Origin: Microbacterium ginsengiterrae
GTDB lineage: Bacteria > Actinomycetota > Actinomycetes > Actinomycetales > Microbacteriaceae
Reading direction: 5' to 3'
DNA: 64,000 nt
Assembly: GCF_014205075.1 (NCBI RefSeq)
Contig: NZ_JACHMU010000001.1
Span: 1,178,001-1,242,000 of the forward strand
Shown: positions 1-64,000 of the stretch, one piece after another
How the letters are laid out: each line of letters starts with the position of its first letter
How positions within the stretch are numbered: the stretch's first letter is position 1
The notes under the pieces: generated by a model
Databases searched by the model: none
Seen by the model: the letters and a program-made list of their open reading frames with translations, nothing else
Told to the model about the DNA's origin: nothing
Position numbers and translations under genes: made by a program

Positions 1-2
1 TC

Positions 3-443
3 ACCGTGCTCTCGCGCTCAGAGGCCAAGCGCGACGACGCGCTGAAGCTCGGCGCCGACCACTACTTCGCCACCGAGGACGACGAGACGTTCCGCACGCT
101 GCGCGCGAGCTTCGACCTCATCATCAACTCCGTCTCGGCTGCGATCGACATCAACGCGTACCTGAAGCTGCTCGCGCTCGACGGCACGCTCGTGAACGTC
201 GGAGCCCCGTCCGAGCCGATGCCGGTCGGTGCCGGCACGCTGATCAGCAACCGCCGCTCGTTCGCCGGGTCCAACATCGGCGGCATCGCCGAGACCCAGG
301 AGATGCTCGACTTCTGCGCCGAGCACGACATCGCCCCAGAGGTCGAGATCACCTCAGCCGATGACATCAACGAGGCGTGGGCGCGGGTGCTGGCATCCGA
401 CGTCCGCTACCGCTTCGTCATCGACATCGACACGCTGCGCTGA
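3..443 (+). CDS. Zinc-dependent alcohol dehydrogenase, C-terminal part (5' end outside window)
   Basis: The first 146 visible residues are the C-terminal half of a medium-chain dehydrogenase/reductase; the reading frame is open at the left edge, so the zinc-binding N-terminus lies outside the window. What is seen is the second half of the Rossmann domain (acidic patch, then [10 protein letters not shown], then [11 protein letters not shown]) and the final strand/helix pair of the catalytic domain ([18 protein letters not shown]). That spacing is typical of the YahK/cinnamyl-alcohol-dehydrogenase branch, which reduces aldehydes with NADPH. The substrate cannot be told from this fragment. It ends before a nested palindromic repeat and is convergent with msrA. 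Confidence 0.85.
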
Positions 444-466
444 GCGCGCTGCGCCGCGCTGCCGTG

Positions 467-533
467 TGAGACACCACGCTGCACGCGAGACACCACCTGC
501 GACGTGGTGTCTCGCGGCGCAGGTGGTGTCTCA
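467..533. repeat. Nested palindrome with four copies of GAGACACCAC
   Basis: The core is a perfect 13-bp inverted repeat (484-496 with 504-516, loop 497-503). Outside it a second pair, TGAGACACCAC at 467-477 and its complement at 523-533, gives four copies of the decamer GAGACACCAC, two in each orientation. It lies between two convergent genes, so it may act as a bidirectional terminator, but no U-tract follows. The nested design is more like a REP-type interspersed element. No second locus was found in this window. Confidence 0.8.
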
Positions 534-547
534 AAGATTGAGCGCGA

Positions 548-1090
548 CTAGCTCGCCACGGCGTCGCGCTTGGGCAGCACCCATCCTGCGCGCGGGAAGT
601 GGCAGGTGTAGCCGTTCGGGTACTTGATCAGGTAGTCCTGATGCTCCGGCTCCGCCTCCCAGAACGGGCCGACCGGCTCGATCGTGGTCACGGCCGGTGC
701 CGGCCACAGCCCGGAGGCGTCGACGTCAGCGATCGTGTCGCGGGCGACCTTCTCCTGCTCCGGCGTGAGCGGGAAGATCGCCGAGCGGTAGCTCGTTCCG
801 ATGTCGTTGCCCTGACGGTTGAGGGTCGACGGGTCGTGGATCTGGAAGAAGAACGCGAGGATGTCGCGGTACGTCGTCTGAGTCGGGTCGAACACGATCT
901 CCACGGCCTCGGCGTGACCGGGGTGGTTGCGGTAGGTCGCGTGGTCGTTCTCACCGCCGGTGTATCCGACGCGCGTGTCGATCACGCCGGGCTGCCGGCG
1001 GATCAGGTCTTCCATGCCCCAGAAGCATCCGCCTGCGAGGACGGCCGTCTCCGTGCCGGGGGTGCGGGTGATGGATCCGTTGTCGGTCAT
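548..1090 (-). CDS. msrA: Peptide methionine-(S)-sulfoxide reductase MsrA
   Basis: A 180-aa protein that reduces the S epimer of methionine sulfoxide in oxidised proteins or free methionine. The signature GGCFWG is at residues 20-25 with the catalytic Cys22, followed by RVGYTGG, the [13 protein letters not shown] block and the C-terminal NGYTCHFP. The start chosen is the ATG that overlaps the msrB stop as ATGA (4 nt), which implies translational coupling; the frame is open further upstream but that stretch is msrB in another frame. Together msrB and msrA cover both sulfoxide epimers. The identification is secure. Confidence 0.97.
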
Positions 1091-1554
1091 GATGCGTTCT
1101 CCTTGGTGGTGGCGTCGAAGAGGCTGCGGTACTGACCGTACCCCTCTTCGACGAGGCGGTCTGCGGGGACGAATCGGAGCGCGGCGGAGTTCATGCAGTA
1201 GCGCATGCCTCCCGCCTCCTCCGGCCCGTCGGGGAAGAGATGTCCGAGGTGGCTGTCGGCGCCGGTCGAGCGGACCTCGGTGCGCGGCATCCAGAGCTTC
1301 CTGTCTGTCTTGGTCGAGACGGCGTCCACGTCGATGGGCTTCGTGAAGCTCGGCCATCCTGTTCCGCTGTCGAACTTGTCGGTGGAGGAGAACAGCGGCT
1401 GCCCGGAGACCACGTCCACGTAGATCCCCGGTTCGTGGTTGTCCCAGTAGCGGTTGCGGAACGCGGGCTCGGTCCCGTCCTCCTGGGTGACGCGGTACTG
1501 CGCCTCGGTGAGCCGGCTCAGCGACTCCGGCGTCTTGCGGTATTCCTGTGACAC
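1087..1554 (-). CDS. msrB: Peptide methionine-(R)-sulfoxide reductase MsrB
   Basis: A 155-aa MsrB (SelR fold), first gene of the msrB-msrA operon. Visible blocks are YRKTPE near the N-terminus, [28 protein letters not shown] and the catalytic RYCMNS near the C-terminus. The two CxxC pairs that bind structural zinc in most MsrB proteins are absent: the first is VDVVS and the second RSTGAD, so this is the zinc-free form. The only cysteine is the catalytic one, so recycling must use an external thiol. The GTG start is chosen because an AGAGGA ribosome binding site precedes it and homology begins there; an ATG 162 nt upstream would add an unrelated extension. A TACAGT -10-like element lies about 30 nt upstream. 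Confidence 0.96.
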
Positions 1555-1697
1555 GATCGGTCCTCTCTGATCGCCGCTGGCTGCGGCGTCACTGTAGAGA
1601 ACCGCGAACAGAGCCGATTTGGTCCCGATGGGACTATGAGCGTGCTGTGAGTTTGCCGCGGGTGCGAGGCTGGATGCAGTCATGGAGGAGGACGACG

Positions 1698-2072
1698 ATG
1701 GATGCCGGGACGACACCGACCGATCCGCAAGTACCGCGCCACGTGGGTGATGCCCTCCGTGCGACGGGCGCGCCCGGTTCGGTGTGGACGCTCGACCCGG
1801 CCGAGCGGGGCCTCGATGCGAACATCATCGTGCTCCCGCCCGGCGACGAGATCCGTGCGCACGACGGACCGGAGCTCGACGTCCTCATCGTGGTGCTCGC
1901 GGGGTCAGGGGTATTGGAGACGGCGGCGGAGCCCGTGGCGCTCGCCCCTGGGGAGATCGTCTGGTTGCCGGCGAGGTCGCGTCGGCGGTTCGTCGCCGGG
2001 GCGGATGGCCTGCGCTACTTCTCCGTGCATCAGCGCAAGCCCGGCCTCGGCATCCGTCGCAGGGGCGAGTGA
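1698..2072 (+). CDS. Small cupin-domain protein
   Basis: A 124-aa single-domain protein with the cupin shape: [15 protein letters not shown], then LAGSGVLE, then [15 protein letters not shown]. The first cupin motif normally carries HxH and a later glutamate; here only one histidine (AHD) and the glutamate (PEL) are kept, and the second motif lacks its histidine, so metal binding is doubtful. The start is the ATG preceded by GGAGGAGG. It stands alone, divergent from msrB and followed by a long hairpin. It may be a sensor or binding protein rather than an enzyme; no substrate can be assigned. Confidence 0.8.
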
Positions 2073-2079
2073 GCCGGCA

Positions 2080-2133
2080 CCGGTATGGATCGTGTCGGTT
2101 CCGGCGGCTGAGAACCGACGGCATCCATACCGG
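2080..2133. promoter_or_regulatory. Long interrupted palindrome (terminator or operator)
   Basis: An 11-bp arm CCGGTATGGAT (2080-2090) pairs with 2123-2133, and an inner 8-bp arm GTCGGTTC (2094-2101) pairs with 2112-2119, giving one long hairpin with a 10-nt loop. It starts 8 bp after the cupin stop and ends about 30 bp before the -10 hexamer of the next gene. It may terminate the cupin transcript, or bind a dimeric regulator next to the SDR promoter. No U-run follows, which slightly favours a DNA site or a GC-type terminator. Confidence 0.6.
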
Positions 2134-2163
2134 CCGGCGCGCAGCACGGTCGGTGGGATGACA

Positions 2164-2169
2164 TACCGT
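2164..2169 (+). promoter_or_regulatory. -10 hexamer TACCGT of leaderless SDR gene
   Basis: The last T is 7 nt before the A of the ATG at 2176, so the predicted transcript starts at the start codon. This decides the start in favour of 2176 over the in-frame ATG at 2158, which lies upstream of the hexamer. Confidence 0.7.
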
Positions 2170-2175
2170 GTGATC

Positions 2176-3006
2176 ATGCAGCAGAATCCCGTCGCCGATG
2201 CCCTCGTCCTCATCACCGGTGCCGCGCGCGGCATGGGTGAGCTGTACGCCCGCCGGTCGGTCGCCGCCGGTGCGCGTGCGGTCGCACTGTGGGACATCGA
2301 CGAGGATGCCGTGACCGCCCTCGCCGCCGACCTCTCCCGCTCGGGGGTCGATGTGCGCGGCTACCGCGTCGACGTGTCGCGGCGCGAGCAGATCGTCGCC
2401 GGCCTGGCGGAGGTGCGCGAGGATCTCGGCGCACCGGACGTCGTGATCAACAACGCCGGCATCGTCCGCGGCGCCCCGTTCTGGGAGCACGACCCCGAGC
2501 GCGACATCGAGGCGACGATGCGCATCAACACGCTCGCAGCCATGTGGCTGACCCGCGAGGTCCTGCCGGACATGATCGCGGACACGTCCCGCCCCAAGCG
2601 TGTGCTGAACATCGCCTCGGCCGCCGGCACCCTGGCCAATCCGAACATGAGCGTGTACGCGGCATCCAAGTGGGCGATGATCGGCTGGGGAGAATCGGTC
2701 CGTCTGGAACTGGCCGCGCACGGACACCGGCACATCGGCGTGACGACGTTCTGCCCGAGCTACGTGTCCACCGGGATGTTCGAGGGTGCACGCGGACCGC
2801 TGCTCACGCCGATCATGACTCCGCGCACCGCGACGGCGGCCGCGTGGAACGGGATGCTGCGCGGAACACCCATGGTGCTGCGCCCCTGGACGGTGAAGCT
2901 CTCGATGGCCCTGCGCGGCATCCTTCCCACCGCCGTGTGGGACTTCGTCGCCGATCGCGTGTTCCGGGTGTACTCGTCGATGGACGAGTTCACGGGGCGA
3001 GGGTGA
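2176..3006 (+). CDS. Short-chain dehydrogenase/reductase (SDR)
   Basis: A 276-aa classical SDR. The nucleotide-binding motif TGAARGMG lies near residues 14-21, NNAG follows in mid-protein, a catalytic Ser precedes YAASK, and the Tyr-Lys pair is intact, so it is probably an active NAD(P)H oxidoreductase. The C-terminal third (FCPSYVSTGMFEGARGP, then a basic, partly hydrophobic tail) resembles SDRs that act on lipids, retinol-like or other hydrophobic carbonyls, but the substrate is not readable. The start at 2176 follows from leaderless geometry; an ATG at 2158 would add six residues. It is a monocistronic unit between a palindrome and the DUF808 gene. Confidence 0.9.
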   Translation: MQQNPVADALVLITGAARGMGELYARRSVAAGARAVALWDIDEDAVTALAADLSRSGVDVRGYRVDVSRREQIVAGLAEVREDLGAPDVVINNAGIVRGAPFWEHDPERDIEATMRINTLAAMWLTREVLPDMIADTSRPKRVLNIASAAGTLANPNMSVYAASKWAMIGWGESVRLELAAHGHRHIGVTTFCPSYVSTGMFEGARGPLLTPIMTPRTATAAAWNGMLRGTPMVLRPWTVKLSMALRGILPTAVWDFVADRVFRVYSSMDEFTGRG

Positions 3007-3108
3007 ACGGCGCGCGGTCGCACTGCGCGGGACGGGGTGAGCGGAACGGCGGCATCCGGGCAGTAGTCTTGCTCTCCTGAAGCTCGTGAACACCTCACAG
3101 GGGGATGC

Positions 3109-4026
3109 ATGTCGGTCGGTCTGCTCGCTGTCGTCGACGACATCCTCAGCGCGGCGCTGAAGGCGTCGGCGAAGTCCGCCGGAGTCGTGATCGACGACGC
3201 GGCCGTCACGCCGCAGTACGTTCAGGGCATCACACCGGCGCGCGAGCTCCCCGTGGTGCTGAAGATCACGCTCGGGTCGCTGGTGAACAAGTTCATCATC
3301 ATCATCCCGATCGCGCTGGTGCTCACCGCCTTCGCGCCGTGGGTGCTGCCGTTCCTGCTCATCATCGGCGGGACGTACCTGTGCTTCGAGGGTGCGGAGA
3401 AGGTGCTCGAGTGGTTCGGGTTCCATCACGAGCATGCCGACGAGGGCGCGCGCAACGAGAACAAGCTCGTGTTCGGCGCGATCCGCACGGACCTGATCCT
3501 CTCGACCGAGATCATGCTCATCTCGCTGTCGAACCTCGACGCCAGTCTCAGCATCTGGATGACGCTCGGCGTCCTCGCCGTGATCGCCCTGCTGATGACG
3601 TTCGTCGTGTACGGCGCCGTCGCCCTCCTCGTGAAGATCGACGACATCGGCCTGAAGATGGCCAAGAACGACTCGCGCCGTGTGCGGCACACCGGCGCGC
3701 GCATCGTCCGGTCCATGCCTGCGGTGTTCCGGGTGATCAGCGTCGTCGGGACGGTCGCGATGCTCTGGGTCGGCGGACATCTGCTGCTCGGGAACCTCGG
3801 TGAGGTCGGGCTGCACTTCTTCAGTGACATGCTGCACGGCACCCACGACCTCCTGGCTCCGCTGGGTGGGGTGATCGCCTGGGTCGGCGAGACGATCGTC
3901 GCCGCGATCGCCGGGCTTGCAGCGGGTCTCATCGTCGTGGGGGTCGTGCTGCTCATCGCGCGCCTGCTCGGCAAGAACCCGACGTTCAGCGAGGGCGGCG
4001 AGTCCCCGGTCGGCGCGCGCCACTGA
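3109..4026 (+). CDS. DUF808 (YedI-like) inner-membrane protein
   Basis: A 305-aa membrane protein with the DUF808/YedI signature: an N-terminal GLLAVVDDILSAA stretch, a VTPQYVQGITPARELPVV segment, then about five to six hydrophobic segments (about residues 60-100, 130-175, 195-225, 245-290). It contains the acidic FGAIRTDLILSTEI helix characteristic of the family. The function of the family is unknown; homologues are multi-pass inner-membrane proteins. The ATG is preceded by GGGG 5 nt upstream, and a TAGTCT -10-like element lies about 40 nt upstream. Monocistronic. Confidence 0.92.
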   Translation: MSVGLLAVVDDILSAALKASAKSAGVVIDDAAVTPQYVQGITPARELPVVLKITLGSLVNKFIIIIPIALVLTAFAPWVLPFLLIIGGTYLCFEGAEKVLEWFGFHHEHADEGARNENKLVFGAIRTDLILSTEIMLISLSNLDASLSIWMTLGVLAVIALLMTFVVYGAVALLVKIDDIGLKMAKNDSRRVRHTGARIVRSMPAVFRVISVVGTVAMLWVGGHLLLGNLGEVGLHFFSDMLHGTHDLLAPLGGVIAWVGETIVAAIAGLAAGLIVVGVVLLIARLLGKNPTFSEGGESPVGARH

Positions 4027-4144
4027 AGGATGCTGGTGCGGGACTTCTTCTCCACAGGCGGAGCTCGTTGCCCACTTCCCCACCGTTCCTGAATCACCGC
4101 TGACCTGGGATTTGAATGTCTGTGGCCCCCTGTTGGATGGTGTC

Positions 4145-5719
4145 ATGACATCACTCGCAGAGCAGCTCGAGAGTATCGATCGGCGTCTCGCCGACGTGCT
4201 CGGCGCGAGCGACGATGCGCGGGGCGAGGCCGATGCCGATCTGCTCGCGGCGGTGCAGGTCCTCGGTCGTATCCGCCGACGCCTCGACGGCGCCGTCTCC
4301 GCGGCTGCCGGCCGCGTCGCCGAGCGGGATCGCCCCCTCGAGCGCGCGGCCCGGTTCTCATCGCGGGCCGGATGCCGGGATGCCGTCGACCTGCTGCGGC
4401 GAGCGCTCCGGGTCGACGGGCATACGGCGCGCCGATACGCGACCGCCGGCGCGGCGATCCGGCAGGAGCTCGACGTCACCTCAGGAGGCCTGCTGCCGAG
4501 CGCATTCCCCGCGCTGGCGGGCGCGCTGGAGGACGGCGAGTTGTCGGTGGAAGGATTCCTCGCCTGCGCCGTGCCGTTGCAGAAGTCGGTGAGGATCGGT
4601 GCCGCCGACCGCCTCGCCGCCGACGCGCTGCTGGCACGGTTCGCGCGCGGTCTCGAGCTCGACGACACCATCGCAGACACCGACATCGCCAACCACCCCG
4701 ACCTCGACGCGTCCGATGCTCGACCGGGCCCGGCGCCGACCACGGACGAGCTGTCAGGGGTGACGGCACACATCCTCGCCCGGATCGACCCCGACGGCGC
4801 AGAACCCGACGACCGCGCCGGCCTCCGCCGCCGCCATCTCACGATCGGTGCGCTGCGAGCGGGGACGGTCCCCGTGCGTGGCGAGTTGTTGCCCGAGGTG
4901 GCCGCCCAGCTCCAGAAGCTCATCGACAGCCTGACCAACCCACGGGTCGACAAGGAGAGCGGGCCCGGCGGTCTCGTGCACTTCCGCCCGTCCGAGCCCG
5001 GCATCTACGACGGCGTCGAGGCGGGCAAGGACGCCGACGGTGAGGCGCGCGCCGACGGGATCCCGTCGCACCGCGCAGAGGCTCCTCCGGCGGAGACAGC
5101 TGACCTGCGCAATCACGCGCAGCGGCGACACGATGCCCTGGCGACGGTGCTGACGATCGCCGCGGCCTCCGGCGACCTGCCCGCGCTCGGCGGCGCGGCT
5201 CCCACCCTCGTCGTCTCGGTCCGCGCAGACGATTTCGTTGGCCGCGCGGGGCGAGCCACGATCGACGGACCGGGGTACGACGTCCCTCTCGGCGTGGCCG
5301 ACCACGCCGCCTGCGCAGGCCTCGTCCAGCGGGTGCTGTTCGACGAAGACGGAGCGATCGTCGCCATCGGTACGACGGGGCGCATCTTCAACGCCCATCA
5401 GCGTCGCGCCATCATCCTCCGCGACAAGAAATGCGTGATCCCGGGGTGTGAGATCCGCGCCGAATGGTGCGAGATCCACCACGTGCACGACCACGCGCTC
5501 GGCGGACCGACCCATACGAGCAACGGTGTACCTCTTTGCTGGCATCACCATCGCACGCTCGACACCGGTGCGTGGCAGATCCGCATGCGCGACGGGACGC
5601 CGCAGATCCGCGGACCGCACTGGTGGGACCCGTACGGCCTGTGGCGAGCACCTCATCATGACTACCGCGCCGTCGACACCGCGATCGATGCGGTGATCGG
5701 CGCCGCGCTCAGCGGGTAG
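4145..5719 (+). CDS. DUF222 / HNH endonuclease domain protein (13E12-repeat family)
   Basis: A 524-aa protein of the family found in many copies in Mycobacterium and Microbacteriaceae genomes. Residues about 1-300 are the alpha-helical DUF222 region; the C-terminal domain from about residue 430 is an HNH nuclease: CVIPGC, then WCEIHHVHDHALGG, then N, then LCWHHHRTLD, with zinc-type cysteines and the catalytic HH pair intact. Family members are often linked to mobile DNA, but no terminal repeats or insertion duplication are visible here. Between about residues 250 and 310 there is an acidic, low-complexity linker. The ATG at 4145 is used; the frame stays open further upstream, inside the DUF808 gene, where another start would be implausible. 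Confidence 0.9.
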   Translation: MTSLAEQLESIDRRLADVLGASDDARGEADADLLAAVQVLGRIRRRLDGAVSAAAGRVAERDRPLERAARFSSRAGCRDAVDLLRRALRVDGHTARRYATAGAAIRQELDVTSGGLLPSAFPALAGALEDGELSVEGFLACAVPLQKSVRIGAADRLAADALLARFARGLELDDTIADTDIANHPDLDASDARPGPAPTTDELSGVTAHILARIDPDGAEPDDRAGLRRRHLTIGALRAGTVPVRGELLPEVAAQLQKLIDSLTNPRVDKESGPGGLVHFRPSEPGIYDGVEAGKDADGEARADGIPSHRAEAPPAETADLRNHAQRRHDALATVLTIAAASGDLPALGGAAPTLVVSVRADDFVGRAGRATIDGPGYDVPLGVADHAACAGLVQRVLFDEDGAIVAIGTTGRIFNAHQRRAIILRDKKCVIPGCEIRAEWCEIHHVHDHALGGPTHTSNGVPLCWHHHRTLDTGAWQIRMRDGTPQIRGPHWWDPYGLWRAPHHDYRAVDTAIDAVIGAALSG

Positions 5720-5739
5720 AGTTCCCCCGAACACACATG

Positions 5740-5862
5740 TGCTCCGGGATCGGTGAAAGTCCGAACCGGCGGTGACAGTCCGCGACTCGCAGGCTTTCCG
5801 GTCTGCGATTGAACCGGTGGAATTCCGGTACCGACAGTCAGAGTCTGGATGGGAGAAGCACA
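5740..5862 (+). ncRNA. FMN riboswitch (RFN element)
   Basis: The conserved RFN blocks are all present: CGGTGAAAGTCCGAACCGG, then GGTGACAGTCCGCGA near the 5' half, and in the 3' half CCGGTGGAATTCCGGTACCG, GACAGTC and the closing GGATGGGAGAAGCA. The element ends about 12 nt before the start codon of the PnuX-type gene and covers the region upstream of its ribosome binding site GGGGGAG, so translational control on FMN binding is the simplest model. This gives strong functional information about the downstream transporter. Confidence 0.95.
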
Positions 5863-5874
5863 CAGGGGGAGATC

Positions 5875-6591
5875 ATGGACGTCCTGCGATGGATCGTCGA
5901 CGCCTTCAATTCGCAGTGGGTGCTGCCTGGCGGGCAGTCGCTGCTCGTCCGCGAGGTGGTCGGGAACGTCTTCGGTCTTGCCAGCGCGCTCGGAGGCATG
6001 CGCCGCAGGGTGTGGGCGTGGCCGGTGGGGATCGTCGGCAACCTGCTCCTGCTCACGGTCTTCCTCGGCTCGATCCTCAGCCCTGAGCACTCGTTGCCGA
6101 ACCTGCTCGGTCAGGCCGGGCGTCAGGTGATGTTCATCGCGGTGGCGATCTACGGTTGGATCCGCTGGCGCCAGGCTGTCTCCGGCGCGGGCAGAGTGAC
6201 GCCGCGCTGGGCCTCGGGTCGCGCGCGAATCGGACTCGTCCTCGTCCTCATCGTCGGAACCGTCGCCCTCACTCCGCTCTTCCGTCTGCTCGGCTCGTAC
6301 GAACCGGTCTGGGCTGATGCATGGACGTTCGTCGGATCGCTGCTGGCCACGTACGGGATGGCGAAGGGCTGGACGGAGTTCTGGCTCATCTGGATCGCCG
6401 TCGACGTCGTCGGCGTGCCGCTGCTGTTCAGCGCCGGGTATTACGCCACCGGTTTCATGTACGTGTTCTACGGCGTCTTCACCGCGGTGGGCTTCGTCGT
6501 GTGGTGGCGGGCCCAGGCGGGCGCCAAACCTCAGATCGAGACCGTCATGCCCGACCCGCGCATAGGCGGGGGCGACGAGAATAGGGAGTGA
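5875..6591 (+). CDS. pnuX: PnuC/PnuX-family vitamin transporter, probable riboflavin importer
   Basis: A 238-aa multi-pass membrane protein of the PnuC (TIGR01528-type) family with about seven hydrophobic segments and the family tryptophan-rich block KGWTEFWLIWIAVDVVG near residues 163-179. PnuC proteins import nicotinamide riboside; the actinobacterial PnuX branch imports riboflavin and is FMN-riboswitch controlled. The riboswitch directly upstream argues for riboflavin. The ATG lies just after GGGGGAG. The stop codon overlaps the next start by one base (TGATG), so the J-domain gene is co-translated and shares the riboswitch-controlled transcript. Confidence 0.9.
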   Translation: MDVLRWIVDAFNSQWVLPGGQSLLVREVVGNVFGLASALGGMRRRVWAWPVGIVGNLLLLTVFLGSILSPEHSLPNLLGQAGRQVMFIAVAIYGWIRWRQAVSGAGRVTPRWASGRARIGLVLVLIVGTVALTPLFRLLGSYEPVWADAWTFVGSLLATYGMAKGWTEFWLIWIAVDVVGVPLLFSAGYYATGFMYVFYGVFTAVGFVVWWRAQAGAKPQIETVMPDPRIGGGDENRE

Positions 6592-7526
6592 TGTTCGACA
6601 GCCCGCTCTCCGCCTCCGCCTACGACGTGCTCGGCGTCGACCCCGACGCGACCGCGGAGGAGATCAAGCGGGCGTTCCGGTTGCGGTTGCGGCAGACCCA
6701 CCCGGATGCCGGGGGCGACGCCGGTGCGTTCATCCAGGTGCAGCGGGCATGGGAGCTCATCGGCACAGCGGAGGCGCGCGTCGCGTACGACCGCGGCCAC
6801 GGATTCGCGACGGCGTCGAGCACCGAGACGTCCGAGCAGGACTGGAGCGTCTGGCGCGCACCGACCGCGCGCGCGGACAGCCGGCCCAAGGCGCGCGCGT
6901 ACGGGCATCCGGGAGGATGGCGGCGCGAACGCTTCCTCACCCTGATGCGGGAATGGGCCGGTCACGGTGTCGAGGTCCCCGACCCCTACGATCCTGCGCT
7001 CGTGCGCTCGGCGCCCCTCGAGATCCGGCGCCTCCTCGCCGACGCCCTCGCCGAAGAGGCCACCGCGGCGACCGTCTCCGACCTCGGGATGGGGTTCACG
7101 GTGTGGCACGACGTCGCGGCCGGTCCCGGCGCCGGCGAGAAGCTCGACCACGTCATCCTCAGCCCGTCCGGTCTGTACGGCGTGATGTCCGAGGACTTCG
7201 CCGAGCTCGCGCGCTTCCGCCGCGGGGAGATCATCGGCAGGAACGTCGACGGACTCGCCCCGGTGGCGACCCTGCTCGCCCGCATGCGGGCGATCGCGCG
7301 CGCCGCGAAGGTCCGGTTCGGCGGTGCGATCATCGTGCTGCCTGATGATGACCTCGATCAGGCCGTGACACCGCTCGGCAAGGTCCGGGGAGTCCCCGTC
7401 GTCGTCGTGCGTCGCAGCGCGCTGAGCATGGTGCTGCGGCAGGGCGTGCCCGGTGCGCGCGACATCGGCGGGAACGAGCTGTTCGACGTGCGCACGCGGC
7501 TGCAGCAGACCGTCCGCTTCGTCTGA
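6591..7526 (+). CDS. J-domain protein with NERD-like C-terminal region
   Basis: A 311-aa protein. Residues about 8-68 are a J domain: YDVLGV, EEIKRAFR and the obligatory HPD at 37-39, so it can stimulate an Hsp70 ATPase. There is no G/F region or zinc finger, so it is not DnaJ itself. After a linker, residues about 140-280 resemble a nuclease-related (NERD) fold: GEKLDHVILSPSGLYGV followed by a helix-rich segment and a VRFGGAIIVLP strand; the catalytic lysine motif of NERD nucleases is not evident. It overlaps the PnuX gene by one base, with AGGGAG as ribosome binding site. The joint operon with an FMN-regulated transporter is unexplained. Confidence 0.82.
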   Translation: MFDSPLSASAYDVLGVDPDATAEEIKRAFRLRLRQTHPDAGGDAGAFIQVQRAWELIGTAEARVAYDRGHGFATASSTETSEQDWSVWRAPTARADSRPKARAYGHPGGWRRERFLTLMREWAGHGVEVPDPYDPALVRSAPLEIRRLLADALAEEATAATVSDLGMGFTVWHDVAAGPGAGEKLDHVILSPSGLYGVMSEDFAELARFRRGEIIGRNVDGLAPVATLLARMRAIARAAKVRFGGAIIVLPDDDLDQAVTPLGKVRGVPVVVVRRSALSMVLRQGVPGARDIGGNELFDVRTRLQQTVRFV

Positions 7527-7539
7527 GGCCCCGCCTCAC

Positions 7540-7589
7540 GCGGCGCGCATCACGTCATGCGGCGCGCATCACCACGCGGCGCGCATCAC
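7540..7589. repeat. Three near-tandem copies of GCGGCGCGCATCAC
   Basis: The 14-mer occurs at 7540-7553, 7559-7572 and 7576-7589, at periods of 19 and 17 bp, between the J-domain gene and a convergent small gene; the last copy overlaps the 3' end of the small gene. It looks like slippage expansion in a short intergenic spacer. No function is assigned. Confidence 0.7.
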
Positions 7590-7765
7590 CTGTCGCCGGA
7601 GCGGAACAGCCCTCTGAGCATGAAGAACACCACGATGGCGACGACCAGGACGATCGCCAGCTTCGCGATGAACCAGAGCACGGAGAAGAGCACGCTGACC
7701 AGCCACCACGCGATGACGACCGCGAGGATGACGCCGAGGATGGTCCAGAGGGAGTTCTTGGTCAT
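7586..7765 (-). CDS. Conserved 59-aa membrane protein
   Basis: A short gene for a 59-aa, almost wholly hydrophobic protein: MTKNSLWTILGVIL, a WW pair, an LFSVLWF stretch, a second helix up to VVFFML and the basic tail RGLFRSGDR. It holds two membrane helices, with the basic end probably cytoplasmic. Coding evidence is strong G/C bias in the third codon position and a leaderless promoter: TAAGCT lies exactly 7 nt before the ATG on the minus strand. Many actinobacteria have similar unnamed small membrane proteins. It is monocistronic and faces away from the S4 gene. Confidence 0.8.
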   Translation of the reverse strand: MTKNSLWTILGVILAVVIAWWLVSVLFSVLWFIAKLAIVLVVAIVVFFMLRGLFRSGDR

Positions 7766-7771
7766 GACCCC

Positions 7772-7777
7772 AGCTTA
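7772..7777 (-). promoter_or_regulatory. -10 hexamer TAAGCT, leaderless 59-aa gene
   Basis: Read on the minus strand the hexamer ends 7 nt before the A of the start codon at 7765, so the predicted +1 is the start codon. No ribosome binding site can fit. Confidence 0.7.
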
Positions 7778-7868
7778 GGGAGCGCCTCCCGTGGCGCGGA
7801 GCCTCTTGCGTGGATCAGGCGCAGCTGCAAGGCGGGCGATGCTGCACGGCGCGCATGGGACGGTCGGT

Positions 7869-7874
7869 TAGCAT
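7869..7874 (+). promoter_or_regulatory. -10 hexamer TAGCAT, leaderless S4 gene
   Basis: The hexamer ends 8 nt before the ATG at 7882; the predicted +1 is at 7881 or 7882. No ribosome binding site is present. Confidence 0.7.
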
Positions 7875-7881
7875 TTCAGGC

Positions 7882-8109
7882 ATGACGCACTCCGATCAGG
7901 TCGACGACGTCCCCATCGGCGGAGAGGTCATCCGACTCGGACAGTTCCTGAAGTACGCGGGTCTGCTCGACTCCGGCGGTGACGCCAAGGAGATGATCAT
8001 CGACGGTTATGTCCAGGTCAACGGCGATATCGAGCGGCGTCGTGGCCGCCAACTCCGCGACGGCGACCTCGTCACGGTCGACGGTCGCACGGTGCGCGTG
8101 CGCCCCTGA
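7882..8109 (+). CDS. S4-domain RNA-binding protein (YaaA/RlbA type)
   Basis: A 75-aa protein that is nothing but an S4 RNA-binding fold: IRLGQFLKYAGLLDSGGDAKEMI, then GYVQVNG, RRGRQLRDGD and LVTVDG. In Bacillus the similar YaaA gene lies between dnaN and recF and is linked to ribosome biogenesis; here the gene is about 40 kb from recF. It acts in the cytoplasm, probably binding structured RNA such as rRNA. The ATG is preceded by TAGCAT at leaderless distance. It is convergent with the PCMT-like gene. Confidence 0.9.
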   Translation: MTHSDQVDDVPIGGEVIRLGQFLKYAGLLDSGGDAKEMIIDGYVQVNGDIERRRGRQLRDGDLVTVDGRTVRVRP

Positions 8110-8118
8110 GAAGCCGCG

Positions 8119-8709
8119 TCAGTCCTCTCGAAGAGGCACGAAGCTGTAGCGACCGTCATCCTCTCGTCGGTGCAGAGTCCCGACGTGCATGTCGACGACG
8201 GTCATGATCCCCGCGACCGGAGCCACCATGCGTCCTCCGTCGGCGAGCTGAGCCGCGATCGTCTCTGGCATTCGACCGAAGTCTGCCGACACGAGGATCC
8301 GATCGAACGGTGCATGCGCCGGGAGCCCGAGCACCCCGGCGACCGCATACTCGATTCGCGCGTGCACTCCTGCCGCCCGCAGCCGGGCGCGGGCGAAGGA
8401 CACGAGCTCGGGGACGCGTTCGACGCCGATCACCTCCCCCGCGGCGCCGGCGAGATGTGCGAGCAGCGCGGTCGTCCATCCGGACCCGCTCCCGACGTCC
8501 AACACGCGGTGGCCGCTCCGCACGTCGAGCAGCTCGAGCATCCGAGCCACCGTCGACGGCTGCGAGTTCGTCGCATCCCACCCGATCCCGATCGGGCGAT
8601 CCCCGTCCGCGAGGTGGCGGACCGCATCCGGGAGAAAGTCGGCGCGCGGCGTCGCGTCGAAGGCCGCGCGCACGCGCGCCCGCGTCTGGTCAGTCGCCCT
8701 GATGCCCAC
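8119..8709 (-). CDS. Protein-L-isoaspartate O-methyltransferase family protein
   Basis: A 196-aa class I SAM-dependent methyltransferase of the PCMT family. Seen are FDATPRADFLPDAVR, GIGWDATNSQPSTVARML (PCMT usually has QTISQP), the SAM loop VLDVGSGSGWTTALL, the acidic GVERV end of strand 2, and ILVSADFGRMPE. PCMT repairs isoaspartyl residues in aged proteins; this branch is shorter than the 210-220 aa of the classical enzyme and departs from its QTISQP motif, so the acceptor may differ. The start is GTG at 8709, 46 bp from the divergent histidine-phosphatase start. Confidence 0.87.
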   Translation of the reverse strand: MGIRATDQTRARVRAAFDATPRADFLPDAVRHLADGDRPIGIGWDATNSQPSTVARMLELLDVRSGHRVLDVGSGSGWTTALLAHLAGAAGEVIGVERVPELVSFARARLRAAGVHARIEYAVAGVLGLPAHAPFDRILVSADFGRMPETIAAQLADGGRMVAPVAGIMTVVDMHVGTLHRREDDGRYSFVPLRED

Positions 8710-8743
8710 GGAACAGATGATGCCGGACGAGGCGCCCGGTCGC

Positions 8744-8749
8744 TACGGT
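8744..8749 (+). promoter_or_regulatory. -10 hexamer TACGGT, leaderless phosphatase gene
   Basis: The last T is 7 nt before the G of GTG at 8756, so the transcript should begin on the start codon. This favours 8756 over the in-frame ATG codons at 8702, 8717 and 8720, which lie upstream of the hexamer. Confidence 0.65.
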
Positions 8750-8755
8750 GGGCAT

Positions 8756-9412
8756 GTGGATGCCGTCGACGCGCTGCCCGACCGCCCTGCTCCGGACAAC
8801 CCGCAGGGGAAACTCGTGCTGCTCAGGCACGGTGAGACGGAGTGGTCGCGCACCGGCCGGCACACCGGCCGCACCGATGTACCGCTGACCCCGCGCGGCG
8901 AGGAGCTCGCCCGCGCCGCCGGCGAGCTGGTGCGGGAGTACGACTTCCGCCTCGTGCTCACCTCTCCGCTGCAGCGCGCCAGGCGCACCGCCGAACTCGC
9001 CGGCCTGCAGGCGGAGGTCGATCCCCGGCTCATCGAGTGGGACTACGGCGGCTACGAGGGCAGGACCACCAAGGTGATCCGCGCGGAGCTCGGGTACAAC
9101 TGGTCGGCGTTCACCCACGGGGTCATCGCCGGCGAGACCCCGGGCGAGACCGTCGAAGAGGTCGCCGCGCGCGCGTCGCGCGTCCTCACCCGCGTCCTCC
9201 CCGCGATGGTCGACGGCGACGTCGCCATCGTCGCGCACGGTCACTACCTGCGCATCCTCGCCGCGGTGTTCCTGCGGCAGGCGCCGCGGTTCGGAGCATC
9301 CATCACGTTCGGGGCCGGATCGGTCTCCGTGCTCGGCTACGACCGAGAGCAGCCCGCGATCCTCGCCTGGAACCACGGCCCGCACCTGCCGATGGAACCG
9401 CCGCAGTCGTGA
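8756..9412 (+). CDS. Histidine phosphatase (phosphoglycerate-mutase-like) family protein
   Basis: A 218-aa member of the histidine phosphatase superfamily. The phospho-acceptor motif LLRHGETEWS starts near residue 22, followed by TGRTDVPLTPRGEELA, the second arginine in LTSPLQRARRTAEL, EWDYGGYEG and the second catalytic histidine in AIVAHGHYLRI. The length and the EWDYGGYEGRTT block match the acid/broad-specificity phosphatase branch rather than glycolytic mutase. GTG at 8756 is chosen from leaderless spacing; an ATG at 8702 would add 18 residues and overlap the divergent methyltransferase. It ends 15 bp from the convergent oxidoreductase gene. Confidence 0.9.
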   Translation: MDAVDALPDRPAPDNPQGKLVLLRHGETEWSRTGRHTGRTDVPLTPRGEELARAAGELVREYDFRLVLTSPLQRARRTAELAGLQAEVDPRLIEWDYGGYEGRTTKVIRAELGYNWSAFTHGVIAGETPGETVEEVAARASRVLTRVLPAMVDGDVAIVAHGHYLRILAAVFLRQAPRFGASITFGAGSVSVLGYDREQPAILAWNHGPHLPMEPPQS

Positions 9413-9427
9413 GTGCCGCGCCGACCG

Positions 9428-10087
9428 TCAGCCCGTGACGTCCACGGCATCCGGCACACCGACGAGGTCGCGCAGCTGTTCGGCTTCGACGTCGGCACCG
9501 AACGCGGCCTGACCGGGTTCGAGTCGCCGACCCTCCTCGAGATCGCCGATCACGACGGGGTCGAAGCCGAGCGCGTCGACGAGATCCGCCACGACGTCGA
9601 CGTCGTCGGCATCATCACCCGCGATCGCGATCGCCTTGCGACCGGCCTCGCCGGCCGGACGGGCTTCTTCCTCGAGGTCGTGATAGCCCATGTGGTTGAG
9701 GGCCTTGACCAGGCGGGAGCCGGAGAGGAACCGCTGCACCCACACGCTCGACGAGACATCATCGGGCATGAGATCGCGGCGGGGGCCGTCGACCTCCCAC
9801 CAGTGGTTCATCGCGTCGACGACGAGCCTGCCGCGCAGGAGCTCGGCCGGGAGGTTGCGGTGCTTGCCCAGAGGCAGCGCGAGGATCACGATGTCGGCCT
9901 GCGTCACCACGTCTTCGGGCCAGGCCGGGGTCGCCCCCGGAGTGAGGACCTCGGTCGTCAACGCGATGCGCACAGGATCGCCGGAGCCGGAGATGACGAC
10001 GCGGTACCCGGCGCCGACGGCCAGCCTGGCCAATGCCGTGCCGACCTTTCCCGCGCCGAGGATGCCGACCGTGGCCACGGCGGTCAT
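9428..10087 (-). CDS. NAD(P)-binding oxidoreductase of the F420-dependent NADP reductase (FNO) family
   Basis: A 219-aa protein with an N-terminal Rossmann motif [21 protein letters not shown], then [19 protein letters not shown], and [12 protein letters not shown]. These are hallmarks of the FNO/NPDB group that transfers hydride between NADP and F420 or acts as a flavin/ferric reductase partner. It is the last gene of a three-gene operon and overlaps the preceding LLM gene by 4 nt (ATGA), so it is translationally coupled. The likely role is to supply reduced cofactor to the two upstream luciferase-like enzymes; this is inferred from context. Confidence 0.85.
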
Positions 10088-11154
10088 CGCGCCACCCCCG
10101 ACATGGTCACTGGGCGCTCAGCGAGCAGCTCCCGAACCCGAGGGATGACCTTCGTGCCGTACAGTTCGACCGAGCGCATCCGCGCCGACGCCGACATCGC
10201 GCCACCCGCGGCGTAGGTGAGGTCGAAGCGACCCACGTCGAGGGTACGGATCGCGGCGGCGATCTTCGCGGCGACGGTCTCCACCGATCCCACGTAGAGC
10301 GACCCGTGCTCGATGTCCGAGAGGAACTCCTCGCGCCGAAGCGGCGGCCAGCCGCGCTGTGCGCCGATCCGGTTCCGGATCACCTGGTAGCCGGGGTAGA
10401 ACACTCCCCGAGCCTCCTCGTCGGTCTCGGCGATGAAGCCGGGGGAATGCATGCCAACGGGCTTCGGGGTGGTGCCGAGCTGATCGTGCGCACGCCGGTA
10501 GAGGTCCACGTAGGGCGCGAACCGGGCGGGGGCGCCGCCGATGATCCCGAGGATCAGACCGAATCCGTAGTGTGCGGTGCGCAGGACGGACTGCGGCGAC
10601 CCGCCGACGCCCACCCAGGTGGTCAGCCGCCCCGAATCGGTCTTCGGGAACACGTCGGCATTCTGCAGGGCCGGCCGCGTCGTCCCCTCCCAGGTCACCG
10701 GCTTCTCGTCGAGCAGCCGGTGGAACAGTTCGATCTTCTCGTCGAACAGCACCTCGTAGTCCGCCAGGTCGTACCCGAACAGGGGGAACGACTCGGTGAA
10801 GGATCCGCGTCCGAGGATGACCTCGGCCCGTCCGTTCGAGAGCGCGTCGAGCGTGGCGAATCGCTGGAACACCCGCACGGGGTCGTCGGACGAGAGGACG
10901 GTCACCCCGGAGCCGAGCTTGATGCGCTTGGTGGCCGTCGCGATGCCCGCGAGCACCGTCTCCGGTGTGGAGATGGAGTACTCGGCTCGGTGGTGCTCGC
11001 CCAGGGCGACAGCATCGATGCCGATCTGATCCGCGAGGACCACCTCGTCGACGGTGGCCCGGATCGCCTGGGCGTGCGAGACGATCTCGCCACGGTCGTC
11101 TCGGGGCAGGTCCCCGAAGGTGGCGATGCCGAACTCGATCTGCGAAATGTCCAT
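10084..11154 (-). CDS. LLM-class (luciferase-like) flavin-dependent oxidoreductase 1
   Basis: A 356-aa single-domain bacterial-luciferase-like TIM-barrel protein: [54 protein letters not shown] and [10 protein letters not shown]. Such enzymes use reduced FMN or F420 for oxygenation or hydride transfer. It is paralogous to the neighbour at 11200-12321 (same order of motifs and similar length), suggesting a tandem duplication with divergence. ATG at 11154. It is followed by the FNO-like reductase with a 4-nt overlap. The substrate is unknown. Confidence 0.9.
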
Positions 11155-11199
11155 CTTCTGCGACTCCTTCAGGGTCTTGTCGTGTTCATGGTGCCCGCG

Positions 11200-12321
11200 T
11201 CAGGATGCGCGGGCTGGTCCGCCGTCGGCGGTGATCTGCGCGACCGGTCTTCCGGTCAGCGACCAGTCGGCGTCGTCATCCGCGAGGATCTCCCGCACCC
11301 GGGGGGCCACCTCCTCGCCGAACAGGCGGATGCTGGTCTCCCGCACCTCGCGCGGCAGGTGCCGCAGGTCGTACTTGAGGTCGAACCGGGACAGGTGATT
11401 GACGCGGACCATCCGAGCGATCTTGCGGGCCACCGTCTCGACGCCGCCGACGAACAGGGCGCCTTCATCGAGCTCCTGCAGGTACCGCTCTCGCGTGGGT
11501 GCGTAGAAGCCGCGCTCCCGGCTGAGGTCGGTGACGACCGGTTCCCAGTACTTCCAGTGGATCTCTGCGGCCTGCTCGTCCGTCTCGGCGATCAGGCCCA
11601 GCGAGTGCTGCGCGATCGGCTGCTCCGCGTGCCCGAACTGCCGCAGAGCGCGCAGATAGAGCTCGGCGTGACCGGCGAACCGCTCTGGCTTTCCTCCGAT
11701 GATCGCCATCATCAGCGGCATCCCGTATCGGGCGGCGCGCACGACGGAGTCGGGGCTTCCTCCGATGCCGATCCAGGCGGGAACGCCACCCTCGGGCATG
11801 CGCGGGTGCAGGCGCACGTCCTCCAGTGCCGTCCGGTACCGCCCTGACCAGGTCACCCTGTCCTCCCGCATGAGCCGGACGAACAGGTCGAGCTTCTCCT
11901 CGAAGAGGGCCTCGTACTCTCGGATGTCGTACCCGAACAGACCGAACGACTCCGTCGCCGAGGCCCGTCCGAGCACCAGCTCGGTGCGCCCGCGGGCGAT
12001 CGCATCGACGGTCGCGAACTCCTGGTAGAGGCGAACGGGGTCCTGCGTCGAGAGCACCGTCACCGATGTGCCGACCCGGATGCTGCGCGTGGCCTGGGCG
12101 ATGGCGGCGAGCAGGACCGGCGTCGCGGAGTCGACCTGATCCTCGCGGTAGTGCTCGCCCACGCTGAACACGTCGAGGCCGACCGCTTCGGCCAGCTGTG
12201 CCTCCTCGATGAGGAGGCGCACCGACTGCGCGTCATCCATGGGCCTGCCGACGTCAGTGGCGACATCGCCGAAGGAGTTCAATCCGAACTGCAGACGCGG
12301 GCTCTCGGTCGATTCGGCCAC
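11200..12321 (-). CDS. LLM-class flavin-dependent oxidoreductase 2
   Basis: A 373-aa luciferase-like protein, first gene of the operon that continues with the second LLM gene and the FNO-like reductase. Motifs are QFGLNSFGDV, VGEHYREDQ, RIRVGTSVTVLSTQDPVR, TELVLGRAS and WIGIGGSPDS. The start is GTG, placed 5-6 nt after GGAGG. Its upstream region of about 95 bp is shared with a divergent MarR-type gene and holds three copies of a 15-bp operator, so the operon is almost certainly under that regulator. The substrate is unknown; MarR control of flavin enzymes often goes with phenolic or quinone compounds. Confidence 0.9.
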   Translation of the reverse strand: MAESTESPRLQFGLNSFGDVATDVGRPMDDAQSVRLLIEEAQLAEAVGLDVFSVGEHYREDQVDSATPVLLAAIAQATRSIRVGTSVTVLSTQDPVRLYQEFATVDAIARGRTELVLGRASATESFGLFGYDIREYEALFEEKLDLFVRLMREDRVTWSGRYRTALEDVRLHPRMPEGGVPAWIGIGGSPDSVVRAARYGMPLMMAIIGGKPERFAGHAELYLRALRQFGHAEQPIAQHSLGLIAETDEQAAEIHWKYWEPVVTDLSRERGFYAPTRERYLQELDEGALFVGGVETVARKIARMVRVNHLSRFDLKYDLRHLPREVRETSIRLFGEEVAPRVREILADDDADWSLTGRPVAQITADGGPARAS

Positions 12322-12337
12322 CGCGCACCTCCGTATT

Positions 12338-12403
12338 TAGTTGATATGTGAATAATTTAGTTGACGTGTGAATTATGCACTGATATCGTTCACGTGTCAA
12401 CTA
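12338..12403. promoter_or_regulatory. Three MarR-type operator copies between divergent genes
   Basis: The 15-mer TAGTTGAyryGTGAA occurs at 12338-12352 and 12358-12372 as direct repeats exactly 20 bp apart, and inverted at 12389-12403. Each copy contains an imperfect 12-bp palindrome (TTGAC..GTGAA), the usual shape of a MarR-family site. They fill the gap between the LLM operon start (12321) and the MarR gene start (12417), so one protein can repress both directions. Confidence 0.8.
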
Positions 12404-12416
12404 CCGAGGAGACGCG

Positions 12417-12899
12417 ATGGCGAAGGTGAAGCGCGGACAGCTCCCGACGAGCGAGGAGTTCGCGGTCTGGCGGGAGTATCTCGAGACGTTCGAGACGGCG
12501 CGGGCACGCATCGAAGCGCGCCTCCACCAGGACACACAGCTCTCCGGTGGCGACTATCGCGTGCTGCTCGCGCTCAGCGAGGCCGACGAGAAGGCGCTGC
12601 GATCCTCCGAGCTCGCCGCGCAGATCGGCTGGGAGCGCAGTCGCCTGTCCGGCCACCTCGGCCGCATGGAGAAGCGCGGTCTCATCCGGCGCGAGCCCTG
12701 CGCGGAGGACGCACGCGGCTCACGGGTGTGCCTCACCGATGAGGGCGCCCGCGCCTTCCGCGGCAGCACTCTCCCCCACCTGCAGGCGGTCAAGGAGATC
12801 TTCCTGGACGCGTTCTCTCCGCAGCAGATCGCGGATCTCGGTCAGGCCGCCGCCGACCTGCGTGGGCACCTGGACTCCGGCGACGAAAGCCGTCGCTGA
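12417..12899 (+). CDS. MarR-family transcriptional regulator
   Basis: A 160-aa winged-helix regulator. The order is a helical N-terminus (EEFAVWREYLETFE), then LSGGDYRVLLALSEADEKALRSSELA, the recognition region WERSRLSGHLGRME, then the wing KRGLIRREPCAEDARGSRVCLTDEG. The Cys in the wing could in principle be a redox sensor. It is divergent from the LLM-LLM-FNO operon, with three operator copies in between, so it very probably represses the operon and itself. The ATG follows a GAGGAG ribosome binding site. It is convergent with dnaB downstream. Confidence 0.92.
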   Translation: MAKVKRGQLPTSEEFAVWREYLETFETARARIEARLHQDTQLSGGDYRVLLALSEADEKALRSSELAAQIGWERSRLSGHLGRMEKRGLIRREPCAEDARGSRVCLTDEGARAFRGSTLPHLQAVKEIFLDAFSPQQIADLGQAAADLRGHLDSGDESRR

Positions 12900-12933
12900 C
12901 GTTGAGCCTCGCGGTCGGCGCGCGCGGTCACGA

Positions 12934-14310
<1,377 letters not shown>

Positions 14311-14764
14311 TGTGCTCCCCTCGGATGTGATCGCTGGTGGTGCGTGCGGCTCGGGGATCCAGAGGCCCCGGCCGACGACCGCGGTGTGCGCTGCGGTCCT
14401 GAACAGACAATCAGGTACCACCGACATCGGGTCGCTCTCTCACGCTAGGAGCGGCGGGAACCACCTGCAACAGCACCTGTGGATAACTCTGTGGAGAGAA
14501 TGCGGAGAACGCCGGAGAGTCTGTGCACAACAGATGTGGATAAGTCTGTGGTCGAAGGAGATTCAGGAGCAGTATATGCAGTGTGAACTGGTGTTTTCAG
14601 AATCCCCAACCTGTGGATGAGAATCTGTTTAAACACTACATTGAAGGTTTACGAGACGCGTATCGCGTGTGTACAACTTGGGGAAAGTCAAGTCTTGATT
14701 TTTCCCGGGCGCGTATCGCCGGCGCCTCGGCGAGCGGAGCCTCATCTGCCCGTCCGGACACGAC
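14311..14764. other. Gene-free spacer upstream of dnaB with DnaA-box cluster
   Basis: No convincing gene is seen. It contains two perfect DnaA boxes TGTGGATAA at 14478-14486 and 14535-14543, inside a repeated block (TGTGGATAA, one variable base, then TCTGTGG), and a near-box TGTGGATGA at 14612-14620. From about 14560 to 14720 the sequence is clearly richer in A/T than the genes around it and includes the palindrome GTTTAAAC (14627-14634). It probably holds the dnaB promoter. Confidence 0.7.
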
Positions 14765-14800
14765 GAAGCGCCCCCTGACCCGGAGGACAGGGGGCGCTTC
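14765..14800 (-). terminator. Hairpin terminator of the rpsF-ssb-rpsR-rplI operon
   Basis: A perfect 13-bp stem (14765-14777 with 14788-14800) with a 10-nt loop lies 16 bp beyond the rplI stop. It is strongly G/C-rich and lacks a U-tract, as is common in this phylum. Confidence 0.8.
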
Positions 14801-14816
14801 GAAGGCGCGTCGCTGC

Positions 14817-15269
14817 TTACTTGGCGGCGACGACCTGAAGGGTGATGACGGCCACGACGTCCTCGTGCAGACGCACGGTCGCCTCGTGGTCACCCGTCGA
14901 CTTGATCGGCGAGGTGATGGTCACCTTGCGCTTGTCGATGGATCCGAGACCGGCGGTCGCGACGGCGTCGGCAACGTGCTCGGTCTTGACCGAGCCGAAC
15001 AGACGGCCACCGTTTCCGGCCTTGACGGTCAGGCGGACCTTCTGGCCCTCGATCGCGTCCTTGAGTGCCACGGCCTCTTCGCGGTCGTGGATGGCGCGTG
15101 CCTTGCGGGCGGCCTGGATGGACTCGACCTGCTTTGCACCGCCACGGGTCCACGCCGTAGCGAAGCCCTGGGGGATGAGGAAGTTACGGGCGTACCCGTT
15201 CTTGACCTCGACCACGTCACCGGCGCTTCCGAGCCCGGCGACCTCGTTCGTGAGAATCAGCTTTGCCAT
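14817..15269 (-). CDS. rplI: Ribosomal protein bL9
   Basis: A 150-aa 50S subunit protein, last gene of the rpsF-ssb-rpsR-rplI operon. The N-terminal RNA-binding domain is complete ([35 protein letters not shown] has the family Gly and Tyr-Ala-Arg-Asn residues), followed by the long connecting helix and the C-terminal domain with GRLFGSVK and [11 protein letters not shown]. Length is normal. It follows rpsR by 12 nt. Confidence 0.98.
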
Positions 15270-15281
15270 TGTCGGTACCCC

Positions 15282-15536
15282 TTAGCGGCCAGCGCCGGCG
15301 TAGGGCAGGAGCGCCATTTCGCGCGCGTTCTTGATCGCCTTGGCGATCAGACGCTGCTCCTGCACCGAGACTCCGGTGATACGACGGGCGCGGATCTTCC
15401 CGCGCTCGGAGATGAACTTGCGAAGCGTTGCGACGTCCTTGTAGTCAATGACGCCGACCCGGATCGACTTCGCGGGAGCGGTGGGCTTGCCACCCTTCCG
15501 CGGCTTGCGGCGATCGCCGCTCGACTTTCCAGCCAT
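15282..15536 (-). CDS. rpsR: Ribosomal protein bS18
   Basis: An 84-aa 30S subunit protein that pairs with S6. After a basic N-terminal tail, the S18 core reads [31 protein letters not shown] by motif, then [17 protein letters not shown]. There are no cysteines, so this is the zinc-independent (C-) form; genomes with C- forms often also hold a C+ paralogue used under zinc sufficiency. It lies between ssb and rplI. Confidence 0.98.
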
Positions 15537-15603
15537 GGTTCTTCCTTATTGATGAGCGGATGCCGTTCCCGCAGACGTGCGCGGGATCGGATCCAGAAGT
15601 TGT

Positions 15604-16110
15604 TTAGAACGGGGTGTCGTCGCCGAAGCTACCCGGAGTGCTCCAGGCATCAGCGCTCGTCGAGGAACCGGGCGTGGACCACGGCTCCTCCGACACCTGC
15701 TGCTGCTGTGCCGGACGAGACTGTCCGCCACCGCCGCCGCCACCGGACGCGGCACGGGTGACCTGCGCCGTCGCGTATCGCAGCGACGGGCCGATCTCGT
15801 CGACCTCGAGCTCGATGGACGTGCGGTTGTTGCCCTCACGGTCCTGGTACGAGCGCTGGCGGAGACGACCCTGGGCCACGACGCGCATGCCCTTGGTCAG
15901 CGAACCTGCCACGTGCTCGGCGAACTCGCGCCACACGGACGCGCGGAGGAACAGCGCTTCGCCGTCCTTCCACTCGTTCGCCTGACGGTCGAAGGTGCGC
16001 GGAGTGGATGCGATGGTGAAGTTCGCCACCGGCAGCCCGTTCTGCGTGTAACGCAGCTCGGGGTCGGCCGTGAGGTTGCCCACCACGGTGATGACGGTTT
16101 CGCCGGCCAT
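15604..16110 (-). CDS. ssb: Single-stranded DNA-binding protein SSB
   Basis: A 168-aa SSB. Residues about 1-110 form the OB fold ([55 protein letters not shown]). A Gly/Gln/Ser-rich disordered linker follows, ending in the acidic tail GDDTPF that binds partner proteins. It starts 5 nt after the rpsF stop, so expression is tied to the ribosomal genes, as in most bacteria. Confidence 0.98.
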
Positions 16111-16115
16111 GAGGA

Positions 16116-16484
16116 TCAGGCCTTCGCAGCCTTGGCAGCCTTGCGGGCAGCCTTCTCTTCGGAGCGCTTGGCCTCGGATGCGATCATCGCCTGCGCCTCT
16201 TCGGCCCGCAGGACCTTGGTGCGCATGATCTGCTCGTTCAGCTTGAGCTGACGGTCGAGCTCCTGGGTGGCCTCGCTGGTAGCGGTGAAGTTGACGACGG
16301 CGTAGATGCCCTCGTTCTTCTTCTGGATCTCGTATGCGAGCCGGCGCTTACCCCAGACGTCGACGTTGTCCACAGAACCGCCATCGTTGGTGATGACCTT
16401 CAGGAACTTGTCGAGCGTGGGAGCGACCTGGCGCTCGTCGACCTCAGGGTTCAGAATGACCATGAGTTCGTACTGGTGCGTCAC
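16116..16484 (-). CDS. rpsF: Ribosomal protein bS6
   Basis: A 122-aa 30S subunit protein, first gene of the operon. [32 protein letters not shown] and the C-terminal helical region with a Lys/Ala-rich tail are all present. The start is GTG preceded by AAGGAGGTGG, the strongest ribosome binding site in the window. A perfect hairpin sits in the leader about 30 nt upstream, possibly the S6:S18 autoregulatory element. Confidence 0.98.
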
Positions 16485-16510
16485 TTACCCACCTCCTTCG
16501 GACTAGAACG

Positions 16511-16533
16511 GCTTCCGGGACTTTCCCGGAAGC
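16511..16533 (-). promoter_or_regulatory. Leader hairpin of rpsF, candidate S6:S18 autoregulatory element
   Basis: A perfect 10-bp stem (16511-16520 with 16524-16533) and a 3-nt loop sit between the promoter and the rpsF ribosome binding site. Many bacteria have an RNA in this position that binds the S6-S18 complex through a CCG in a bulge; here CCG occurs within the stem, so the match to the consensus is only suggestive. Confidence 0.5.
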
Positions 16534-16600
16534 AGGAGGGTGTGTGCACGTGTCCGCCCGCGGATCGCGGAGTGCGGGCCGATGGGCAGACAACCACAAC

Positions 16601-16606
16601 AGTCTA
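16601..16606 (-). promoter_or_regulatory. -10 hexamer TAGACT, rpsF operon promoter
   Basis: On the minus strand TAGACT is an excellent actinobacterial -10 element about 115 nt upstream of the rpsF GTG. No convincing -35 is seen. The long leader it implies contains the perfect hairpin at 16511-16533. Confidence 0.55.
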
Positions 16607-16649
16607 CTGGAGATCCCCTCGCCCCGCGACCACGGCCCCCGGCGTCCCG

Positions 16650-17483
16650 TCAGACGGCAGGTGTGGCCGCCCACGCCGCCCGGTCCTCCGCGGTCGGCGC
16701 TGCGGGGATCCGCCCTCGACCGTCGGGTTCCGGGATCGCCGCGAGCAGGGAGCGCGTGTAGGGATGACGCGGATCCGCCCACAGTTCGGCCGTCGGTCGG
16801 GACTCCAGCATCCGCCCGGCGTACATGACGAGGGTGCGATCCGCGATGCGACGCACGACCGCGAGATCGTGCGAGATGAACAGCATTCCCGCGCCGACCT
16901 CGGCGACCAGGTCACGCATGAGGGCTGCGACGCTCGTCTGCGTCGACGCATCGAGCGCGGATATGGGCTCGTCGGCGATGAGCAGTTTCGGGCGTGCGGC
17001 GAGCGCGCGCGCGATCGCGATGCGCTGCTTCTGTCCGCCGGAGAACTGATGCGGGTAGCGCCGCGTCCACGACGGATCGAGGCCGACCCGCTCGAGCCAC
17101 TCCTCGACGCGCGAGCCCTGGTCGCCCCTGGCCAGCGCGGTCTGGATGCCGTCACCGATCTGATCCCCGATCCGCCGACGCGGGTTCAGTGAGGTCGAGG
17201 GATCCTGGAAGACCATCTGGATGCCCGTCAGCGCGACGGGTCTGCGGCGGACACCCATCGGGGCCACCGGCATCCCGTCGAAGGTGATCAGGCCCCCCGC
17301 GGTCCGCTCGATGCCGGCGACCGCGCGCGCCAGGCTCGACTTGCCGCTGCCCGACTCCCCCACCAAGGCGACCGTCTCGCCGGACGCGACCTGCACGGAG
17401 ACGTCGTCGACCGCGGTGACGGGCGGATTGCCGGGGTATCGCACCGTGACGCCCTGCGCGTCCAGCACCATCGCGTCACTCAT
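16650..17483 (-). CDS. Dipeptide/oligopeptide ABC transporter ATP-binding protein (DppF/OppF-like)
   Basis: A 277-aa ABC ATPase. Walker A GESGSGKSSLARAVAGIE, the Q-loop MVFQDPSTSLNPRR, signature FSGGQKQRIAIARAL and Walker B LLIADEPISALD are intact. The C-terminal oligopeptide-transporter extension PYTRSLLAAIPEPDG marks it as the Opp/Dpp type. It is the last gene of the five-gene operon; its start overlaps the end of the preceding ATPase gene by 8 nt. It energises import together with the neighbouring ATPase. Confidence 0.94.
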   Translation of the reverse strand: MSDAMVLDAQGVTVRYPGNPPVTAVDDVSVQVASGETVALVGESGSGKSSLARAVAGIERTAGGLITFDGMPVAPMGVRRRPVALTGIQMVFQDPSTSLNPRRRIGDQIGDGIQTALARGDQGSRVEEWLERVGLDPSWTRRYPHQFSGGQKQRIAIARALAARPKLLIADEPISALDASTQTSVAALMRDLVAEVGAGMLFISHDLAVVRRIADRTLVMYAGRMLESRPTAELWADPRHPYTRSLLAAIPEPDGRGRIPAAPTAEDRAAWAATPAV

Positions 17484-18303
17484 CGCCTGCCCCTTCGATC
17501 CGGCCGGAGGCGGTCTCATCGTCAGAGCCGATCCGCGACCCCGGCAGCGCCGCGAGCAGCGACCGGGTGTACTCGTGCTGCGGTTGGGCGAACAGCGTCT
17601 CCCGATCCGCGCGTTCCACGATCCGGCCGTCCTTCATCACCGCGACGTCGTCGGCGATCGCGCTCATGACCCCGAGGTCGTGCGTGACCAGCAGCACCGC
17701 GAGGTGACGCTCGAGCGCGAGATCGCGCAGCAGCCGGAGGATGCCGGCCTGCACGGTGACGTCGAGAGCCGTGGTGGGTTCATCGGCGAGCAGCACCTCC
17801 GGGTCGCAGGCCAGCGCGCAGGCGATCGCGATGCGCTGCCGCTGTCCACCGGAGAACTGGTGCGGATACCGGCCGAGCGACTCTTCCGCCCGCGGCACCT
17901 GCACGATCTCGAGGAGTTCGACGGCCCGCGCCTCGGCCGCCTTGCCCTTGAGCCCGAGGTGCACCCGCATGTGGTCGGTGAGCTGCCGACCGACGGTCAG
18001 CTGCGGATGCAGGGACGACGACGGGTCCTGGAAGATCATCGCGATGCGGGCCCCGCGCACACGGTTCAGTGCACGCCGCGGCATCCCGAGGAGCTCGTCC
18101 TCGCCGAGGAGGATCGATCCGGACGTCGTCGCCGTGCGCGGCAACAGTCCGAGGACGGCGAGGGACGTGAGGGTCTTCCCCGAGCCGGATTCGCCGGCGA
18201 GACCGTGGATCCTGCCGCGTTCCAGATCGAGGGACACCCCGTGCACGAGCGGGCGCCCGATGGAGATGTGCAGATCACGGATGCTCAGCGCCGTCGAGGT
18301 CAT
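17476..18303 (-). CDS. Dipeptide/oligopeptide ABC transporter ATP-binding protein (DppD/OppD-like)
   Basis: A 275-aa ABC ATPase with Walker A GESGSGKTLTSLAVLGLL, Q-loop IFQDPSSSLHPQLTVG, signature FSGGQRQRIAIACAL, Walker B VLLADEPTTALD and the Opp-type C-terminal YTRSLLAALPGSR. It lies between the permease and the second ATPase, overlapping the permease gene by 4 nt. ATG at 18303 starts at the normal position; the frame remains open upstream within the permease gene but that is an overlapping frame. The heterodimer of this protein and its neighbour would drive transport. Confidence 0.94.
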   Translation of the reverse strand: MTSTALSIRDLHISIGRPLVHGVSLDLERGRIHGLAGESGSGKTLTSLAVLGLLPRTATTSGSILLGEDELLGMPRRALNRVRGARIAMIFQDPSSSLHPQLTVGRQLTDHMRVHLGLKGKAAEARAVELLEIVQVPRAEESLGRYPHQFSGGQRQRIAIACALACDPEVLLADEPTTALDVTVQAGILRLLRDLALERHLAVLLVTHDLGVMSAIADDVAVMKDGRIVERADRETLFAQPQHEYTRSLLAALPGSRIGSDDETASGRIEGAGDE

Positions 18304-19220
18304 GCGCCCGCTCCCTTCGCGGATCCGACGAGGTCGGCCTGGTTCTCGTGCGCGATCTCCGCGGTCGGGTCGAGCACATCGCGCATCGCATCGCCGAGGA
18401 AGTTGAACGCCACCACGACGGTGAGGATCGCGAGGCCGGGGAAGACCCCCAACCACCAGGCGTCGAAGTTCGACATGGCGGCGGAGATCATCGAACCCCA
18501 CTCCGCCGTCGGCGGCTGTGCACCGAGGCCGAGGAACGACAGTCCGGACAGCAGCAGGATCGCCGTGCCGATGTCGAGCGTGGCGAGCACGAGCACGGGC
18601 CCCGCGATGTTCGGCAGGATGTCGACCCAGAGACTGCGCAGCGGCGAGTATCCCAGCAGGCGCCCGGCGACGACGTAGTTCTGCCCGCGGAGGCTGAGGA
18701 CGATGCTGCGGGTGACGCGGGCGTACTGCGGCCACGACACGATCACCGCTGCGATGACCGCGTTGAACAGGGACGGGCCGAGGGATGCCGTGACCACCAT
18801 CGCGAGGATCACGGTCGGGAACGCCATGAACAGGTCGGTCACGCGCATCAGCGTCTCGTCGACCCACCGGCCGAAGTATCCCGCCGTGGCCCCGATGATC
18901 GTGCCGATGACGAGGGCGGCCACGACGAGGGTGAGCGCGAGGGGGATCGTCACGGTCGCGCCCGTCATCAGGCGCGAGAAGATGTCGCGGCCGTTGCCGT
19001 CGGTTCCCATCAGGGTCTCGATGCCCGGCGCCTGCAGTCTCGGCAGCACCTGGGCGTTGGGGGCGTACGGCACCCACCACTGCGCGGTGAACGCGATGAC
19101 CACCCATGCCAGCGCGATGACCGCACCGATGATGCCGAGCGGTGTGCGCAGGGCGCGGGGCCGGCGGAAGCGGACCTTCCAGCGGGCCGCGACGCGCGTG
19201 TCGTCGTCGAGGGCGCTCAT
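18300..19220 (-). CDS. Dipeptide/oligopeptide ABC transporter permease (DppC/OppC-like)
   Basis: A 306-aa inner-membrane protein: an N-terminal helix after a basic cytoplasmic tail, then GTDGNGRDIFSRLMTG (the family GTD..GRD motif), five further helices and the EAA-type cytoplasmic loop near SIVLSLRGQNYVVAGRLLG. The start overlaps the preceding permease stop by 4 nt. It pairs with the DppB-like protein to form the channel. Confidence 0.94.
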   Translation of the reverse strand: MSALDDDTRVAARWKVRFRRPRALRTPLGIIGAVIALAWVVIAFTAQWWVPYAPNAQVLPRLQAPGIETLMGTDGNGRDIFSRLMTGATVTIPLALTLVVAALVIGTIIGATAGYFGRWVDETLMRVTDLFMAFPTVILAMVVTASLGPSLFNAVIAAVIVSWPQYARVTRSIVLSLRGQNYVVAGRLLGYSPLRSLWVDILPNIAGPVLVLATLDIGTAILLLSGLSFLGLGAQPPTAEWGSMISAAMSNFDAWWLGVFPGLAILTVVVAFNFLGDAMRDVLDPTAEIAHENQADLVGSAKGAGA

Positions 19221-20275
19221 GCGATCCTCACTCTCGGATCCAGGACGCCGTACAGCAGATCGACGACGAGATTGATGACGAGGTAGATCACACCGACCAC
19301 GAGGCCGACGCCCATGATGCCGGTCAGGTCGAGGTTCGCCGCCGCGTTGTAGGCGTACGTCCCGAGACCCGGCCAGGCGAACACGGACTCGACGAGCACG
19401 GTGCCGCTGAGCAGCGCCCCGAACGCGACGCCGACGACCGTGAGGATCGGGAGGGCCGCACCGCGGAGCACGTAGTCGAGCACGATGCGCGTACCGGGAA
19501 GACCCTTCGCGCGAGCGGCGCGGACGTAATCGCTGTCGAGGACCTCGAGGACCGAGGTGCGCACGAACCGGGTGAGCAACCCGATCGTGACGAGCGACAG
19601 GACCATCACGGGCAGCGCGAGGTGCGAGGCGGCGTCGAAGAAGCCGACGCCGTCTCCGTTGAGCAGATAGTCCACCGTGTAGAAGCCCGTGATGCGCGGC
19701 GGCGGTGTGATCGACGGCGAGATGCGACCCGACCCTGGTGCGACGCCCAACTGCAGGAAGAAGAAGTAATAGCTGACCAGCGCGAGCCAGAAGGTGGGGA
19801 CGCTCAGCCCGACGAGGGTGACGACGCGGACGACCTGGTCGGTGACCAGCCCCCGGCGGTAGGCGGCGAGGGTGCCGAGGACGACGCTGACGGCGAGGCT
19901 GACGACGATCGCGCACACCGCGATCTCGATCGTCGCCGGCACCGCGGTGGCCAGGTCGAGCGTGACGGGGCGTCCCGTGACGAGCGAGACGCCGAGGTCT
20001 CCGCGCAGGAGATTGCCCATGTAGATGAAGTACTGCACGACCAGGGGCTGATCCAGCCCGTGCGCTCTGATGAACGCCTCTCGTGTCGCCGGGTTCTGCG
20101 CCGCTCCTTCGCCGAGTGCGGCGGACACGGGGTCGCCGGGGACGAGGTTGGTGAGCAGGAACGTCACGATCGTGACGCCGATCAGAAGGAGCACCGATGT
20201 GCCCAGTCGACGCAGCAGGTACCCGACCAGCGGTGAGCGGGTCGGGTACCTGCGCGAGACGGTCTCCGTCGTCAT
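19217..20275 (-). CDS. Dipeptide/oligopeptide ABC transporter permease (DppB/OppB-like)
   Basis: A 352-aa membrane protein of the DppB type: YLLRRLGTSVLLLIGVTIVTF, NLVPGDPVSAALG, a large periplasmic segment, then helices ending in YDLAANLDLTGIMG-like residues near the C-terminus. The EAA loop reads SDYVRAARAKGLPG. ATG at 20275 is used; the region further upstream in frame belongs to the spacer after the binding-protein gene. It follows the binding-protein gene by 8 nt. Confidence 0.94.
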   Translation of the reverse strand: MTTETVSRRYPTRSPLVGYLLRRLGTSVLLLIGVTIVTFLLTNLVPGDPVSAALGEGAAQNPATREAFIRAHGLDQPLVVQYFIYMGNLLRGDLGVSLVTGRPVTLDLATAVPATIEIAVCAIVVSLAVSVVLGTLAAYRRGLVTDQVVRVVTLVGLSVPTFWLALVSYYFFFLQLGVAPGSGRISPSITPPPRITGFYTVDYLLNGDGVGFFDAASHLALPVMVLSLVTIGLLTRFVRTSVLEVLDSDYVRAARAKGLPGTRIVLDYVLRGAALPILTVVGVAFGALLSGTVLVESVFAWPGLGTYAYNAAANLDLTGIMGVGLVVGVIYLVINLVVDLLYGVLDPRVRIA

Positions 20276-20283
20276 CGAGTGTT

Positions 20284-21867
20284 TCAGCTCGCGGGTGCGA
20301 TCTCGGCGAGGTCGATCTCCCACACCGAGTTGTAGACAGCGCCGGTGACATCGCCGGCGGAGGCGATGTTGCGGCCGGGGACGATGAGCGGAACGAAGGG
20401 CCCGTCCGCCTGCATGGCCTCGGCGAACGCCGTGAACGCGGCCGTGCGCTCGTCGGTGTCGGTGGCCTGGGCGGCATCGGCGGCGAGCGCGGCGATCTCA
20501 GGGTTCGCCTCGGCGACCCAGCCTGCGCGCAGACCGACCTTCAGCCCGGGTGCGAAGGGGAGGAAGTTCGCCGAGTCGGCGTAGTCGGGGCCCCAGAACC
20601 ACAGACCGAAGCCCTCGGTGCCGTTGACGTAGGAGTCCAGCTCGGTCGCGAACGGCGCGGGGGCCAGCTCCACGGCGATCCCGGCATCCTCGAGCTGGGC
20701 CTGCACGCGCTCGGCGAGCGGGGTGAACTCCACACCGCCGACCGGGTAGTCGTTGGGGAACTGCAGCTTCAGGGTCTGTCCGTCGTACCCGGCCTCGGCG
20801 AGCGCGGCCGCCGAGCGGTCGAGGTCCTGCTCGACACCGGCATCGAGTGCACCCTCGAATGCCGGCGGGATGACACCGGTGGCCTCGACGGAGCCGGCAC
20901 CGGCCAGTTCCAGCAGCGAGTCGTAGTCGATCGCGTAGCGGATCGCCTCGGCCAGCTTGACGTTCGCCAGGTCGCCGGCGACCTCCGTGCTCTGGTTCAG
21001 CAGCAGGAAGATCGTCTGCGCCGACGCGACGGAGTCGACGTTCACATCGTCGCCGAGGGTGGCGACCTGGTCACCGTTGAGGTCGAGCGCGACCATGGTG
21101 TCGCCGCCCTTGAGGTTCGCCAGCTGGGTCGCCGACTCGGTGACGTTGCGGATGACGACGCGGCCGTACGCGCTCTCCTCGTCGCCGTTGTACTCGTCGC
21201 TGCGGCTCAGCACGATCTGCGACGAGAGGTCCAGCGTGTCGAGGACGAACGGTCCGGAACCGGCGGACTCGCTGTCGAGGAACGCCTGCGCGGTGTCGGT
21301 CCCGTCGGTCGTCCCGCCGTTCTCGATCACGACGTCGGAGTTGAGGATGCCCAGCGCCGGGTTCGCGAGGATCGCGGGGAGCTGGAGCATCGGCGCCTCG
21401 GTGGTGAAGAGGATCGTCTTGTCGTCGACCTCTTCGATGGTCACGCCGGTCAGGAGGAAGTTCGGCTTGGCCTCGACCATGCCCTGGATGCGCTGGAGGG
21501 AGAAGACGACGTCCTTCGCCTCGATCGGCGATCCGTCGGAGAAGACCCGTCCGTCCTCGAGCGTGAAGGTGAACTCGGTGGCGTCGTCATTCTGCTCCCA
21601 CGACGCCAGGCCGGGAACGGGGGTCGAGACATCGGATCCCTCGAAGTCCACGAGGGTCTCGTAGAGGGCCTTGGCGAGCATGTTGCCTGTGGGGTCGTAG
21701 CTGTGCCCCGGGTCGGCGGTCTCGATCGAGAAGGCGGTGTCGATGACGAGGGATTCGGCGGAGTCTCCCCCGCCTCCGTTCGCGGAGTTGCCTCCGGAGC
21801 ACCCGGTGACGGCGAGCAGGGCGACAGCGCCGAAGGCGATGAGAGGTGTGCGGAACGACGAGGACAC
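20284..21867 (-). CDS. ABC transporter substrate-binding lipoprotein (SBP family 5)
   Basis: A 527-aa extracytoplasmic binding protein, first gene of the operon. The GTG start follows AGGAG; the signal peptide ends in a lipobox VTGC with the lipidated Cys at residue 23, then a Gly/Ser linker. The mature part has the type-5 fold (ALYETLVDF, FTFTLEDGRVFSDGSPIEAKDVVFSLQRI, and a C-terminal FVPLIVPGRNI block) that binds peptides, nickel chelates or opines. The lack of a nickel or heme cue makes small peptides the default guess. The likely regulator is the divergent AsnC-type gene. Confidence 0.93.
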   Translation of the reverse strand: MSSSFRTPLIAFGAVALLAVTGCSGGNSANGGGGDSAESLVIDTAFSIETADPGHSYDPTGNMLAKALYETLVDFEGSDVSTPVPGLASWEQNDDATEFTFTLEDGRVFSDGSPIEAKDVVFSLQRIQGMVEAKPNFLLTGVTIEEVDDKTILFTTEAPMLQLPAILANPALGILNSDVVIENGGTTDGTDTAQAFLDSESAGSGPFVLDTLDLSSQIVLSRSDEYNGDEESAYGRVVIRNVTESATQLANLKGGDTMVALDLNGDQVATLGDDVNVDSVASAQTIFLLLNQSTEVAGDLANVKLAEAIRYAIDYDSLLELAGAGSVEATGVIPPAFEGALDAGVEQDLDRSAAALAEAGYDGQTLKLQFPNDYPVGGVEFTPLAERVQAQLEDAGIAVELAPAPFATELDSYVNGTEGFGLWFWGPDYADSANFLPFAPGLKVGLRAGWVAEANPEIAALAADAAQATDTDERTAAFTAFAEAMQADGPFVPLIVPGRNIASAGDVTGAVYNSVWEIDLAEIAPAS

Positions 21868-21947
21868 AGATACTCCTAGGGAAGGGAGCGAATCAGGGAA
21901 TGGTCGGACGACTGTGGACGGCCGTGTTCAGATTGGCACGGTCGCGA

Positions 21948-21988
21948 GCGATATGTCCAATATGCGTGCACAGTCGGACACATATCGC
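21948..21988. promoter_or_regulatory. Inverted repeat GCGATATGT...ACATATCGC, candidate AsnC/Lrp operator
   Basis: The 9-bp arms (21948-21956 and 21980-21988) are centred about two helical turns apart and sit just upstream of the -10 hexamer of the AsnC gene and upstream of the transporter operon. The site is well placed for a regulator acting on both divergent units; AsnC/Lrp proteins often bind such widely spaced repeats. Confidence 0.6.
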
Positions 21989-21990
21989 CC

Positions 21991-21996
21991 TAGAAT
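21991..21996 (+). promoter_or_regulatory. -10 hexamer TAGAAT, leaderless AsnC gene
   Basis: The hexamer ends 7 nt before the A of ATG at 22003, so the predicted transcript starts at the start codon with no 5' leader. Confidence 0.7.
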
Positions 21997-22002
21997 CCCG
22001 GC

Positions 22003-22602
22003 ATGGCTACCAATTCGTCCAAGGATGCATCGACTGATTCGGCATCCGCTGGACGAAGTGCTCCCACGCTCGACGATGTCGGCTACCGCATCCTCGCCGC
22101 GCTGCGTGAGAACGGGCGTCTCTCCATGGCGGCGCTGGCCGAGCGCGTCGGCATCTCGCGCGCCGGGGCGTACTCCCGCGTGGAGGCCCTGGTGTCGAGT
22201 GGCGTGATCACCGGGTTCAGCGCATCCGTCGACCCCGCGCGAGCCGGTCTCTCCATCGGGGCGCATGTGTTCGTCACCGTGCACCCGCAGTCCTGGCCGT
22301 CGTTCCGCGAGCGCGTCATCGAGATGCCAGAGGTCGAGTACTGCGCCGTCACGACGGGCGAGCACGACGCGATGCTCATGATCCGCGCGACCGACGTCGG
22401 CGGGGTGCACCACTTCTCGACGGGGGTGATCGCGCAACTGCCCGAGGTGCGCACCGTGGTCAGCGTCGTGATCCTCGACGAGGTCGTCCGCCGACCCTTC
22501 ATCCTGCCGACGGACGTGCCCCATCGTGCACCGGCGGATGCCATCGGCATGACCCGCTGGACGCCGGCGCCGGGTGCACGGGAGCCGCTTCCTCCTCGGT
22601 GA
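22003..22602 (+). CDS. Lrp/AsnC-family transcriptional regulator
   Basis: A 199-aa regulator. An N-terminal helix-turn-helix (LDDVGYRILAALRENGRLS, ALAERVGISRAGAYSRVEAL, residues about 23-65) precedes GVITGFSASVDPARAGL and a RAM effector-binding domain (AHVFVTVHP, VEYCAVTTGEHDAMLMIRA). The first 20 residues and the last 30 are family extras. It is divergent from the peptide ABC operon and likely senses an amino acid or peptide to control it; this is from gene context and family habit. The ATG is leaderless. Confidence 0.93.
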   Translation: MATNSSKDASTDSASAGRSAPTLDDVGYRILAALRENGRLSMAALAERVGISRAGAYSRVEALVSSGVITGFSASVDPARAGLSIGAHVFVTVHPQSWPSFRERVIEMPEVEYCAVTTGEHDAMLMIRATDVGGVHHFSTGVIAQLPEVRTVVSVVILDEVVRRPFILPTDVPHRAPADAIGMTRWTPAPGAREPLPPR

Positions 22603-22620
22603 CTCACCGGGGAGGAAGCG
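22586..22620. terminator. Bidirectional terminator between convergent genes
   Basis: A 16-bp stem (22586-22601 with 22605-22620, one wobble pair) with a 3-nt loop overlaps the stop codon of the AsnC gene and ends just before the stop of the convergent gene at 22627. It is one of the most stable hairpins in the window. Confidence 0.8.
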
Positions 22621-22626
22621 CGAAGA

Positions 22627-22980
22627 TCAGTCGACGACCTCCACGCACACGCTGAGCTGCGGAGCCCCGTGCATCTCGTAGTGCTCCACGAGGCGGAGAC
22701 CGTTCTCGTCCTGCTCGATCTCGCTGTCCCCGGATCCCGTGACGACGGCGCCGCCGTCGGCGAGGACGTGCACGAAGTGGATGCTGATGGTGTCACCGCT
22801 GCGCGTGCCGATGAACCGGCCGAAGGTCACGGTGTCGCCGGAGTAGTCGCCCCACACGGCGCCGTCCTGCTCGAAGTAGTGGAAGACGCTCGGGGCGTCG
22901 GGGTCGACGACCGAGGTCGTGGAGGAGGTCATCCGGAAGGTACGTCCGTCCAACGACGGCAGCGCGGTCTGCGAGTTCAC
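22627..22980 (-). CDS. Small conserved hypothetical protein (n-acetylglutamate-synthase-mislabelled family)
   Basis: A 117-aa protein with alternating short beta-strands: DGRTFRMTSSTT, VFHYFEQDGAVWGDYSGDTVTFGRFIG, ISIHFVHVL, GLRLVEHYEMHG. The pattern of YEQ..GxxxGxYSG, then an H/Y-rich strand and a closing hEhYxxxG resembles a small family in firmicutes and actinobacteria that databases often mislabel; the fold looks like a small lipocalin-type barrel. No catalytic residues are recognised. GTG at 22980 lies 7-8 nt after a CATAAT -10-like element, so it may be leaderless. Confidence 0.75.
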   Translation of the reverse strand: MNSQTALPSLDGRTFRMTSSTTSVVDPDAPSVFHYFEQDGAVWGDYSGDTVTFGRFIGTRSGDTISIHFVHVLADGGAVVTGSGDSEIEQDENGLRLVEHYEMHGAPQLSVCVEVVD

Positions 22981-22987
22981 ACGTCCG

Positions 22988-22993
22988 ATTATG
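22988..22993 (-). promoter_or_regulatory. -10 hexamer CATAAT, near-leaderless small gene
   Basis: On the minus strand the hexamer ends 7-8 nt before the GTG at 22980; the geometry matches the leaderless promoters elsewhere in the window, with C instead of T at the first position. Confidence 0.5.
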
Positions 22994-23006
22994 GCAACGT
23001 GGAGGA

Positions 23007-24122
23007 GTGACGACGCCCACCCCCGGAACGCTGCCGCCCTCTTTCGACGCGAGTGCCCTCACGGATCCGGTGGATCCGCGCGCCGTCCGCGCGTTCGCGC
23101 AGGAGCTCACCGCTGGTCGGAAGACCTCGGCCAGCACGGTGCTCGCGTGGATCATCGGCGGGTTCGCCCTCGTGATCGCCGTGTCGTTCTTCGGCCCGCT
23201 TCTGGTGACGGCGCTCTCTCATGCGCCGACCCCGGTGACACTGCTCGTGCTCGGCGGCATCCTGGCCCTGGTGGCACTCATCGCATTCCTCATCGTCACC
23301 GGCGTGCGCCGCGCGAAGGAGAGGCGCTATCGACTGAGCAGGTTCGCCGCCGCGAACCACATGGACTATCTCGACCGGGTCGAGAATCCGCCCCTCCCCG
23401 GGATGATCTTCCGGATCGGCAACTCGCGTCTGTCCACGGACCTGGTCCGCGGGAGCAGCCCGCGCTTCGTCGAATTCGGCAACTACCAGTACACCGTGAA
23501 GACCGGGAAGAACTCGACCACGTACCGGTGGGGCTACGTCGCGATCCGGCTCGACGTCCCGCTCCCTCACATCGTTCTGGACGCGAAGGGGAACAACTCG
23601 GTGTTCGGGTCGAACCTGCCGACGTCGTTCCGCAAGGATCAGCAGTTGTCGCTGGAGGGTGACTTCGACCGCCACTTCACGCTGTACTGCCCCGATGGCT
23701 ACGAGCAGGACGCCCTGTACCTGTTCACGCCGGACATCATGGCGCGCTTCATCGACAACGCCGCCGAGCTCGACGTGGAGATCGTGGACGACTGGCTGCT
23801 GCTCTACACCCGCCGGCCGGTCTCCTCCCTGGACCCCGCCACCTGGGCGTGGCTGTTCGGCGTCGTGGGCGCACTCATCACCAAGCTCGACCAGTGGGCC
23901 AGGTGGCGGGATGACCGACTCGCGGGGGTGTCGTCCGCCCGGAGCCTCGGTCACCCCGTGCCCGGCTCGCACGACCTTCCCTTCGCGGCCCCGGCGGGCA
24001 TGCTCACTCCTCCTCCCGGCGTCGCCAGGCAGGGAAGGCGGCTGAAGCGCAACGGCTCATGGGTCGCGGTCGTGATCACCGTGGTGATCTTGATACTGCT
24101 CGTGTGGGAGCGGTGGAACTGA
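23007..24122 (+). CDS. Conserved membrane protein, function unknown
   Basis: A 371-aa protein with two N-terminal transmembrane helices (about residues 45-70 and 78-105), a long cytoplasmic or wall-facing domain (residues about 110-340; LPGMIFRIGNSR, FVEFGNYQYT, YRWGYVAIRLDVPLPHIVLDAKGNN, LYLFTPDIMARFID) and a final helix (VVVITVVILILLVW) at the C-terminus. The central domain is conserved in actinobacterial proteins that carry no name. GTG start preceded by GGAGG. It is convergent with the glycosyltransferase gene, 19 bp apart. Confidence 0.8.
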   Translation: MTTPTPGTLPPSFDASALTDPVDPRAVRAFAQELTAGRKTSASTVLAWIIGGFALVIAVSFFGPLLVTALSHAPTPVTLLVLGGILALVALIAFLIVTGVRRAKERRYRLSRFAAANHMDYLDRVENPPLPGMIFRIGNSRLSTDLVRGSSPRFVEFGNYQYTVKTGKNSTTYRWGYVAIRLDVPLPHIVLDAKGNNSVFGSNLPTSFRKDQQLSLEGDFDRHFTLYCPDGYEQDALYLFTPDIMARFIDNAAELDVEIVDDWLLLYTRRPVSSLDPATWAWLFGVVGALITKLDQWARWRDDRLAGVSSARSLGHPVPGSHDLPFAAPAGMLTPPPGVARQGRRLKRNGSWVAVVITVVILILLVWERWN

Positions 24123-24141
24123 ACTCGGTGTGCGGCAGAGC

Positions 24142-25440
24142 TCAGCTGACCCGCGCCCACCCCTGCGTGAGTTCGTCGAGCAAACTCGTCAGCGCGGTCT
24201 TCGCATCCGCTCGACGCATCGCGGCGCCGATCCGCTCGGCGTTCCCGCGGTAGCGGCCGTCCCGGAGGACCTCCTCGACCGCGCGCCGCACGCGCTCGGG
24301 CGGAACGGTCGTCGCCCGGAGATTGATCCCGGCCCCCGACCACCCGACCCGCGCCGACACTTCGACCTTGTCCTCCGTCTGTCCTGCGACCACGATCGGC
24401 ACTCCGTGCGCGAGTGCCTGCTGCACTCCTCCGTAGCCGCCGTTGGTGACGAGCACGTCGGTGAGCGGCAGCAGCCGGTCGTAGGGCAGGTATGGACTGA
24501 CTCGCACGTTGGCGGGCAGGTCGGCCGGCAACGAGTCCACGGGACGTCCGCCCGTCGAGACGACCAGCAGCACGTCGGACCCGGCGAGCGCAGCGATGGT
24601 CGGTTCGACCAGTTGCGAGACGTCCGCGTTCGCGATGGTCCCCTGTGTGACATGGACGACCGGACGCGAGCCGTCCAGATCCGACCACCACTCCGGAAGA
24701 GCCGGATCGCTCGCCGCGGGCGTGAGGGGCCCGGCGAATCGCACGCTCGCCGGGAGGTCCGAACGCGGATACTCGAACTCCGGAACAGTGAACTGCACAT
24801 ACGCGTCGGCGAGACCCGCCCAGTCCAGCACGAACCCGCCGAGGGCCCGCCCCGTCGTGCGCCGCGCGAGCGCGTCGGCCTCCTTCTGGACGCTCCCGAA
24901 GATCACCCGTTCGGCGACCGTGCGCAGGACCGCGTTGCGCAGCCGCCCCACCGGTCCGGACAGCGGCGTGACACCGAGGCCGAACGGTGCGGTGTCGCGA
25001 CTGCGCGCCCCCAGCGGGAAGATCCCCAGCACCACGATCGGCGGCCGCTCGTTCGTCGGCACGCGCTGCAGCAGAGCGCATCCGACGAACAGCGGCTCCG
25101 ACAGGATGGCGTCGATATGACGGTCGGCGAGCTCCGCACGAACGGCCTCGAGCTGCGCGGCACCAGGCCGGATGAAGAGATTGCTCATGTCGAAGCGGAG
25201 GGCGGCGGGGCCGGTGAGGCCGGCCCGGTCCGGGAACGCGGCATCCGCATGGTCGAGATCGACGTCCGCGTCCGCCGGGAGCGGCACGAACTGCGCCCCC
25301 GACGCCTCGACGCGCTCCGCATACCGAGGACTGGTCAGGAAGCGCACCTCGTCGCCGCGGTCGACGAGGTGCCGAGCGATCTGCAGGAGGGGCAGGACGT
25401 GTCCGTGCGCCGGGGTGCAGGTGATGACGTAAGTGGACAT
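24142..25440 (-). CDS. Glycosyltransferase of the UGT/MGT (GT1) family
   Basis: A 432-aa GT-B fold enzyme. N-terminal CTPAHGHVLPLLQIARHLVDRGDEV (His12-Gly-His14 area includes the likely catalytic base) and the C-terminal sugar-nucleotide-binding half with SPYLPYDRLLPLTDVLVTNGGYGG and the ALAHGVPIVV block are clear. The family glycosylates small hydrophobic molecules, for instance macrolides or flavonoids, and is often a self-protection enzyme. The start at 25440 matches the family N-terminus; the frame is open upstream. It is divergent from a TetR gene 64 bp away, whose product probably represses it. Confidence 0.92.
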   Translation of the reverse strand: MSTYVITCTPAHGHVLPLLQIARHLVDRGDEVRFLTSPRYAERVEASGAQFVPLPADADVDLDHADAAFPDRAGLTGPAALRFDMSNLFIRPGAAQLEAVRAELADRHIDAILSEPLFVGCALLQRVPTNERPPIVVLGIFPLGARSRDTAPFGLGVTPLSGPVGRLRNAVLRTVAERVIFGSVQKEADALARRTTGRALGGFVLDWAGLADAYVQFTVPEFEYPRSDLPASVRFAGPLTPAASDPALPEWWSDLDGSRPVVHVTQGTIANADVSQLVEPTIAALAGSDVLLVVSTGGRPVDSLPADLPANVRVSPYLPYDRLLPLTDVLVTNGGYGGVQQALAHGVPIVVAGQTEDKVEVSARVGWSGAGINLRATTVPPERVRRAVEEVLRDGRYRGNAERIGAAMRRADAKTALTSLLDELTQGWARVS

Positions 25441-25461
25441 GGACGCCGCTTTCCGTAGAGT

Positions 25462-25488
25462 TGGATGTACTCGTGAAGTATTCATCAC
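25462..25488. promoter_or_regulatory. Imperfect inverted repeat between GT and TetR genes
   Basis: The stretch around 25465-25487 has the form ATG-T-ACT ... AGT-ATT-CAT, with short dyad symmetry; it is A/T-rich against its surroundings and lies midway between the two divergent starts. It is a candidate TetR operator but the match is imperfect. Confidence 0.4.
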
Positions 25489-25504
25489 CCCGTAAGGAAA
25501 GTCA

Positions 25505-26143
25505 ATGAGTTCTGTCTCGACCCGCACCTATCGTTCCGAACTCCGCGCACAGCAGGCTCAGGGCACGCGTCGACGGATCATCGAGGCATCCGCCGCGCTG
25601 TTCGCGACGAAGGGGTACCAGGCGACGACGATCGCCGCGATCGCTCGCAGCGCCGGGGTCTCCGCCGAGACCGTGAAGGCGGCGGCGTCCAAGGCCGAGC
25701 TGCTCATCTCCGCCTTCGAAGTGACGTTCTCGGGGTCCGAGGGCGCCGCGTCCCTCACGGAGACCGAGGTCATCGCCGGCGTTCTCGACCTGCCGGACGA
25801 TACGTTCCTCGACACGGTGTTGACCCAGGTCGCCGCGGCCAATGCGCGCGCGCACGCACTGTGGACCGTGCTCCTCGGTGCGGCGCTGTCGGATGCCGTC
25901 GTCGACGACGCTCTCCAGGGGATGCTGCAGCGGCGCGCGGCGGACCTCACCCAGCTCGTGACCGTACTGGTCGACCGCGGCATCGCCGCGCCGACCGCCG
26001 ACGTGGAGGGGCGCGCCGCGGTGCTGTCCTTCCTGCTCTCACCCGAGGCGTACCAGCAATTGGTCGCGCAGTCCGGATGGTCCCCCGCGCGCTACGGACG
26101 CTGGCTGCGGGACGCCGTCGCCGAGGAGCTCGGCAAGGGGTGA
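25505..26143 (+). CDS. TetR-family transcriptional regulator
   Basis: A 212-aa regulator with the N-terminal TetR helix-turn-helix: RRRIIEASAALFATKGYQATTIAAIARSAGVSAETVKAAASKAELL, residues about 21-68. The remainder is the helical ligand-binding domain with a mostly alanine/leucine surface, which suggests a hydrophobic inducer. ATG preceded by AAGGAA. It is divergent from the glycosyltransferase gene and so is likely its repressor, induced by the compound the enzyme modifies. It is convergent with cca, 18 bp apart. Confidence 0.93.
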   Translation: MSSVSTRTYRSELRAQQAQGTRRRIIEASAALFATKGYQATTIAAIARSAGVSAETVKAAASKAELLISAFEVTFSGSEGAASLTETEVIAGVLDLPDDTFLDTVLTQVAAANARAHALWTVLLGAALSDAVVDDALQGMLQRRAADLTQLVTVLVDRGIAAPTADVEGRAAVLSFLLSPEAYQQLVAQSGWSPARYGRWLRDAVAEELGKG

Positions 26144-26161
26144 GGCCGACGAAGCGCCGTC

Positions 26162-27589
26162 TCAGCCCCGGGCGGCCCACCAGTCGCGCAGGCGCTGCTC
26201 GGCGACATCGGGGCCGAGCACACCCTCGTCGAGGCGCAGGTCGAGAAGGAATCGGTACGCCTCGCCGACCTCTCGACCGGGAGAGATGCCGAGTATCTCC
26301 TGGATCCGGTTTCCGTCGAGCTCCGGCCGCATGGCATCGAGCTCCTCCTGCTCACGGAGGTCGGCGATGCGCTTCTCGATGTCGTCGTACGCCGACGCGA
26401 GACGCTGGGCCTTGCGACGGTTGCGCGTGGTGACATCGGCGCGGGTGAGGATGTGCAGGCGCTCGAGCAGATCGCCGGCGTCGCGGACGTACCGGCGGAC
26501 GGCGGCGTCGGTCCACGTCCCCTCCGCGTAGCCGAAGAAGCGCAGATGGAGCTCGATCAGCGTGGTCACGGCATCCGTCGTCTCACCGTCGAAGCGCAGC
26601 GCCTGCAGGCGCTTGCGCGCCATGCGCGACCCGACCACGTCGTGGTGATGGAACGTCACCGCGCCACCTGGTTCGAGCTTGCGGGTGCGCGGCTTGCCGA
26701 TGTCATGCAGCAGCGCGGCGATGCGCAGCGGCACATCGGGAGCCTCGCCGGGGTGCCGGGAGTGCTCGAGCTCGATCGCCTGCCGCAGCACGGTGAGCGA
26801 GTGCTCGTAGACGTCCTTGTGGTGGTGGTGCTCGTCCACCTCCAGGCGGAGGGCGCTCACCTCCGGCAGGAACTCCTCGACGAGCCCGGTGTCGACGAGG
26901 ACACGGATGCCGCGCACGGGGTCGTCCGTCTGCATGAGGCGCACGAGCTCACCCTGGATCCGCTCTGGGCTGACGATCTCGACGGTCTCACGCAGCCGCG
27001 TGATGGCGTCGCGCGTGTCCTCCGAGATCTCGAAACCCAGCTGCGCACTGAAGCGCGCCGCGCGGAGCATCCGCAGCGGGTCGTCGCCGAAGCTGACGCC
27101 GGGGTCGGTCGGAGTGCGCAGGATCCCGGCGACGAGATCCTCGACGCCGCCGGTCGGGTCCACGAGCTTGATCTCCGGCACCTGCAGCGCCATGGCGTTC
27201 ACCCGGAAGTCGCGGCGGACGAGGTCGCCGTCGATCGTGTCGCCGAACTCGACGGTGGGCTTGCGGGTGACGCCGTCGTAGCTGTCGGCGCGGTAGGTCG
27301 TGATCTCGACCTGCTCGCCGCGGACGCGTGCGCCGATGGTCCCGAACGCCCGGCCGATGTCCCACTGGGCGGAGGAGATCGGCGTGACGATGCGCAGGAT
27401 CTCATCGGGCGACGCGTTGGTCGTGAAGTCGAGGTCGTTCACCTCGCGGCCCAGCAGCGCGTCGCGCACCGGTCCGCCGACGACGGCGAGTTCGAATCCG
27501 GCGTCAGCGAACGCCTCCGCGACCGCCGAGACGACCGATCCCTCAGCGAGCGCGCGCAGTCGTGCGAGCCCTTCGGCCATGTTCAGCAT
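26162..27589 (-). CDS. cca: CCA tRNA nucleotidyltransferase
   Basis: A 475-aa class II CCA-adding enzyme. The nucleotidyltransferase domain has GGPVRD (38-43), NDLDFTTNA (51-59) and DYTYR-like residues DSYDGVTRKPTVEFGD followed by RRDFRVNA; the neck and body follow, and an HD domain appears at ALLHDIGKPRTRK and FHHHDVVGSRMA. The enzyme adds or repairs the 3' CCA of tRNAs; the two tRNA genes in this window do not encode CCA, which fits. The start at 27589 is 8 nt after a TACGCT hexamer and thus near-leaderless. In many actinobacteria cca is close to the origin as here. Confidence 0.95.
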   Translation of the reverse strand: MLNMAEGLARLRALAEGSVVSAVAEAFADAGFELAVVGGPVRDALLGREVNDLDFTTNASPDEILRIVTPISSAQWDIGRAFGTIGARVRGEQVEITTYRADSYDGVTRKPTVEFGDTIDGDLVRRDFRVNAMALQVPEIKLVDPTGGVEDLVAGILRTPTDPGVSFGDDPLRMLRAARFSAQLGFEISEDTRDAITRLRETVEIVSPERIQGELVRLMQTDDPVRGIRVLVDTGLVEEFLPEVSALRLEVDEHHHHKDVYEHSLTVLRQAIELEHSRHPGEAPDVPLRIAALLHDIGKPRTRKLEPGGAVTFHHHDVVGSRMARKRLQALRFDGETTDAVTTLIELHLRFFGYAEGTWTDAAVRRYVRDAGDLLERLHILTRADVTTRNRRKAQRLASAYDDIEKRIADLREQEELDAMRPELDGNRIQEILGISPGREVGEAYRFLLDLRLDEGVLGPDVAEQRLRDWWAARG

Positions 27590-27596
27590 GGGTTCC

Positions 27597-27602
27597 AGCG
27601 TA
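27597..27602 (-). promoter_or_regulatory. -10 hexamer TACGCT, leaderless cca
   Basis: On the minus strand the hexamer ends 8 nt before the A of the start codon at 27589, giving a predicted leader of 0-1 nt. Confidence 0.6.
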
Positions 27603-27783
27603 CCGGGCGGCGTCGCCGCTCTCTGTGGGAAGAGCCTCGGCGTCGGCGGCGTGTGCCGGACCGCAACCGGCAACCCCGCGTTTACCGGGGCGTCTCCGAA
27701 GCGACCACCGGCGGCCACCTGGCTCCGGTCTGGTGGTCGTGGTCCGTGCAGCCGCACGCACCCCCACCATCCGAAGGACACTC

Positions 27784-30348
27784 ATGACAACCCAGTCCCC
27801 CGCCCTCAGACGGCGGCGTGCCGGACTCGCGTCCGCTGCGCTGCTGGCCGTCCTCGGCGGCTCGATGGCCGCGCCGGCCGTGGCCGCTCCGCCCGCACCG
27901 GAGGTGCCCGTCGAGCCGCTCATCACGACCACGTCGACCTGGCACTACTTGGACGACGGGAGCGACCCGTCCCCTGCCCCCGCCGGCATCCGCGACTGGA
28001 CCGCGCCGGAGTTCGACGACTCGGCGTGGCCGAGCGCACCAGGCAGCTTCGGCGCGAAGAACGGCCGTCTCGACAGGGTCGGCCCGCACACGCCCACGAC
28101 CCTGCTGAATCATTACCTGGACGGTGTGAGCGCTCCGACCGTTCCGACCTACTTCTTCCGCACGAGCTTCGATCTCGCCGAGGGCGTGGCCGATCAGGTC
28201 GCGTCGCTGCGCAGCACCATCACATACGACGACGCGATCGTCGTCTGGGTGAACGGAGTCAAGGTCGCCAGCTACGTCGACGGTCGCATCTCCGAGACGA
28301 CGAATGTCGAGTACGCCGGTGACAGCAACGGGGATCCGGTCAGCAGCACGTTCTCGGCCGATGCGGATGTCCTGCGCGACGGCCGCAACACCGTCGCGGT
28401 CGCGCTCCACCAGGACCGTGACAACAGCTCGGACATCTACTTCGACATGTCCTCGCTCGCCCTCATCCCGGCATCCGAACCAGGGCAGCCGGTGGTCGCG
28501 CCCCCGACCCGGATCGTGCTGACGCCCACCGAGACGCCGTCGACCTCGCAGTCGTTCTCCTGGCTGGCGGGTGACGCCTCGCACACGACGGGACAGGTGC
28601 AGATCGTCCCGTCGTCCGGTGGCGAGACGCGCACGGTGGACGCGTATTCGGCCGGCGTGGCCGGGAGCAACCCGAACCAGCACTTCTCGGCGACGGTCGA
28701 CGCGCTCGCGCCGGCGACCGAATACGACTATCGCGTCGGGCTGGAGGGCAGTTGGAGCGACTGGTTCACGTTCCGCACCGAGGATCCGAACGCGACCGAC
28801 TTCCAGTTCGTCTACTACGGCGACGCGCAGATCGGACTCGACTCGACGTGGCCGAGCGTGGTGGCCCAGGCCGAGGCCACCGCCCCGCGATCCATCGGCT
28901 CTGTGCATGCAGGCGATCTCATCAACACCTCCGGGAACGACACCGAGTGGATGAACTGGTTCCTCGGCATGCAGGGCTCCGCGGTCAGCACGAATGTGAT
29001 GGCGGCGCCGGGCAACCACGAGTACTCCGGTGACAAGACGCTCTCCACGTGGAAGGCGAACTTCGAGTACCCGCGCAACAACCCCTCGGTGGAGTCGATC
29101 GGCGAGCTCGCCGACCTCGCGAAGGGAGAGTCGGACGTCGCTCGCCAATACGCCGCGTACTTCGCGCACTGGGCCGAGTTCGCCACCGAGACCGTCTACT
29201 ACACGGACTACCAGGACGTGCGGTTCATCACGCTCAACGCGACCCGCGACACCACGTTCCTCACCCCGAACGGTCTGCCGGGCTGCTCCGGCGACGAATG
29301 CCCCTCAGCGCGGGTCGCCGAGCTGTGGACGAAGTTCCAGGCGGCGTGGCTCGACGGCGTACTCGAGAACAGCCCGTCGAAGTGGAACGTCGTCACCTTC
29401 CACCAGCCGGTCTTCTCCACCTCGGCGGGCCGGGATGAACCGATCCTCCGCGCAGAGTGGGTCCCGGTGTTCCAGGACAACGACATCGACCTCGTGCTCA
29501 TGGGACACGACCACACCTATGCGCGCGGCTACGTGGACACGGACGCCACCGAGACCGCCGGCATCACCACCGGGCCGGTCTACGTCGTGTCGAACTCCGG
29601 CGCCAAGCACTACGAGCTCGAGAGCGACGAGAAGAACGTCTGGACGAACAACGGCGCCACGCAGGTCATCCGCGGCGCGGGGGTGACGACGTACCAGGTC
29701 ATCGACGTGTCCGAGGATCAGCTCGTCTACCGCTCCTACCTGGCGGAGAAGACGGCGGATGCGACGACCGAGCTTCCGGTCGGAGCGGTGTACGACGAGT
29801 TCACCGTCACGAAGGACGACGCCGGTCGCAAGTGGGTCACCGAGGCGGGGATCACGCCGCCCACCGACCCCGAGCCCGAGAGCCCCGGTGAGATCGCGCT
29901 CAGCGCACGCACGATCGCCGTGGGCGGCGAGCTCATGGTGTCCGGCTCGGGGTTCCCTGCGGGAGCGGAACTCGCCCTCGAGCTGCGTTCCACGCCGGTC
30001 TCGCTCGGCTCGGTCACCGTGGATGAGGACGGCGCGTTCGCGCAGGCGGTCACGATCCCTGCGGACACCGTGACCGGCGCGCACACGCTGGCGGTCATTC
30101 TGCCGGACGGTTCGGAGGTGACCGCAGAGATCACCGTGACCGCGGCGGACGAGAACGCCGGCCCGGGCCAGGGCGGCGGCGCCGACGGCGGGGCAGCGGA
30201 CGGCGCAGGCTCCGGCGGTTCGGTCGCCGAGGGCGATCTCGCCATCACGGGCGCCGACAGCACCGCGCTCATCACCGGCGCCCTCGTGCTGCTGGCGCTC
30301 GGACTCGGCCTGTTCGCGATGCGTCGCCGACTGCGCACGCACGACTGA
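27784..30348 (+). CDS. Cell-wall-anchored purple-acid-type metallophosphoesterase
   Basis: An 854-aa exported protein. Residues 1-36 are a signal peptide with an RRRRAG-type n-region and an AAPAVAA cleavage area. Residues about 40-240 look like a galactose-binding beta-sandwich; about 245-335 is an FN3-like purple acid phosphatase N-domain; about 340-620 is the calcineurin-like catalytic domain with YYGDAQ, HAGDLIN, APGNHEYS, TFHQP and GHDHTYARG, which supply the dimetal ligands. An Ig-like domain and a Gly-rich linker follow. The C-terminus has LAITG at 819-823, a hydrophobic helix and an RRRLR tail: a class E-type sortase signal. It would hydrolyse phosphate esters at the cell surface. Confidence 0.92.
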   Translation: MTTQSPALRRRRAGLASAALLAVLGGSMAAPAVAAPPAPEVPVEPLITTTSTWHYLDDGSDPSPAPAGIRDWTAPEFDDSAWPSAPGSFGAKNGRLDRVGPHTPTTLLNHYLDGVSAPTVPTYFFRTSFDLAEGVADQVASLRSTITYDDAIVVWVNGVKVASYVDGRISETTNVEYAGDSNGDPVSSTFSADADVLRDGRNTVAVALHQDRDNSSDIYFDMSSLALIPASEPGQPVVAPPTRIVLTPTETPSTSQSFSWLAGDASHTTGQVQIVPSSGGETRTVDAYSAGVAGSNPNQHFSATVDALAPATEYDYRVGLEGSWSDWFTFRTEDPNATDFQFVYYGDAQIGLDSTWPSVVAQAEATAPRSIGSVHAGDLINTSGNDTEWMNWFLGMQGSAVSTNVMAAPGNHEYSGDKTLSTWKANFEYPRNNPSVESIGELADLAKGESDVARQYAAYFAHWAEFATETVYYTDYQDVRFITLNATRDTTFLTPNGLPGCSGDECPSARVAELWTKFQAAWLDGVLENSPSKWNVVTFHQPVFSTSAGRDEPILRAEWVPVFQDNDIDLVLMGHDHTYARGYVDTDATETAGITTGPVYVVSNSGAKHYELESDEKNVWTNNGATQVIRGAGVTTYQVIDVSEDQLVYRSYLAEKTADATTELPVGAVYDEFTVTKDDAGRKWVTEAGITPPTDPEPESPGEIALSARTIAVGGELMVSGSGFPAGAELALELRSTPVSLGSVTVDEDGAFAQAVTIPADTVTGAHTLAVILPDGSEVTAEITVTAADENAGPGQGGGADGGAADGAGSGGSVAEGDLAITGADSTALITGALVLLALGLGLFAMRRRLRTHD

Positions 30349-30371
30349 GCGCGCACGGCCGCCGTGCACAC

Positions 30372-30409
30372 CGATGCCCCGCCGGATCCTCGGATTCGGC
30401 GGGGCATCG
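30372..30409. terminator. Bidirectional terminator between convergent genes
   Basis: A perfect 12-bp stem CGATGCCCCGCC (30372-30383) with its complement at 30398-30409 and a 14-nt loop, placed between two convergent stop codons. Confidence 0.8.
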
Positions 30410-30418
30410 TGCTGTCGG

Positions 30419-30703
30419 TCAGTGACCGGTGATGTCGCGGAGGTCCCTGGCATGCCGGGTGTTGGACGAGACGAGGCTCGCGCTGAGGATGCCGCCTCCG
30501 ATCACCGCGATGGCGACGATGATCCAGATCCCCATGTCCGGGTCCACGAGGCGGAGCACGTAGACCGCGAGGAGGGCGGCGACGATCACCAGCCCCTCGA
30601 TGAGGGCGAACACCATGATGAAACGGCTCTGGCGCTGCCTGTGCCGTCGCTGCAACTCGTCCACGCGGGGGTCGTTCGAACTGGAGTTCAGCGAATAGCT
30701 CAT
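30419..30703 (-). CDS. Small two-helix membrane protein
   Basis: A 94-aa protein with a Gln/Arg-rich cytoplasmic start (DELQRRHRQRQSRF), two transmembrane helices (FALIEGLVIVAALLAVYVL and IWIIVAIAVIGGGILSASLV) and a charged tail. Its function is unknown. The ATG at 30703 is exactly 7 nt after TAACCT on the minus strand, so it is leaderless. It is convergent with the phosphatase gene. Confidence 0.8.
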   Translation of the reverse strand: MSYSLNSSSNDPRVDELQRRHRQRQSRFIMVFALIEGLVIVAALLAVYVLRLVDPDMGIWIIVAIAVIGGGILSASLVSSNTRHARDLRDITGH

Positions 30704-30709
30704 CCCGGA

Positions 30710-30715
30710 AGGTTA
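30710..30715 (-). promoter_or_regulatory. -10 hexamer TAACCT, leaderless small membrane gene
   Basis: The hexamer ends 7 nt before the A of the start codon at 30703. Confidence 0.7.
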
Positions 30716-30770
30716 CTCACACCGACGGTCAGCCGGCCACGCGGGCGAGGCGACCGCGGACGAACCCGGC

Positions 30771-31823
30771 TCAGAGCGGGTAGCCCTCGACGGGTCCCTC
30801 CGTGTTCGGCTTCCACCCCAGCGCCGGCGCGACGTGCTCGGCGAAGGCCTGCAGCACGTGCAGGTTGTAGTCGACACCCAACTGGTTCGGGATCGTGAGC
30901 ATGACGGTGTCGGCGGCCATGACCGCCGAGTCCTGCTTCAGCTGCGAGATCAGCACGTCCGGCTCGGCCGCATAGGTCTTGCCGAAGGTGGAGCGGAAGC
31001 CGTCGATCACGCCGATCTGGTCGCCGCTGTCCTCGCTCCGCAGACCGAAGTACGCCCGATCCATGTCGTTGACGAGGGGGAAGATGCTGCGACTGACGGA
31101 CACGCGCGGCGTCCCGGTGTGGCCTGCCGCCTTGTACGCGGCGCGGTACTGATCGATCTGCTCACGCTGCAGCTCGTGGAACGGCACGCCGGGGGCCTCG
31201 GTGAGCAGAGTCGAGCTCATGAGGTTCAGGCCCTTGCGGCCGGTCTCCTCGGCCGTCGCCCGTGACCCGGAGCCCCACCAGATGTGGTCGCGCAGCGTCG
31301 CGGATCGGGGTTCGATCGCCAGGTAGCGCCCCTCGCCGACCTGTGCGGGGTCGCCCTGCACGACGCCCGCGCCGTCGATGGCCTCGAGGAAGAAGTCGAA
31401 CTTGTCACGGGCGAGGTCGCCACCGCGCGGGTCCTGTGACCCGACGTAACCGAACGCCTCGTAGCCGCGCAGTGCCGTCTCGGGTGAACCGCGGCTGACA
31501 CCGAGCGCGATGCGTCCTCGGGCGATGAGATCCAGCGAGGCCGCCTCCTCAGCGAACTGCAGCGGGTTCTCGTAGCGCATGTCGATGACCCCGGTGCCGA
31601 CCTCGATGCGCTGCGTCTTGGCGGCCATCGCGGCCAGCAGCGGCATGGGCGATGCGGCCTGCGGCGCGAAGTGGTGCACCCGGACGTAGGCGCCGTTGAC
31701 ACCGATCTCGTCCGCGCCGACGGCGAGGTCGATCGTCTGGTGCAGCATGTCACCGGCGGTACGCGTGCCCGACCCGGGAACCGGCGCGTAGTGGCCGAAC
31801 GAGAGGAATCCGAAAGCCTTCAT
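30771..31823 (-). CDS. LLM-class flavin-dependent oxidoreductase 3
   Basis: A 350-aa luciferase-like TIM-barrel enzyme: FGFLSFGHYAP, VRVHHFAPQ, KTQRIEVGTGVIDMRYENP, RIALGVSRGSPE, and WWGSGSRATAEETGRKG. It lacks the tandem partner and FNO gene seen at 9.4-12.3 kb, and the N-terminal HYAPV variant differs from those, so it belongs to another branch. Reduced flavin must come from elsewhere. The substrate is unknown. The ATG lies just downstream of the short dyad ATTCG-TT-CGAAT. The gene is 29 bp after the methyltransferase gene on the same strand and may be co-transcribed with it. Confidence 0.9.
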   Translation of the reverse strand: MKAFGFLSFGHYAPVPGSGTRTAGDMLHQTIDLAVGADEIGVNGAYVRVHHFAPQAASPMPLLAAMAAKTQRIEVGTGVIDMRYENPLQFAEEAASLDLIARGRIALGVSRGSPETALRGYEAFGYVGSQDPRGGDLARDKFDFFLEAIDGAGVVQGDPAQVGEGRYLAIEPRSATLRDHIWWGSGSRATAEETGRKGLNLMSSTLLTEAPGVPFHELQREQIDQYRAAYKAAGHTGTPRVSVSRSIFPLVNDMDRAYFGLRSEDSGDQIGVIDGFRSTFGKTYAAEPDVLISQLKQDSAVMAADTVMLTIPNQLGVDYNLHVLQAFAEHVAPALGWKPNTEGPVEGYPL

Positions 31824-31852
31824 GCTGTATTCGAACGAATGGATGCCGGTGG

Positions 31853-33370
31853 CTATTCCGCTGCGACGAGGATTCCGTCGCGCACGAGTTCACGGATGCG
31901 CGGCTCGAGCTCACCCCACAGCTCGTCCAACGGGACCTCGAACAGGTCGGCGAGCGCGCCGGCGATCTGCGCGACGGTGAGCTCTCCGTCGCAGGCGCCG
32001 ACGAATCCGGCGAGCGCGGGGTCCACGGACACCGTCCGGCCGAACCCGCTGCCCTGCCGCAGCTCGATGACGCTGGGATCGTCGTTGCCCGGCATGTAGT
32101 GCCGCGCCTCGGTGACATCCGGCGCGGTGATGAGGGTCTGCGGGATGCCGCCGCGGAGCACGTCGTGTGCGGCCAACCCGTCGCGGAGGGCCCGGCCAGG
32201 GGCGGGCAGCGACTGCGACAGCCGCTCGAACCGCCGCATCGGGTCGCTCCCGGCATCCGGACGACGAAGCAGCACGTAACCGAAGCCGACAGCGGTGACG
32301 CCGCGCACGCCGAAGTCGTCCAGCCAGGCGCGCAGCATCCGCTCGAACGCCGGATCGCGAGGGGTCGTCCCGCCGTCCCTGATCCACAGTTCCGCGTATT
32401 CGAGCGGAGTGAGCTCCTCGCGCTCGATGACCCACGCGTCCAGCGCGGGGTCGATCCAGCCCTCGAGGCGGCGGAGGCCGGCGGTCACCGCGCCACCGGA
32501 ACGACGCGACTCCCAGTTGCCGAGCAACTGTGCGATGCCGCCGGGGCGGAGATGCGCCGGTGCGTCGCGCACGAACTGCTCCACGAGCGCGTCGCCGACG
32601 AGGCCCCCGTCGCGGTACTCGTACGCCGTGACGCCGTCGACGCGAGGGGTGATGACGAACGGGGGGTTCGAGACGATGAGATCGAAGGCCTCACCGGCGA
32701 CGGGTTCGAACATGCTGCCCTGCCGGAACGTGATGTTCCCCACACCGTTCAGCCGCGCGTTCAGCGCGGCGAAGGCGAGTGCCCTCGCGGAGACGTCGGT
32801 CGCCACGACCTCCCCCGCGTGGCGGGACACCAGCAGGGCCTGGATGCCGCACCCGGTGCCGAGATCGAGTGCCCGTCCCACCGACATCGGCACGACGAGT
32901 TCGGCGAGCGTCCGGGATGCCCCGCCCACACCGAGCACGTGATCCGCCGGCAGTGCGCTGCCGAGCGCCGTCTCGTCGAGGTCGCTGGCGATCCACCATT
33001 CCCCGACGCCGTCCGCGTCCACGAACGACTGCGGTCGCACGAGCACCTCGGGGCTGACGAGGTCCGCGTCCACACGCGCGAGTCCCAGAGCCTCGAGACC
33101 CTCGACACCGAGCCGAGGCAGGGCGCCGGCGACAGGGGCGACCGGCTGCGGCATCCCGAGCACGAACAGACGCCCCAGCGTCGCGAGGGGCCCGTCATCG
33201 CCCGCGATCGCGCGCAGCAGCGGCTCGCTCAGACCGCGTCCGAGGGCGTCGTCCGCTTCCTCACCCCACAGGCGCCGGAGGGGCTCGGAACGGAAGTCCA
33301 CGGCATCCAGATCAGCGGCCAGCGCCGAGACGAGAGCGGGATCGGGCACAGGCGGAAGGGCGTCGGACAC
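31853..33370 (-). CDS. SAM-dependent methyltransferase with NPPF motif (HemK-like)
   Basis: A 505-aa protein. Residues 1-150 are an N-terminal domain of unknown role; the Rossmann SAM fold has DLGTGCG at 169-175, the acidic ATDVS after strand 2, and the NPPF motif at 235-238, which in HemK/RlmG-type enzymes positions an amide or exocyclic amino group. The C-terminal 130 residues are an extra domain. NPPF enzymes methylate glutamine of release factors, adenine or guanine in rRNA; the target here is unclear. GTG at 33370 is 7-8 nt after TAGAGT, so it is leaderless; an in-frame GTG lies three codons upstream. It is divergent from the DUF6049 gene. Confidence 0.88.
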   Translation of the reverse strand: MSDALPPVPDPALVSALAADLDAVDFRSEPLRRLWGEEADDALGRGLSEPLLRAIAGDDGPLATLGRLFVLGMPQPVAPVAGALPRLGVEGLEALGLARVDADLVSPEVLVRPQSFVDADGVGEWWIASDLDETALGSALPADHVLGVGGASRTLAELVVPMSVGRALDLGTGCGIQALLVSRHAGEVVATDVSARALAFAALNARLNGVGNITFRQGSMFEPVAGEAFDLIVSNPPFVITPRVDGVTAYEYRDGGLVGDALVEQFVRDAPAHLRPGGIAQLLGNWESRRSGGAVTAGLRRLEGWIDPALDAWVIEREELTPLEYAELWIRDGGTTPRDPAFERMLRAWLDDFGVRGVTAVGFGYVLLRRPDAGSDPMRRFERLSQSLPAPGRALRDGLAAHDVLRGGIPQTLITAPDVTEARHYMPGNDDPSVIELRQGSGFGRTVSVDPALAGFVGACDGELTVAQIAGALADLFEVPLDELWGELEPRIRELVRDGILVAAE

Positions 33371-33377
33371 GGCCGTC

Positions 33378-33383
33378 ACTCTA
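33378..33383 (-). promoter_or_regulatory. -10 hexamer TAGAGT, leaderless methyltransferase gene
   Basis: Ends 8 nt before the first base of the GTG at 33370, so the leader would be 0-1 nt. It excludes the in-frame upstream GTG, which overlaps the hexamer. Confidence 0.6.
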
Positions 33384-33415
33384 CGCGCCTTCAGCGTTCC
33401 CAGAACGCACCCGCC

Positions 33416-33421
33416 TAGAAT
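33416..33421 (+). promoter_or_regulatory. -10 hexamer TAGAAT, DUF6049 gene
   Basis: A good -10 element 53 bp before the TTG start of the plus-strand gene; together with 33378-33383 it defines two divergent promoters. The predicted leader is about 45 nt and contains the CCGGAG ribosome binding site. Confidence 0.5.
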
Positions 33422-33473
33422 TGCCTGGTCAGAGCTCACGGGTGTCCCCATCGCCCGAGGAAGACCGGAGACG

Positions 33474-35558
33474 TTGATCAGCCCCCGAACCGGCACGCGC
33501 GCCCGCGCGCACCGCATCACCTGCGGTGCTCTCGCGTCGGCCCTCGCCCTCGGGTTCTTCGCCGGCGCTGACGTGTCGGCGGCTCCTCCAGCAGTCGCCG
33601 ATGTGGCCGCCCCGGACGACGAGGGGGCGGCTCGGCTCACGCTCAGCGCCGGTCGCCACGGCGTCGTCAGCCCTGACAGCTCCATGATCGCCACGGTCAC
33701 GATCGACAACGACAGCGGAGAACCCGTGCCCGCCGGACAGGTCACGGTCGAGATCAACAGGACCCCGCTCGCCGACGTCGACGCGCTCACCACCTGGCTG
33801 GACACCGGCGACGCGGCGGGGACGTTCACCGCCATCGGTTCGGAGGAGTCCGACGAGGTCGCCGGATCGGGGTCCGCCACGACATCCGTCAGTGCGCCGG
33901 CCACGGCGCTGGACGACGTCGATCCCGGCGTCTACCCGATCAGGAGCCGGTTGTCGACGGAGGCGGGATCGGCCGTCCTCGACGCCTCCAGCGTGCTGAT
34001 CGTGAAAGCGGACAGCGATCGTCCGGTCACCGTGCTCGTCCCGATCACCGCGACCCCCGCCGATGGCGGGCTGCTCACGGCCGATGAACTCGCCGTCCTC
34101 ACCGCGCCCGACGGCGCGCTCACCGAGCAGCTCGACGGCGTCGCCGGGTCGTCGGCCGTGCTCGCCGTCGACCCTCTCATCCCCGCCGCGATCCGCGCCC
34201 TCGGCACCACCGCACCGGAGGCGGCCCTCAGCTGGTTGAACCGGCTCGAGTCCCTCTCCAACGAGCGTTTCGCGCTGCAGGCCGGTGACGCGGACGCCAC
34301 GGTGCAGGCACGCGCCGGCCTCCCCCGCCTGCTCGAACCGCTTCCGCTCACGCCGTTCCTCATCCCGGCGAACTTCGCCGACCCGACGGCGACGCCGACA
34401 CCCTCCCCCGCGCCGACCGCGGTGGAGCCGGAGATCCCCTCGCTCGAGGAGCTCACCGAGATCCGCAACAGCGAGACCGGCATCCTGTGGCCGCTCGGTG
34501 ATGTGCAGACCGCCGATCTGTCGGTGTTCGACGACTATCTGGCCACGGACGCGACGACCATCCTGCCCTCCACCTCGTTCTCCGCTCTGGGTTCGTCCGT
34601 CGTCGACGTCGACGGACACCGGGTGCTGGCCGTGGCCGCTGACGCGTCGGCGACGCTGTCCGCCGCCGCCGCGTCCGACGACAGCGCGCTGAGGGAGCAG
34701 GTGATCACCACGGGGATCGCCCAACTCGCGTTCGCCGATGCGATGCCGTCTCTCGTGATCGGGCTGGAGCGTGACGAGACCCGATCGGCACAGGCGCTGA
34801 GAGAGACGATCACCTCCCTGTCCACGATCGGGGACCTCACACCCCTGTCCGTGCTCGAGGAGGCCGACGCGGTCTCCGGCACGCTGCTCGGTGAGACCTC
34901 CGAAGCGCGCGCCGACATGCTGCGCACCCTCCTGAAGGGTGAGGAGCAGCTCACCGAGTTCTCGTCGATCCTCGACGACCCTCTCGCCCTGCTGTCACCC
35001 GAGCGCATCGAGATCATGCGTCTCATGGGCGTCGGCACCGCCGAGGAGCTCGCGGCGGGAGCAGCCGCACACGGCACCGACACCGCGGCGACCCTGAACG
35101 CCGTGAGCGTGCAGCAGCCCAGCCCCATCCAGCTGTTCACCTCGGCCGCCCCCCTTCCGGTGTGGGTGCGCAACGACCTCCCGTGGCCGGTGAACGTCAC
35201 GCTCACCTCCCGGCCGTCCGACGCCCGTCTGGACGTCCGGCCGCACACCGAGGTCGAGGCGCAGCCGGCGAGCAACACCCGCGTGAAGGTTCCGGTCGAG
35301 GCCCGCGTCGGCAGCGGCGTCCTCGACGTGCGCTTCGCGCTGACCTCGCCCACCGGCGTGCACATCGGCACCGACCAGACGGCGACCGTCACCGTCCGCG
35401 CGGAATGGGAGGGCATCGGCCTCGGCATCCTCGGCGGGATCATCGGTCTCCTGCTGGTGCTCGGTGTCGTCAGGACCGTCATCCGACGCCGCAAGGAACG
35501 CGCGACGGACGAGGCGGCGACCGCCTCAGCGGACGAGGGTCACAGCACCGGCACATGA
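33474..35558 (+). CDS. DUF6049 family exported membrane protein
   Basis: A 694-aa protein. Residues 1-40 are a signal peptide (RRTHRIT-like basic start, then ALASALALGFFAGADVSAA). The long extracytoplasmic part has Ser/Thr/Asp-rich beta modules, with a Pro-rich loop TPTPSPAPTAVEPE near residue 305. A C-terminal helix (LGILGGIIGLLLVLGVV) precedes a basic RRRKER tail, so it is anchored in the membrane from outside. It matches in position and shape the protein encoded upstream of murJ and trxB in many actinobacteria (Rv3909 in M. tuberculosis). The TTG start is preceded by CCGGAG; no better ATG exists. Confidence 0.85.
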   Translation: MISPRTGTRARAHRITCGALASALALGFFAGADVSAAPPAVADVAAPDDEGAARLTLSAGRHGVVSPDSSMIATVTIDNDSGEPVPAGQVTVEINRTPLADVDALTTWLDTGDAAGTFTAIGSEESDEVAGSGSATTSVSAPATALDDVDPGVYPIRSRLSTEAGSAVLDASSVLIVKADSDRPVTVLVPITATPADGGLLTADELAVLTAPDGALTEQLDGVAGSSAVLAVDPLIPAAIRALGTTAPEAALSWLNRLESLSNERFALQAGDADATVQARAGLPRLLEPLPLTPFLIPANFADPTATPTPSPAPTAVEPEIPSLEELTEIRNSETGILWPLGDVQTADLSVFDDYLATDATTILPSTSFSALGSSVVDVDGHRVLAVAADASATLSAAAASDDSALREQVITTGIAQLAFADAMPSLVIGLERDETRSAQALRETITSLSTIGDLTPLSVLEEADAVSGTLLGETSEARADMLRTLLKGEEQLTEFSSILDDPLALLSPERIEIMRLMGVGTAEELAAGAAAHGTDTAATLNAVSVQQPSPIQLFTSAAPLPVWVRNDLPWPVNVTLTSRPSDARLDVRPHTEVEAQPASNTRVKVPVEARVGSGVLDVRFALTSPTGVHIGTDQTATVTVRAEWEGIGLGILGGIIGLLLVLGVVRTVIRRRKERATDEAATASADEGHSTGT

Positions 35559-35647
35559 ACCTCCGCGCGGGAATGCCGCGCGGTTACGATGGGTTTCACC
35601 CAGGGACGCGTCCGCACGCGGATCTGCACGCGAAGAAGAGAGAGCAC

Positions 35648-36619
35648 ATGCGCAAGGTCATCATCATCGGCTCCGGCCCTGCCGGATTCACCGCCGCCAT
35701 CTACGCGGCCCGCGCGAACCTGGAGCCGCTTCTCATCGCGAGCTCCGTCGAGGTCGGCGGAGAGCTGATGAACACCACCGAGGTGGAGAACTTCCCCGGG
35801 TTCCCCGAGGGCATCCAGGGACCCGAGCTCATGGCGAAGTTCCAGGCCCAGGCCGAGCGCTTCGGCACCGAGGTCGTCTACGACGACGTCACCTCGCTCG
35901 ATCTCGACGGCACCGTCAAGAAGGTCACGCTCGGCAGCGGGGCCGTCCACGCGGCGCAGGCGCTCATCTACGCGACGGGTTCGGCGTACCGGAAGCTCGG
36001 GATCGAGGGCGAAGAGCGCCTCTCCGGGTACGGTGTCTCCTGGTGCGCCACGTGCGACGGGTTCTTCTTCCGCGAGAAGACGATCGCCGTCGTCGGCGGC
36101 GGCGACTCCGCGATGGAGGAGGCCACCTTCCTCACGCGCTTCGCCGACAAGGTCTACGTGATCCACCGCAAGGACACCCTGCGGGCATCGAAGATCATGC
36201 AGGAGCGCGCCTACGCGAACGAGAAGATCGAGTTCATCTGGAACAGCGAGGTCACCGAGATCAACGGTGGGGATGCCGTGAACGGCGTCACGCTGCGGTC
36301 GACGGTCGACGGCTCCACGAGCGAGCTCGCGTTGGACGGTCTGTTCATCGCCATCGGCAACGACCCCCGCACCCACCTCGTGCACGACAAGCTCACCCTC
36401 ACCCCTGAGGGCACCATCTGGGTCGACGGCCGTTCGTCGAAGACCTCGGTGCCCGGCGTGTTCGCCGCCGGCGACGTCATCGACCCGACCTACCGCCAGG
36501 CGATCACCGCCGCCGGCTCGGGGACGGTGGCAGCCCTCGACGCCGAGCACTTCCTCGCGGATCTCGATGACGCCTCGGTCGAGGTCCCGGCTGCCGAGGC
36601 CGCCGAGATCATCGCCTGA
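35648..36619 (+). CDS. trxB: Thioredoxin reductase
   Basis: A 323-aa flavoprotein that reduces thioredoxin with NADPH. GSGPAG (8-13) binds FAD, the redox-active CATC is at 133-136, the NADPH motif GGGDSAMEEA follows, and the second FAD motif GVFAAGDV is near residue 275. Length is normal for low-molecular-weight TrxR. A TACGAT -10-like element 60 bp upstream and a GAGAG ribosome binding site precede it. It is followed by trxA with 59 bp between, a standard actinobacterial pair. Confidence 0.98.
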   Translation: MRKVIIIGSGPAGFTAAIYAARANLEPLLIASSVEVGGELMNTTEVENFPGFPEGIQGPELMAKFQAQAERFGTEVVYDDVTSLDLDGTVKKVTLGSGAVHAAQALIYATGSAYRKLGIEGEERLSGYGVSWCATCDGFFFREKTIAVVGGGDSAMEEATFLTRFADKVYVIHRKDTLRASKIMQERAYANEKIEFIWNSEVTEINGGDAVNGVTLRSTVDGSTSELALDGLFIAIGNDPRTHLVHDKLTLTPEGTIWVDGRSSKTSVPGVFAAGDVIDPTYRQAITAAGSGTVAALDAEHFLADLDDASVEVPAAEAAEIIA

Positions 36620-36678
36620 CGGGAACACTTCCGACGCCTCTGCTGTTGCAGAGAGTGAACCTCAATCAAGGAGAACAG

Positions 36679-37002
36679 ATGACTGCCAAGGTAACGAGCC
36701 AGGCCACGTTCGAGCAGGACGTGCTCCAGGCCGACGGTCCCGTGCTCGTCGACTTCTGGGCCGAGTGGTGCGGACCGTGTCGTATGGTCGCCCCCGTGCT
36801 CGACCAGATCCAGGCGGAGAACCCGGACAAGATCACGATCGTCAAGCTCAATGTCGACGAGAACCCCGAGCTGGCCATGAAGTACCAGATCACGTCGATC
36901 CCGGCGATGAAGGTCTTCCAGGGCGGCGAGGTCAAGACGACGATCATCGGCGCGAAGCCGAAGCCCGCGCTCGAGAAGGATCTGGCCGCTTTCATCGGCT
37001 GA
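36679..37002 (+). CDS. trxA: Thioredoxin
   Basis: A 107-aa thioredoxin with the active site WCGPC (Cys31 and Cys34), the buried Asp in VLVDFWAEW, the cis-proline TSIPAMKVF and a terminal helix ALEKDLAAFI. It is reduced by the upstream trxB product and in turn serves MsrA, MsrB and ribonucleotide reductase. The ATG follows AAGGAG. The next feature is a hairpin terminator. Confidence 0.98.
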   Translation: MTAKVTSQATFEQDVLQADGPVLVDFWAEWCGPCRMVAPVLDQIQAENPDKITIVKLNVDENPELAMKYQITSIPAMKVFQGGEVKTTIIGAKPKPALEKDLAAFIG

Positions 37003-37019
37003 TCCCCTCAGACACCGAG

Positions 37020-37049
37020 AGCCCGTCCTTCCTTGCGGAAGGGCGGGCT
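37020..37049 (+). terminator. Rho-independent terminator of trxB-trxA
   Basis: A 13-bp stem (one G-U pair) with a UUGC loop is followed by a short T-rich run TCTTCGTCT. It starts 17 bp after the trxA stop. Confidence 0.85.
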
Positions 37050-37099
37050 TCTTCGTCTATGTCGGCCTTGCGGAGCCGGTCACGACTCCTCCGCGCGGG

Positions 37100-37438
37100 T
37101 CAGGATGCGTCGGCGGCGATCGTGGCGTCCCAGCGACGGTGTCGCGGCCCCTCGCCGAGCAGCCCCCAGACCGCCGGAGTGAGCTCCGGATACTCGAGGG
37201 CGATCTGACGCATCACTCGGTAGTTGCGTGCCTTGTTGGGGCGCACGCCGTCGTTCGCGGCGATGTTGTCCGCTCGCAGAAGGAACACCACGAGCTCATC
37301 GACGCTCGGCAGGTCCTCCATGAACTCCCACGGATCCTCTCCACTGAGCAGACGCTCCTGGATGAGGACGGCCAATTCATCTGCCGCCTCTGCGCGCAGC
37401 AGCTCGAGACTCGCGCGACGCGGGACGGCTTCTGACAT
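37100..37438 (-). CDS. Conserved small protein, function unknown
   Basis: A 112-aa hydrophilic, helical protein: RRASLELLRAEAADELAVLIQERLLSGEDPWEFMEDLPSVDELVVFLLRADNIAAND, then VRPNKARNYRVMRQIALEYPELTPAVW. It is conserved in Microbacteriaceae at this place between trxA and parB and is sometimes mislabelled as a tryptophan synthase subunit; the sequence has nothing of that fold. It has no cysteines in catalytic pairs, no membrane helix. The ATG at 37438 is exactly 7 nt after TAGGCT, so it is leaderless. Confidence 0.82.
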   Translation of the reverse strand: MSEAVPRRASLELLRAEAADELAVLIQERLLSGEDPWEFMEDLPSVDELVVFLLRADNIAANDGVRPNKARNYRVMRQIALEYPELTPAVWGLLGEGPRHRRWDATIAADAS

Positions 37439-37444
37439 GCATCC

Positions 37445-37450
37445 AGCCTA
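37445..37450 (-). promoter_or_regulatory. -10 hexamer TAGGCT, leaderless small gene
   Basis: Ends 7 nt before the A of the start codon at 37438 on the minus strand. It lies inside the last codons of, or the short spacer to, the sugar-porter gene. Confidence 0.65.
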
Positions 37451-38890
37451 CGCGCGCTTCTTCCCCCCGCGGCGCGGCAGCTCGACGACATCCGTCATCG
37501 TCTCGAGTTCCCTACCCTTCGTCTCGGGCACCTGGAAGAACACGAAGAAGAACGACAGGAGCGCGAAGAAGGCGTAGAAACCGTACGCGAACGTGAGCCC
37601 GATGTCGGCGAAGGACGGGAACGTCGTGGAGATGAAGAAGTTCGCGATCCACTGGGCGGCCGCAGCGACCGCGAGGGCGCCGGCACGGATGCTGTTGGGG
37701 AACATCTCACCAAGGAGGACCCAGACCAGCGGACCCCACGTGGCGCCGAAGAACACCACGAAACCGTTCGCGCAGATGAGAGCGATGAGCGACCACGGCT
37801 GCGGGAGTGTGACAGCGTCGCCCTCGAGCGTGCCGAACGAGAACGCCAGCGCCATCATGCCGAGGGTGACGGCCATGCCGACGGACCCGATCAGCAGCAT
37901 CGGACGGCGCCCGACCTTGTCCACGAGCAGGATCGCGACGATCGTGACGACGATGTTGGTGATCGAGGTGATCACGGACGTCAGCAGAGCACTGGATTCG
38001 TCGAAACCGACCGAGAGCCAGAGCGTCGTGGAGTAATAGAAGATGACGTTGATGCCGACGAACTGCTGGAAGACGCTGAGCAGGATCCCTACCCAGACGA
38101 TCGGCTTCAGACCGAATCGGTCACCCCGCAGGTCCTTGAGGGACTCCTTCTGCTCGGCGTTCAGGGTCTTGCGGATCTCCTCGATCTTGAGGTTCACGTC
38201 CGTCTCGCCGGTGAAGTCCAGGAGCACCTGCGACGCCTTGTCGATCTTGCCTCTGGCGACGAGGAATCGCGGGGACTCCGGCAGGCGGAGCGACATGAGC
38301 CCGTAGATGATGGCGGGGATCGCCTCGACCATGAACATCCAGCGCCACGCCTCGATGCCGAACCACAGCACGTTGGCGGCGGAACCCGCGATATTGGCCA
38401 GCAGAGCGTTCGAGAGGAGGGCGGTGAAGATACCGGTGACGATCGCCAACTGCTGGAGAGACCCGAGTCGTCCGCGGACCTTGGCCGGCGACACCTCGGC
38501 GATGTACGCCGGTGCGATGACGGATGCCGCACCGACACCGAGTCCGCCGATCACACGCCAGACGATGAGGTCGATCACGCCGAAGGCAAGACCCGACCCG
38601 ATCGCGGAGACGAGGAAGAGGACCGCGGCGATGACCATGACCGGGATGCGGCCCAGCTTGTTCGCGAGGCTCCCGGCGAACCATGCACCGACGGCGCAGC
38701 CGAGCAGTGCCGAGGAGACCGCGAAGCCCTGCAGCCCTGACCCGAGATCGAAGGCCCCCGCCAGCGCGTCGACCGCGCCGTTGATGACGGCGGTGTCGAA
38801 ACCGAAGAGGAATCCTCCGAGTGCGGCCGCGATGCTGATGCCGATGACCCGGGCGTTGAAGCGTCCGGCCGTGCTCTTGTTCTGAGACAT
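37448..38890 (-). CDS. Sugar porter family MFS transporter
   Basis: A 480-aa major-facilitator transporter with twelve helices. Sugar-porter signatures are intact: GGFLFGFDTAVINGA in helix 1, RVIGGLGVGAASVIAPAYIAEVSP with RGRL, PESPRFLVARGKIDKA in the central loop, QQFVGINVIFYYS in helix 7, and PETKGRELE at the end of helix 12. It imports a monosaccharide or inositol with protons; the exact sugar is unclear. ATG preceded by GGGGAG, with TAGAGT further upstream. It sits between the trx genes and parB, where many actinobacteria have no transporter, so it may be an insertion specific to this lineage. Confidence 0.94.
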   Translation of the reverse strand: MSQNKSTAGRFNARVIGISIAAALGGFLFGFDTAVINGAVDALAGAFDLGSGLQGFAVSSALLGCAVGAWFAGSLANKLGRIPVMVIAAVLFLVSAIGSGLAFGVIDLIVWRVIGGLGVGAASVIAPAYIAEVSPAKVRGRLGSLQQLAIVTGIFTALLSNALLANIAGSAANVLWFGIEAWRWMFMVEAIPAIIYGLMSLRLPESPRFLVARGKIDKASQVLLDFTGETDVNLKIEEIRKTLNAEQKESLKDLRGDRFGLKPIVWVGILLSVFQQFVGINVIFYYSTTLWLSVGFDESSALLTSVITSITNIVVTIVAILLVDKVGRRPMLLIGSVGMAVTLGMMALAFSFGTLEGDAVTLPQPWSLIALICANGFVVFFGATWGPLVWVLLGEMFPNSIRAGALAVAAAAQWIANFFISTTFPSFADIGLTFAYGFYAFFALLSFFFVFFQVPETKGRELETMTDVVELPRRGGKKRA

Positions 38891-38957
38891 GTGCTCTCCC
38901 CTGTTCGTGTCACTCTAGATTCCGGACGGCCCTGGGGCCACAGAAACGTTCAGTGAA

Positions 38958-39929
38958 TCACGATCCGTACTTCTCTTCGCCGAGCTCGGCAAGGATGCGA
39001 TTGAGGTCCTGGATGGAGGAGAATTCAATCGCGACCTGGCCTTTTCGTGCGCCGAGGGTGATCTTCACCCGGGTGTTGAGGCGGTCCCCGAGGGAGCCGG
39101 CGACCTCGTCGAGGTAGGCGCGGCGCGCCCCGGGCTGGGGCTTCGGGCTCTTCCCGCCCGCGGCGGGAGTCGACTTCGCAGCCTCCTCCGTGGCTCGCAC
39201 CGAGAGATCCTCGTTGACGACCTTGTCTGCGAGCTTCTGCATCTGCGCAGGATCGTCGAGAGACAGCAGGGCACGGGCGTGACCGGCGGAGAGCACACCG
39301 GCGGCGACGCGCTGCTGCACGGGGACGGGAAGCTTCAACAGGCGGATCGTGTTGCTGATCTGCGGGCGGGAGCGGCCGATACGGGTGGCGAGCTCCTCCT
39401 GTGTGATACCGAAGTCGTCCAGCAGCTGCTGGTAGGCGGATGCCTCTTCCAGCGGGTTGAGCTCGGATCGGTGCAGGTTTTCGAGGAGTGCGTCGCGAAG
39501 CAGATCCTCATCAGCCGTGTCGCGCACGATGGCGGGGATCGACTCGAGCTTGGCCTCACGGGCGGCGCGGGTACGCCGCTCCCCCATGATCAGTTCGTAG
39601 TCACCATCGGAGTTCTTGCGCACGACGACCGGCTGGAGCACACCGAACTCGCGCACGCTGTGGACGAGCTCGGCGAGGTCGCTGGGATCGAAGTGCGTGC
39701 GGGGCTGCCGCGGGTTCGGGACGATCTTGTTCGGATCGATCTGGATCAGGTGGATGCCGGGAACCGCTGCGAGCTCCTGCTCAGCCGCGTCCTCGGCCGC
39801 CGGTGCCGCATCCTGCACTGCCGGCCGGATCGACGCTCCAGGGAAGAACACGTCAACCGGACGCTCCGCCTGGTCTGCTGTGGGTATCAGGGCACCGATT
39901 CCTCGGCCCAGTCCAGCGCGCTTCGCCAT
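38958..39929 (-). CDS. parB: Chromosome partitioning protein ParB
   Basis: A 323-aa CTP-binding clamp that loads at parS. The N-terminal LGRGIGALIP (7-16) contacts ParA; PNPRQPR, GERRTRAAREA (the CTP/arginine-rich box), the helix-turn-helix with ITQEELATRIGRSRPQISNTIRLL, and the C-terminal dimer domain are visible. ATG at 39929 overlaps the parA stop by one base; a GTG directly before it is an alternative. It works with parA and the parS sites just downstream of parA on the map. Confidence 0.98.
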   Translation of the reverse strand: MAKRAGLGRGIGALIPTADQAERPVDVFFPGASIRPAVQDAAPAAEDAAEQELAAVPGIHLIQIDPNKIVPNPRQPRTHFDPSDLAELVHSVREFGVLQPVVVRKNSDGDYELIMGERRTRAAREAKLESIPAIVRDTADEDLLRDALLENLHRSELNPLEEASAYQQLLDDFGITQEELATRIGRSRPQISNTIRLLKLPVPVQQRVAAGVLSAGHARALLSLDDPAQMQKLADKVVNEDLSVRATEEAAKSTPAAGGKSPKPQPGARRAYLDEVAGSLGDRLNTRVKITLGARKGQVAIEFSSIQDLNRILAELGEEKYGS

Positions 39930-40852
39930 CACTTCTCCTTGCTCTGCGTCTTCTGAGACGCGATCTCGACAGCGGCCTCGCGGTACGCGATCGCTCCGGC
40001 GGAAGATCCGTCGTATGCGATGACCGTCTGGCCGAAGCTGGGGGCCTCCGAGACACGGACTGAACGCGGGATGACGGCGTTCAGCACCTGTCCGGGGAAG
40101 TGATTGCGCACCTCATCGGCGACCTGCTGCGCGAGACGGGTACGGCCGTCGTACATCGTCAGGAGGATCGTCGAGAGGTGGAGATCGGGGTTCAGATGCT
40201 TCTGGATCATCTGGATGCTGCCGAGGAGTTGGCTCAGCCCTTCCAGCGCGTAGTACTCGCACTGGATCGGGATGAAGACCTCGGATGCCGCGGTGAATGC
40301 GTTGATCGTCAGCAGACCGAGCGAGGGAGGGCAGTCGATGATCACGAAGTCGACGACGTGGTCGGCGAGGTACTGATCCACGGAGCGACGGAGACGGTGT
40401 TCGCGTGCCACCTGCGAGACGAGCTCGATCTCGGCTCCGGCGAGGTGGATCGTGCTCGGGGCGCAGAGGAGGTTCTCCGACTCGGGGCTCTGCTGCACGA
40501 CATCGGCCAGCGGGACATCATCGATGAGGACGTCGTAGATGCTCTGGGTCTCCGCATTGTGCGGCACACCGAGCGCGGTGGACGCGTTGCCCTGCGGGTC
40601 GAGGTCGATCACGAGCACCTTGGCACCGAACGACGCGAGAGCGGAGGCGATGTTCACCGCGCTGGTCGTCTTGCCGACGCCGCCCTTCTGATTCGACACG
40701 GTGAGCACCCGGGTCTGTCCGCTGAACTGGAGTTCCACGCGTTCCAATTGGCGACGGCGGGCGCTCAGATCTGCGATCTCGCGAGCCAGAGGGGTGTCAA
40801 TCCCGAAAGCCTCGTTCGGCGATGTCTTCTCGGACTGTTTCACGTGAAACAT
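39929..40852 (-). CDS. parA: Chromosome partitioning ATPase ParA (Soj)
   Basis: A 307-aa Walker-type ATPase. The deviant Walker A KGGVGKTTS, DLDPQGNAS and IDCPPSLGLLT are intact; the N-terminus has an extra helical stretch of about 45 residues. The protein starts MFHVKQ: these codons are a parS site, so segregation DNA and coding DNA coincide. ATG at 40852 follows GAGGAG, and TAGAGT at 40878-40883 is a good -10. It overlaps parB by one base and the two form one operon. Confidence 0.97.
   Translation of the reverse strand: MFHVKQSEKTSPNEAFGIDTPLAREIADLSARRRQLERVELQFSGQTRVLTVSNQKGGVGKTTSAVNIASALASFGAKVLVIDLDPQGNASTALGVPHNAETQSIYDVLIDDVPLADVVQQSPESENLLCAPSTIHLAGAEIELVSQVAREHRLRRSVDQYLADHVVDFVIIDCPPSLGLLTINAFTAASEVFIPIQCEYYALEGLSQLLGSIQMIQKHLNPDLHLSTILLTMYDGRTRLAQQVADEVRNHFPGQVLNAVIPRSVRVSEAPSFGQTVIAYDGSSAGAIAYREAAVEIASQKTQSKEK
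40836..40851. promoter_or_regulatory. parS site 1, inside parA start codons
   Basis: TGTTTCACGTGAAACA, exact 16-bp palindrome; read on the minus strand it encodes codons 1-6 of ParA (the ATG's last bases through FHVK). Confidence 0.95.
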
Positions 40853-40877
40853 CCACTCCTCTCGATGGCCGCGTTCC

Positions 40878-40883
40878 ACTCTA
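40878..40883 (-). promoter_or_regulatory. -10 hexamer TAGAGT, parA-parB promoter
   Basis: On the minus strand the hexamer lies 26 nt before the parA ATG, leaving a short leader with the GAGGAG ribosome binding site. parS site 1 begins at the start codon, so ParB bound there could affect transcription of its own operon. Confidence 0.6.
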
Positions 40884-41322
40884 ATCGCTCGTACCGACGT
40901 TCCTGTCACGGAGCGGCGGTCGGCTGCTTTCTCGTGCCGACGGGATCGATGGGCGGAGCTTCGCGAGGTGCCGGCGAGCGATCCGGCAGAGTAGAACGGG
41001 GTCGTCGCGGCCGCTGAACTCGGGCGGGACCCCCGACAATGTCTCAGATGTCGTCGGCGATCGCTCTCCTTCCACAGAAACGACGTCGGGCAGCGGTACG
41101 AATGAACTGCGTCACGTTGTACCACCCTTTTCATGGATCGGCTCTTCGCCCGATTGCGCTGCGACCGCTGGTGCCGCCCATCACGCTGAGTGCCGTGCCG
41201 GGTCCTACTCCCCACCGTAGCTACTCGCGCGGATGCTGGCGCGATCCGTCTCACGCCCGGCTGGCACACCCCTCGCTGAGCCTCCTTGCCATCTGCGGTC
41301 CATACAGCTCGCTCTGCGGGAG

Positions 41323-41338
41323 TGTTTCACGTGAAACA
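41323..41338. promoter_or_regulatory. parS site 2
   Basis: Exact TGTTTCACGTGAAACA in the gene-free region. Confidence 0.95.
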
Positions 41339-41593
41339 TCGTGTTTTGCGCTCGCCTCTGCCGGATCGTGCGGCGGCAAGACGGTGAGGGTCTGCGCGAA
41401 GCAGCACCTAACGCTCACGGTCATCGCGCGCATTCATGCGCCGCATCCGCGCATCACTCTCACCGATGAACTCCTCAGCGTGCGCATTCAGTGAATCCGT
41501 CCGAGTACTGCTCCCACGTCAGCGACCAGTGAGATCCGAGGGGCTCCCGCTCGGGACCTTCTCCATAGTTGTGCTTGAGGGTCCATCCGCGGA

Positions 41594-41609
41594 CGTTTCA
41601 CGTGAAACA
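41594..41609. promoter_or_regulatory. parS site 3
   Basis: CGTTTCACGTGAAACA: the 14-bp parS core GTTTCACGTGAAAC is exact; the outer base differs. Confidence 0.93.
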
Positions 41610-41714
41610 TCAGCTGCAGGACCACGTCTCGCCGCCGTGCAATGGGCGGTCTCCTCCTGTTGTACAAACGTGGAACGTTGCAGCGCAGTCGCGCAGACAC
41701 CCGTTCCTTGTGCA

Positions 41715-41730
41715 TGTTTCACGTGAAACA
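41715..41730. promoter_or_regulatory. parS site 4
   Basis: Exact TGTTTCACGTGAAACA. Confidence 0.95.
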
Positions 41731-42261
41731 TTGATCGTACAAAGAGCACTGCGCTGTAGCAGGGGTGAGGGCGGCTCAAACAGCCACGTCCCGCGACGAC
41801 GAGAGGTGCCCACCGGTGATCGCTGAGCTGTCTCGGTCAGACCCGATCCTCTGAGAGGCCCGCGTCCCGCCCGCGAGCGGTCCGGACCGGCGCGCAAGCT
41901 ACCTCCGTTACGCGCCATACCGTGCACGCGTAGTCCAACACACCGCCGTACGCCCTGGGGTCCAGCTGCGGAAAAGACTGTGTCGCCGGCCGGCAACCAT
42001 GGTCGCTCGGAACCAGTTCGGACGACCACACCCCGGCCACCACCGCCGAGACCGTACTCGCTCAGGGCTCGGGTGCAGGAACGCTGCAACGGGACACGGC
42101 ACGCCCAACTCGCGGCGGATATGAAGGAATCACCGCCACCAACAGACTGACCGCCGCGAGGTCTCATCGGTGCCGTGGCGCGGAAGAGCGCGGTCTGCGG
42201 CGGGACCTACCGCCAGCAGCGACGGTTACAGACGACGCATGGCTACGCTGTCCTGTCGTCA

Positions 42262-42277
42262 TGTTGCACGTGAAACA
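42262..42277. promoter_or_regulatory. Degenerate parS site
   Basis: TGTTGCACGTGAAACA, one mismatch from the 16-bp palindrome (T to G at position 5). It lies just beyond the rsmG stop. It may be a weak site or a decayed copy. Confidence 0.7.
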
Positions 42278-42294
42278 TCGCGTTCGACGGCTGC

Positions 42295-42915
42295 TCAGCC
42301 CCGAACTGTGGCCCGTACGACGCGAGTCGTCTCCATCAGCACGCCCTCGCCGAGGACTTCGACGCGGACATCCGCGACGCGGTACTTCTTGAGCTGCTTC
42401 GCGGCCGCATCGATCTCGAGCTCCGCGTTCTTGCCCTTGAGTAGAGCGAGCTCTCCCCCATCGCGCACGAGCGGGGCGGTGAACGGCAGCAGCGTACGCA
42501 GCGCGCTGACGGCTCGGGCGGTGACGACGTCGAACTGGGCCCGTTCGACATCTTCGGCGCGGGAGCGCAGCACGGTGACGTTGTCGAGTCCGAGTTCATC
42601 GACCTGCTCGGAGAGCCAGGCCACCCGACGCTCCATCGGTTCGATGAGCGTCCACGTCACATCCGGGCGGGCGATCGCGAGCACGAGCCCGGGGAGCCCC
42701 GCACCTGAGCCGACATCGGCCGCGGAACCGTGGAACAGCGGCGCTGCGATCGCGCTGTTCAGCACGTGTCGCGTCCACAGGCGCGGAAGCTCGAGTGGGC
42801 CGATCAGGCCCCGCTCCTCACCCTGAGCGGCAAGGCTGGCCGTGAATGCACGGGCAACATCAATCCGGTCTCCGAAGAGTCCCGCGGCGACTGCCGGCTC
42901 AGCTTCGACGGTCAC
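42295..42915 (-). CDS. rsmG: 16S rRNA (guanine527-N7)-methyltransferase RsmG
   Basis: A 206-aa class I methyltransferase that modifies G527 of 16S rRNA. LWTRHVLNSAIAAPLF, the SAM loop ADVGSGAGLPGLVLAIARP, LIEPMERRVAWL, AEDVE and VTARAVSAL are as in the family. The start is uncertain: GTG at 42915 gives a normal N-terminus, while an ATG at 42975 would overlap jag by 35 nt and translate parS site 5 as DVSRET. Loss of this enzyme gives low-level streptomycin resistance in other bacteria. Part of the rpmH-to-rsmG gene train. Confidence 0.95.
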   Translation of the reverse strand: MTVEAEPAVAAGLFGDRIDVARAFTASLAAQGEERGLIGPLELPRLWTRHVLNSAIAAPLFHGSAADVGSGAGLPGLVLAIARPDVTWTLIEPMERRVAWLSEQVDELGLDNVTVLRSRAEDVERAQFDVVTARAVSALRTLLPFTAPLVRDGGELALLKGKNAELEIDAAAKQLKKYRVADVRVEVLGEGVLMETTRVVRATVRG

Positions 42916-42924
42916 ACCGCACCA

Positions 42925-42940
42925 TGTTTCACGTGAAACA
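42925..42940. promoter_or_regulatory. parS site 5
   Basis: Exact TGTTTCACGTGAAACA, placed between the jag stop (42941) and the preferred rsmG start (42915). Confidence 0.95.
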
Positions 42941-43435
42941 TCACCGACGACGGATGACGGTGTGGCGATCCGCACCCTCGCCGTACGACTCGGAGACGAG
43001 GTTCCGGTCGGCGACGATGTCGTGCACGAGCTTGCGCTCGTAGCTGGACATCGACGGAAGCGAGGCCTGAGATGCCCCCTCGTCGAGCTTCAGCACCGCA
43101 GCATCCACGAGCTTCTCCAGCTGGCGGCGGCGCGCATCGCGCGACCCGCCGACGTCGAGGATCAGGCGCGAGAACGAACCGGTCTTGCTCTGCACGGCCA
43201 GACGCGTGATCTCCTGCAGCGCCTGCACGGTGTCGGGCTCCGACAGCACGGCGATGCTCTGATCCTCGGACTCCACGGAGACGTACGCACGTCCCTGACG
43301 GACGTCGAGGTTCAGATCACCGTCGATGTCGGCGATGTCGAGCAACTCCTCGATGAAGTCGGCGGCCACATCACCCTCGAGCTCCAACTGCTCGACGGTC
43401 GGCTCAGCACGCTCGACAGTGTTCTCTGCGGCCAT
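42941..43435 (-). CDS. jag: R3H/KH RNA-binding protein Jag (KhpB/SpoIIIJ-associated)
   Basis: A 164-aa RNA-binding protein. A KH-like domain (ADFIEELLDIADIDGDLNLDV, VSVES) is followed by an R3H domain with SSYERKLVHDIVADR, SESYGEGADRHTVI. The Jag-N module found in firmicutes is absent, as is usual in actinobacteria. Its start overlaps the yidC stop by one base; the pair YidC-Jag is a conserved neighbourhood linking membrane insertion with RNA binding. Confidence 0.95.
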   Translation of the reverse strand: MAAENTVERAEPTVEQLELEGDVAADFIEELLDIADIDGDLNLDVRQGRAYVSVESEDQSIAVLSEPDTVQALQEITRLAVQSKTGSFSRLILDVGGSRDARRRQLEKLVDAAVLKLDEGASQASLPSMSSYERKLVHDIVADRNLVSESYGEGADRHTVIRRR

Positions 43436-44502
43436 CAGTTCGACCCCTTCTTCTTCGCACGCTTCTTGCTCACCGGCTGCTGACGCTTCGGGGCGGCCTG
43501 CTTGGCCTTCTCCGCTTCTTCCAGCAGACGGCGCTGCTCGGCCTCGTACGCAGCCATCGGAACGACCTTGCCCGAGGAATCGATCGCCTTGCCCTTGCGA
43601 GCCAGGCGCTCCTCGCGAGCCTTCGCCGCCTCAGAACCGGGGGTGGGCATCTCACGGATGACGAGGAACTGCTGAGCCATGGTCCACAGGTTCGAGATGA
43701 ACCAGTAGACGACGACACCGAGCGGGAAGAAGACACCGGAGAAGATGAAGCCCAGCGGCAGCACGTAGAGCATGATCTTCTGCATCTGGTAGGCCTGGCC
43801 GGTCTTCGCCTCGGGCGAGAGGTTCTTCGAGATGATCTGCAGCTGCGTGAAGAACTGCGACGCGATCATGAGCACGACGAGGATCACCAGCAGGACGATC
43901 GCGACGGTGTTCTGCGTCTCGACGGCGTTGCCGAGCGTGCCGTGCAGTGAGACGGTTCCGAAGATCGTCGCGTCGTAGAACTCCTGCGTGAGCTCGGCGC
44001 TGAGGAAGCCGACTCCACCGAGCCCCGCCTGCGCGTGCTTGGTGACGTCGTTGAGCACACTGAACAGCGCGAAGAAGATCGGCATCTGCACGATGAGCGG
44101 CAGACAGCTCGACATCGGCGACGTGCCGTGCTTCTTGTACAGCGCCATGGTCTCGCGGCTCATCGCCTCGCGAGAGAGCTGGTCCTTCTTGCCCTTGTAC
44201 TTCGCCTGGATCTTCTTCATCTCCGGCGCGATCTCCATCATCTTGCGCTGGCTCTTGATCTGCCGCACGAACAGGGGAAATACCGAAGCACGGACGACGA
44301 TGACCAGACCGACGATCGACAGGATCCAGGTGATGCCGGATGCCGCGGGCAGACCCACCGCGGTGAACAGCCAATGCCATGCCACGAGGATGAGCTCGAC
44401 GGCCCACTTCAGCGGCCACAGGATCGTGCCGAGCAGATCGAAACCACCTCCGCCGGAATCCGGAGCGGGCGTCGCAGACGCGAGCAGAAGGTCAAGACCC
44501 AC
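43435..44502 (-). CDS. yidC: Membrane protein insertase YidC
   Basis: A 355-aa Oxa1/YidC/Alb3 protein. A first helix (LKWAVELILVAWHWLFTAV) leads to the conserved core with the positively charged cytoplasmic hairpin (KSQRKMMEIAPEMKKIQAKYKG by motif), LPLIVQMPIFFALFSVL, and the last helices with a YVLPLGFIFSGVFFPLGVVVYWFISNL block. The C-terminal 60 residues are Lys/Glu/Ala-rich and end in KKRAKKKG, probably a ribosome-binding tail. GTG start. It inserts membrane proteins with or without SecYEG. Confidence 0.97.
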   Translation of the reverse strand: MGLDLLLASATPAPDSGGGGFDLLGTILWPLKWAVELILVAWHWLFTAVGLPAASGITWILSIVGLVIVVRASVFPLFVRQIKSQRKMMEIAPEMKKIQAKYKGKKDQLSREAMSRETMALYKKHGTSPMSSCLPLIVQMPIFFALFSVLNDVTKHAQAGLGGVGFLSAELTQEFYDATIFGTVSLHGTLGNAVETQNTVAIVLLVILVVLMIASQFFTQLQIISKNLSPEAKTGQAYQMQKIMLYVLPLGFIFSGVFFPLGVVVYWFISNLWTMAQQFLVIREMPTPGSEAAKAREERLARKGKAIDSSGKVVPMAAYEAEQRRLLEEAEKAKQAAPKRQQPVSKKRAKKKGSN

Positions 44503-44505
44503 TGT

Positions 44506-44856
44506 TCAGTCCTTTCGAGAGGGGACGACGAAACCTCGTGCGGTCAGGTCGTATCGGAAATGGTCGTGCGGACGGACGTCGTCGACGCCGCCCTGAGTCC
44601 AGGGGTTGCACCGCAGGATGCGCCATCCGGAGAGGGCCGCTCCCTTGATGGCACCGTGCTGCTGCACCGCTCCTACAGCGTAAGCCGAGCAGGAGGGGTA
44701 GTACGCGCACACGTCCCCGTAGATCGGGGAGATCACCGCGCGATATGCGGTGAGGAACGCCAGGACGAGGTTGCGAGGGATCAGCGGGATGCTGCGCACG
44801 AGGTCAGTGGCATGCAGGTGCCCTGTGCCCATCGCATAGGAAGGCAGGGCGCTCAT
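44506..44856 (-). CDS. yidD: Membrane protein insertion efficiency factor YidD
   Basis: A 116-aa protein with the family core LAFLTAYRAVISP, CAYYPSCSAYAVGAVQQHGAIKG, WRILRCNPWTQGGVDDV. The amphipathic start anchors it at the membrane near YidC. It lies 3 nt before yidC and overlaps rnpA by 4 nt. The N-terminal 35 residues and the C-terminal tail after VDDV are longer than in E. coli. Confidence 0.96.
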   Translation of the reverse strand: MSALPSYAMGTGHLHATDLVRSIPLIPRNLVLAFLTAYRAVISPIYGDVCAYYPSCSAYAVGAVQQHGAIKGAALSGWRILRCNPWTQGGVDDVRPHDHFRYDLTARGFVVPSRKD

Positions 44857-45203
44857 GAGCGGGTCGCCGCTCGATCGAGCCTGGCGAGACACCGCGTGAC
44901 GTCGGCCTTGAGCTCACCGAATGTCGCGGTCGCAGATGCAGGAAGGGCACGGATGACGACATCCGTGCCCTCTGGGACGTCTGCGATCGCCTCCGCGCAC
45001 ACGGCTTTCAGTCGCCGACGCACGGTGTTGCGGATCACAGCTGTACCCACCTGCTTGCTGATGATGAACCCGAATCGGGGTTCGCGCGCTTCGCCGGTCG
45101 TCAACATCGAGGTGACGACACGGCCGCCCCCGCACCGGACACCGCGACGGACGACCGACCTGTAGTCAGTGCCTCGCGTCAGTCGGAACGGACGGGCGAG
45201 CAC
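44853..45203 (-). CDS. rnpA: Ribonuclease P protein component
   Basis: A 116-aa basic protein that helps RNase P RNA bind precursor tRNA. RLTRGTDYRSVVRRGVR, RFGFIISKQVGTAVIRNTVRRRLKAV (the RNR-type motif is RNTVRRR) and DVVIRALPASA are present. GTG at 45203 lies 6 nt after the rpmH stop; no good ribosome binding site is visible, so translation is probably coupled to rpmH. Confidence 0.97.
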   Translation of the reverse strand: MLARPFRLTRGTDYRSVVRRGVRCGGGRVVTSMLTTGEAREPRFGFIISKQVGTAVIRNTVRRRLKAVCAEAIADVPEGTDVVIRALPASATATFGELKADVTRCLARLDRAATRS

Positions 45204-45208
45204 GAGGC

Positions 45209-45346
45209 TTACGCCGAGAGCTCGGTGCGGCCCTTCGCGCGGCGGGCCGACAGGATGCCGCGGCCGGCGCGGGTGCGCATGCGGGCGCGGAAGCCGTGCT
45301 TCTTGGCGCGACGACGGTTGTTGGGCTGGAACGTGCGCTTGCTCAT
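45209..45346 (-). CDS. rpmH: Ribosomal protein bL34
   Basis: A 45-aa, strongly basic 50S protein: [20 protein letters not shown], then [19 protein letters not shown] and LSA at the end, the invariant L34 pattern. It is the first gene of the left-arm train and marks the conserved rpmH-dnaA junction; it is divergent from dnaA. The ATG has a GGAGTGATT spacer region upstream. Confidence 0.98.
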
Positions 45347-45667
45347 GGAATCACTCCGGAAATGTTGTCACCGGATGAGTACGACCGGAGACATAGGGAA
45401 CTGCCCAGAACCGGGCATAAGTCAACCGATTAAGGGTACGTCTTGGCGGCGCGGAGAGCAAATTGCCCGCGCCGGCGCATCCCGACCCCGTCGAGGTACT
45501 GATCAATTATCCACAGGGAGGCCATGGACCGTGCGCGGGACACACCCCGGGTTCTCCACAGGCAGCTTGCCCAGAACAGCGCGGATGACTACCGTTGCAG
45601 ACGAAGTTATCCACAGGGAGAAGCCGGGGCCACGAGCCCGTTCCTCCACAACCCGTCCGGAGCCCAG
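45347..45667. other. rpmH-dnaA intergenic region with DnaA boxes
   Basis: A 321-bp spacer with divergent promoters. Two identical 14-mers TTATCCACAGGGAG start at 45507 and 45607, exactly 100 bp apart, each with a perfect DnaA box. A one-mismatch box TTCTCCACA lies between them at 45552-45560 and a weaker one at 45642-45650. They suit autoregulation of dnaA or form part of a bipartite origin. Confidence 0.8.
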
Positions 45668-47053
45668 ATGTCCTCTTCCGCCCAGCCCGACGTACCGATC
45701 TGGGCCCAGGTGCTGGACCTGCTGGAGCAGGACGACCGCGTCACCCCACAGCTGCAGGGCTTCCTCAGCCTCGCCGTGCCCGCCGGCGTCATGAGCGGGA
45801 CGCTCTATCTCGATGTGCCGAACGATCTCACCGCAGCGCAGATCAACAAGCGTCTGCGCGTTCCCCTGATGGAAGGTCTCGCCCGGCTCGGGCAGGAGGT
45901 CACCTCGTTCCGGGTGGTCGTGAACCACGAGCTCGCCGAGCAGCAGACCACGCCCATCGCGGTGGCGGACTTCGGACGTCCGGAGGCACCTCGCACAGAC
46001 CTCCCCCTCGAGCAGCCGGCTCGGCACGAGTCACGCCTGAACCCGAAGTACACCTTCGACAACTTCGTCATCGGCCAGTCCAACCGATTCGCCCACGCCG
46101 CGGCGGTCGCTGTCGCGGAAGCGCCGGCGAAGGCGTACAACCCGCTGTTCATCTACGGCGACTCCGGTCTCGGCAAGACGCACCTCCTGCACGCCATCGG
46201 CGACTACGCGCAGTCGCTCTACACCGGAGTCAAGGTCCGTTACGTCTCGAGCGAGGAGTTCACGAACGACTTCATCAACTCGATCGCGAACAACCGCGGC
46301 TCGGCGTTCCAGGCGCGGTACCGCGATGTCGACATCCTTCTCATCGACGACATCCAGTTCCTGCAGGGTCGCGCCGAGACCCAGGAGACGTTCTTCCACA
46401 CGTTCAACACGCTCCACGATCACAACAAGCAGATCGTGATCACGAGTGACGTCGCTCCCAAGCACCTCACCGGTTTCGAGGACCGCATGCGCAGCCGCTT
46501 CGAATGGGGTCTCATCACCGACGTGCAGGCGCCCGACCTCGAGACGCGCATCGCGATCCTCCGTAAGAAGGCACAGAGCGAGGCTCTGCACATCCCCGAC
46601 GAGGTCCTCGAGTACATCGCGACCATCGTCTCGTCGAACATCCGTGAGCTGGAGGGTGCGCTCATCCGCGTCTCGGCGTTCGCGAGCCTGAACCGCTCCC
46701 CGCTGGACATCTCCCTCGCCCAGTCCGTGCTGCGCGACATCGTCGACACGGCCGAGGACAACATCATCTCGCCGACCGACATCATCACGGCCACCGCCCA
46801 ATACTTCAAGCTCACGGTCGACGACCTGTACGGATCGAGCCGTTCTCAGCAGATCGCCACGGCCCGACAGATCGCCATGTACCTCTGCCGTGAGCGGACC
46901 AACCTGTCGCTGCCGAAGATCGGCCAGCTGTTCGGCAACCGCGACCACACCACCGTCATGTACGCGTACAAGAAGATCAGCGACCTCATGAAGGAGCGCC
47001 GCTCCATCTACAACCAGGTCACCGAGATCACCACTCAGCTCGGCCGTCGCTGA
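45668..47053 (+). CDS. dnaA: Chromosomal replication initiator DnaA
   Basis: A 461-aa initiator. Domain I (IWAQVLDLLEQ) is followed by a linker of about 50 residues; the AAA+ domain has Walker A GDSGLGKT (164-171), Walker B LLIDDIQF and the sensor regions; domain IV has SLPKIGQLFGNRDHTTVMYAYKKI by motif, the DnaA-box-binding helix-turn-helix. ATG at 45668 is the family start. It binds the boxes in the flanking spacers and opens oriC. Confidence 0.98.
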   Translation: MSSSAQPDVPIWAQVLDLLEQDDRVTPQLQGFLSLAVPAGVMSGTLYLDVPNDLTAAQINKRLRVPLMEGLARLGQEVTSFRVVVNHELAEQQTTPIAVADFGRPEAPRTDLPLEQPARHESRLNPKYTFDNFVIGQSNRFAHAAAVAVAEAPAKAYNPLFIYGDSGLGKTHLLHAIGDYAQSLYTGVKVRYVSSEEFTNDFINSIANNRGSAFQARYRDVDILLIDDIQFLQGRAETQETFFHTFNTLHDHNKQIVITSDVAPKHLTGFEDRMRSRFEWGLITDVQAPDLETRIAILRKKAQSEALHIPDEVLEYIATIVSSNIRELEGALIRVSAFASLNRSPLDISLAQSVLRDIVDTAEDNIISPTDIITATAQYFKLTVDDLYGSSRSQQIATARQIAMYLCRERTNLSLPKIGQLFGNRDHTTVMYAYKKISDLMKERRSIYNQVTEITTQLGRR

Positions 47054-47474
47054 ACACGCCGGATCCGGAGTTGACAGCGGTACGCCGCATCCCGTTAGAT
47101 GCGGCTTTGCACATGTGGATAACTTGTGGATGAATCCGAAGTTCCTCGGGACGAATGTGTGCGAATCCCGGCATACTGTGGATAACTCCGGGGAGAGCGG
47201 ATTTCAGCGGCACCCTGTTTTCACGCGGATTCCTCATCGATTCCACATGTCACACCCGTGTAGTTCCTTACGGCCGCTTGCTATCCACCGAGTTATCCAC
47301 AGTATCCACAGGTGTTAACACCGTTAAGAAGTTAATCCTCTGGAAGCGCGATCCGATCACCTCGAAGGTGCGGAAACCCGGCGTATGGCGCACTGTCGCT
47401 GTGGGGATACGATGGGAACCCCCTGAGGTGGCCGAACCCACGCAGGTCTTGTAATTCACGACGAGGGAGCGCCA
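47054..47474. other. Origin of replication (oriC) between dnaA and dnaN
   Basis: Perfect DnaA boxes: TGTGGATAA at 47114-47122 and 47177-47185, and TTATCCACA at 47293-47301. Near-boxes lie at 47125-47133 (TGTGGATGA), 47281-47289 and 47302-47310 (GTATCCACA). An A/T-rich segment with GTTAACACC and TTAAGAAGTTAA at 47312-47336 is the likely unwinding element. No gene is present. Confidence 0.9.
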
Positions 47475-48617
47475 GTGAGGTTCCAGGTCAACCGCGATGT
47501 CTTCAGCGAAGCAGTGTCGTTCGTCGTCAAGCTGCTTCCGCAGCGCAACCCCCAGCCGATCCTGGCCGGTGTGCTGATCGAAGCCGGCGATGACGGACTG
47601 ACGCTCTCCGCCTTCGACTACGAGGCATCCGCACGGACGACCATCGATGCCACGGTGGACACTCCTGGCACGATCCTCGTCCACGGTCGACTGCTCTCCG
47701 ACATCGCCAGCCGCCTTCCGAACGCGCCGATCGAGATCGCCGTCGAGGAGGACGGTGGCATCGCCGTCACCTGCGGATCGGCTCGATTCACGCTCGCAGC
47801 CATGCCGGTGGAGGAATATCCGTCGATCCCCGAGGTCACAGGGTCGTCCGGCGTCGTGCCGGCCGATGACTTCGGCACCGCGATCGCACAGGTCGGGTTC
47901 GCCGCATCCCGCGACGATGTGACCCCCGTGCTCACGGGTGTGCAGCTCGAGGTGTCCGGCCAGAACCTCAGCCTCGTCGCCACCGACCGCTACCGCGTCT
48001 CGCTCCGAGACGTCCCGTGGGACGGCGAGGCGTCCGAGCAGACGGCGCTCGTACCAGCCAGGACTCTGACCGAGGTCGGGAAGACGTTCGGTCACGCCGG
48101 TACCATCCAGGTCGCGTTCTCCGGCAGCGGCGATCGTGAGATCATCGCCTTCACCGCGGGCAACAAGACCGTCACGTCGCTGCTCATCAAGGGAAACTTC
48201 CCTCCCGTCCGGCGCCTGTTCCCCGAGCAGACCGACCACTACGCGGTCGTCAACACCGCCGACCTCATCGAAGCCGTGCGCCGCGTCGCGCTCGTGCTCG
48301 ATCGCGCCGCACCGCTGCGGTTCACCTTCACGTCGGACAGTGTCACGATGGACGCGTCGGGGAGCGAGCAGGCCAGGGCATCCGAATCCGTCGACGCGCA
48401 CCTCTCCGGCGGCGCCGATGTCACGCTCGGGCTCAACCCGCAGTACCTCACCGAGGCGCTGAGTGCGGTCAAGAGCGAGTTCGTGCGGGTGACGTTCACC
48501 TCGAGCGACAACGCCAACAAGCTCAGCCCTGTTCTCATCACGAGCCAGACGTCGGTCGACCAGGCAGGTTCCGACTCGTTCAAGTACCTGCTGCAGCCCA
48601 ATCTGCTCCTGCGTTGA
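47475..48617 (+). CDS. dnaN: DNA polymerase III subunit beta (sliding clamp)
   Basis: A 380-aa clamp of three similar domains: MRFQVNRDVFSEAVSFVVKLLP, RFTLAAMPVEEYPSIP, VGFAASRDDVTPVLTGVQLEV and LMPVR-like C-terminus ending FKYLLQPNLLLR. GTG start preceded by GAGGGA. It encircles DNA and tethers polymerase. A G/C-rich hairpin follows the stop. Confidence 0.98.
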   Translation: MRFQVNRDVFSEAVSFVVKLLPQRNPQPILAGVLIEAGDDGLTLSAFDYEASARTTIDATVDTPGTILVHGRLLSDIASRLPNAPIEIAVEEDGGIAVTCGSARFTLAAMPVEEYPSIPEVTGSSGVVPADDFGTAIAQVGFAASRDDVTPVLTGVQLEVSGQNLSLVATDRYRVSLRDVPWDGEASEQTALVPARTLTEVGKTFGHAGTIQVAFSGSGDREIIAFTAGNKTVTSLLIKGNFPPVRRLFPEQTDHYAVVNTADLIEAVRRVALVLDRAAPLRFTFTSDSVTMDASGSEQARASESVDAHLSGGADVTLGLNPQYLTEALSAVKSEFVRVTFTSSDNANKLSPVLITSQTSVDQAGSDSFKYLLQPNLLLR

Positions 48618-48650
48618 CCGGCGGGCGCCGGATGAGCCGGCCCCGCCGGT
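48617..48650 (+). terminator. G/C-rich hairpin after dnaN
   Basis: A 9-bp outer stem ACCGGCGGG/CCCGCCGGT (48617-48625 with 48642-48650) with additional inner pairing; no U-tract. recF has its own promoter just after it, which supports a terminator role. Confidence 0.5.
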
Positions 48651-48665
48651 GTCAGCGCCCGAGGA

Positions 48666-48671
48666 TAGGGT
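48666..48671 (+). promoter_or_regulatory. -10 hexamer TAGGGT, leaderless recF
   Basis: Ends 7 nt before the G of GTG at 48678, so recF would be transcribed from its own start codon. Confidence 0.65.
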
Positions 48672-48677
48672 GACGTC

Positions 48678-49913
48678 GTGATCGTGGAGCACCTGAACCT
48701 GGTCGACTTCCGCAACTACGAGGCCGCCGACCTGCAGCTCCTCCCTGGGCCGAACGTCCTGGTCGGCCGGAACGGGCAGGGCAAGACCAACCTCGCAGAG
48801 GCCGTCGTCTTCCTCGCCACGCTCGGCTCGCACCGGGTGTCGGCGGATGCGCCGATGGTGCGGGACGGAAAGGATTTCGCCGTCGTCCGTGCACGGCTGT
48901 CCGTCGGCGAACGGCGGGTGCTCACCGAGGTGCAGATCAATCGCCAGGGGTCGAACAAGGCGCGCATCAACGGGTCGCCGTCGAAGACGAGCGAGCTGCC
49001 GAGGTACGCCCATGTCGTCCTCTTCGCACCGGAGGATCTGCAGATCGTCCGCGGCGATCCGTCATCGCGACGTCGCTTTGCCGATCAACTGCTCATTCAG
49101 CGCACACCGCGCATGGCCGGAGTCCTCGCTGACTACGATCGCGTGCTGAAACAGCGCACCGCCCTGTTGAAATCGGCGAGGGCCCGCGGTGTCCGCGGCG
49201 AAGGACTCAGCACGCTGGACGTGTGGGATGACAAGCTCGTCGCGCTCGGATCCGAGATCATCGACGCCCGGATGCGGCTCGCGACCGACATGCAGCAGCC
49301 GCTGGCCGCGGCTTACACCGCGATCGCCGGCGCAGACCACCGACCGCAGCTGGAATGGGCGCTGTCGGTGACCGGTGGCGACCCGGAGGAGGGCGACCTC
49401 TCCCCCACTGATTCGCGTGGTGCACTGGCCGACATGTTCCGGACCGCCCTTCTCGCCAAGCGCACGCAGGAGATCGACCGAGGGCTCACCCTCGTCGGAC
49501 CGCACCGGGACGACCTTCTTCTCCGGGTGCGCGATCTTCCCGTCAAGGGCTACGCATCGCACGGCGAATCCTGGTCCGTCGCGCTGGCGCTGCGACTGGC
49601 CTCGGCGGAACTGCTGCGTGCCGAGTCCCCCGCCGGCGACCCCGTCCTCATCCTCGACGACGTGTTCGCGGAGCTCGACGCGGATCGACGTCAGCGCCTC
49701 GCGTCGCTCACCGCCGGATACGAGCAGGTCATCGTCACGGCGGCCGTCGAGGAGGACATCCCGGAGCCCCTTCACCGTCACGTCGTCCGGATCCACGCGG
49801 GTACGATCAGCGATGAGCGGGGCCCGGCACAGACGGAGACATCCGGAGAGGCCGCGACGCCTGCCGAGAACGATGCACCGGAAGAATCCGACGATCAGGA
49901 GGAGCAGCCGTGA
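48678..49913 (+). CDS. recF: DNA replication/repair protein RecF
   Basis: A 411-aa SMC-like ATPase that loads RecA at gaps. Walker A GRNGQGKT (30-37), the ABC signature HGESWSVALALRLASAE and Walker B LILDDVFAELD are intact. The C-terminal 35 residues are a Glu/Pro-rich tail without family counterpart. GTG is leaderless. The stop overlaps the dciA start by 4 nt (GTGA). Confidence 0.97.
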   Translation: MIVEHLNLVDFRNYEAADLQLLPGPNVLVGRNGQGKTNLAEAVVFLATLGSHRVSADAPMVRDGKDFAVVRARLSVGERRVLTEVQINRQGSNKARINGSPSKTSELPRYAHVVLFAPEDLQIVRGDPSSRRRFADQLLIQRTPRMAGVLADYDRVLKQRTALLKSARARGVRGEGLSTLDVWDDKLVALGSEIIDARMRLATDMQQPLAAAYTAIAGADHRPQLEWALSVTGGDPEEGDLSPTDSRGALADMFRTALLAKRTQEIDRGLTLVGPHRDDLLLRVRDLPVKGYASHGESWSVALALRLASAELLRAESPAGDPVLILDDVFAELDADRRQRLASLTAGYEQVIVTAAVEEDIPEPLHRHVVRIHAGTISDERGPAQTETSGEAATPAENDAPEESDDQEEQP

Positions 49914-50395
49914 CCGACGCGGACGCCCCTGAGACCGTCGCGACGTACCTGCGCCTGCGCGGGCTGAAGCCGAGCTCGAAGAGCTGGAAGCGTCGGCGCC
50001 GCATCGTCGATGATGACGACAATGCACCGTTCACGCCAGGACGCGACCCCGGTGCGCTCGGATCCATCCTCGATTCGCTCAGCCGCGAGGCGGGCTGGGA
50101 GATCACGCTCGCCCGCGAGGATCTCGTCAGACAGTGGGCGGAACTCGCCGGTCACGACACGGCGAAGCACTCCGAGCCGGTCTCTCTCGAGAACGGGATG
50201 CTGACGGTGAAGTGCGATTCGACGGCATGGGCGAAGAACCTGCAGTTCATGCGAGCGACCATTCTCACCGAGATCGGGCGGCGCTACCCGCATGCCGGTG
50301 TGGAGAACCTCCGCTTCATCGGACCGGACGTCCCTTCTTGGAAATGGGGGCCCAGAGCCGTCCCAGGGCGGGGTCCGCGCGATACCTACGGGTAG
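49910..50395 (+). CDS. DUF721 protein (DciA-like helicase-loading factor)
   Basis: A 161-aa protein with the DUF721 core: DPGALGSILDSLSREAGWE, VRQWAELAGHDTAKHSEPVSLENGMLTVKCDSTAWAKNLQFMRATIL, then a KH-like hint and a Pro/Gly/Arg-rich tail ending in PGRGPRDTYG. In other bacteria DciA loads DnaB at the origin where no DnaC exists; actinobacteria use it. Its place between recF and gyrB is standard. GTG start overlaps recF by 4 nt. Confidence 0.93.
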   Translation: MTDADAPETVATYLRLRGLKPSSKSWKRRRRIVDDDDNAPFTPGRDPGALGSILDSLSREAGWEITLAREDLVRQWAELAGHDTAKHSEPVSLENGMLTVKCDSTAWAKNLQFMRATILTEIGRRYPHAGVENLRFIGPDVPSWKWGPRAVPGRGPRDTYG

Positions 50396-50472
50396 GACAC
50401 CACGAAAGGGGTCCGGATCGATTTCAGGGCCACACACGGGCGTTCAGCGACGGAATCACCTCCGGAGGAGGC

Positions 50473-52560
<2,088 letters not shown>

Positions 52561-52586
52561 CGCGCATCCGGATCTGAGAGAAGCAC

Positions 52587-55160
52587 ATGACTGACGAAGA
52601 ACGCCCTGACATCAACGAGGCGCACGAACACGGCAAGATCGACCAGGTCGACCTGCAGTCGGAGATGCAGCGCAGCTACCTCGACTACGCGATGGCCGTC
52701 ATCGTCGGGCGCGCCCTGCCCGACGTGCGGGACGGACTCAAGCCCGTCCACCGCCGCGTGATCTACGGCATGTACGACGGCGGATACCGCCCCGACAAGT
52801 CGTTCTCCAAGTGCGCCCGCGTCGTCGGCGAGGTGATGGGTCAGTATCACCCGCACGGTGACACCGCGATCTACGACACCCTCGTCCGACTCGTGCAGCC
52901 GTGGGCGCTGCGTTACCCGCTGGCTCTCGGCCAGGGGAACTTCGGCTCCCCCGGCAACATGGGCGCGGCCGCCCCCCGGTACACCGAGACGAAGATGGCT
53001 CCGCTCGCGCTCGAGATGGTGCGCGACATCGAAGAGGAGACCGTCGACTTCCAGGACAACTACGACGGCCAGACCCAGGAGCCCGTCGTCCTGCCGTCGC
53101 GCTTCCCGAACCTGCTCGTCAACGGCTCGGTCGGCATCGCGGTCGGCATGGCCACGAACATCCCGCCGCACAACCTCCGCGAGGTGGCCGATGCCGCGCT
53201 GTGGGCGCTGGAGAACCCGGAGCTTCCGCGCGAGGAGCTCCTGGAAGGGCTGATCAAGCGGATCCCCGGTCCCGACTTCCCGACGGGTGCGCAGATCCTC
53301 GGCACCAAGGGCATCCAGGAGGCCTACCGGACCGGCCGCGGATCCATCACGATGCGCGCAGTCGTGGACGTCGAGGAGATCCAGGGCCGCACCTGCCTCG
53401 TGATCACCGAGCTCCCCTACCAGGTCAACCCCGACAACCTCGCCGTCAAGATCGGCGACCTCGCCCGCGACGGCAAGGTGACGGGCATCGCGGACATCCG
53501 CGATGAGACCAGTGACCGTACCGGCCAGCGACTCGTCGTCGTCCTCAAGCGGGATGCCGTCGCCAAGGTCGTGCTGAACAACCTGTACAAGCACACGCAG
53601 CTGCAGGACAACTTCGGCGCGAACATGCTGGCGATCGTCGAAGGCGTGCCGCGCACGCTCGCGCTCGACGGCTTCATCGCGAACTGGATCACCCACCAGA
53701 TCGACGTGATCGTCCGGCGCACGATCTTCCGCCTTCGCAAGGCCGAGGAGCGGATGCACATCCTGCGCGCCTACCTGAAGGCGCTCGACGCGCTCGACGA
53801 GGTCATCGCGTTGATCCGCCGCTCCCCCACGCCGCAGGAGGCGAACGAAGGTCTGCAGCGACTCCTCGAGATCGACGACATCCAGGCGGATGCCATCCTC
53901 GCGATGCAGCTGCGTCGCCTGGCCGCCCTCGAGCGCCAGAAGATCGTCGACGAGGCAACCGAGCTCGAGGCCAAGATCGCCGACTTCAAGGCGATCCTCG
54001 CCGACGAGGCCCGTCAGCGTGCGATCATCCGCGAGGAGCTCACGGAGATCGTCGAACGCTTCGGCGACGAGCGCCGCACGCACATCCTGCACGGCTTCGA
54101 CGGCGACGTGTCGATGGAAGACCTCATCGCCGAGGAGGAGATGGTCGTCACCGTCACTCGCGACGGTTACATCAAGCGCACGCGCAGCGACAACTACCGG
54201 TCGCAGCACCGCGGCGGCAAGGGAGTCAAGGGTGCGCAGCTGCGCGCCGACGACATCGTCGAGCACTTCTTCGTCACCACCACGCACCACTGGCTGCTGG
54301 TGTTCACGGACAAGGGTCGCGTCTACCGGACGAAGACCTACGAGATCCCCGAGGCCGGCCGTGACGCCAAGGGCAGTCACGTCGCGAATCTCCTCGCCCT
54401 GCAGCCGGACGAGAACATCGCGCAGATCCTCGCGCTGGCGGACTACGACGAGGCGGAGTACCTCGTGCTCGCCACCCGCGACGGACTGGTGAAGAAGACG
54501 CGTCTGAGCGAGTACGACACCAATCGTCAGGGCGGCGTGATCGCCATCCGCCTCCGTGAGGACGACGAACTCGTCAGCGCGATGATCGTCGACGCCACCG
54601 ACGACATCCTCCTCATCTCCCGGCACGGCATGTCCCTGCGCTTCAATGCGACCGACGAGGCGCTGCGTCCGATGGGACGCGCGACCGCCGGTGTGAAGGG
54701 CATGAGCTTCCGCGGTGAGGACACGCTCCTTTCGGCATCCGTCGCCGACGAGGACGGGTACGTGTTCGTCGTGACCGACGGCGGCTACGCCAAGCGCACC
54801 GCGATCAGCGAATATCGGGTGCAGGGACGCGGCGGCATCGGCATCAAGGTCGCCAAGCTCAACGACGACAGGGGCGTCCTCGCAGGCGGTCTGATCGTCA
54901 GTGAGGACGACGAGGTCTTGGTGGTTCTGTCCAGCGGCAAGGTGGTACGCTCTGCCGTGGCCGAGGTGCCTGCGAAGGGTCGAGACACCATGGGAGTGGT
55001 GTTCGCCCGGACGTCCGAGAAGGATCGCATCCTCGCAATCGCCCGCAACGGAGAGCGGGGCCTCGACGAGGTCGAGGCGGAGACGGCATCCGACGGAGCC
55101 GCACCCGAATCGGCACCGGCCCCCGAAACTGACCCGAGCCCTGAGGAAACAGACGCATGA
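52587..55160 (+). CDS. gyrA: DNA gyrase subunit A
   Basis: An 857-aa subunit with the catalytic Tyr132 in APRYTETKM, the GyrA-box region and six beta-pinwheel repeats in the C-terminal half. The quinolone region has [10 protein letters not shown]: Thr93 sits at the place of E. coli Ser83, and Asp97 at that of Asp87. The C-terminal tail after residue 830 is acidic and Pro-rich. It follows gyrB by 26 bp and overlaps the DUF3566 gene by 4 nt. Confidence 0.98.
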
Positions 55161-55561
55161 GCACAGTAGCCGACAAGCTGGCGAAGAAGTCCACGCGCAA
55201 GACCGGCGGCAAGCAGGTCCGGCTGCGCCTGGTGTACATCGACTTCTGGTCGGCCGTGAAGCTGTCCTTCCTGGCAGCAGTGGCGATGGCCATCGTGACG
55301 ATGGTGTCGTTCTTCCTCATCTACCTCGTGCTGCAGGCGACCAACCTCATCGCGCAGGCGGACGAGTTCGTCGGCAACGTCACCGACGGCGGGGTCTCGC
55401 TGGCCTCGCTGCTCGGACTGCCGCAGGTGATGGCGTTCGCCGCCGTCGTCTCGATCCTCAACCTCATCGTCTTCACGGTGCTCGGTGCGGTCGTGGCGGG
55501 TATCTACAACCTCGCCGTGAAGGTGACCGGCGGGCTGCTGGTCGGCTTCATGTCGAACTGA
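55157..55561 (+). CDS. DUF3566 transmembrane protein
   Basis: A 134-aa membrane protein: basic N-terminus ([16 protein letters not shown]), then [33 protein letters not shown] (first helix), [60 protein letters not shown] by segments (two further helices). It is co-transcribed with gyrA (4-nt overlap) in nearly all actinobacteria (Rv0007 in M. tuberculosis). Its role is unknown. Confidence 0.93.
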
Positions 55562-55571
55562 CGATCTGCTG

Positions 55572-55605
55572 ACGAAGGGCGGATGCTTCGGCATCCGCCC
55601 TTCGT
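55572..55605 (+). terminator. Terminator after gyrB-gyrA-DUF3566, UUCG loop
   Basis: A perfect 15-bp stem (55572-55586 with 55591-55605) closed by a UUCG tetraloop, 10 bp after the stop. Very stable; a short T/C run follows. Confidence 0.88.
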
Positions 55606-55690
55606 CGTTCCGGCGGGCCATCGCAGCGGGTAGGGAAAACCCGAACAGAGCTCTCCGGATGACTCGGTGTCGACGCGGGCGGGGTCGGCC

Positions 55691-55696
55691 TACCGT
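55691..55696 (+). promoter_or_regulatory. -10 hexamer TACCGT, leaderless sensor kinase gene
   Basis: Ends 7 nt before the A of the ATG at 55703. Confidence 0.7.
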
Positions 55697-55702
55697 TGAG
55701 GC

Positions 55703-56971
55703 ATGACCACTCAGACTGCCTCCCCGCCACCGAGCGTCGCACGCACCGCGACCCGACCGAGGGTGTTCCTGACGATCCTCCACCTCGCGGCACTCGGAGT
55801 GATCGGCGCACTGGTGATCGGTGTCGTCGCGGCCCTGTTCGGGACCGGCGTCGGCCTCCTGTTCGCGTTCGGTATCGGCGTGGTGTTCCTCGTCGGCCTC
55901 GTCTACGCGCTGTTCGGGATCGCATGGTTCGAGGTCGTCCGCGTCCGCGGGCTGTACGACCTCGACGTCCCCGACCTCACGCTGCGCCGCCGGCTCGCGC
56001 CGGGGTTCGGTGGCTGGATCCGTCAGATCGGGCGGCAGAGCATCGACGGGCGCATGTGGCGCGCCCTCGCGAATTTCGCGATCGCCTGCGTGCTCGGTGC
56101 CGTCGTCATCCGGCTCTTCTGGGGCCTGGTGCGCTCGGCGATCTACGCGTTCACTCCCCTGTTCACCTCCGGTGAGATCGATGCGCCGTTCGGCACCACG
56201 ATCGCGGCGGGGTGGGCTCCCGTCCTCGGCATCGTCGGAGTCGCGGCATCGCTGGCCGGGATGATCGGACTCGCGCTCCTGCACCGCGTCATCGCCCGCG
56301 GTCTCATCGTCCCCAGCCGCGCGGCGGAGCTCACCGAGAAGGTGCGGACCACCTCGGCGCAGCGCGAGGGCGCCGTCCGAGCAGCCGACGTGGAGCGTAC
56401 GCGGATCGAGCGCGACCTGCACGACGGCGTCCAGCCGCGACTGGTGTCAGTCGGCATGACCCTCGGGCTCGCCCAGCAGAAGATCGACGACGACCCCGCC
56501 GCCGCCAAGGAGCTGATCTCCGAGGCGCACACCTCCACGAAGGCGGCCATCACCGAGCTGCGACAGCTCGCCCGCGGCATCCACGCCTCTGTGCTCGACG
56601 ACCGCGGACTCGACGCGGCACTGTCCGCTCTGGCGAGCAGGTCGCACATCCCCGTCCATCTCGATGTGCGGATGAACGGCAGGTGCAGCCGGGATGCGGA
56701 GGCCGCCGTGTACTTCTCGATCGCCGAGTCGCTCACCAACGCCGCCAAGCACTCCCGCGCCAGCGAATGCCGGGTCGTCGTCAGGGTGCGCGACGGTGGC
56801 ACTCTGTGGGCCAGAGTCGAGGACAACGGCATCGGGGGCGCGCAGGTGCAGCCCGGCGGCGGGCTCGACGGCATCTCGAACCGGGTGCTCGCGGCCGGAG
56901 GAACGTTCCGCATCGACAGCCCGCAGGGCGGGCCGACATCGCTGGAGGCGAGCGTGCCGTGCGCATCCTGA
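55703..56971 (+). CDS. NarL-type sensor histidine kinase
   Basis: A 422-aa membrane kinase. Residues about 20-80 hold two helices and about 115-205 two more, with the putative sensor fold of actinobacterial kinases (PF13796-like). The HisKA_3 box ERDLHDGVQPRLVSVGM has the phospho-accepting His240; the ATPase domain has SLTNAAKHS and VEDNGIGG. ATG is leaderless. The response-regulator gene overlaps its end by 13 nt, so the two are translated together. The signal is not known; the downstream DUF4097 protein hints at envelope stress. Confidence 0.93.
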   Translation: MTTQTASPPPSVARTATRPRVFLTILHLAALGVIGALVIGVVAALFGTGVGLLFAFGIGVVFLVGLVYALFGIAWFEVVRVRGLYDLDVPDLTLRRRLAPGFGGWIRQIGRQSIDGRMWRALANFAIACVLGAVVIRLFWGLVRSAIYAFTPLFTSGEIDAPFGTTIAAGWAPVLGIVGVAASLAGMIGLALLHRVIARGLIVPSRAAELTEKVRTTSAQREGAVRAADVERTRIERDLHDGVQPRLVSVGMTLGLAQQKIDDDPAAAKELISEAHTSTKAAITELRQLARGIHASVLDDRGLDAALSALASRSHIPVHLDVRMNGRCSRDAEAAVYFSIAESLTNAAKHSRASECRVVVRVRDGGTLWARVEDNGIGGAQVQPGGGLDGISNRVLAAGGTFRIDSPQGGPTSLEASVPCAS

Positions 56972-57636
56972 TCTGTGAGGACTCCGTCCTGCTGCGCGAG
57001 GGCCTGATCCGTCTGCTCGAGGACGCCGGCCACGAAGTGGTCGCCGCGCTCGCCGACACCGAGGGCCTCACCGACACCGTCGAGAACACGGACCCCGAGC
57101 TGTGCATCCTGGACGTCCGGCTGCCGCCGACGTTCACGGACGAGGGGATCCGGGCGGCGCTCGGGTTGCGCAGGACGCACCCCTCCCTGCCGCTGCTCGT
57201 GCTGTCCCAGTACGTCGAGGAGCGCTACGCCAGCGACCTCATCGCCGCGCAGGGCGGCCCGCTCGGCTACCTGCTGAAGGACCGGGTCGCGGATGTCTCC
57301 GACTTCCTCGCCTCGGTGACGCGGATCGCTGAGGGCGGCTCGGTGCTCGACCCCGAGGTCGTCGCCCAGCTGCTCACCCGGCGGAACCGTGACGATCGGA
57401 TGCTGCAGCTCACAGAACGCGAGCGCACGGTGCTCGCCCTGATCGCCGAGGGCAAGTCGAACCAGGCGATCGCCGGGCTGCTGTTCCTCTCCCCCGCCAG
57501 TGTGGAGAAGAACATCACCTCCATCTTCCAGAAGCTGGGCTTCGAGCAGGACGAATCCGGCAACCGGCGAGTGCTGGCCGCGCTCGCCCACATCGAGAAC
57601 ACCGGCGGTCAGACACCGCTCGGAAACCAGCCATGA
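56959..57636 (+). CDS. LuxR/NarL-type response regulator
   Basis: A 225-aa regulator. The receiver domain has ICEDSVLLREGL (acidic pair Glu7/Asp8), the phosphorylated Asp52 in CILDVRLPP, and YLLKDRVADV with the conserved Lys; the output domain has LTERERTVLALIAEGKSNQAIAGLLFLS and VEKNITSIFQKLG. GTG start inside the kinase gene. Its target could be the next gene. Confidence 0.94.
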   Translation: MRILICEDSVLLREGLIRLLEDAGHEVVAALADTEGLTDTVENTDPELCILDVRLPPTFTDEGIRAALGLRRTHPSLPLLVLSQYVEERYASDLIAAQGGPLGYLLKDRVADVSDFLASVTRIAEGGSVLDPEVVAQLLTRRNRDDRMLQLTERERTVLALIAEGKSNQAIAGLLFLSPASVEKNITSIFQKLGFEQDESGNRRVLAALAHIENTGGQTPLGNQP

Positions 57637-57665
57637 GTCTTGAAAGCGATGACAGGAGAAACGCG

Positions 57666-58613
57666 ATGAACAGCGAGACGCACGACCAGGGGAGCACAGG
57701 CGGCGTCCCCACCACTCCCCCGCCCGCACCGCAGAAGCTCGGTTCCGCACCCGAAGCCCCGTCCGGTCCGACCTCGAGCGGGCCGCGCCGTCGACCGGGC
57801 AAGGGAGCGGCCATCGCGATCGCGGCGTTCGGCGGAGTCGTGCTGCTGGGCGCCGGCGGCAACGCCGCGTTCGCTGCTGCACATGACGTCGCCGCCGCCT
57901 CGAACACGGGGCGTGGTGAGACCCAGACCGTGAGTGCGGCCGGACTCGAGAGTCTCACGGTTGATGTGGCAGCCAGCGAGGTGACGCTGCGGTTCGGTGA
58001 CGTCGACGAGGCGACCCTCGTCGTCACCGGTGACCGCTCCCGCAACTGGACGCTCGAACGGGACGATGACGAGCTCGTCGTCCGCAGCCCGGAGCGCTCC
58101 TTCGGATGGTGGTTCGGAGGCGACTGGTTCGGAGGTGACTGGTTCGGGGATGACGAGAAGGCCGTCCTCACGCTGCCGGACAGCCTCGACGGCGGGCGCC
58201 TGGATGCGGACTTCGCGCTCAGCGCGGGAAGCCTCGACATCGAGGGCGTGTACGGGGAGGTCGACCTCGACGTCGGAGCCGGCGCGCTCCGGATGGACGG
58301 CGCCGCCACGTCGGTCGACGCGGATGTCAGTGCCGGTCGCGCCGACCTCGCGCTGCAGAACGTGTCGGAGGCCGACTTCCGCGTCGCGGCGGGCAAGCTC
58401 GTCGCCACCCTCACCGACGCCGCGCCGAGCTCGGTCATGATCGACGTCAGTGCGGGATCGCTGGATCTCACACTCCCCGATGAGACCTACGATCTGTCCC
58501 AGGACGTCAGCGCCGGGGACCTCGAGAACCGTCTCGACACGTCGAACGATTCGAGGTTCAAGATCGTCGCATCCGTCTCTGCGGGGGAGGTCGTCCTCCG
58601 CAGCCGGGACTGA
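57666..58613 (+). CDS. DUF4097 beta-solenoid (toast-rack) membrane-anchored protein
   Basis: A 315-aa protein. A Pro/Gly/Ser-rich cytoplasmic N-terminus (residues 1-45), one helix (AAIAIAAFGGVVLLGAGG), then repeated short strands (SLTVDVAASEVTLRFG, LSAGSLDIEGVYGEVDLDVGAGALRMDGA, VDVSAGSLDL) that fold as a solenoid. Between residues about 142 and 160 there is a tandem GWWFGGDWFGGDWFGDD insertion. The family is linked to envelope-stress two-component systems. ATG at 57666 follows AGGAG; another ATG at 57633 overlaps the regulator stop as ATGA. Confidence 0.85.
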   Translation: MNSETHDQGSTGGVPTTPPPAPQKLGSAPEAPSGPTSSGPRRRPGKGAAIAIAAFGGVVLLGAGGNAAFAAAHDVAAASNTGRGETQTVSAAGLESLTVDVAASEVTLRFGDVDEATLVVTGDRSRNWTLERDDDELVVRSPERSFGWWFGGDWFGGDWFGDDEKAVLTLPDSLDGGRLDADFALSAGSLDIEGVYGEVDLDVGAGALRMDGAATSVDADVSAGRADLALQNVSEADFRVAAGKLVATLTDAAPSSVMIDVSAGSLDLTLPDETYDLSQDVSAGDLENRLDTSNDSRFKIVASVSAGEVVLRSRD

Positions 58614-58647
58614 ACGGCGCCGATTCGGATTTTCCGCAAATCTCAGG

Positions 58648-58653
58648 TAAAGT
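58648..58653 (+). promoter_or_regulatory. Possible -10 hexamer TAAAGT of the tRNA genes
   Basis: Lies 14 bp before the 5' end of tRNA-Ile, in a locally A/T-rich stretch; no clear -35. Confidence 0.4.
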
Positions 58654-58666
58654 TTCGGAGGTTGAC

Positions 58667-58740
58667 GGGGCTATAGCTCAGGCGGTTAGAGCGCTTCACT
58701 GATAATGAAGAGGTCCCAGGTTCAAGTCCTGGTAGCCCCA
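58667..58740 (+). tRNA. tRNA-Ile (GAU)
   Basis: Seven-base acceptor GGGGCTA pairs with TAGCCCC, discriminator A; D-loop AGCTCAGGCGGTTAGAGC, anticodon stem CTTCA/TGAAG with loop CTGATAA (anticodon GAT), variable AGGTC, and T-arm CCAGGTTCAAGTCCTGG. The CCA end is not encoded and is supplied by Cca. Standard location after the gyr cluster. Confidence 0.98.
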
Positions 58741-58769
58741 CACATCCCTCCTCGAGGGATCACCCGTCA

Positions 58770-58842
58770 GGGGCCTTAGCTCAGTTGGTAGAGCGCCTGC
58801 TTTGCAAGCAGGATGTCAGGAGTTCGAATCTCCTAGGCTCCA
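58770..58842 (+). tRNA. tRNA-Ala (UGC)
   Basis: Acceptor GGGGCCT pairs with AGGCTCC (one G-U), discriminator A; D-loop AGCTCAGTTGGTAGAGC; anticodon stem CCTGC/GCAGG with loop TTTGCAA (anticodon TGC); T-arm AGGAGTTCGAATCTCCT. CCA not encoded. It follows tRNA-Ile after 29 bp, probably on one transcript. Confidence 0.98.
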
Positions 58843-58860
58843 CACTGTGTTGAGACAGTT

Positions 58861-58893
58861 CGAGAAAGCCCCGCCTCGTGCGGGGCTTTCTCG
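58861..58893 (+). terminator. Terminator after the tRNA pair
   Basis: A perfect 13-bp stem CGAGAAAGCCCCG (58861-58873) with its complement 58881-58893 and a 7-nt loop. It also faces the convergent GntR gene and could serve both. Confidence 0.88.
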
Positions 58894-58912
58894 TCTCCGG
58901 ATTCCCCGGCGG

Positions 58913-59617
58913 TCACTGCTCGTCGCGTAGGGACCGGACGAGCACGTTCCGGATGTGCTGCTCCATCGCGCGCTGCGCCTGCTGCGGATCGCCGGTCTCG
59001 AAGGCTGCGATGATCGCCTCGTGCTCGCCGATCGCCTCCTGCACGTCCGTGACACCGCGGTTCACGATCTGGCGGAGGCGGTGCAACTGCGCGCCGAGGT
59101 TGTCCTTCATCTCCGAGAGGTACCGGTTCCCGCAGTGACGGAAGATCACCCGGTGGAAGTCCTGGTCGCGCGCATAGTATTCCGCCGACAGCGCGACGTC
59201 GTCATGGTCGTCGTCCATGGCGGACATGATGGCCTCGCCGGCGGCGCGATGTCTTTCATGCGCGGCGCGCAGCTCCGGCAACAGCTCGGTGGTCGATGAG
59301 CCGGCGAGGAGCGCCGCCGTGCCCTCGAGCATCTCTCTGGCGCGGACGAGTTCGGTGATCTGCTCCGCACCGAGCGGAGGGGCCACACGATAACCCTTCA
59401 ACGCCTCACGCGTCACGAGCCCCGTGCGCTCCAACTGCACGAGCGCTTCACGGACCGGCGTCGGGGACACTCCGAGCTGTCGTGCGATCGTGTCGATCGA
59501 CAGTCGTGTCCCCGGTTCCGGGTCGCCGCGCAGGAGCAGCTCGAGGATGCTGTCGTGGACATCGTCGCGCAGCCCGCGCCGCGCGATGGTCGTGGTGTTG
59601 AAGGTGAGACTGTTCAC
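58913..59617 (-). CDS. GntR-family regulator (FadR/FCD subfamily)
   Basis: A 234-aa regulator. The winged helix-turn-helix has SILELLLRGDPEPGTRLSIDTIARQLGVSPTPVREAL by motif, then LERTGLVTREALKGYRV; the FCD effector domain has LVRAREMLEGTAALLA, DQDFHRVI and the metal-binding histidines in FRHCGN and IGEHEAII. It is divergent from the TIM-barrel gene (126 bp) and probably controls it in response to an organic acid. GTG start. Confidence 0.94.
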   Translation of the reverse strand: MNSLTFNTTTIARRGLRDDVHDSILELLLRGDPEPGTRLSIDTIARQLGVSPTPVREALVQLERTGLVTREALKGYRVAPPLGAEQITELVRAREMLEGTAALLAGSSTTELLPELRAAHERHRAAGEAIMSAMDDDHDDVALSAEYYARDQDFHRVIFRHCGNRYLSEMKDNLGAQLHRLRQIVNRGVTDVQEAIGEHEAIIAAFETGDPQQAQRAMEQHIRNVLVRSLRDEQ

Positions 59618-59628
59618 TTGGGCGATCC

Positions 59629-59696
59629 TCAGACGTCGGGTGCGTTCAGATTATCGGGTCAGACGTCGAGCGCCTGATCTCCATCTTCCTATAGGA
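59629..59696. promoter_or_regulatory. Candidate GntR operators in divergent spacer
   Basis: TCAGACGTCG occurs twice in direct orientation (59629-59638 and 59659-59668), 30 bp apart, and each contains the 8-bp palindrome-like GACGTC. A separate perfect 10-bp palindrome TCCTATAGGA is at 59687-59696. All lie between the divergent starts of the GntR and TIM-barrel genes. Confidence 0.55.
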
Positions 59697-59743
59697 TCTA
59701 CGACTAGAGGCCTTCGCGGCCAGTCGAGTGATATGGAGCAATG

Positions 59744-60691
59744 ATGTCCACAACCCTCACCGCCGAGACCTGGCCGGTCGGCGCGAACATGCTGGCGTTC
59801 GGAAACCGAGCGCCGGACGGTTCCCCTCTGGTGGACGCCTCCTCACTCGTGTGGGCGGCGCAGCTGCGGCAGGTGAAGGAGCTCGGCGTCGATCAGGTCG
59901 ATCCGACCGACGCCTGGCTGTGCCTGGCCAAGCTCTCGGACGACCGGCTCGAGGAGTTCCGCGGCGTCCTCGACGGTGAGGGCATGAGCCTGTCGTCGAT
60001 CTCCCTCACGCGCAATTCCGTGGTCGATCGCGGGCGGGGCGAGGAGAACCTCCGCGATGCGCACCGCTTCATCGACATCGCTCCGAGTTTCGGCGTCGGG
60101 GTCGTGAACACCGGCTTCATGCAGGACCTCACCCCGGAGCAGGCCACGGCGACATGGTTCTGGTTGGCGGAGGGCCACCGCGATGACCCGGCCCTGCGCG
60201 ACCTCGCGATCGACCGCATCCGTGAGCTCGGCGACCATGCCGCCCGGCTGGGGATCCAGGTGAGCCTCGAGATGTACGAGGACACCTATGTGGGAACGGC
60301 GGACGAGGCCGTGGCGTTCCTCCAGGACGTCGACCACGCGAGCGTCGGACTGAACCCCGACATCGGGAACCTCATCCGGCTCCATCGGGAGATCGAGCCG
60401 TGGGAGGACATGTTCGAGAAGGTGCTCCCGCACGCGAACTTCTGGCACATCAAGAACTACACGCGCGACTTCGATCCGGCCACCGGGGCGTACGCCACCG
60501 CCCCCATGCCGCTGAAGTACGGCTACGTCAACTACCGCAAGGTCATCCGCCGAGCAGTCGAGCTCGGGTACGACGGTCCGTTCTGCTGCGAGCACTACGG
60601 CTCTGATTCGCTCGGGGTGGTCGCCGAGAACGTCCAGTACGTGCGCCAGGTGCTCGGGTCCGCGCTGAACGACCCGACGATCAGCCGCTGA
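59744..60691 (+). CDS. Sugar phosphate isomerase/epimerase-like TIM-barrel protein
   Basis: A 315-aa AP-endonuclease-2-type TIM barrel. Seen are LRQVKELGVDQVDPTDAWL, GEGMSLSSISLTRN, FGVGVVNTGFM, IQVSLEMYEDTYVGTA (metal-binding Glu), VGLNPDIGNLIRLH (metal Asp), NFWHIKNYTRDF (His) and GPFCCEHYGSDS (Glu), so the metal site is complete. Such enzymes isomerise or epimerise sugars or keto acids or dehydrate inositol derivatives. ATG at 59744 is preferred over 59741 because of GGAG spacing. The gene is likely regulated by the divergent GntR gene. Confidence 0.9.
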   Translation: MSTTLTAETWPVGANMLAFGNRAPDGSPLVDASSLVWAAQLRQVKELGVDQVDPTDAWLCLAKLSDDRLEEFRGVLDGEGMSLSSISLTRNSVVDRGRGEENLRDAHRFIDIAPSFGVGVVNTGFMQDLTPEQATATWFWLAEGHRDDPALRDLAIDRIRELGDHAARLGIQVSLEMYEDTYVGTADEAVAFLQDVDHASVGLNPDIGNLIRLHREIEPWEDMFEKVLPHANFWHIKNYTRDFDPATGAYATAPMPLKYGYVNYRKVIRRAVELGYDGPFCCEHYGSDSLGVVAENVQYVRQVLGSALNDPTISR

Positions 60692-60704
60692 CCGCGGCAT
60701 GACG

Positions 60705-60722
60705 GAGGCGCCGTCGCGCCTC
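60705..60722. terminator. Short hairpin between convergent genes
   Basis: GAGGCGC/GCGCCTC with a 4-nt loop CGTC, overlapping the stop codon of the minus-strand regulator gene. Confidence 0.45.
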
Positions 60723-61191
60723 AGCGTTCGGCGATGCGCTGCTCCCACCGAGCCCACATCGCCGGAAGCTCCGCCTCGAGGAACCGATACAGCTCGGTGA
60801 CGTGCTCGAGGCGCGTGCGTCGTGCGGGGTCCGTGTCGTCGAGGAGTTCGAGCCCGCGCTCCGTGATCCGGCGGAACGCCGTGGTCTTGGCGTACCGCCC
60901 GGCGAGCATGCGGCTCCAGCCGTCCGGATGGATGCGCAGATACTCCTGCCGCTCGCCGCGCCGACGCACCGTCTCGACGAGGCCGCTGGGAATGAGCAGG
61001 CGCACCGCCGAGCTGATCGAGCTCCGGCTGACGTCGAGCACCCTCGCGAGGTCGGCCGCGCTCTGCTCGGGCGGATCGCTGATGAGCAGCCACCCGATCA
61101 CGCGTCCAGGGATGAGGGGCATGCCCTCCGCAGCGAAGAAGGCGGCGATCTCGTCGACGTAGTCGAGTTCGCTCTCATCGGGAACTGTCAT
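60721..61191 (-). CDS. GbsR/MarR-like transcriptional regulator
   Basis: A 156-aa winged-helix protein: EIAAFFAAEGMPLIPGRVIGWLLISDPPEQSAADLARVLDVSRSSISSAVRLLIPSGLVE by segments, then VRRRGERQEYLRI (wing) and a helical C-terminus with WARWEQRIAE. The N-terminal order EGMP..RVIGWLLIS is characteristic of the GbsR group. It overlaps the upstream hydrolase gene by 4 nt (ATGA) and so is produced from the same transcript; the operator just ahead of the hydrolase implies autoregulation. Confidence 0.9.
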   Translation of the reverse strand: MTVPDESELDYVDEIAAFFAAEGMPLIPGRVIGWLLISDPPEQSAADLARVLDVSRSSISSAVRLLIPSGLVETVRRRGERQEYLRIHPDGWSRMLAGRYAKTTAFRRITERGLELLDDTDPARRTRLEHVTELYRFLEAELPAMWARWEQRIAER

Positions 61192-62087
61192 CCTTCTCCT
61201 TCACGTGACGAGTCCGCCGGACGCAGGAAGTCGGCGATGAGATCGTTGACGCGCTGGGGACACTGCCTGTTCGACCAGTGCCCTCCTCCCTCGATCAGCT
61301 CGAACCGTGCCCCGGGGATCAGTGCCGCCGCTGCACGGGACTGCGCGGGCGGCACCGCCTTGTCGGCACTGCCCTGGATGATGAGGGTCGGATGCCGGAT
61401 CTCGGAAAGGCGAGGGCGCAGGTCCACACGCATCCGCAGGAAGCCGATCGAGGCGTTCTGCCAGTCCGATGAGCCGGAGCCGTGGGCGACGACGTCCGCG
61501 TGGTATTCGTCCACGATCTCGTCGAAGTCGTCGACCGGTCCGCCGAACAGCGAATTGCGCGCCACCCACGCGCACGCGGCTCGGCTTCGGAAGATCCACG
61601 ACGGCAGCGTCCTGTTGAGCAGACGCGACTTCGCCGTCAGCCAGAGCATCTGGTGGATGACCGGCGGGAACGACAGGATGCCGGCAGGAGCCAGCGCGAC
61701 CAGCCGCTCCACGCGCTCCGGCCGCTCGATCGCGTACGCCAGCGCCAGCGCGCCGCCCTGGGAGAGCCCGACGATCGAAGCGGCCTCGAGCGAGAAGTGA
61801 TCGAGCACGGCATCGATGCATGCGAGCATCCGCTCATGGTCGGCGACGCCGTCCCATGGCGTGCTCGCGCCCTGCTTCGGCCAGTCGAGCGCGAACACGC
61901 GATGCTCCTCGGCCAGCACCGGGATGGCCCGTCGCCAGCTCAGCGAGACGTTGTCATCGCCTGCGCCGCTGAGGAGGAGGACCGGCGTGCCCTTCTCGCC
62001 GCGGGTGATGACCCGCAGCGCACCCTCTGGCTGAGGGATGAGGACGGATCGACCGAGGTCGGCGGCCGCGTCCGGAGATCGGGACAT
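61188..62087 (-). CDS. Alpha/beta-hydrolase fold protein
   Basis: A 299-aa hydrolase. The oxyanion region LLLSGAGDDNVS, the nucleophile Ser109 in GLSQGG, the acid in LIIQGSADKAVPP and the His in EGGGHWSNRQCP form the catalytic triad. The cap domain is alpha-helical. The sequence is like esterases or lactonases; no precise substrate. ATG at 62087 is leaderless and the promoter is overlapped by a perfect inverted repeat. The GbsR/MarR-like gene follows with 4-nt overlap, so the regulator probably responds to a substrate or product of this enzyme. Confidence 0.9.
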   Translation of the reverse strand: MSRSPDAAADLGRSVLIPQPEGALRVITRGEKGTPVLLLSGAGDDNVSLSWRRAIPVLAEEHRVFALDWPKQGASTPWDGVADHERMLACIDAVLDHFSLEAASIVGLSQGGALALAYAIERPERVERLVALAPAGILSFPPVIHQMLWLTAKSRLLNRTLPSWIFRSRAACAWVARNSLFGGPVDDFDEIVDEYHADVVAHGSGSSDWQNASIGFLRMRVDLRPRLSEIRHPTLIIQGSADKAVPPAQSRAAAALIPGARFELIEGGGHWSNRQCPQRVNDLIADFLRPADSSREGEG

Positions 62088-62093
62088 GCCGCG

Positions 62094-62099
62094 ACGTTA
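62094..62099 (-). promoter_or_regulatory. -10 hexamer TAACGT, leaderless hydrolase gene
   Basis: Ends 7 nt before the A of the ATG at 62087. The operator repeat (62096-62133) overlaps it. Confidence 0.7.
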
Positions 62100-62133
62100 C
62101 AGCTATTACAGTCATCACTGCAATAGCTGTAAC
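62096..62133. promoter_or_regulatory. 12-bp perfect inverted-repeat operator GTTACAGCTATT
   Basis: Arms at 62096-62107 and 62122-62133 with a 14-bp spacer that has its own small CAG/CTG symmetry. It covers the -10 to -35 region of the hydrolase-regulator operon, so binding would block RNA polymerase. The operon's own GbsR/MarR-like product is the obvious ligand. Confidence 0.8.
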
Positions 62134-62143
62134 GGCCGTCGCC

Positions 62144-63220
62144 TCAGGCTCGGCGGGCGCGCACGCCCTGCGCGAGTGCCTCGAGAGCCGCCGTCGTCGC
62201 GTCCCAGCCCATGCACGCGTCCGTCACGCTCTGTCCGTAGACGAGGCGGGTGCGGACGCTCACATCGAGCTTCTGCGCACCGGCCTCGAGGTTGCTCTCC
62301 AGCATCACACCCGCGATCGCCGCCCCGTCCTCTGCGATCTGCGCACCGATCTCGGCCGCGACCTCTGCCTGTCGCACATGATCCTTGCCGCTGTTGGCGT
62401 GGCTGGCGTCGAGGATCACGCGGGGGGTGAGCATGGCGGCATCCAGGCGCTGCGCGGCGTCGCGGACGTGCGACGGGCCGTAGTTCGGACCGTCAGCGCC
62501 GCCGCGGAGGATGATCGAGGTGTCGGGGTTCCCGGTGGTGGTCACGAGGCTGGCGCGACCGTCGGTTCCGATGCCGAGGAATGCCTGCGGTGCCGACGAC
62601 GCCGCGACGGCGTCGAGGGCGACCTGCAGACCGCCGTCCGTGCCGTTCTTGAAGCCGATCGGCATCGACAGCCCGGAGGCGAGCTGCCGGTGGATCTGGC
62701 TCTCCGTCGTCCGTGCACCGATCGCGCCCCAGGTGATGAGGTCGGCGGTGTACTGCGGGCTGATGGGCTCCAGGAATTCGGTCGCGCACGGCATCCCGAG
62801 AGCGGTGACGTCGCGGAGGAAGCCGCGTGCTCGGCGCAGTCCGGTCTCGATGTCGTGGCTGCCGTCGAGGTGCGGATCGTTGATGAGGCCCTTCCATCCG
62901 ACGGTCGTTCGCGGCTTCTCGAAGTACGTGCGCATGACGACCAGCAGGTCGTCCCGGTGCACCTGGGCCTCGCGCACGAGGCGTCCGGCGTACTCCAGAC
63001 CGGCCGCGGTGTCGTGGATCGAGCACGGTCCGACGACGACGAGCAGTCGGTCGTCCTCGCCGGCCATGATCGTCCGCACCTCGTCCCTTGTGCGGGCGAC
63101 GAGTGCGGCGCGCTCGTCACCGATCGGAAGCTCAGCGGCGACGTCGCCGGGGGAGGGGAGCGTGGTGAACCGTGCGACGTGCAGGTCGGCGGTGGTCTCT
63201 GCTGCGGTGATGGTGCTCAT
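62144..63220 (-). CDS. aroG: 3-deoxy-7-phosphoheptulonate (DAHP) synthase, class I
   Basis: A 358-aa type I (AroFGH) DAHP synthase, first step of the shikimate pathway: phosphoenolpyruvate plus erythrose 4-phosphate. Metal and substrate motifs VVGPCSIHD, MRTYFEKPRTTVGWKGL, INDPHLDGSH, TEFLEPISPQ, GARTTESQIHR, IGFKNGTDG, ILRGG and DASHANSGKDH are intact. ATG at 63220. Instead of a plain leader, the gene is preceded by a leader peptide with Trp, Tyr, Tyr, Phe codons and an attenuator hairpin, so it is controlled by aromatic amino acid supply. Allosteric control cannot be read. Confidence 0.97.
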   Translation of the reverse strand: MSTITAAETTADLHVARFTTLPSPGDVAAELPIGDERAALVARTRDEVRTIMAGEDDRLLVVVGPCSIHDTAAGLEYAGRLVREAQVHRDDLLVVMRTYFEKPRTTVGWKGLINDPHLDGSHDIETGLRRARGFLRDVTALGMPCATEFLEPISPQYTADLITWGAIGARTTESQIHRQLASGLSMPIGFKNGTDGGLQVALDAVAASSAPQAFLGIGTDGRASLVTTTGNPDTSIILRGGADGPNYGPSHVRDAAQRLDAAMLTPRVILDASHANSGKDHVRQAEVAAEIGAQIAEDGAAIAGVMLESNLEAGAQKLDVSVRTRLVYGQSVTDACMGWDATTAALEALAQGVRARRA

Positions 63221-63275
63221 GGGTCCTGTCCTGGGTGAGGGCGGACCCCGGATGCAGAGCCCGCCGAAACGGCGA

Positions 63276-63299
63276 AAGCCAGAGCGAATGCTCTGGCTT
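63276..63299 (-). terminator. Attenuator terminator hairpin of the DAHP synthase leader
   Basis: On the minus strand AAGCCAGAGC-ATTC-GCTCTGGCTT is a perfect 10-bp stem, followed by TCGCCGTTTC. It lies between the leader peptide and the aroG start. Its arms can also pair with segments 63301-63309 and 63347-63355 (GCTCTG/CAGAGC blocks), which is the expected switch. Confidence 0.82.
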
Positions 63300-63300
63300 G

Positions 63301-63355
63301 TCGGCTCTGAAGGTGTCGGTACGCGCTAGATCGGCGCCGGCCCCTCCAGAGCCGA
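63301..63355 (-). promoter_or_regulatory. Alternative hairpin of the aroG attenuator
   Basis: TCGGCTCTG (codons 11-13 of the leader peptide, 63347-63355) pairs over 9 bp with CAGAGCCGA (63301-63309). Both also share the CAGAGC/GCTCTG block with the terminator, so several exclusive pairings are possible depending on where a ribosome stops. Confidence 0.75.
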
Positions 63356-63385
63356 CTCGAAATACGCATACCAACGGGATGTCAT
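63326..63385 (-). CDS. Aromatic leader peptide (attenuator peptide) of aroG, 19 aa
   Basis: MTSRWYAYFESALEGPAPI, with Trp5, Tyr6, Tyr8 and Phe9 in five codons. Four aromatic residues of three kinds in such a short frame fit a sensor of all aromatic amino acids, i.e. of the end products of the shikimate pathway. It stops with TAG, and the structured leader follows. Its ATG is 8 nt after TATGGT, so it is leaderless. The frame is too short to have been scored by length; support comes from codon content, hairpins and position. Confidence 0.85.
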   Translation of the reverse strand: MTSRWYAYFESALEGPAPI

Positions 63386-63392
63386 GGGATCG

Positions 63393-63398
63393 ACCATA
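63393..63398 (-). promoter_or_regulatory. -10 hexamer TATGGT, leader peptide/aroG promoter
   Basis: Ends 8 nt before the A of the leader-peptide ATG at 63385. The -35 region is not clear. Confidence 0.65.
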
Positions 63399-63421
63399 CC
63401 GCATCGCCGGAGCACCGGGCG

Positions 63422-63865
63422 TCATGTGACGGAGCGACGTACGCGCTCTGCGAGGAAGGCGAGGTCTGCCTCGGTGAGCGCGGCGACGGCGTAGGACACC
63501 GGCCACACGTTCCCGTCGTCGAGGGCCGCGGGGGCTTCGAACTCGAAGGTCGCGTACCGCACCTTGAACTTGGACTTCGGCTTGAAGAAGCACACGACCT
63601 TTCCCGCCTCGTTCGCCCATGCCGGCATGCCGTAGTACGTGCGTGGCATGAGCTGAGGGGCGTTCTCGGTGACCATCGCGGCGATCCTCTCCGCGAGCGC
63701 CCGATCGTCATCCGGCATCTCGGCGATCTTGCCGTTCACCTCGGCCTCACCCTCTGCGCGCGCCTGCTCGGGGCTCTTCTTCGCCCGTGAGCGGCTCGTC
63801 CTGCTCTCGGTGAGCTTGGCCTTCATCGCCTCGCGCTCTTCTGCCGTGAAATTCTTGTCTGACAT
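63422..63865 (-). CDS. DUF1801 family protein
   Basis: A 147-aa protein. A charged, Lys/Glu-rich N-terminal helix (residues about 5-45) precedes the DUF1801 fold: MPRTYYGMPAWANEAGKVVCFFKPKSKFKVRYATFEFE by segments, then LTEADLAFLAERV. Members such as YdhG/FraB-like proteins of Bacillus are called iron chaperones, but proof is limited to few cases. ATG preceded by GGAAGGAA. Monocistronic. Confidence 0.88.
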   Translation of the reverse strand: MSDKNFTAEEREAMKAKLTESRTSRSRAKKSPEQARAEGEAEVNGKIAEMPDDDRALAERIAAMVTENAPQLMPRTYYGMPAWANEAGKVVCFFKPKSKFKVRYATFEFEAPAALDDGNVWPVSYAVAALTEADLAFLAERVRRSVT

Positions 63866-63967
63866 GGGGATTCCTTCCTCGTCCTCACAGCGTACGAACG
63901 CATCGGCGCGCGGTGCTTCTCGATTTCTGACGGATCCGCCGGAGAACTCCGGCCCGAACCCGCCCAG

Positions 63968-63973
63968 TAAGGT
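63968..63973 (+). promoter_or_regulatory. -10 hexamer TAAGGT, leaderless gene at right edge
   Basis: Ends 7 nt before the A of the ATG at 63980. Confidence 0.6.
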
Positions 63974-63979
63974 GAAGGC

Positions 63980-64000
63980 ATGGATCTGCGGGTCGCGGCG
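63980..64000 (+). CDS. Start of a gene cut by the right edge
   Basis: Only seven codons (MDLRVAA) are visible. The call rests on the leaderless promoter TAAGGT at the exact distance and on the open frame to the edge. Nothing can be said of the product. Confidence 0.5.

Follow-up and report, generated by a model that had tools for sequence, protein, structure and literature searches.

The window, a stretch of 64,000 nucleotides from the Microbacterium ginsengiterrae contig NZ_JACHMU010000001.1, carries on its minus strand aroG, a gene for a class I DAHP synthase, preceded by a short open reading frame rich in aromatic codons and by a series of segments predicted to pair in alternative ways. 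The genome holds one other DAHP synthase, of class II, and a relative of the window's class I enzyme occurs in 11 of the 59 genomes of the genus sample. The parts of the locus are as follows.

63393..63398, minus strand: -10 element TATGGT, ending 7 nt before the leader ATG
63326..63385, minus strand: leader ORF of 19 codons plus stop, MTSRWYAYFESALEGPAPI; predicted transcript start at the A of its ATG
63364..63375, minus strand: S1, in the control-codon region, partner of S2 (12 bp predicted in the window)
63343..63356, minus strand: segment A, GTCGGCTCTGGAGG, inside the leader ORF; pairs locally with B or with C (A:C covariation)
63336..63344, minus strand: segment B, 3' arm of a local 9-bp hairpin (predicted fold)
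63315..63326, minus strand: S2, beginning at the final stop-codon base; pairs with S1 (predicted fold)
63300..63313, minus strand: segment C, CCTTCAGAGCCGAC, pairs with A or D (A:C covariation)
63276..63299, minus strand: terminator-like hairpin G:H, immediately 3' of C (covariation)
63268..63276, minus strand: hairpin tail, TTCGCCGTT (sequence)
63255..63265, minus strand: segment D, GGCGGGCTCTG, alternative partner of C (C:D against shuffles)
63240..63248, minus strand: segment E, GGGTCCGCC, predicted able to pair with D or the Shine-Dalgarno region (predicted fold)
63221..63232, minus strand: Shine-Dalgarno region of aroG, AGGACAGGACCC (sequence and predicted fold)
62144..63220, minus strand: aroG, class I DAHP synthase, 358 aa (PF00793, E 8.4e-83; TIGR00034 aroFGH, E 1.2e-138)

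The leader reads ATG ACA TCC CGT TGG TAT GCG TAT TTC GAG TCG GCT CTG GAG GGG CCG GCG CCG ATC TAG, with W5, Y6, Y8 and F9 as control codons. The 19-codon frame with its Trp-Tyr-Ala-Tyr-Phe run, which the first-pass annotation had begun at 63385, lies exactly there (63385-63326), and the TATGGT described before it is present, at a spacing of 7 nt rather than 8. A local 9-bp hairpin, said to overlap codons 11-13, is predicted between leader nt 30-38 and 42-50, although G-U pairs contribute to it and it runs from codon 10 to codon 17. The 10-bp hairpin before aroG, with arms AAGCCAGAGC and GCTCTGGCTT, is real and covaries among relatives; its tail TTCGCCGTT is T-poor, without a T run, and a simple scan of 63150-63500 gave no intrinsic terminator. 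The same region gave no sigma-70-type promoter by simple scan. Elsewhere, the window contains an FMN riboswitch (RF00050, 95.4 bits, 5735-5865, plus strand) and two adjacent tRNA genes (58667-58842, plus strand).

Comparison with other loci places the leader in a family. We read 90 class I DAHP synthase loci, 80 from named genomes and 10 from the genus sample, leaving aside L001, L092 and L093 as a second copy of the window's own locus and a split gene. The same peptide, promoter spacing and hairpins lie upstream of 68 of them, which supports the proposal of an attenuator-type leader before DAHP synthase, and the W/Y/F codons of the leader are conserved. Actinomycetes records account for 67 of the 68; the remaining one is titled Sporosarcina beigongshangi (L027), yet its aro locus and leader are Arthrobacter-like, and the assembly is probably mislabelled. 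The 22 loci outside the family, 16 from non-Actinomycetes records and six from Nocardiopsis/Thermobifida records, gave no match at E <= 1 to the covariance model R1. Most Microbacterium loci encode the peptide RWYAYFESALEGP and most Arthrobacter loci RWYAYFSLALEGP; two Streptomyces have RWYWR(F/Y).PAPGGA, the majority of mycobacterial loci YWRFI.APGGA, and two Corynebacterium loci MWRFYF.KAP. In one genus genome (G042), the class I DAHP synthase match falls into two pieces (L092/L093), perhaps a broken gene.

Three alignments were used. A1 contains 63 of the 68 leader loci (L056 lacked a match in the tail, L088 and L091 duplicate L004 and L076, and L054 and L074 were not added); A2, a MAFFT alignment of 43 of these 63, is the source of R1; and A3 comprises 100 loci chosen for diversity. 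R1 matched 63 of 394 genomes and 24 of 137 genera in the class, 55 of 297 genomes in the order, 28 of 299 in the family, five of the 28 probably by chance, and 10 of 396 in the phylum sample, where the sole match outside the class is marginal and chance-like (E 8.6e-4). These genome samples overlap, and the counts are lower bounds because the stricter filters applied to searches over 40 genomes lose weak matches. Within its own genome the leader is the one strong match (E 1.3e-27), followed by weak ones at E 0.35, its own antisense, and E 5.4. Rfam 15 returned no family at the gathering score and, up to E 10, only two unrelated sub-threshold matches. Judged from sequence, the element is one member of an RNA family in Actinomycetes that has no Rfam match.

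Two helices carry most of the structural signal. In A3, 94.0% of A:C cells are paired and 8 of its 13 pairs vary in both partners; for G:H the values are 94.9% and 8 of 9. Together 16 of 22 pairs show two-sided changes, a level reached by 0 of 500 shuffles, and slid controls were 30-52% paired. A3 was fitted to the A:C/G:H structure; the MAFFT alignment A2 agrees with it (95.4% paired, 14 of 22 pairs changed on both sides, 0/500 shuffles). The local hairpin A:B reaches at least 5 bp, with G-U pairs allowed, in 98 of the 100 leaders, and its fold energy is significant (p <= 0.05) in 71. C:D is better than shuffles at p <= 0.05 in 66 of 100 leaders and in 10 of 16 clade representatives, and S1:S2 in 45 of 100. 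When partners were swapped between loci, the median fraction of equally good pairings was 0.2 for C:D, 0.3 for S1:S2 and 0.125 for A:C, so these energy-based tests are weak. Support is strong for A:C and G:H, and moderate at best for C:D and S1:S2. The first-pass annotation had also read the repeated CAGAGC/GCTCTG blocks as at least three mutually exclusive folds; the copies in A, C and D persist as pairing partners, whereas the terminator arms covary with each other and their match to the blocks is lost in relatives. Two antiterminator candidates were set aside: pairing of C with the terminator arms, which the CAGAGC/GCTCTG match allows in the window and which by eye is not kept in relatives, and an extension of A:C into a terminator arm, which was too weak (mean 1.8 pairs against 1.15 shuffled).

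A TAnnnT element precedes the start codon in all 100 A3 leaders, by 7 nt in 62, 6 nt in 35 and 8 nt in three. At the same loci, such an element stands 6-8 nt before only 75 of 11577 other same-strand ATG/GTG codons, a control rate that should be multiplied by a few because the leader start codon was picked among nearby candidates. As this arrangement holds in every aligned leader, translation of the leader ORF from a leaderless transcript is very likely, in line with the start proposed earlier.

The leader also varies with the gene that follows it. By tblastn, with HMM scans for tyrS, the gene downstream is a class I DAHP synthase gene in 108 of the 135 distinct fetched match loci, a chorismate-mutase gene in 18 and a tyrosyl-tRNA synthetase gene (tyrS) in two. 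The 135 are what remains of 139 rows after removal of four duplicates (L203, L231, L232, L233); the fetched set excludes four order-level match places (G753, G766, G814, G888) as well as two antisense echoes (G272, G951). One locus, L172, is cut by a contig end, which makes its distance value meaningless, and the aro match still follows the element. Seven of the 18 chorismate-mutase genes were scanned; all seven contain Pfam CM_2, and six also match part of DAHP_synth_1, one of these below the cut-off. Seventeen of the 18 fall in one family (f24) and the other in a second, so they represent few independent events. The chorismate-mutase loci (L134, L137-L143, L146, L148-L150, L152, L153, L155-L158) have leaders without Trp codons. 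The two tyrS loci (L177, L229; TIGR00234 and PF00579) have the leaders VLTRRVYPNGSGVSRSPARP and VIAPASTYRPALARAGSA, whose aromatic codons are Tyr only, and this branch rests on two loci because 18 further tyrS loci, mostly of a distant tyrS type, gave no model match at E <= 1. The tyrS of the window's own genome (L237) has no leader of the aroG type within 300 nt upstream; it may itself be leaderless, with TAACCT 7 nt before a GTG. Of the seven loci left over, L178 has a Tyr-only ORF, with no gene recognised after it. We rejected the low-scoring matches L180, L182, L183 and L184, which are hairpins following the stop codons of other ORFs, and L181 and L234, which look like chance.

Trp codons occur in 81 of 87 DAHP synthase leaders and are missing from six, versus 0 of 18 chorismate-mutase leaders (13 in the codon count and five read separately). 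The Tyr and Phe codons are themselves unusual: leaders use TAT 131 times and TAC 11 times, against 7 and 408 in the downstream genes, and TTT 73 times and TTC 33 times, against 10 and 611. Among codons before segment A, 203 of 245 Tyr/Phe codons end in A or T, compared with 156 of 606 others. In the window, 45 long GC3-rich ORFs have TAT at 36 of 326 Tyr codons and TTT at 5 of 501 Phe codons; the leader has TAT twice for Tyr, but TTC for Phe. Fisher values for this bias overstate the evidence because the sequences are related, yet the pattern spans many genera. In codon content, then, leader composition matches the gene served. Codons for all three aromatic amino acids occur together in 77 of the 87 DAHP synthase leaders, yet the earlier suggestion that the leader senses all three at once is no more than a hypothesis: Tyr supply is reported to leave the Corynebacterium glutamicum operon unaffected.

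Neshat et al. are said to have described, in 2014, the aroR leader of aroF in C. glutamicum, and Canestrari, in 2020, leaderless polycysteine ORF attenuators of mycobacteria; the latter are like the present element, as it is read here, in being leaderless short ORFs that sense an amino acid, and unlike it in that the amino acid is cysteine. It is reported that aroR encodes a Phe-Tyr-Phe leader peptide before aroF (PMC11802643, PMC4046766, PMC3890552), and aro genes of C. glutamicum are among those under attenuation (PMC6892785). A review states that aroR-controlled transcription rises under Phe limitation and that the C. glutamicum operon is insensitive to the supply of Tyr. The aroR leader resembles the window leader as an aromatic-codon leader peptide before a DAHP synthase gene with ribosome-mediated attenuation, which for the window is a proposal, and differs in its Phe-Tyr-Phe run and reported lack of a Tyr response, where the window has WYAYF. 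Two Corynebacterium loci from species other than C. glutamicum, L074 (31.6 bits) and L054 (28.3 bits), match our model with the same order of A, C and hairpin before a class I DAHP synthase gene. The principle is thus already known from C. glutamicum aroR, and the leader is not new in kind.

Other actinobacterial attenuators share parts of this layout. The ilvBNC attenuator of C. glutamicum likewise combines a leaderless ORF with, in succession, a local hairpin, a long-range hairpin just past the control codons and a terminator (PMC11857589); the order is supported by mutation, with the AT hairpin as the ON state. It responds to other amino acids, and its antiterminator and terminator share a GCC trinucleotide, whereas A:C and G:H of the aroG leader abut and share none (PMC11857589). 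The trpL leaders of Streptomyces and Corynebacterium also have a Trp-codon peptide and alternative hairpins, and that of S. lividans is reported to be leaderless; unlike the present element, their terminators and antiterminators rest on conserved complementary triples, and they sense Trp only and serve trp genes (PMC1262725, PMC8079986). An analysis of the genomes of 2005 showed neither obvious terminators for the mycobacterial cys leaders nor, in Actinobacteria, RNA structures conserved before phenylalanine or tyrosine operons (both PMC1262725); eight leader peptides are listed for S. lividans, none of them for DAHP synthase (PMC8079986).

We consider it likely that the element attenuates the class I DAHP synthase gene through ribosome stalling. 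A short ORF rich in codons for pathway products lies before the gene, as read from the sequence, and covarying alternative helices lie downstream of the control codons, with A:C and G:H strong. Transcription would start with the first base of the leader ATG, and a 70S ribosome would begin on the leaderless RNA. With charged aromatic tRNA scarce, this ribosome would halt in the W-Y-A-Y-F block just upstream of A; its position would set whether C pairs with A or stays free for D, and the choice made by C would determine the frequency with which RNA polymerase terminates at G:H and perhaps also the accessibility of the aroG start.

We modelled these states with ViennaRNA folds of the window leader, representing ribosome positions as masked nucleotides. 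The masks follow the general size of the ribosome footprint. In the free RNA, S1:S2, A:B, C:D and G:H are predicted, as is pairing of E with the Shine-Dalgarno region. A mask over nt 1-26 or 1-29, for a stall at W5 or Y6, replaces A:B and C:D with A:C (P >= 0.99); masks for a stall at Y8 or F9 cover part of A, and the probability of A:C falls to 0.44 and 0.20, respectively. C:D is predicted with P 0.91 under masks over codons 13-15, and the stop-codon mask still permits A:C (P 0.71-0.93). The runs on multiple sequences covered 92 of 100 leaders, six being dropped without a called gene start and two with an implausible one. There, A:C of at least 6 bp is predicted in 61 free RNAs, in 81 with the ribosome at the first aromatic codon, 21 at the last, 0 just past it and 71 at the stop, and C:D of at least 5 bp in 52 when the last aromatic codons are masked. 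In these models, ribosome position moves C between partners.

The hairpin G:H behaves differently, being predicted whatever the ribosome position (P 0.97-0.99 in the window; 87-89 of the 92 sequences). The models thus gave no antiterminator that excludes the terminator: A:C and G:H share no bases, and G:H stays predicted, and therefore base-pair exclusion between A:C and the terminator does not explain antitermination. Any attenuation would have to take a route free of such overlap. The gap between C and G:H is 0-1 nt long in 78 of 100 leaders and 3 nt or less in 99. As to G:H itself, the T tracts of chorismate-mutase members are longer, up to TTTTTTGTTT. A 12-bp hairpin with a TTCGTCGTT tail, at about 55575-55609 on the plus strand, lies just past the stop of ORF 55157-55561, which we took as the gene among overlapping ORFs; it is likely a gene-end terminator with the same tail type as the aroG leader, and the hairpin-after-stop arrangement recurs at L180 and L182-L184. 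The T tracts in relatives and the same-type hairpin after the window ORF favour a terminator role for G:H.

Stalling, termination at G:H and the sign of that effect are inferred. By analogy, A:C would most likely be the ON, antiterminator-like state, because the ilvBNC hairpins in the same order are supported by mutation and stalling reportedly raises transcription of the related aroF operon. Several points speak against the attenuator reading as set out here: G:H is predicted in every ribosome position, the modelled drop of A:C from 81 to 21 of 92 between the first and last aromatic codons would fit the opposite sign, the stop-codon mask still permits A:C, A:C is already predicted in 61 of 92 free RNAs, and the C. 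glutamicum operon reportedly does not respond to Tyr. If A:C were instead the OFF state, a stall at the last aromatic codons would cover A and free C for D, and the output would be mainly aroG translation, controlled via D, E and the Shine-Dalgarno region, while G:H would serve as a constant partial terminator or pause hairpin. In 96 of 100 leaders only 3-6 nt indeed separate the last aromatic codon from A (3 nt in 71, 4 nt in three, 6 nt in 22), and this sign would also suit the gain of C:D under the last-codon mask in 52 of 92 sequences, the advantage of C:D over shuffles and the insensitivity of G:H to ribosome position. We nonetheless regard it as unlikely: E pairs with the Shine-Dalgarno region in every modelled window state (P 0.98-1.0), D sits past the hairpin tail, so that C:D cannot act before termination there, and stalls at the first aromatic codons would leave A uncovered. 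Shine-Dalgarno switching via D and E was itself tried and rejected, as mean accessibility is nearly constant, at 0.36-0.40, without clear change over the 92 sequences.

It is improbable that the conserved peptide itself acts, by nascent-chain arrest or in trans. Its tail, ALEGP/APGGA, is conserved as well as WYxYF, but the tail codons form segments A and B, of which A covaries with C, and residues differ between clades while the helices persist. Less probable again is a ligand-binding riboswitch or T-box in place of ribosome sensing, despite the strong nucleotide conservation of the leader: the Rfam search gave none, leader composition tracks the downstream gene, and promoter spacing fixes a leaderless ORF. 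A chance ORF with unrelated hairpins can be dismissed, since 19 codons alone are unremarkable but conservation and covariation extend over many genera.

Beyond the ribosome-stall attenuator, we tentatively propose that a single Actinomycetes scaffold may have been re-tuned to the gene that it serves, with W/Y/F codons for the common pathway, Y/F for chorismate mutase and Y for tyrosyl-tRNA synthetase, using rare U-ending Tyr/Phe codons, and that it may switch through abutting helices or ribosome proximity, without an antiterminator that overlaps the terminator. Among the literature matches listed, which covered few subscription papers, we found no description of the class-wide family, of its chorismate-mutase and tyrS branches, of the codon signature or of switching by abutting helices or ribosome proximity. 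Our results broaden a single published Corynebacterium example into a class-wide RNA family missing from Rfam and link leader codon content to the pathway branch under control. The signature of U-ending codons in GC-rich genomes offers a testable hint on how control codons are chosen, and the abutting, non-overlapping helices raise the concrete question of how termination is switched. Outside this family, one of the 22 loci without the leader, a Dehalococcoidia locus (L064), carries a short ORF of unrelated sequence, MNTLNGFFYYFWFTDARHREAAS, with a hairpin and TTTTATTTT after it, in the roughly 190 nt that precede its DAHP synthase gene; the arrangement looks like an independent aromatic attenuator.
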